From Clostridia bacterium (GTDB lineage: Bacteria > Bacillota > Clostridia > RUG12999): DNA of 14,751 bases. The position numbers and the translations under genes were made by a program. Location: positions 1 to 14,751 of the forward strand of contig JAFVVU010000006.1 of assembly GCA_017502065.1 (NCBI GenBank), written 5' to 3'. The notes under the pieces were generated by a model that was given only the letters and a program-made list of their open reading frames with translations, was not told the DNA's origin and ran no database searches. Each line of letters starts with the position of its first letter. Within the stretch, counting starts at the first letter, position 1. Of this stretch, positions 1-14,751 are shown one piece after another.

Positions 1-88
1 GAAAAGACTCCTTGCTTACGGTGGCGGCACCGCTTATGATTTTCACATAATTCCATCTTAGCCGTCAGCAATGTGACGGAACTTGAAA
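1..88 (-). promoter_or_regulatory. Cobalamin (adenosylcobalamin-type) riboswitch, truncated by the left edge
   Basis: Read on the minus strand, this stretch follows the cobalamin riboswitch consensus. In order it has GTTCCGTC, GGCTAAGATGGAA, a short stem TTATG/CATAA around TGAAAAT, and the core GCGGTGCCGCCACCGTAA, followed by GCAAGGAGTC. The normally conserved GG/CC pairs of the small stem are replaced by compensating pairs, which supports a real RNA fold. The 3' part (the B12-box partner and the expression platform) lies beyond position 1, so the controlled gene is not visible. Such switches usually repress B12 uptake, B12 synthesis or B12-independent enzyme genes when the cofactor is abundant. 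The family call is confident; the target is unknown. Confidence 0.85.
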
Positions 89-95
89 CAAATAT

Positions 96-124
96 ATTTT
101 ATACTATTTATAATTCATTGTCAA
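96..124 (-). promoter_or_regulatory. Promoter of the cobalamin riboswitch transcript
   Basis: On the minus strand TTGACA (119-124) is followed after 17 bases by TAAAAT (96-101), placing the transcription start near position 89, just ahead of the riboswitch. The -35 box overlaps the TGA stop codon (121-123) of the upstream flavoprotein gene. No terminator separates the two, so read-through from the flavoprotein gene into the riboswitch is possible. Confidence 0.7.
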
Positions 125-978
125 CCTTTTAAAAATTTTATAGCCGAAAACCCTGATAGCATTCCCTGATATACGGTTTTGGCAATCTGCAGGATTCCGC
201 CCGTGCAGTCACCTGCGGCAAAAATTCCGGGAATGTTTGTTGCCATATTTTCGTCTACAGAAACAGAAGTTCCGTTTGTAACAGCGCCGATTTTCTTTGC
301 AATATCCGCACCGCCGGCTATGCCAAGCGCAATAAAAAGCCCGGATATGTCAAGTGTTTTGCCGTCTTCAAAAACAACTTTTTCAAGAACGGCATCACCG
401 GACACAGCTTCTATTTTGGATGTATTTACCTTTATTCCGTCGGGAACAGGGGCGGAGGGCTCTTCCCCGTCTGTAAGAAGTGTTACGGATGCGGCAAACG
501 GCAGAAGCACCGATGCTTCATGCATTGCATATTCACCGCTGCCGAGCACGGCAACATCTTTTCCACGGAAGAAAAATCCGTCGCACACGGCGCAGTAGCT
601 TATTCCACTGCCTTCAAACTTTTCAAAATTTTCGATTTTCGGTTTATTTCTTGATGTGCCGGTTGCAATAATAACGCTGTCGGCAAAGTATTCGCCCGAT
701 GTTGCGCTAACCTTAAACTTATCTTCGAACGAAAGCCCTACAACCTCGTCAGTTACCACCTTTGCACCAACATTTTTTGCCTGCAAAAGCCCTGTGGCAT
801 AAAGGCTTGGTCCGGAAATGCCGTTTTCAAACCCGTAATAATTTTCGATTTTTTCGGCTTTTTCAAGTGCATGCACGCCGTTTTCTATAATAGTAGTATC
901 TATTCCTGCTCTTGCAGTATAAAGTGCGGCAGAAATGCCCGCAGGACCGCCGCCTATAATCACAACATTTTTTGACAT
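121..978 (-). CDS. Thioredoxin-reductase-like FAD flavoprotein lacking the NADPH HRRxxxR motif
   Basis: The 285-aa protein belongs to the low-molecular-weight thioredoxin reductase family, which passes electrons through FAD to a redox-active disulfide and then to thioredoxin. It is a little shorter than the usual ~310 aa. Visible motifs are the FAD Rossmann loop GGGPAG (residues 9-14), the redox motif CAVC (129-132), a second nucleotide loop GSGEYA (146-151) and the C-terminal GIFAAGDC FAD site (251-258). The HRRxxxR motif that binds the NADPH 2'-phosphate is missing: after the second Rossmann strand (about residue 168) there is an acidic stretch, TDGEEPS. This resembles the ferredoxin-dependent flavin thioredoxin reductases known from clostridia, but that assignment is an inference. 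The start ATG has AGGAG 7 bases upstream. It is transcribed away from the MarR operon, with its -35 box 5 bp from that promoter's. Confidence 0.85.
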   Translation of the reverse strand: MSKNVVIIGGGPAGISAALYTARAGIDTTIIENGVHALEKAEKIENYYGFENGISGPSLYATGLLQAKNVGAKVVTDEVVGLSFEDKFKVSATSGEYFADSVIIATGTSRNKPKIENFEKFEGSGISYCAVCDGFFFRGKDVAVLGSGEYAMHEASVLLPFAASVTLLTDGEEPSAPVPDGIKVNTSKIEAVSGDAVLEKVVFEDGKTLDISGLFIALGIAGGADIAKKIGAVTNGTSVSVDENMATNIPGIFAAGDCTGGILQIAKTVYQGMLSGFSAIKFLKG

Positions 979-1005
979 AGGAATTCTCCTTATTTCTTTT
1001 TTTAA

Positions 1006-1035
1006 AGTATAACATTTTATACTTTATTTTGTCAA
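1006..1035 (-). promoter_or_regulatory. Promoter of the thioredoxin-reductase-like gene
   Basis: On the minus strand TTGACA (1030-1035) and TATACT (1006-1011) are separated by 18 bases, with the start codon about 28 bases downstream of the -10 box. The -35 box mirrors that of the divergent MarR promoter: together they form TTGTCAA-TTCTA-TTGACAA (1029-1047). Confidence 0.7.
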
Positions 1036-1040
1036 TTCTA

Positions 1041-1069
1041 TTGACAAAAATGTGCGGCGGCTGTATAAT
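1041..1069 (+). promoter_or_regulatory. Consensus promoter of the MarR-ABC exporter operon
   Basis: TTGACA (1041-1046) and TATAAT (1064-1069) match the sigma-A consensus perfectly with a 17-base spacer. Transcription should begin near 1076, directly in front of the palindrome at 1078-1094. Such a strong promoter fits a gene that is normally held down by a repressor. Confidence 0.88.
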
Positions 1070-1077
1070 TAATAAGT

Positions 1078-1094
1078 CGGTTAACTGTTAACCG
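1078..1094. promoter_or_regulatory. Probable MarR operator palindrome
   Basis: CGGTTAACTGTTAACCG is a perfect inverted repeat of two 8-base arms around a single T, followed by a further TTTAAC half-site. It covers the predicted transcription start of the MarR operon. MarR-family proteins bind 16-20 bp palindromes of this size and commonly repress their own operon from such positions. The link to this regulator is inferred from location. Confidence 0.7.
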
Positions 1095-1116
1095 TTTAAC
1101 TTTTGGAGGTGAGCGT

Positions 1117-1629
1117 GTGGCAACAACCTATTTTGAGATTATTGACAGAATGAATAAGCTTAATCTTCTGCACAGGATGAGCATCCAGACGGAAGGCTAT
1201 AAAAACGGGCTTTATTTAGGTCAGCTGCCCATTCTTGAATATGTAAGAAAAAACAGCCGCTGTACACAGCGTGAACTGGCAAATTTCCTTGGGGTTTCGC
1301 CGCCCAGCATTGCAACAAGCGTAAAGCGTATGCAAAAAGCAGGGCTTATTGAAAAGGAAACCGATGAAACAGACCAGCGATACAGCAGGCTTTCCATTAC
1401 AGAAAAGGGTATTCTTGTGTCGGAAAAATGCCGCGCACAGTATGACTGTGTTGATGCACAGCTTTTTGCCGGATTTGATGAAAAAGAGTGCGAAACTTTG
1501 TATAAATTCTTTGGAAGAATGATAGCAAATCTTTGTGCGGATGCGGAAGACATTTCGTTTATGTCGCTTATTGAAGAGGCGCAAAAACTAAGTGCAAAAC
1601 AGATAAAGGAGGAAGACAAAGTTGATTAA
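1117..1629 (+). CDS. MarR-family transcriptional regulator of the adjacent exporter
   Basis: The 170-aa protein has the size and layout of a MarR winged-helix regulator: an N-terminal dimerisation helix, a helix-turn-helix at about residues 50-72 (RELANFLGVSPPSIATSVKR), a wing with the DETDQRYSRLSITEKG pattern (83-98) and C-terminal dimerisation helices. The GTG start at 1117 is chosen because GGAGG (1105-1109) lies 7 bases upstream; the overlapping GTG at 1115 is out of frame. The stop overlaps the start of the first ABC gene by 8 bases. MarR proteins next to paired ABC exporters usually repress them until a toxic ligand binds. The protein has five cysteines (49, 105, 111, 125, 140), which is many for its size and could allow redox sensing. 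Confidence 0.9.
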   Translation: MATTYFEIIDRMNKLNLLHRMSIQTEGYKNGLYLGQLPILEYVRKNSRCTQRELANFLGVSPPSIATSVKRMQKAGLIEKETDETDQRYSRLSITEKGILVSEKCRAQYDCVDAQLFAGFDEKECETLYKFFGRMIANLCADAEDISFMSLIEEAQKLSAKQIKEEDKVD

Positions 1630-3373
1630 AAAGCTTTTATCATGCGTAAGAGAATACAAGAAACCTACCATAATGACGTTTCTTCTTATTACGCTTGAGG
1701 TAATTATAGAATGTATTATTCCGTTTGTAACGGCAAGTCTTGTAAACCAGATTAAAGTCGGCATTGAAATAAAGGCTCTGCTTATAATCGGAATATCCCT
1801 TGTACTTATGGCAATAGTTTCGCTTGCCTGCGGCGGTATTGCAGGATACACAAGTGCAAAGGCATCGGCAGGCTTTGCAAAAAACCTGCGTCACGATATT
1901 TTCAATAAAATTCAGGATTATTCGTTTGAAAATATTGATAAATTTTCTTCATCCTCGCTTGTAACCCGTCTCACAACGGATATAACACACGTGCAGATGT
2001 CGTATATGATGCTTATAAGAACAGCGGTACGTTCTCCGCTTATGTTTATTTTTGCAATTATAATGGCATATATTATGGGCGGAAAGCTTGCCGGCACATT
2101 TATTGTTGTTGTGCCTGTGCTTGGGTTCGGGCTTTTCCTTGTAAGCCGAAAAGCAATGCCCACATTCCGCAAGGTGTTCAAAAAATATGATAAACTTAAC
2201 GAATCTGTTGAAGAAAATATCCGCGGAATGCGCGTTGTTAAAGGTTTTTCCCGTGAGGAATACGAAACCGATAAGTTCTATAACGCGGCAGATGAAATCC
2301 GCAGTAACTTCACAAGAGCGGAACGTATTGTTGCATGCAACACCCCGATAATGCAGATTTGTCTTTATTTCAATATGATATTTGTGCTTACCGTAGGGTC
2401 AAATATTGTTATTTCCAGTATGGGATTGAGTCTTGACGTCGGTCAGATTTCGGCAATGCTTACCTATGGTATGCAGATACTTATGTCACTTATGATGATT
2501 TCAATGGTTTATGTTATGATAACAATATCCTTTGAATCAATGAAACGTATTGTTGAGGTGCTTGACGAAAAATCAACACTTGTAAATCCTGAAAATCCGG
2601 TAATGGAAATTCCGGACGGAAGCATTGATTTTAAAGACGTAAGCTTTAAATACTCGGCAAAATCAAAAAATTATTCCCTTCAGGATGTTGACTTACGTAT
2701 AGAATCGGGAATGACAGTCGGAATAATCGGCGGTACAGGTTCAAGTAAATCAACTCTTGTTCAGCTTATCCCGAGACTTTATGACGTGTCGGTAGGGTCG
2801 GTATGCGTAGGCGGACGTGACGTTCGTGAATACGACCTTGAGGTGCTTCGTGACAGTGTTGCAATGGTGCTTCAGAAAAATCAGCTGTTTTCAGGTACTA
2901 TAAAAGAAAACCTGCGCTGGGGTAATGAAAATGCAACCGATGAAGAGCTTATCCATGCGGCAAAGCTTGCACAGGCGGATGAGTTTATTTCGTCTTTCCC
3001 GGACGGGTATGATACCTATATTGAACAGGGCGGCTCAAACGTATCGGGTGGTCAGAAACAGCGTCTTTGTATTGCAAGAGCGCTTCTTAAAAAACCGAAA
3101 ATCCTTATTCTTGATGACTCAACCTCGGCGGTTGATACAAAAACAGATGCACTTATCCGCATGGGATTTAAAGAATTTATTCCCGAAACCACAAAAATCA
3201 TAATTGCACAGCGAATTTCTTCCGTACAGGATGCGGATATGATTATCGTTATGGACGGCGGTAAGGTTTCGGCGGCAGGTCCGCACGAAAAGCTTATGGC
3301 GGAAAGCGAAATATACCGCGAAATTTATGAGCAGCAGACAATGGGAGGTGGAGAAGATGAAACAAATGAATAA
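1622..3373 (+). CDS. ABC exporter half-transporter, degenerate-ATPase subunit
   Basis: The 583-aa protein has an N-terminal six-helix export-type membrane domain (about residues 15-310) and a C-terminal ATPase domain (330-575). The ATPase motifs are Walker A GGTGSSKS (370-377), Q-loop Q418, signature VSGGQ (474-478) and Walker B ILILDD (494-499). The catalytic Walker B glutamate is replaced by Asp499, the switch histidine by Gln530, and the Walker A glycine before the lysine by Ser375. These are marks of the degenerate site found in heterodimeric exporters such as TM287/288 and BmrCD. It should pair with the next gene product to pump drugs, lipids or peptides out of the cell. The start is TTG at 1622, supported by AAGGAGG (1606-1612); it overlaps the MarR gene by 8 bases, suggesting translational coupling. 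Confidence 0.9.
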   Translation: MIKKLLSCVREYKKPTIMTFLLITLEVIIECIIPFVTASLVNQIKVGIEIKALLIIGISLVLMAIVSLACGGIAGYTSAKASAGFAKNLRHDIFNKIQDYSFENIDKFSSSSLVTRLTTDITHVQMSYMMLIRTAVRSPLMFIFAIIMAYIMGGKLAGTFIVVVPVLGFGLFLVSRKAMPTFRKVFKKYDKLNESVEENIRGMRVVKGFSREEYETDKFYNAADEIRSNFTRAERIVACNTPIMQICLYFNMIFVLTVGSNIVISSMGLSLDVGQISAMLTYGMQILMSLMMISMVYVMITISFESMKRIVEVLDEKSTLVNPENPVMEIPDGSIDFKDVSFKYSAKSKNYSLQDVDLRIESGMTVGIIGGTGSSKSTLVQLIPRLYDVSVGSVCVGGRDVREYDLEVLRDSVAMVLQKNQLFSGTIKENLRWGNENATDEELIHAAKLAQADEFISSFPDGYDTYIEQGGSNVSGGQKQRLCIARALLKKPKILILDDSTSAVDTKTDALIRMGFKEFIPETTKIIIAQRISSVQDADMIIVMDGGKVSAAGPHEKLMAESEIYREIYEQQTMGGGEDETNE

Positions 3374-5279
3374 ACGTCCTCCCATGCCGAAAGGCTGTCT
3401 TAAACGTGTAATAAAACTTCTTGTAAAATCGTATCCCGTGCTTATCCCGATTACCGTATTCTGCATTATTTTCTGTGCGGTAACTTCTGCAATGCCGGCA
3501 ATTTTTCTGCAGCAGGTAATTGCTGATATAGGTGTGTGGATGCCGACGGGAAACTGGGCAGAGGCAAGCAAGGTAATAATCCCCAAAATAGCGATACTTG
3601 CAACGTTTTATGTGCTGTCGCTTATTTCAATTGTTGCACATACTCAGCTTATGGCGTATATCACACAAGGTTTCCTGCATAAACTTCGTTGTCAGATGTT
3701 TGCAAAAATGCAGACCCTGCCGATTAAATATTTTGACACCAATAAACACGGCGATATCATGAGCCGTTATACCAATGATATTGACTCGCTTCGTCAGATG
3801 GTTTCGCAGTCGCTTCCGTCAATACTGCAAACAGGCGTTGTTATCATAACGGTATTTTGCATTATGATGTATTACAGTTTCTGGATGACACTTGTGGTGC
3901 TTCTCGGAGTTGCCGCAATTTCATTTGTAACCGGAAAAGTCGGCGGCGGCAGTGCAAAATATTTCATCCGTCAGCAGAAATCTCTTGGTAAAACCGAAGG
4001 CTTTATTCAGGAAATGATGAGCGGACAAAAGGTTATCAAAGTATTTAACCACGAGGATAAATGCCGAGAGGGTTTTGACACCGTAAATGAAGAGCTGTTT
4101 CAGGATAATTTCAAGGCTCATGCATATGCAAACGTGCTTGGCCCGATTATCCAGAACATCGGTAACATACTGTACGTTCTTATTGCAATAGTAGGCGGAA
4201 TTATTCTTGTAACCAAAGTGCCGAACATTGGTATAAGCTCAATCATCACGGGAACAATAGGCGTTCTTACAATTGACGTTCTTGTTCCATTTCTCAATAT
4301 GGCAAAACAGTTTACGGGTAACTTTAACCAGGTTTCACAGCAGATTAACTCCATCGCAATGGCAATAGCAGGTGCACAGCGTGTGTTTAATCTTATTGAT
4401 GAAGAGCCTGAAGCTGATGAGGGTTATGTAACACTTGTGAATGCAGAAATTGATGCAAACGGAAATATTACGGAAACGGGTAAGCATACAGGAAAGTGGG
4501 CGTGGAAACATCCGCATCACGACGGGAGTCTCACATATACTCCGCTTGCAGGCGATGTGGTTCTGTCAGATGTTGATTTTGCATATGAAGAAGGCAAAAC
4601 AATCCTGCATAATATCGACCTTTATGCAAAACCCGGTCAGAAAGTTGCGTTTGTTGGCGCAACGGGTGCAGGTAAAACTACAATCACAAATCTTATCAAC
4701 AGATTTTATGATATTGAAGACGGTAAGATAAGATATGACGGAATAAATATTAATAAAATCCGTAAATCCGACCTTCGCCGTTCGCTCGGTCTTGTTCTTC
4801 AGGATACAAACCTGTTTACCGGAACAGTTATGGAAAATATCCGTTACGGAAAGCTTGATGCAACCGATGAAGAATGTATCAATGCGGCAAAGCTTGCCGG
4901 TGCGGATACGTTTATAACACGTCTTCCCGAAGGGTATGATACTAGCTTAGAAAACAACGGGGAAAACTTGTCGCAGGGTCAGCGTCAGCTTATTTCAATT
5001 GCCCGTGCGGCAGTTGCCGACCCGCCGGTTATGATTCTTGATGAAGCAACATCTTCAATTGATACAAGAACCGAACAGATTGTTCAGCGCGGTATGGATA
5101 AGCTTATGGAAGGCAGAACCGTGTTTGTAATTGCGCACCGCCTTTCAACGGTTAAAAATTCCGACGTTATTATGGTGCTCGACCACGGACGTATTATTGA
5201 ACGTGGTAGCCACGATGAGCTGATTGCCCAAAAAGGGCAGTATTATCAGCTGTATACCGGCGCATTTGAATTATCTTGA
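3357..5279 (+). CDS. ABC exporter half-transporter, catalytic subunit
   Basis: The 640-aa protein has an export-type membrane domain (about residues 15-335) and an ATPase domain with canonical catalytic residues: Walker A GATGAGKT (434-441), Walker B LDE with Glu563 and switch His594. Its signature is LSQGQ (538-542) rather than LSGGQ. In a heterodimer this altered signature faces the degenerate Walker motifs of the partner, so the two genes fit together as one transporter with one working and one degenerate ATP site. A linker of about 50 residues containing GKWAWKHPHHDG (351-400) sits before the ATPase domain. The ATG at 3357 is preferred because GGAGG (3344-3348) lies 8 bases upstream; an in-frame start at 3327 has no such site. 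It overlaps the previous gene by 17 bases. A strong terminator follows. Confidence 0.9.
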   Translation: MKQMNKRPPMPKGCLKRVIKLLVKSYPVLIPITVFCIIFCAVTSAMPAIFLQQVIADIGVWMPTGNWAEASKVIIPKIAILATFYVLSLISIVAHTQLMAYITQGFLHKLRCQMFAKMQTLPIKYFDTNKHGDIMSRYTNDIDSLRQMVSQSLPSILQTGVVIITVFCIMMYYSFWMTLVVLLGVAAISFVTGKVGGGSAKYFIRQQKSLGKTEGFIQEMMSGQKVIKVFNHEDKCREGFDTVNEELFQDNFKAHAYANVLGPIIQNIGNILYVLIAIVGGIILVTKVPNIGISSIITGTIGVLTIDVLVPFLNMAKQFTGNFNQVSQQINSIAMAIAGAQRVFNLIDEEPEADEGYVTLVNAEIDANGNITETGKHTGKWAWKHPHHDGSLTYTPLAGDVVLSDVDFAYEEGKTILHNIDLYAKPGQKVAFVGATGAGKTTITNLINRFYDIEDGKIRYDGININKIRKSDLRRSLGLVLQDTNLFTGTVMENIRYGKLDATDEECINAAKLAGADTFITRLPEGYDTSLENNGENLSQGQRQLISIARAAVADPPVMILDEATSSIDTRTEQIVQRGMDKLMEGRTVFVIAHRLSTVKNSDVIMVLDHGRIIERGSHDELIAQKGQYYQLYTGAFELS

Positions 5280-5361
5280 CGATTGAATTAAAAAGCGCCG
5301 ACCGCGCAGAAGCCCTAACGAAACTGGACAATGCAAAATAAAAGCTAAACAATATTTGTGT

Positions 5362-5392
5362 AGAAATCCGCATTTGATGCGGATTTCTTTTT
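5362..5392 (+). terminator. Intrinsic terminator of the MarR-ABC operon
   Basis: A perfect 12-bp stem, AGAAATCCGCAT/ATGCGGATTTCT, with a TTG loop is followed by a run of five T (5388-5392). It lies 83 bases after the stop of the second ABC gene. Confidence 0.88.
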
Positions 5393-5530
5393 GCATTAAA
5401 GTTTCTGCGCTTCAGGCAACCTTCGCCGCTCGCAGTACCTATGTACAGCTTCGGGACTTAAGTTTGCCCAATCGGCATCGTTTTACTTCAATCGTGGGAG
5501 TGCCGAGCATAAAAATACTTATCCTCTTTT
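5393..5530. other. Unexplained GC-richer intergenic stretch, possible dispersed repeat or RNA
   Basis: This part of the 330-base gap between the exporter operon and the next start codon is not accounted for by the terminator or the following promoter. It is richer in GC than the flanking spacers and has short inverted repeats: GTAC-CTAT-GTAC at about 5436-5447, and TCGGCA (about 5472) with TGCCGA about 30 bases later. No reading frame in it has a ribosome binding site. It could be a small RNA, a remnant of a mobile element or a repeat found elsewhere in the genome. I cannot assign it. Confidence 0.3.
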
Positions 5531-5536
5531 TTTGTA

Positions 5537-5565
5537 TTGCAATCCCGTAATAATTGTGATATTAT
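5537..5565 (+). promoter_or_regulatory. Promoter of the ceramidase-like / MBL hydrolase operon
   Basis: TTGCAA (5537-5542) and TATTAT (5560-5565) are spaced by 17 bases. The predicted start near 5572 leaves a short leader before the GAGGAG ribosome binding site at 5594-5599. No operator-like palindrome is obvious. Confidence 0.65.
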
Positions 5566-5609
5566 GAAAACAGGCGTATATTGCCGGTACAATGAGGAGT
5601 GTTTTAATT

Positions 5610-6959
5610 ATGAAGGTTGGTTTTGGAAGTGCAAGCATTACGCCAAAAGGCGGTAAAATAATCATTGCCGGGGGTATACCTGTCCGTTTCACCGATGTTG
5701 TACATGATGATGTGCGGGCAGTTGCTATGGTAATTGAACAGGATGATACCCGTACAATCTGGGTAGGATGTGATATGTGTCATCCGACTAAAAAACTGAC
5801 AGACACCGTCATCGATAGCCTGAAAAAACATATTGCGGATTTTAATGCCGATGAGTTTATTATGACCGCAACACATACCACAGCATATTTTTATCTTACA
5901 GATGATGAGTTTTTAAATTCGTTCGATGTGGATTTAACTCCGGTAATTCCGCTTGAAGAATCACGAAATCAGGTGTGCGAAGGAATAACAAAAGCAGTGC
6001 TTGAAGCCTTATCAAATATGGATGATTGCTCCGTTGAGTTTGCTGCTTCTGATATAATTACGGGTCTTTGCAGAAGAGTTGTGTATAAAGACGGTTCTGC
6101 CGAGATATACAGAGATGTGCATAGTGATGAATTCTTAAGAATGGAATATCCTGATGGTACAGGAGTTCAGCTTTTATATTTTTATAATAAAAGGAACAGG
6201 CAGCTTGCAGGAATTTTTGCGGCTGTACCTTGTCCGGCTCAGGCAGATGAAACATCTGTATATATAACTGCGGATTATTGGGCTACTGTCAGGGAACGTA
6301 TTGCTGAAGAATTCGGCAGTAATGTCAACGTGCTTGGTGTATGTCGCGCCGCAGGTGAGCTTTCACCACACAGGTTTATCAAAATTGATGCAGGAATCAG
6401 CGGTGGTGGCTGGGGCTGTGCCGCAGCACAGAAATTGGGACTGCATATAGCAGATGCCATAATAAAAGAAAAAAACCGTCCGATATGTGTGTTTGACAGT
6501 GAGAATATTCCTCATTCAAGAATTACAACAGAAATAAGCTTCCCGATAAGAAAACCCTCGGAAGATGAAATTCAGATGGCGAATCAGTATTTTGAGAATT
6601 CAAAAGAAAATACGGGCGAGTGTAATTTGCAGGAAAAAGCAGCGGCAACGCACATCCTGAAAGTCATAAATGCAGGTGATTTCTATAAAAGTAGAGTATC
6701 TGTAATGAAAATAGCAGATTTGTTATTTTTTACTTGTCCTGCAGAACTTTATACTGAATATGCAAAAAGAATATCCACAAGATTTCCGGATAATCCTGTT
6801 TTTGATATCCAGCTTGCAAATGACAGCTTGGGATATTTGCCGACTAAAGAAGCTATTGAACGTGGCGGATATTCCACAAAGCTTATAAGTACTGTTACAC
6901 CTCCGGAAGGTGGAGACCTTTTTGTTGATGAAACAGTTAATCTTCTTAAACAACTATAA
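5610..6959 (+). CDS. Neutral/alkaline ceramidase-like family protein, diverged
   Basis: The 449-aa protein resembles the N-terminal domain of the neutral/alkaline non-lysosomal ceramidase family: an opening VGFGSASITP, then VHDDVRAVAMVIE (residues 31-43), ATHT (87-90), GELSP (249-253) and a late ANDSLGYLPTKEAIERGGY (403-421). Ser252 sits where the family's catalytic serine (GDxSP) is expected. Some zinc-site features are altered: the usual ATHTH is ATHTT, and the usual histidine in the following strand is absent from AAVPCPAQADE (204-214). Amide-hydrolase activity is therefore uncertain. No signal peptide is seen, so it is probably cytoplasmic. ATG 5610 is chosen because GAGGAG lies 10 bases upstream; ATG 5592 lies ahead of that site. 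It shares an operon with the MBL-fold gene 23 bases later. Confidence 0.72.
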   Translation: MKVGFGSASITPKGGKIIIAGGIPVRFTDVVHDDVRAVAMVIEQDDTRTIWVGCDMCHPTKKLTDTVIDSLKKHIADFNADEFIMTATHTTAYFYLTDDEFLNSFDVDLTPVIPLEESRNQVCEGITKAVLEALSNMDDCSVEFAASDIITGLCRRVVYKDGSAEIYRDVHSDEFLRMEYPDGTGVQLLYFYNKRNRQLAGIFAAVPCPAQADETSVYITADYWATVRERIAEEFGSNVNVLGVCRAAGELSPHRFIKIDAGISGGGWGCAAAQKLGLHIADAIIKEKNRPICVFDSENIPHSRITTEISFPIRKPSEDEIQMANQYFENSKENTGECNLQEKAAATHILKVINAGDFYKSRVSVMKIADLLFFTCPAELYTEYAKRISTRFPDNPVFDIQLANDSLGYLPTKEAIERGGYSTKLISTVTPPEGGDLFVDETVNLLKQL

Positions 6960-6982
6960 AAAATATAAAGCGAGGAAATGAT

Positions 6983-7738
6983 ATGTTTACAAGAAAAAGT
7001 TTCAGCAAATTATACGAAGGTGTTATGGAACCGTTTAAAATTATAGGCAATGTTTATTTTGTAGGTACCTTTCCTGCATCATCACATCTGATAGATACCG
7101 GAGAAGGTCTTATCCTGATAGATACAGGATATTCGGATACACTGTTTTTGCTTATTAATTCGATTTATAAACTGGGATTTTCACCATATGATGTTAAGTA
7201 TATAATACATACGCATTGGCACGGAGACCATACCGAAGCAACTGCTGCTTTTTGTCATTTAACGGGCGCAAAAACATACATAGGCAAAAAGGATGCTGAA
7301 AAAGTAAAACAGCATTTCATACCCGATTACCTGTTAGAAGAGGGCGACGTAGTAAGCCTTGGTAATACCCAAATTGAAGTTATGGAAACACCGGGACATA
7401 CCGAAGGAACAATATCATTATTCTTTAAAACAACGGAAAACGGGAAAACATATAATGTCGGAACGTTCGGCGGTGCCGGAGCAAATACACTTGTGCCCGA
7501 AAGATATGATTTTGAAGGCTGCAGAGAAGCTTATATTGACTCTCTTAATAAGCTTCGCACAAGAAAAGTAGATGTTTTCATCGGCAATCACGTGTGGAAT
7601 AATGATACTGAAGTAAAATCGGAAATTCTGAGAACAACGGGTGAAAATAAGTTTATTGATTCAAATCTCTGGGGTGAATTTCTTGATTTTTGCGAAAACC
7701 GATTAAAAGAAATCCTGGAACGTGAAAATAAGCAATAA
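6983..7738 (+). CDS. MBL-fold metallo-hydrolase with B3-like metal ligands
   Basis: The 251-aa protein is a metallo-beta-lactamase-fold hydrolase. The metal ligands visible are HWHGDH (residues 78-83), His139 in TPGHTEG and His203 in GNHVW. This gives both zinc sites in the arrangement used by subclass B3 enzymes, in which the second His of HxHxDH is a ligand; the strand with VGTFGGAGANT (158-168) also recalls that group. The substrate is unknown. There is no signal peptide, so a secreted antibiotic-degrading role is unlikely and metabolite hydrolysis is more plausible. GAGGA (6972-6976) lies 6 bases before the chosen ATG; an in-frame ATG at 7025 with AAGGTG ahead of it is an alternative start. 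Co-transcription with the ceramidase-like gene suggests they act on the same compound or pathway. No clear terminator follows. Confidence 0.87.
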   Translation: MFTRKSFSKLYEGVMEPFKIIGNVYFVGTFPASSHLIDTGEGLILIDTGYSDTLFLLINSIYKLGFSPYDVKYIIHTHWHGDHTEATAAFCHLTGAKTYIGKKDAEKVKQHFIPDYLLEEGDVVSLGNTQIEVMETPGHTEGTISLFFKTTENGKTYNVGTFGGAGANTLVPERYDFEGCREAYIDSLNKLRTRKVDVFIGNHVWNNDTEVKSEILRTTGENKFIDSNLWGEFLDFCENRLKEILERENKQ

Positions 7739-7770
7739 ATAAGTTTTTAACGAAAATTTTAAAAAAACTA

Positions 7771-7799
7771 TTGACAAATGAAAATCACGAGAGTATAAT
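7771..7799 (+). promoter_or_regulatory. Consensus promoter of the T-box leader
   Basis: TTGACA (7771-7776) and TATAAT (7794-7799) match consensus perfectly with a 17-base spacer. It lies 32 bases after the MBL hydrolase stop codon and starts the leader RNA near 7806. Confidence 0.9.
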
Positions 7800-7805
7800 G
7801 ATAGT

Positions 7806-8081
7806 AATTTGAATATCACAAAACAACTATGACGAAGACGGTCGGAGGGTGAAACCTTAAGAGAGTTGGCGGTTGGTGCAAGCCATCGGGGAAGCTTTCC
7901 AATGACCCATCACTTCTGAGTTGGAGGACCGAAAAGGTTAGTCCTGAGTAGACTCCTTCCGTAAAGCTGCGTTAAAGCAAGGGCTTGATAGAGCCTGGTA
8001 AGTGGCGAATTTTTATATTCGCAATTTGAGTGGTACCGCGAGTTGATACAACCCGTCTCAAAATTTGAGGCGGGTTTTTTG
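7806..8081 (+). promoter_or_regulatory. T-box riboswitch leader
   Basis: The leader has the full T-box layout. Stem I is closed by CGGTC (7839-7843) and GACCG (7928-7932), with AGAGAG (7860-7865) and the distal GGTTGGTGCAAGCC (7871-7884). Stem III is GCGAAT/ATTCGC (8005-8022). The antiterminator pairs TTTGAG (8025-8030) with CTCAAA (8057-8062) and GCGAGTTG (8038-8045) with CAACCCGT (8049-8056), leaving the 7-base bulge TGGTACC (8031-8037) that binds the tRNA acceptor end. The variable bulge base, U8034, calls for a tRNA with A73. The specifier codon is not certain; a proline codon (CCC 7906-7908 or CCA 7907-7909) fits best, because GTGA (7849-7852) pairs with TCAC (7910-7913) just below it. 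Isoleucine (ATC 7909-7911) is the alternative. Uncharged tRNA should permit transcription of the gene that follows. Confidence 0.95.
8050..8080 (+). terminator. Regulated terminator of the T-box leader
   Basis: AACCCGTCTCAA pairs with TTGAGGCGGGTT, followed by TTTTTT (8075-8080). Its 5' arm contains CTCAAA (8057-8062), the same bases that pair with TTTGAG (8025-8030) in the antiterminator. The two structures therefore exclude each other, as expected for tRNA-controlled attenuation. Confidence 0.92.
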
Positions 8082-8140
8082 TTTTATTCAAATCCGTGTC
8101 GGCGTAAAAATACGCGGCGGAAAAGAAAGGAGCAAAAAAG

Positions 8141-10444
8141 ATGGATTACAATTTGAAAGAGGTTGCAGGCCGTATCAAAGACCTGCGCGAAGCAAAAGGA
8201 TATACTCCTGGAGAGCTTGCAAAGCTTACGGGCGTATCGGTAGAAGACTACAAACTTCTTGAAGAAGGAGAAACCGATTTCAGCTTCACATTTATCTACA
8301 AATGTGCAAAAGCGTGCGGCGTTGAAGTTGTTGACCTGCTTGAAGGAACAAGCACAACACTTACTTCCTTTGCAATCACAAGAAAGGGCGAAGGTCTTAA
8401 AATTATCAAAAAGCAGGGCGTAGTGTATAACAACCTTGCACCGAAATTCAAAGACAAACTTGCTGAACCGTTCCTTGTTAAATTCCCGTACCTTGCAGAA
8501 GAGCAGAACGCACCCATCAAACTTAATTCCCATAACGGACAGGAATTTGACGTAATTGTTAAAGGTTCTCTTAAGGTTCAGGTTGGTAACCACGTTGATA
8601 TTCTTAACGAAGGCGATTCAATTTTCTATAACAGTATCATCCCTCACGGTATGATTGCCGTAAGCGAAGGCGGATGTGAATTCCACGCCGTTGTACTTAA
8701 TCCGCAGGATGGACATTTCAGCGAGGAATATCCGGAAGCACCGTTTATAGCTTCAAAAGCTGTAAAAGCGGCAAAAGAAAAGAAGAAAACAGTTGCCGAT
8801 AATTTCATCACATCAACATATGATGATAACGGCGTATTTAACGGAATTTCATTTAAAAATGACGATAAATTCAACTTTGCATTTGACTGTGTTGATGCAA
8901 TTGCAAAGAAAGACCCCGACAAGCTTGCTATGATGTGGGTTGCAAACGATAAAACTGACCGCCGCTTTACATTCAGCGATATGAAAAAATATTCTGCAAA
9001 AACTGCAAACTATTTTGAATCGCTCGGAATCAAAAAAGGCGACACGGTTATGCTTGTGCTCAAACGTCATTACCAGTTCTGGTTCTGTATGCTTGCACTG
9101 CACAAAATCGGTGCAATCGCAATCCCTGCGACAAATCAGCTTGTTGAGCACGATTTTGAATACAGATATAAAGCAGCAGGCGTAAAAGCAATTGTTTGTA
9201 CTGCCGACGGAGATGTATCAGTTGAAGCCGAAAAAGCGGCAGCGGCATTCCCTGATATGCTTAAAATTCTTGTTGGCGGCACAAAAGACGGCTGGCATGA
9301 TTTCAACGTTGAAATGGAACGTTTCAGCACTCATTTTGACCGCACGGAAAATACTCCCTGCGGCGACGACCCGATGCTTATGCTGTTCACATCCGGTACA
9401 ACAGGATATCCGCGTATCGCAACACATTCATATAAATATGCGCTCGGTCATTATCCAACTGCTAAACACTGGCACAACGTAAATCCTGACGGACTTCACT
9501 TTACAATTTCCGATACAGGCTGGGGTAAAGCACTCTGGGGTAAACTCTACGGTCAGTGGCTCTGCGAAGCAGCACAGTTCACCTATGACTTTGACCGCTT
9601 CCATTCCGAAGATATCCTGCCGATGTTTGCTAAATACCATATCACAACATTCTGTGCACCGCCTACAATGTACCGTTTCTTCATCAAAGAAGATTTGTCC
9701 AAATACGACCTTTCTTCAATTGAATATGCAACAACTGCAGGTGAAGCACTTAACCCTGAGGTTTATAATCAGTTCTATAAAGCAACAGGACTTAAGATAA
9801 TGGAAGGCTTTGGTCAGACAGAAACAACCCTTTCAATCGCAAACTTTGTTGGCTCAACACCGAAAATCGGTTCAATGGGTAAACCAAGTCCGCTTTACGA
9901 TGTTGTACTTCTTGATGCCGACGGAAACGAATGCCCGACAGGGGATACCGGTGAAATCTGTGTACGTACAAAAGATGGTGCGCCGTGCGGACTCTTTATC
10001 GGATACTACCTTGACGATGAAAAAACAAAAGACGTATGGTACGACGGATATTATCATACAGGCGACCAGGCAACAATGGACGAAGACGGTTACCTCTGGT
10101 ATGTAGGACGTATCGACGATGTAATCAAATCATCCGGATACCGTATCGGACCATTTGAAATCGAAAGTGTTATCATGGAACTTCCGTATGTTCTTGAATG
10201 TGCAATCACAGCCGTTCCGGACGAAGTCCGCGGACAGATTGTAAAAGCAACAATCGTTCTTACAAAAGGAACTGTGGGCACAGATGAGCTTAAGAAAGAA
10301 GTTCAGGAATACGTTAAAACACATACTGCACCTTACAAATATCCGAGAATTGTTGAATTTGTGGATGAACTTCCGAAAACAATCAGCGGTAAGGTAAGAC
10401 GTGTGGAAATCAGAAACAATGACCTGAAAAAAGCACAGCAGTAA
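8141..10444 (+). CDS. XRE-cupin regulator fused to an AMP-forming acyl-CoA synthetase
   Basis: The 767-aa protein combines three modules. Residues about 8-68 form an XRE-type helix-turn-helix (GELAKLTGVSVEDYKLLEEG). Residues about 110-190 form a cupin barrel with HNGQEFDVIVKG and NSIIPHG. Residues about 245-760 are an ANL-family acyl-CoA synthetase of the medium-chain (ACSM-like) type. Its motifs are P-loop TSGTTGYPR (417-425, arginine in place of the usual lysine), FGQTETT (557-563), YHTGD (638-642), GRIDDVIKSSGYRIG (656-670) and the adenylation lysine K751 in SGKVRR. The enzyme part should activate a carboxylic acid to its CoA thioester. XRE-cupin proteins are normally separate transcription regulators, so this fusion may sense substrate or act on DNA. 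AAAGGAG (8126-8132) lies 8 bases before the ATG. The gene is under T-box control, suggesting a link to amino acid metabolism. Confidence 0.88.
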   Translation: MDYNLKEVAGRIKDLREAKGYTPGELAKLTGVSVEDYKLLEEGETDFSFTFIYKCAKACGVEVVDLLEGTSTTLTSFAITRKGEGLKIIKKQGVVYNNLAPKFKDKLAEPFLVKFPYLAEEQNAPIKLNSHNGQEFDVIVKGSLKVQVGNHVDILNEGDSIFYNSIIPHGMIAVSEGGCEFHAVVLNPQDGHFSEEYPEAPFIASKAVKAAKEKKKTVADNFITSTYDDNGVFNGISFKNDDKFNFAFDCVDAIAKKDPDKLAMMWVANDKTDRRFTFSDMKKYSAKTANYFESLGIKKGDTVMLVLKRHYQFWFCMLALHKIGAIAIPATNQLVEHDFEYRYKAAGVKAIVCTADGDVSVEAEKAAAAFPDMLKILVGGTKDGWHDFNVEMERFSTHFDRTENTPCGDDPMLMLFTSGTTGYPRIATHSYKYALGHYPTAKHWHNVNPDGLHFTISDTGWGKALWGKLYGQWLCEAAQFTYDFDRFHSEDILPMFAKYHITTFCAPPTMYRFFIKEDLSKYDLSSIEYATTAGEALNPEVYNQFYKATGLKIMEGFGQTETTLSIANFVGSTPKIGSMGKPSPLYDVVLLDADGNECPTGDTGEICVRTKDGAPCGLFIGYYLDDEKTKDVWYDGYYHTGDQATMDEDGYLWYVGRIDDVIKSSGYRIGPFEIESVIMELPYVLECAITAVPDEVRGQIVKATIVLTKGTVGTDELKKEVQEYVKTHTAPYKYPRIVEFVDELPKTISGKVRRVEIRNNDLKKAQQ

Positions 10445-10472
10445 TGGAATGAGATAAAAGGCGACGAACATC

Positions 10473-10510
10473 AAAAAAGGAGTAGCAATTGCTACTCCTT
10501 TATTATTTTG
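10473..10510. terminator. Bidirectional terminator between convergent genes
   Basis: A perfect 26-base palindrome (10476-10501, centre AGCAATTGCT) is flanked by an A run on the left and a T-rich tract (TTTATTATTTT) on the right. It can end transcription of the acyl-CoA synthetase gene on the plus strand and of the S-layer glycosidase gene on the minus strand, whose stop codon lies at 10503-10505. Confidence 0.85.
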
Positions 10511-13500
10511 CAATTCGTGACATTATAACAGCAGCTTCTGCGCGTGTAGTATTTCCAAGCGGATTGATTGTAAGGTCGGTATTACCTGTAATAATTCTTG
10601 AAGCAACCATTGATCCGATATCGCTGAGTGCATAATCAGCTATAAGCGATGTATCGGAGAAATTTTTAAGAACTTCTTGCGGGGCTACTGCTGAAATTCT
10701 GCTGAGAGAGCGAAGTCCTCTTGCACAGATAACCATAAGGTCCTGTCTTGAAATTGGTTCTTCGGGGCTATATGTGCCGTCTCCCGAGCCTTTAAGAATT
10801 CCAAGTGCTTTGCCTATCGCAATTTCTTTTGCATAATAGCTGCTTTCGTCAACATCAGTAAACTGGTCTGTCGCTTCCGCTGTAAGACCGAGTGCACGGA
10901 TAAGATACATTGCAAAGTCGCCTCGTGTGATATTTTCGCCCGGCGCGTAGATACGCTCGCCTTTGGTGTTTGCAATTTTCTTTGATACCATTTTTTTAAT
11001 TGCATCAGCTGCCCAAAGGTGATTTCCGAGGTCTGTAAACATCGGCTCGGCAAGAACCGCAGTATCTATATTTTCTGTAAGTGCTATTTCATAAAGCGAA
11101 ACCTGTCCCGGTTTTAATGTAAGGTTAAAGGTAGAATCTTCTGAATAGACCACTTTGTCTGTTGTGCCGTTTACAAGGTTTGCAGTAAATCCGTTTATTT
11201 CGATAAGTCCGTTTGCACTTTCTATGTTAAAGCTTACCGGCGTATCTTTTCCGTCGTTTTTATGTTCTTTAATAAGAACGTACAATTTTCCGTCCGAAAC
11301 CCAGCTTCTCATCCAGTAATCACTGCCCATATATTCATTAAAGACAGGTGAATTTTTTCTTACAAAATGGTCGTACATCTGATGCATTTCGCCACTTTCC
11401 TTAACCTTTGTAAGCACAGACATAAGAGTTGGCGTATTTTCGTCCGTAACATAATATCCTATTCCTTCCGCACCGCCCCAAAGAGTTGTGTATAAATTCA
11501 TTCTGTATTCATCCTCTGTCGGTTCCCACGGCAAGAACCAGTCGGAAGCATAACCGAGTGCCCATACTTCTTTTTCGTCAAATACTGAATTTACTGCACG
11601 TTTTGTTCTGTTATACGGATGATATGTCTGGGTTGTCTGTGCAGGATACGGGTCAATTGCCGCAATATCAACATATTGAAACGCCCGTTCATATGAATTC
11701 GGCACTCCGGTTGATTCAATATTATATACCGGATGCACAGGGTCAATTTCTCTTATAACTCTGTATCCTTCTTCAAGATATTCAAGCATTTCCGCATAAG
11801 TTTGAGCCATTTTTCCAACGCCCGTATTATAGCAAGGTTCGTCCATCATCATCCATGCATAAAGTGCAGGATGGTCTTTGAACTCTTCAACAAGAAGGCG
11901 TGTTGTGGGAATCTGGAACGGATGTCCCGCCACACGTCCGTAAAGCTGATATATAACTTTAAGTCCGCGTTTATGCGCTTCGTCCATAATTCGTCTTATT
12001 TCGGGAATATTTTCCGGATTGCTGAAATGCACATCATCCGGTCGGATTACCGTTATGCCTGCTTTTGCATAATCGTCAAAATATTTTTCCCATGCACCGT
12101 AAAGAAACATAACATCAATAGGCTTTCCGTTTTCGTCAAGCATCTGCCCTTTTTCATTAAGTGCCGTCGGTCTGTCATATCGGTAAATTCGTTTCGGCTC
12201 ACTTTCTTCAATAACCGTACCATCCGCCCGTTTATACACAGCCGAAATAGTATATTTTTTTGTTTTTTCTGCAAGTGTCATAACATCAAATTCAGCTTTG
12301 GTTGCAGGAGAAGCAGGAACCGATTGAGATGCAATAACATTATTGCCATCTTTAATTATAAATTCAACGCTGCTTTCGTTTTCAATAGGATAATTGATAT
12401 AATCAATATCGGCAAACGCTTCTATAATGCCGTCTTCGGTATAATAAAAAGCATCCTTTGTATAAAACTCCATATTGGCAGATGTGCCTGCAGGCCCGAA
12501 TGAGATATCATCATAGTAAAGTGTTCCCATTCCCGTCATACGCAAATAAAAAACTACAGTATTTGTTTTTTCGGGAAGAGTGAAAAGCAGTTTTATTTCC
12601 TGCCACTCCTCATTTTCCGGAATTATTTTGTTTGATTCGGCATCCGAAATATATGTAGATGCCGACGTTTGGGCACTGTTGTAGAATTCAATTTTCATCA
12701 TTGCCCCGTTAAGCGCTGACATATTTTTTGCTTTTACCCATGCGGAAAGCACGTAATCCGTGTTAGCAACAAGGTTACCGCTTACTACCTGCTGTATATA
12801 CGGAAGATAAACAGCGGGGTCATCGGTAGAAATTTTTGCACTGCGGCTGCCTGTGTGTGCTTCTTCATCTGTAACGGTGGTAACAGTTCCCCAATTGCCC
12901 TGAAATCCTCTGTAGTTTTTGGGTGCGGTGCCGTCAGCTGTAATTTCTTCAAACGAAGGGTTTGCAACCACATTGTCTACCCCCGGGATTATGGTTGCAT
13001 TGGCATTTTCCTCAAGCTCCTTTGCAAGAAGCTCCTGCGAATGTGCCCACACGTTTGCGGCAAGGGTACGTCTTGCAGTTGCTTCTTCAAGTGTAGATTC
13101 CGTAACTTCCCCTACAAAGCTTGCATCATCCCAGTATATTTCGCCACCGCAGTCAAGGCGAAGCTGAATTTTTGCCATTCCCCCTTTTTCGGGAGCAATT
13201 CCTTCAATTTCGCAAAGGGTCCATTTTTCGCCATTTCCGGAAAAACAGTCATAGACTGATGAGCCGGCATAGGTTTTTCCGTCTGCTTCATAAAACTCTA
13301 TTTTCATTATGCCGCCCACATCAGAAGAAAAATCAAGTAATTCTTTCACATAAAGATATGCAGAAAATTTATAGTTTTTACCCGGAATAATCCCGTAAAT
13401 ATCATGCAGAATAATCTGTTTTGTTCCATCGTTTGCCGAAAGCTTTGCCGCACGTTCTCCGCTGCGAGCTATCGTGGTAGATACACGGGAGTTGGTGTTG

Positions 13501-13661
13501 TCAAAACCGCTCCAGAAGGCAAAAGACGTTCCGAGAAGCTCCATATCTCCATTGGCAATGAGGTCTCCTTTAACGAAAGTTTCTTTTGCATTTGTGGCAA
13601 TTCCGCCAAATAACGTGCAAAGCAAAGTAAGTATCAGCACTACAGATAAAAGTTTTTTCAT
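10503..13661 (-). CDS. S-layer-anchored glycoside-hydrolase-like surface protein
   Basis: The 1052-aa protein starts with a signal peptide (residues 1-25, hydrophobic core LLSVVLILTLLCTLF). Two CBM4/9-like carbohydrate-binding modules follow (about 28-185 and 230-392; each ends in a YWDDASF or YYDDISF strand), then an Ig-like strand region (400-495). A TIM-barrel glycoside-hydrolase-like module spans about 510-765 with YAWMMMDEP (601-609), where Glu608 is the likely acid/base, and PWEPTEDEYRMNLYTTLWGG (711-730). A C-terminal beta domain (775-862) and three SLH repeats (875-920, 934-980, 998-1050) complete it. SLH repeats bind cell-wall polysaccharide, so the protein should sit on the outer surface and act on a glycan. 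No family number can be assigned, and the nucleophile is not clear. The ATG has GGGGGA upstream. The AraC-type gene across the promoter region is its likely regulator. Confidence 0.85.
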   Translation of the reverse strand: MKKLLSVVLILTLLCTLFGGIATNAKETFVKGDLIANGDMELLGTSFAFWSGFDNTNSRVSTTIARSGERAAKLSANDGTKQIILHDIYGIIPGKNYKFSAYLYVKELLDFSSDVGGIMKIEFYEADGKTYAGSSVYDCFSGNGEKWTLCEIEGIAPEKGGMAKIQLRLDCGGEIYWDDASFVGEVTESTLEEATARRTLAANVWAHSQELLAKELEENANATIIPGVDNVVANPSFEEITADGTAPKNYRGFQGNWGTVTTVTDEEAHTGSRSAKISTDDPAVYLPYIQQVVSGNLVANTDYVLSAWVKAKNMSALNGAMMKIEFYNSAQTSASTYISDAESNKIIPENEEWQEIKLLFTLPEKTNTVVFYLRMTGMGTLYYDDISFGPAGTSANMEFYTKDAFYYTEDGIIEAFADIDYINYPIENESSVEFIIKDGNNVIASQSVPASPATKAEFDVMTLAEKTKKYTISAVYKRADGTVIEESEPKRIYRYDRPTALNEKGQMLDENGKPIDVMFLYGAWEKYFDDYAKAGITVIRPDDVHFSNPENIPEIRRIMDEAHKRGLKVIYQLYGRVAGHPFQIPTTRLLVEEFKDHPALYAWMMMDEPCYNTGVGKMAQTYAEMLEYLEEGYRVIREIDPVHPVYNIESTGVPNSYERAFQYVDIAAIDPYPAQTTQTYHPYNRTKRAVNSVFDEKEVWALGYASDWFLPWEPTEDEYRMNLYTTLWGGAEGIGYYVTDENTPTLMSVLTKVKESGEMHQMYDHFVRKNSPVFNEYMGSDYWMRSWVSDGKLYVLIKEHKNDGKDTPVSFNIESANGLIEINGFTANLVNGTTDKVVYSEDSTFNLTLKPGQVSLYEIALTENIDTAVLAEPMFTDLGNHLWAADAIKKMVSKKIANTKGERIYAPGENITRGDFAMYLIRALGLTAEATDQFTDVDESSYYAKEIAIGKALGILKGSGDGTYSPEEPISRQDLMVICARGLRSLSRISAVAPQEVLKNFSDTSLIADYALSDIGSMVASRIITGNTDLTINPLGNTTRAEAAVIMSRIAK

Positions 13662-13676
13662 TTTATTTCCCCCGTA

Positions 13677-13705
13677 TTGATTTTTTTACAATTTCATTAT
13701 ATAAT
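13677..13705 (+). promoter_or_regulatory. Promoter of the AraC-family gene
   Basis: TTGATT (13677-13682) and TATAAT (13700-13705) are spaced by 17 bases. The -10 box overlaps that of the divergent glycosidase promoter within the palindrome ATTATATAAT (13696-13705), so RNA polymerase can occupy only one of the two promoters at a time. Confidence 0.65.
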
Positions 13706-13724
13706 GTATGTAAAACTACGTCAA
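13696..13724 (-). promoter_or_regulatory. Promoter of the S-layer glycosidase gene
   Basis: On the minus strand TTGACG (13719-13724) and TATAAT (13696-13701) are spaced by 17 bases, giving a start near 13689 and a leader of about 28 bases. It is the stronger match of the two overlapping promoters here. Confidence 0.78.
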
Positions 13725-13758
13725 CCAAAATTTTGTGTTTTATCAACAGGTGACTTTT

Positions 13759-14634
13759 ATGTACAAATATGCAACCTATAATATGAATAACAAAAATGAT
13801 TTTTGTATGTCCGCTTCTTGTCTGGATATTTTTGAAAACATTTCTTTTTTGCATAGCGGTGCCGACTTTCCGATTGGAGCATCTCCGTCCGATTACTGCA
13901 TTTCACAAAAAAATGCTTATTTAACTATTTCATACAGCCATGTAAACGAAACTGTCTATACAATCAACGGCAAAACATATGTTGTAAAAAAGGGAGAGTT
14001 TCTTATTCAGGGGCGCGGCAGCATAAACAGCCAGACCCCGGGAAAAGGCGGCAGTGTTACTTATGGTGTAAGGGTAAATCCGCAGTTTTGTAAAAAATAC
14101 GGACTGTGCGATGATATTGTGTGCCATATAAAGGCAGATGAACAAATGCAGGATTTATTTTTAAATCTTATCCGTAAATATGACGAAAACCCCTTCAGTT
14201 CTTCTGCAACAACGGCAATGCTTCAGCTTCTTATGTACATAAATCGTAAGTACAAGCAGTATTCCGCAAAGCTTGATGACAACGGCGTTCTTTCCGATAA
14301 GCAAATGGAAAAGGTAATCAAATATATTAACCGCAATCTGTTTAATAAAATACGCCTTTCCGATATGGCAGCACTTCTCAATCTGGAGCAGACATATTTC
14401 AGCCATATATTTAAAAAAACCTGCGGGCAGAGTCCCATTGCCTATGCAAATTTTTTGCGTTGTGAAAACGCCAGGGAAATTCTTCTGACAACGGATTTTA
14501 CTGCAAAGGAAGTTATTGAGGCTTGCGGATTTCAAAGTATGTCGCATTTTAAAAGCATGTACAAAAAATTAACCGGCAGAGATGTTCTTGTTGATGCCGC
14601 TACCGAACCGGTGGAAATTGAAGTAAAAAAGTAA
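13759..14634 (+). CDS. AraC-family transcriptional regulator
   Basis: The 291-aa protein has an N-terminal ligand-binding region with cupin-like strands (about residues 30-110, including VYTINGKTYVVKKGEFLIQG) and a C-terminal double helix-turn-helix of the AraC family (about 188-283). The first HTH contains IRLSDMAALLNLEQTYFSHIF and the second the family signature FTAKEVIEACGFQSMSHFKSMY. Its layout matches regulators of sugar utilisation, which bind a sugar and switch on adjacent genes. The ATG at 13759 is chosen because AGGTGA (13748-13753) lies just upstream; an in-frame GTG at 13735 has no such site. It is divergent from the S-layer glycosidase gene and is likely to control it, possibly with the second SLH gene on its other side. 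Confidence 0.9.
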   Translation: MYKYATYNMNNKNDFCMSASCLDIFENISFLHSGADFPIGASPSDYCISQKNAYLTISYSHVNETVYTINGKTYVVKKGEFLIQGRGSINSQTPGKGGSVTYGVRVNPQFCKKYGLCDDIVCHIKADEQMQDLFLNLIRKYDENPFSSSATTAMLQLLMYINRKYKQYSAKLDDNGVLSDKQMEKVIKYINRNLFNKIRLSDMAALLNLEQTYFSHIFKKTCGQSPIAYANFLRCENAREILLTTDFTAKEVIEACGFQSMSHFKSMYKKLTGRDVLVDAATEPVEIEVKK

Positions 14635-14668
14635 AAAAAGAAGGACGGGAAATTCCGTCCTCTTAATA
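14632..14668. terminator. Terminator between the AraC gene and the second SLH gene
   Basis: AGGACGG (14642-14648) and CCGTCCT (14655-14661) form a 7-bp stem around GAAATT. The A run at 14633-14639 becomes a strong U tract on the minus strand, so it terminates the incoming minus-strand SLH gene best. The plus-strand tract (TCTTAATATTTATTT) is weaker but may also serve the AraC gene. Confidence 0.75.
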
Positions 14669-14669
14669 T

Positions 14670-14751
14670 TTATTTGGCGATTCTGTTCATAATCACAGCA
14701 GCTTCTGCGCGTGTAGTATTTCCAAGCGGATTGATTGTAAGGTCGGTATTA
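14670..14751 (-). CDS. C-terminal end of a second SLH-domain surface protein (partial)
   Basis: On the minus strand the last 26 codons before a TAA (14670-14672) read as the end of an SLH repeat: NTDLTINPLGNTTRAEAAVI followed by MNRIAK. Except for one residue (N for S) this is the same as the end of the 1052-aa protein. The gene continues past the right edge, so its other domains are unknown. The last 57 visible bases (14695-14751) are identical to 10528-10584. The fragment is too short to judge anything but the SLH anchor, but it shows that surface proteins cluster here, on both sides of the AraC-family gene. Confidence 0.85.
   Translation of the reverse strand, partial: NTDLTINPLGNTTRAEAAVIMNRIAK

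Follow-up and report, generated by a model that had tools for sequence, protein, structure and literature searches.

What does a tRNA-sensing leader control when the gene behind it encodes an acyl-CoA synthetase fused to an XRE-cupin regulator? The question is raised by one locus in the window, the whole 14,751-nucleotide stretch of Clostridia bacterium DNA analysed here (contig JAFVVU010000006.1). In the reading that we favor, with a probability of about 0.83, uncharged tRNA-Ile would switch on a ligase that activates 2-methylbutyrate and so feeds isoleucine synthesis through VOR and IlvE. Its direct basis is the anatomy of the leader, the specifier, the protein domains, specifiers that follow clades, gene order in relatives, and ilvC and ilvD missing in most T-box relatives.

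The leader and its gene

The features of the locus are as follows.

7771..7799, + strand: promoter TTGACA (7771-7776), 17-nt spacer, TATAAT (7794-7799); 12/12 matches in a consensus scan, a consensus-only prediction
7820..8063, + strand: T-box leader RNA (Rfam RF00230, full model 1-219)
7860..7884, + strand: distal part of stem I, AGAGAG (7860-7865) and apical GGCGGUUGGUGCAAGCC (7868-7884), from the Rfam alignment
7909..7911, + strand: specifier codon AUC (isoleucine), 6 nt ahead of the stem-I-closing GAG (7918-7920), by an alignment-column rule
8025..8062, + strand: antiterminator with T-box sequence UGGUACC (8031-8037), from the fold and the Rfam alignment
8050..8080, + strand: intrinsic terminator competing with the antiterminator, from hairpin energy and T tract
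8128..8132, + strand: ribosome-binding site AGGAG, from the sequence
8141..10444, + strand: XRE-cupin-acyl-CoA synthetase, 767 aa, predicted 2-methylbutyrate--CoA ligase, from Pfam, PDB and NCBIfam matches
8174..8335, + strand: HTH_3, aa 12-65 (Pfam)
8519..8692, + strand: Cupin_2, aa 127-184 (Pfam)
8900..10393, + strand: AMP-binding (aa 254-623) and AMP-binding_C (aa 673-751) (Pfam)
9524..9538, + strand: Gly462 to Trp466; Gly462 is Ala in the valine clade (31/31), Trp466 aligns with MacsMa Trp259

The leader matches the RF00230 covariance model at 96.3 bits, where the gathering score is 93. The terminator-like hairpin (8050-8076) is followed by T's and is strong, at -17.8 kcal/mol and z -6.15 for 8046-8080. 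The antiterminator fold (8022-8063; -8 kcal/mol, z -1.19) is no better than shuffles and thus weak on energy alone, and the folding energy of stem I alone is also no better than shuffles (z 0.69). Membership in the T-box class is given by a score above cut-off together with a readable specifier, a terminator and a competing antiterminator, all of which are present. The column rule used to read the specifier was checked on two other leaders of the same genome. It returns UUC ahead of a pheS frame (351.6, passing the cut-off of 237.45) and UGG ahead of a trpB frame, which is cut by the contig end and at 380.1 falls just short of its cut-off of 392.45. The leader is thus read as a complete transcriptional-type isoleucine T-box, with antitermination by tRNA predicted. 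It shares with the known isoleucine-specific T-box riboswitch (RF00230) the AUC in stem I, the UGGU antiterminator, the competing terminator and the position directly upstream of its gene. It differs in its target: an acyl-CoA synthetase that presumably serves salvage takes the place of an aminoacyl-tRNA synthetase, a classical amino acid operon or a transporter.

All four domains of the 767-aa protein exceed their Pfam cut-offs (AMP-binding 198.8 bits, AMP-binding_C 78.8 bits), and the protein carries both domains of an AMP-forming acyl-CoA synthetase. The preliminary description, which placed a complete T-box directly before an HTH-cupin-CoA ligase, is borne out by the leader score, the consensus promoter, the strong terminator and these domains. 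The three-module architecture is not a matter of chance, since HTH, cupin and AMP-binding domains occur together in all of the best 120 of 7951 homologue matches. The gap between leader and gene is 77 bases. Only two + strand frames of 20 aa or more span it, both TTG-started (8043-8156, 37 aa; 8065-8262, 65 aa). We regard neither as the true target, because both begin in the leader or terminator region and overlap the ligase gene, which has its own AGGAG.

Specifiers across the homologues

The same architecture was sought in other genomes. A T-box precedes the gene in 135 of 147 distinct fused homologues; three others run off the contig, and nine show none by the core pattern or by Rfam (L024, L025, L130, L135, L142, L150, L169, L171 and L172). 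One row with a T-box, L115, is from Neglectibacter timonensis. Two leaders missed by the core pattern, L081 and L168, were both found by Rfam. Among the 135, the specifier is isoleucine in 104 and valine in 29, and no other clear specifier was seen on the fusion gene among the 147 rows. Where several codons fitted the pattern, automatic labeling settled on ATC or GTA; 22/147 rows had more than one candidate. Of the remaining leaders, five were read by eye, L138 and L176 as valine and L081, L120 and L168 as isoleucine, and no specifier is readable in L087 (cut by the contig end) and L147, nor in L035, which has separate frames. The valine (GTA) specifiers are confined to one 31-row clade that is without any ATC.

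Many ligases that appeared unfused, with a match from about residue 210, proved to lie just downstream of an XRE-cupin frame that ends after 170-195 aa. Such separate frames occur at 36 loci (one, L044, starting at a contig edge), and the T-box core is found in 5/36. In 13 further rows the script saw the ligase alone, with the T-box core in 0/13; one of these, L070, encodes an XRE-cupin protein separately as well, and two others, L060 and L126, reach the end of their contigs. The possibility that homologues generally lack a T-box is therefore contradicted for the fusions and holds for the separate-frame relatives.

The protein also divides along the specifier. Residue 462 is Ala throughout the valine clade, while all 102 rows compared from the isoleucine side, and 11 others, have Gly; L087, L120 and L155, of the 147, are in none of these groups. 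The residue came from a scan of all columns, in which 14 passed the filter; apart from 462 and 465, several of these fall within the HTH or cupin regions.

Substrate of the ligase

The best PDB match of the ligase part is 3ETC (residues 241-762, E 1.6e-204), which is MacsMa, an acyl-CoA synthetase of Methanosarcina acetivorans. In the parts of PMC10455477 consulted, MacsMa prefers 2-methylbutyrate, also adenylates propionate, and depends critically on Trp259; residue numbering follows the residues named there. The whole ligase part aligns with MacsMa, and Trp466 is the equivalent of Trp259, although MacsMa is archaeal and its alignment covers none of the HTH-cupin part. The best NCBIfam match is MbcS (NF047394), at 452.9 bits over residues 256-765 only; since the equivalog cut-off is 850, the protein is not filed as MbcS. 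According to the portions of PMC10026030 used here, MbcS takes 2-methylbutyrate and isobutyrate, and isovalerate poorly, and in Staphylococcus aureus it supplies 2-methylbutyryl-CoA as the primer of anteiso fatty acids. Its two acids are the pair that matches the Ile and Val specifiers here, whereas its service is to lipid synthesis. The acid of the ligase is probably one derived from the specifier's amino acid, and the relatives, the specifier and residue 462 point to a preference for 2-methylbutyrate. The preliminary description had tied tRNA charging to the activation of an acid perhaps derived from the same amino acid; that part stands with the AUC specifier and the 3ETC match, with the substrate as probable, while the direction it suggested, breakdown, does not.

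Direction of the pathway

The classical isoleucine/valine pathway is mostly missing where the T-box fusion occurs. The ilvC gene is present in 4/37 T-box-fusion genomes (G086, G129, G168 and G189) vs 109/159 others, and thus absent in 33/37 vs 50/159. All five genomes with a T-box ahead of separate XRE-cupin and ligase frames keep ilvC; with these counted as T-box genomes the figures are 9/42 vs 104/154 (p 1.1e-7, a Fisher value that overstates independence because the rows are related). In the 25 ilvC-less T-box relatives, a set that includes the window's genome, ilvD is above cut-off in 0/25, with a dehydratase match below cut-off in 4/25, while hisD, taken for comparison, is found in 24/25. 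In the window's genome VorB was found and ilvC, ilvD and ilvE were not; its own ilvC absence is a weak sign, as the genome is only 74% complete. LeuB was tried as a sign of 2-oxoisovalerate made without ilvC and is non-discriminating, being above cut-off in only 4/25 of the ilvC-less relatives.

Where 4.2 kb or more of sequence follows the start of the second ligase, the tandem loci carrying an Ile- and a Val-ligase all (16/16) have VorB on the same strand, 3.16-3.34 kb downstream. In the one fully read tandem locus (G016) the order is Ile-ligase, Val-ligase, ATPase, VorB, VorC, VorA, IlvE. Ligase and VOR do not lie side by side in the genome of the window or in its near relatives, being on different contigs in G000, G001, G060 and G085. 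VorB is found in 22/25 of the ilvC-less T-box relatives and is not specific to them, being above cut-off also in 46/71 relatives without a T-box ligase. IlvE (TIGR01123) is found in 20/25 and not found in 5/25, two of which are more than 90% complete.

This neighborhood bears on a lipid role, in which 2-methylbutyryl-CoA would prime anteiso fatty acids and the T-box would compensate for scarce isoleucine, the usual source of the primer. The role is that of MbcS, the best NCBIfam match (PMC10026030, as cited above), and the sign of T-box control would fit too. However, what follows the ligases in the tandem loci is VorB, joined by VorC, VorA and IlvE in the locus read throughout, and not lipid genes; losing both ilvC and ilvD would also be unexpected for such a role, so that we consider it improbable.

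A T-box of the terminator type turns its downstream gene on when the cognate tRNA is uncharged. This is the wrong sign for breakdown, and it leaves the catabolic or Stickland-type switch of the preliminary description, in which the ligase would take part in isoleucine breakdown or signal it, very improbable. The acid is indeed a product of isoleucine breakdown, and VOR-type enzymes run oxidatively as well, but an AMP-forming ligase in reverse conserves no ATP, and the loss of ilvC and of ilvD beside retained hisD speaks for synthesis, as do the ligases upstream of VorB. It is likewise very unlikely that the ligase makes propionyl-CoA from propionate, to be carboxylated to 2-oxobutyrate for the usual isoleucine pathway, despite the propionate activity of MacsMa, since that route requires IlvC and IlvD, 25/28 T-box relatives lack ilvC and 25/28 lack ilvD above cut-off, and the valine-specifier paralogue would be left unexplained.

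The synthesis direction of the favored salvage reading is suggested by the mostly missing ilvC and ilvD, VorB in 22/25, and ligases upstream of VorB in the tandem loci. Uncharged tRNA-Ile would bind both at the AUC specifier and at the UGGU bulge, stabilizing the antiterminator, and transcription would enter the ligase gene; with charged tRNA-Ile the terminator would stay formed. The ligase would convert external 2-methylbutyrate, from the isoleucine fermentation of neighbors, to 2-methylbutyryl-CoA. The 2-oxoacid:ferredoxin oxidoreductase (VorABC) would reductively carboxylate this to 3-methyl-2-oxopentanoate, and IlvE would aminate the latter to isoleucine. In relatives, the valine-T-box paralogue would run the same route starting from isobutyrate.

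The XRE-cupin part probably exerts DNA-binding control of the same pathway. We tentatively extend this to a trigger enzyme, at somewhat less than even odds, in which a single protein, itself induced by uncharged tRNA-Ile, would through its XRE-cupin sensor read the acid or acyl-CoA and control its own or the pathway promoters. The two paralogues differ in specifier (AUC or GUA), in residue 462 (Gly or Ala), close to the tryptophan of the pocket, and in HTH residues 50, 54 and 67, so that on this reading the RNA label would name the acid of each enzyme.

Many of the named homologue contigs come from ruminant guts. According to early reports (Robinson and Allison 1969; Allison and Peel 1971, via PMC2812497 and PMC7356843), rumen anaerobes build isoleucine out of 2-methylbutyrate and valine out of isobutyrate, the same overall chemistry as proposed here; the citing passages name no ligase gene for the activation and no T-box. 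The salvage chemistry is thus long known, while in the portion of the open-licence literature searched we found no report of this kind of acyl-CoA synthetase as a T-box target, no clostridial gene assigned to the activating step, and no regulation described for that step. The specifier codons indicate the likely acid of both ligase families together, and these families occur in common gut bacteria.

Isoleucine T-box and its target gene

A complete T-box stands directly before the HTH-cupin-CoA ligase gene of the window, and both the leader and the domains are as the preliminary description had claimed. The elements of this region are:

7771-7799, + strand: promoter, 12 of 12 consensus positions matched in a consensus scan
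7820-8063, + strand: full-length T-box leader, 96.3 bits with the Rfam model vs a gathering score of 93
8050-8076, + strand: terminator-like hairpin, fold -17.8 kcal/mol, z -6.15
8128-8132, + strand: AGGAG, 5' of the gene start at 8141
8141, + strand: start of the ligase gene, 767 aa (HTH_3, Cupin_2, AMP-binding, AMP-binding_C)

The antiterminator, as the alternative fold, has an energy of -8 kcal/mol (z -1.19). Leader and gene are separated by 77 bases; two short frames with TTG starts span this gap and overlap the gene. We see no reason to favour them as the T-box target, and the ligase gene keeps that place.

The specifier is read as the codon six bases 5' of the GAG that closes stem I, a rule derived from an alignment of 30 leaders. 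In the window it is AUC (isoleucine), at 7909-7911. Applied as a check to this genome's remaining T-boxes, the rule gives UUC 5' of a frame above the pheS cut-off, UGG 5' of a contig-cut frame whose trpB score is just below the cut-off (380.1 vs 392.45), and CUC (leucine) in L001 (G000:C57), 5' of a frame akin to 2-isopropylmalate synthases (best score 239.7 vs a cut-off of 532). The fourth, ACG, is a less clear reading and lies 5' of a sodium-symporter-like frame. The UGG and ACG T-boxes (L003 and L005, G000:C65:4325-4912) are divergent and about 100 bases apart. Neither ilvC nor leuB was found in this 74% complete genome, which carries the CUC T-box.

Elsewhere, the window holds a cobalamin riboswitch cut by its end (1-101, - strand, 46 bits) and a metallo-beta-lactamase-fold hydrolase (6983-7738, + strand). 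The best NCBIfam match of the latter, subclass B3, scores 159 vs a cut-off of 240 and is thus no evidence of a resistance gene.

Homologous fusions and their specifiers

Of 7998 scored candidates, 7951 match with an E value of 1e-200 or lower; each of the best 120 of these has all three domain types (HTH, cupin, AMP-binding). Loci were collected from class relatives and from the best 80 of at least 591 confirmed named contigs, many of these 80 being metagenome-assembled genomes from ruminant and other animal guts. With each distinct protein counted once, there are 147 full fusions. A T-box lies upstream of 135 (133 by the core pattern, L081 and L168 by Rfam); it is absent from nine by both searches, and three run off the contig. 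Fusions with this architecture thus do not generally lack the leader. An independent Rfam scan of 26 loci (L006-L031) finds it in 24, all except L024 and L025; 13 score above the gathering score, and 11 are under it but at E 1e-11 or better.

Isoleucine specifiers occur in 104 leaders (101 read as ATC, plus L081, L168 and L120), but 29, from one clade, specify valine (27 read as GTA, plus L138 and L176); those of L087 and L147 are unread. A FastTree phylogeny of these 147 fusions places all GTA-labelled members inside one clade of 31 rows with support 100 (27 GTA, three leaders unread at that stage, one contig edge, no ATC). Its sister has 27 rows (26 ATC, one edge, no GTA), and the other 89 comprise 75 ATC, 11 then labelled none, two unread and one edge, again without GTA. 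The program counted four GTA label changes because it treated the unread and edge rows within the clade as other groups.

The ligase part (residues 241-762) is closest in the PDB to 3ETC, the Methanosarcina acetivorans enzyme MacsMa (E 1.6e-204), for which 2-methylbutyrate is reported as the preferred acyl substrate and Trp259 as critical (PMC10455477). Its closest NCBIfam model is MbcS, with a score under the cut-off; Staphylococcus aureus MbcS is described as selective for 2-methylbutyrate and isobutyrate, activating isovalerate poorly (PMC10026030). All 31 rows of the valine clade have Ala at residue 462, where 102 rows of the isoleucine side, and 11 others, have Gly; residue 465 is Met in 26/31 valine-clade rows vs mostly Leu elsewhere. 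Both were picked from a column scan in which 14 columns passed the filter, including residues 50, 54 and 67 of the HTH part and residue 111. MacsMa Trp259, numbered from the residues named in PMC10455477, corresponds to Trp466, so both positions are near it in sequence. We infer that the bulkier residue at position 462 goes with the smaller acid.

Gene neighborhoods and the classical pathway

An isoleucine-type ligase is followed by a second, valine-type ligase in 19 rows, or 18 loci (L027 and L040 are identical). In 16/16 rows with at least 4.2 kb past the second start, VorB, of the 2-oxoacid:ferredoxin oxidoreductase (VOR), is encoded on the same strand 3.16-3.34 kb farther downstream; the other three rows are too short for this check. 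In the relative G016 the genes run Ile-ligase, Val-ligase, P-loop ATPase, VorB, VorC, VorA, IlvE. Here VorB (546 vs 399, NF005507) and IlvE (417.6 vs 250) are above their cut-offs, VorA is above one subfamily cut-off (82.9 vs 81.1), and VorC matches beta-subunit models with scores under theirs. In L123, beta- and gamma-subunit frames follow VorB, both under cut-offs. IlvE is also near VorB in G003, G007, G026, G048 and others. In the window's genome the ligase stands alone; VorB is on a different contig, which ends just past it, and by eye an ATPase frame resembling that of G016 adjoins it. Such a small P-loop ATPase frame, again by eye, repeatedly lies just 5' of VorB (L040:2245-2952, L123:10942-11607, L204:1348-2007); an NCBIfam search of the L040 and L204 copies gave no matches. 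An additional acyl-CoA ligase sits between the valine and isoleucine ligases at L043:7620-10094; its ligase part was scored, and its long front part is sugar isomerase-like by eye.

Among 99 relatives, 28 carry a T-box 5' of an XRE-cupin ligase (G014 and G035 as separate frames), and ilvC (PF01450) occurs in 3/28 of these vs 46/71 others (Fisher p 1.1e-6). In a class sample of 196, for which at least 90% completeness was requested and in which the window's genome (74%) was included, ilvC occurs in 4/37 T-box full-fusion genomes vs 109/159 others (p 1.5e-10), or 9/42 vs 104/154 (p 1.1e-7) when five separate-frame T-box genomes are reassigned; T-boxes were examined only at ligase matches of E 1e-215 or better, and the others may include T-box genomes. 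Some genomes belong to both samples, and relatedness among the genomes makes the p values overstate their independence. One family of T-box-free fusions (G024, G058, G110, G151, G187) keeps ilvC throughout. Contrary cases, with both ilvC and the T-box, are G086, G129, G168 and G189 with fusions and G014, G035, G106, G166 and G200 with separate frames.

In the 25 T-box relatives without ilvC, ilvD is above cut-off in none (four have a weaker dehydratase match), while hisD is present in 24, VorB in 22, ilvE in 20 and leuB in four. VorB alone does not discriminate, being also in 46/71 other relatives. The 25 relatives with neither a T-box ligase nor ilvC, some with very small genomes, have hisD in 13 and ilvE in 11. 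By this contrast the T-box genomes resemble prototrophs in which a single route has been lost, rather than general auxotrophs.

A proposed route to isoleucine

Under isoleucine starvation, uncharged tRNA-Ile would cause the leader to antiterminate and the ligase to be made. The ligase would convert 2-methylbutyrate to its CoA ester, VOR would carboxylate the ester and IlvE would aminate the product. These conversions of acid to amino acid are already cited in the literature: M. ruminantium is described as probably making isoleucine by reductive carboxylation of 2-methylbutyrate (PMC2812497), and 2-methylbutyrate and isobutyrate are described as precursors of isoleucine and valine in rumen fermentation (PMC7356843). 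In loci with a separate XRE-cupin frame, this frame is directly upstream of that for the ligase (L070 in the window's genome), which suggests that fusion probably linked a regulator with its own target enzyme.

Among the open-licence papers surveyed, mostly as titles and the starts of abstracts, we found none that describes a T-box on an acyl-CoA synthetase, and the main text of a T-box survey (PMC2494555) lacks 'acyl-CoA', 'CoA ligase', 'AMP-binding' and 'cupin'. What appears to be new is the T-box target, the pairing of specifiers and the fusion; this type of regulator and the chemistry were known before.
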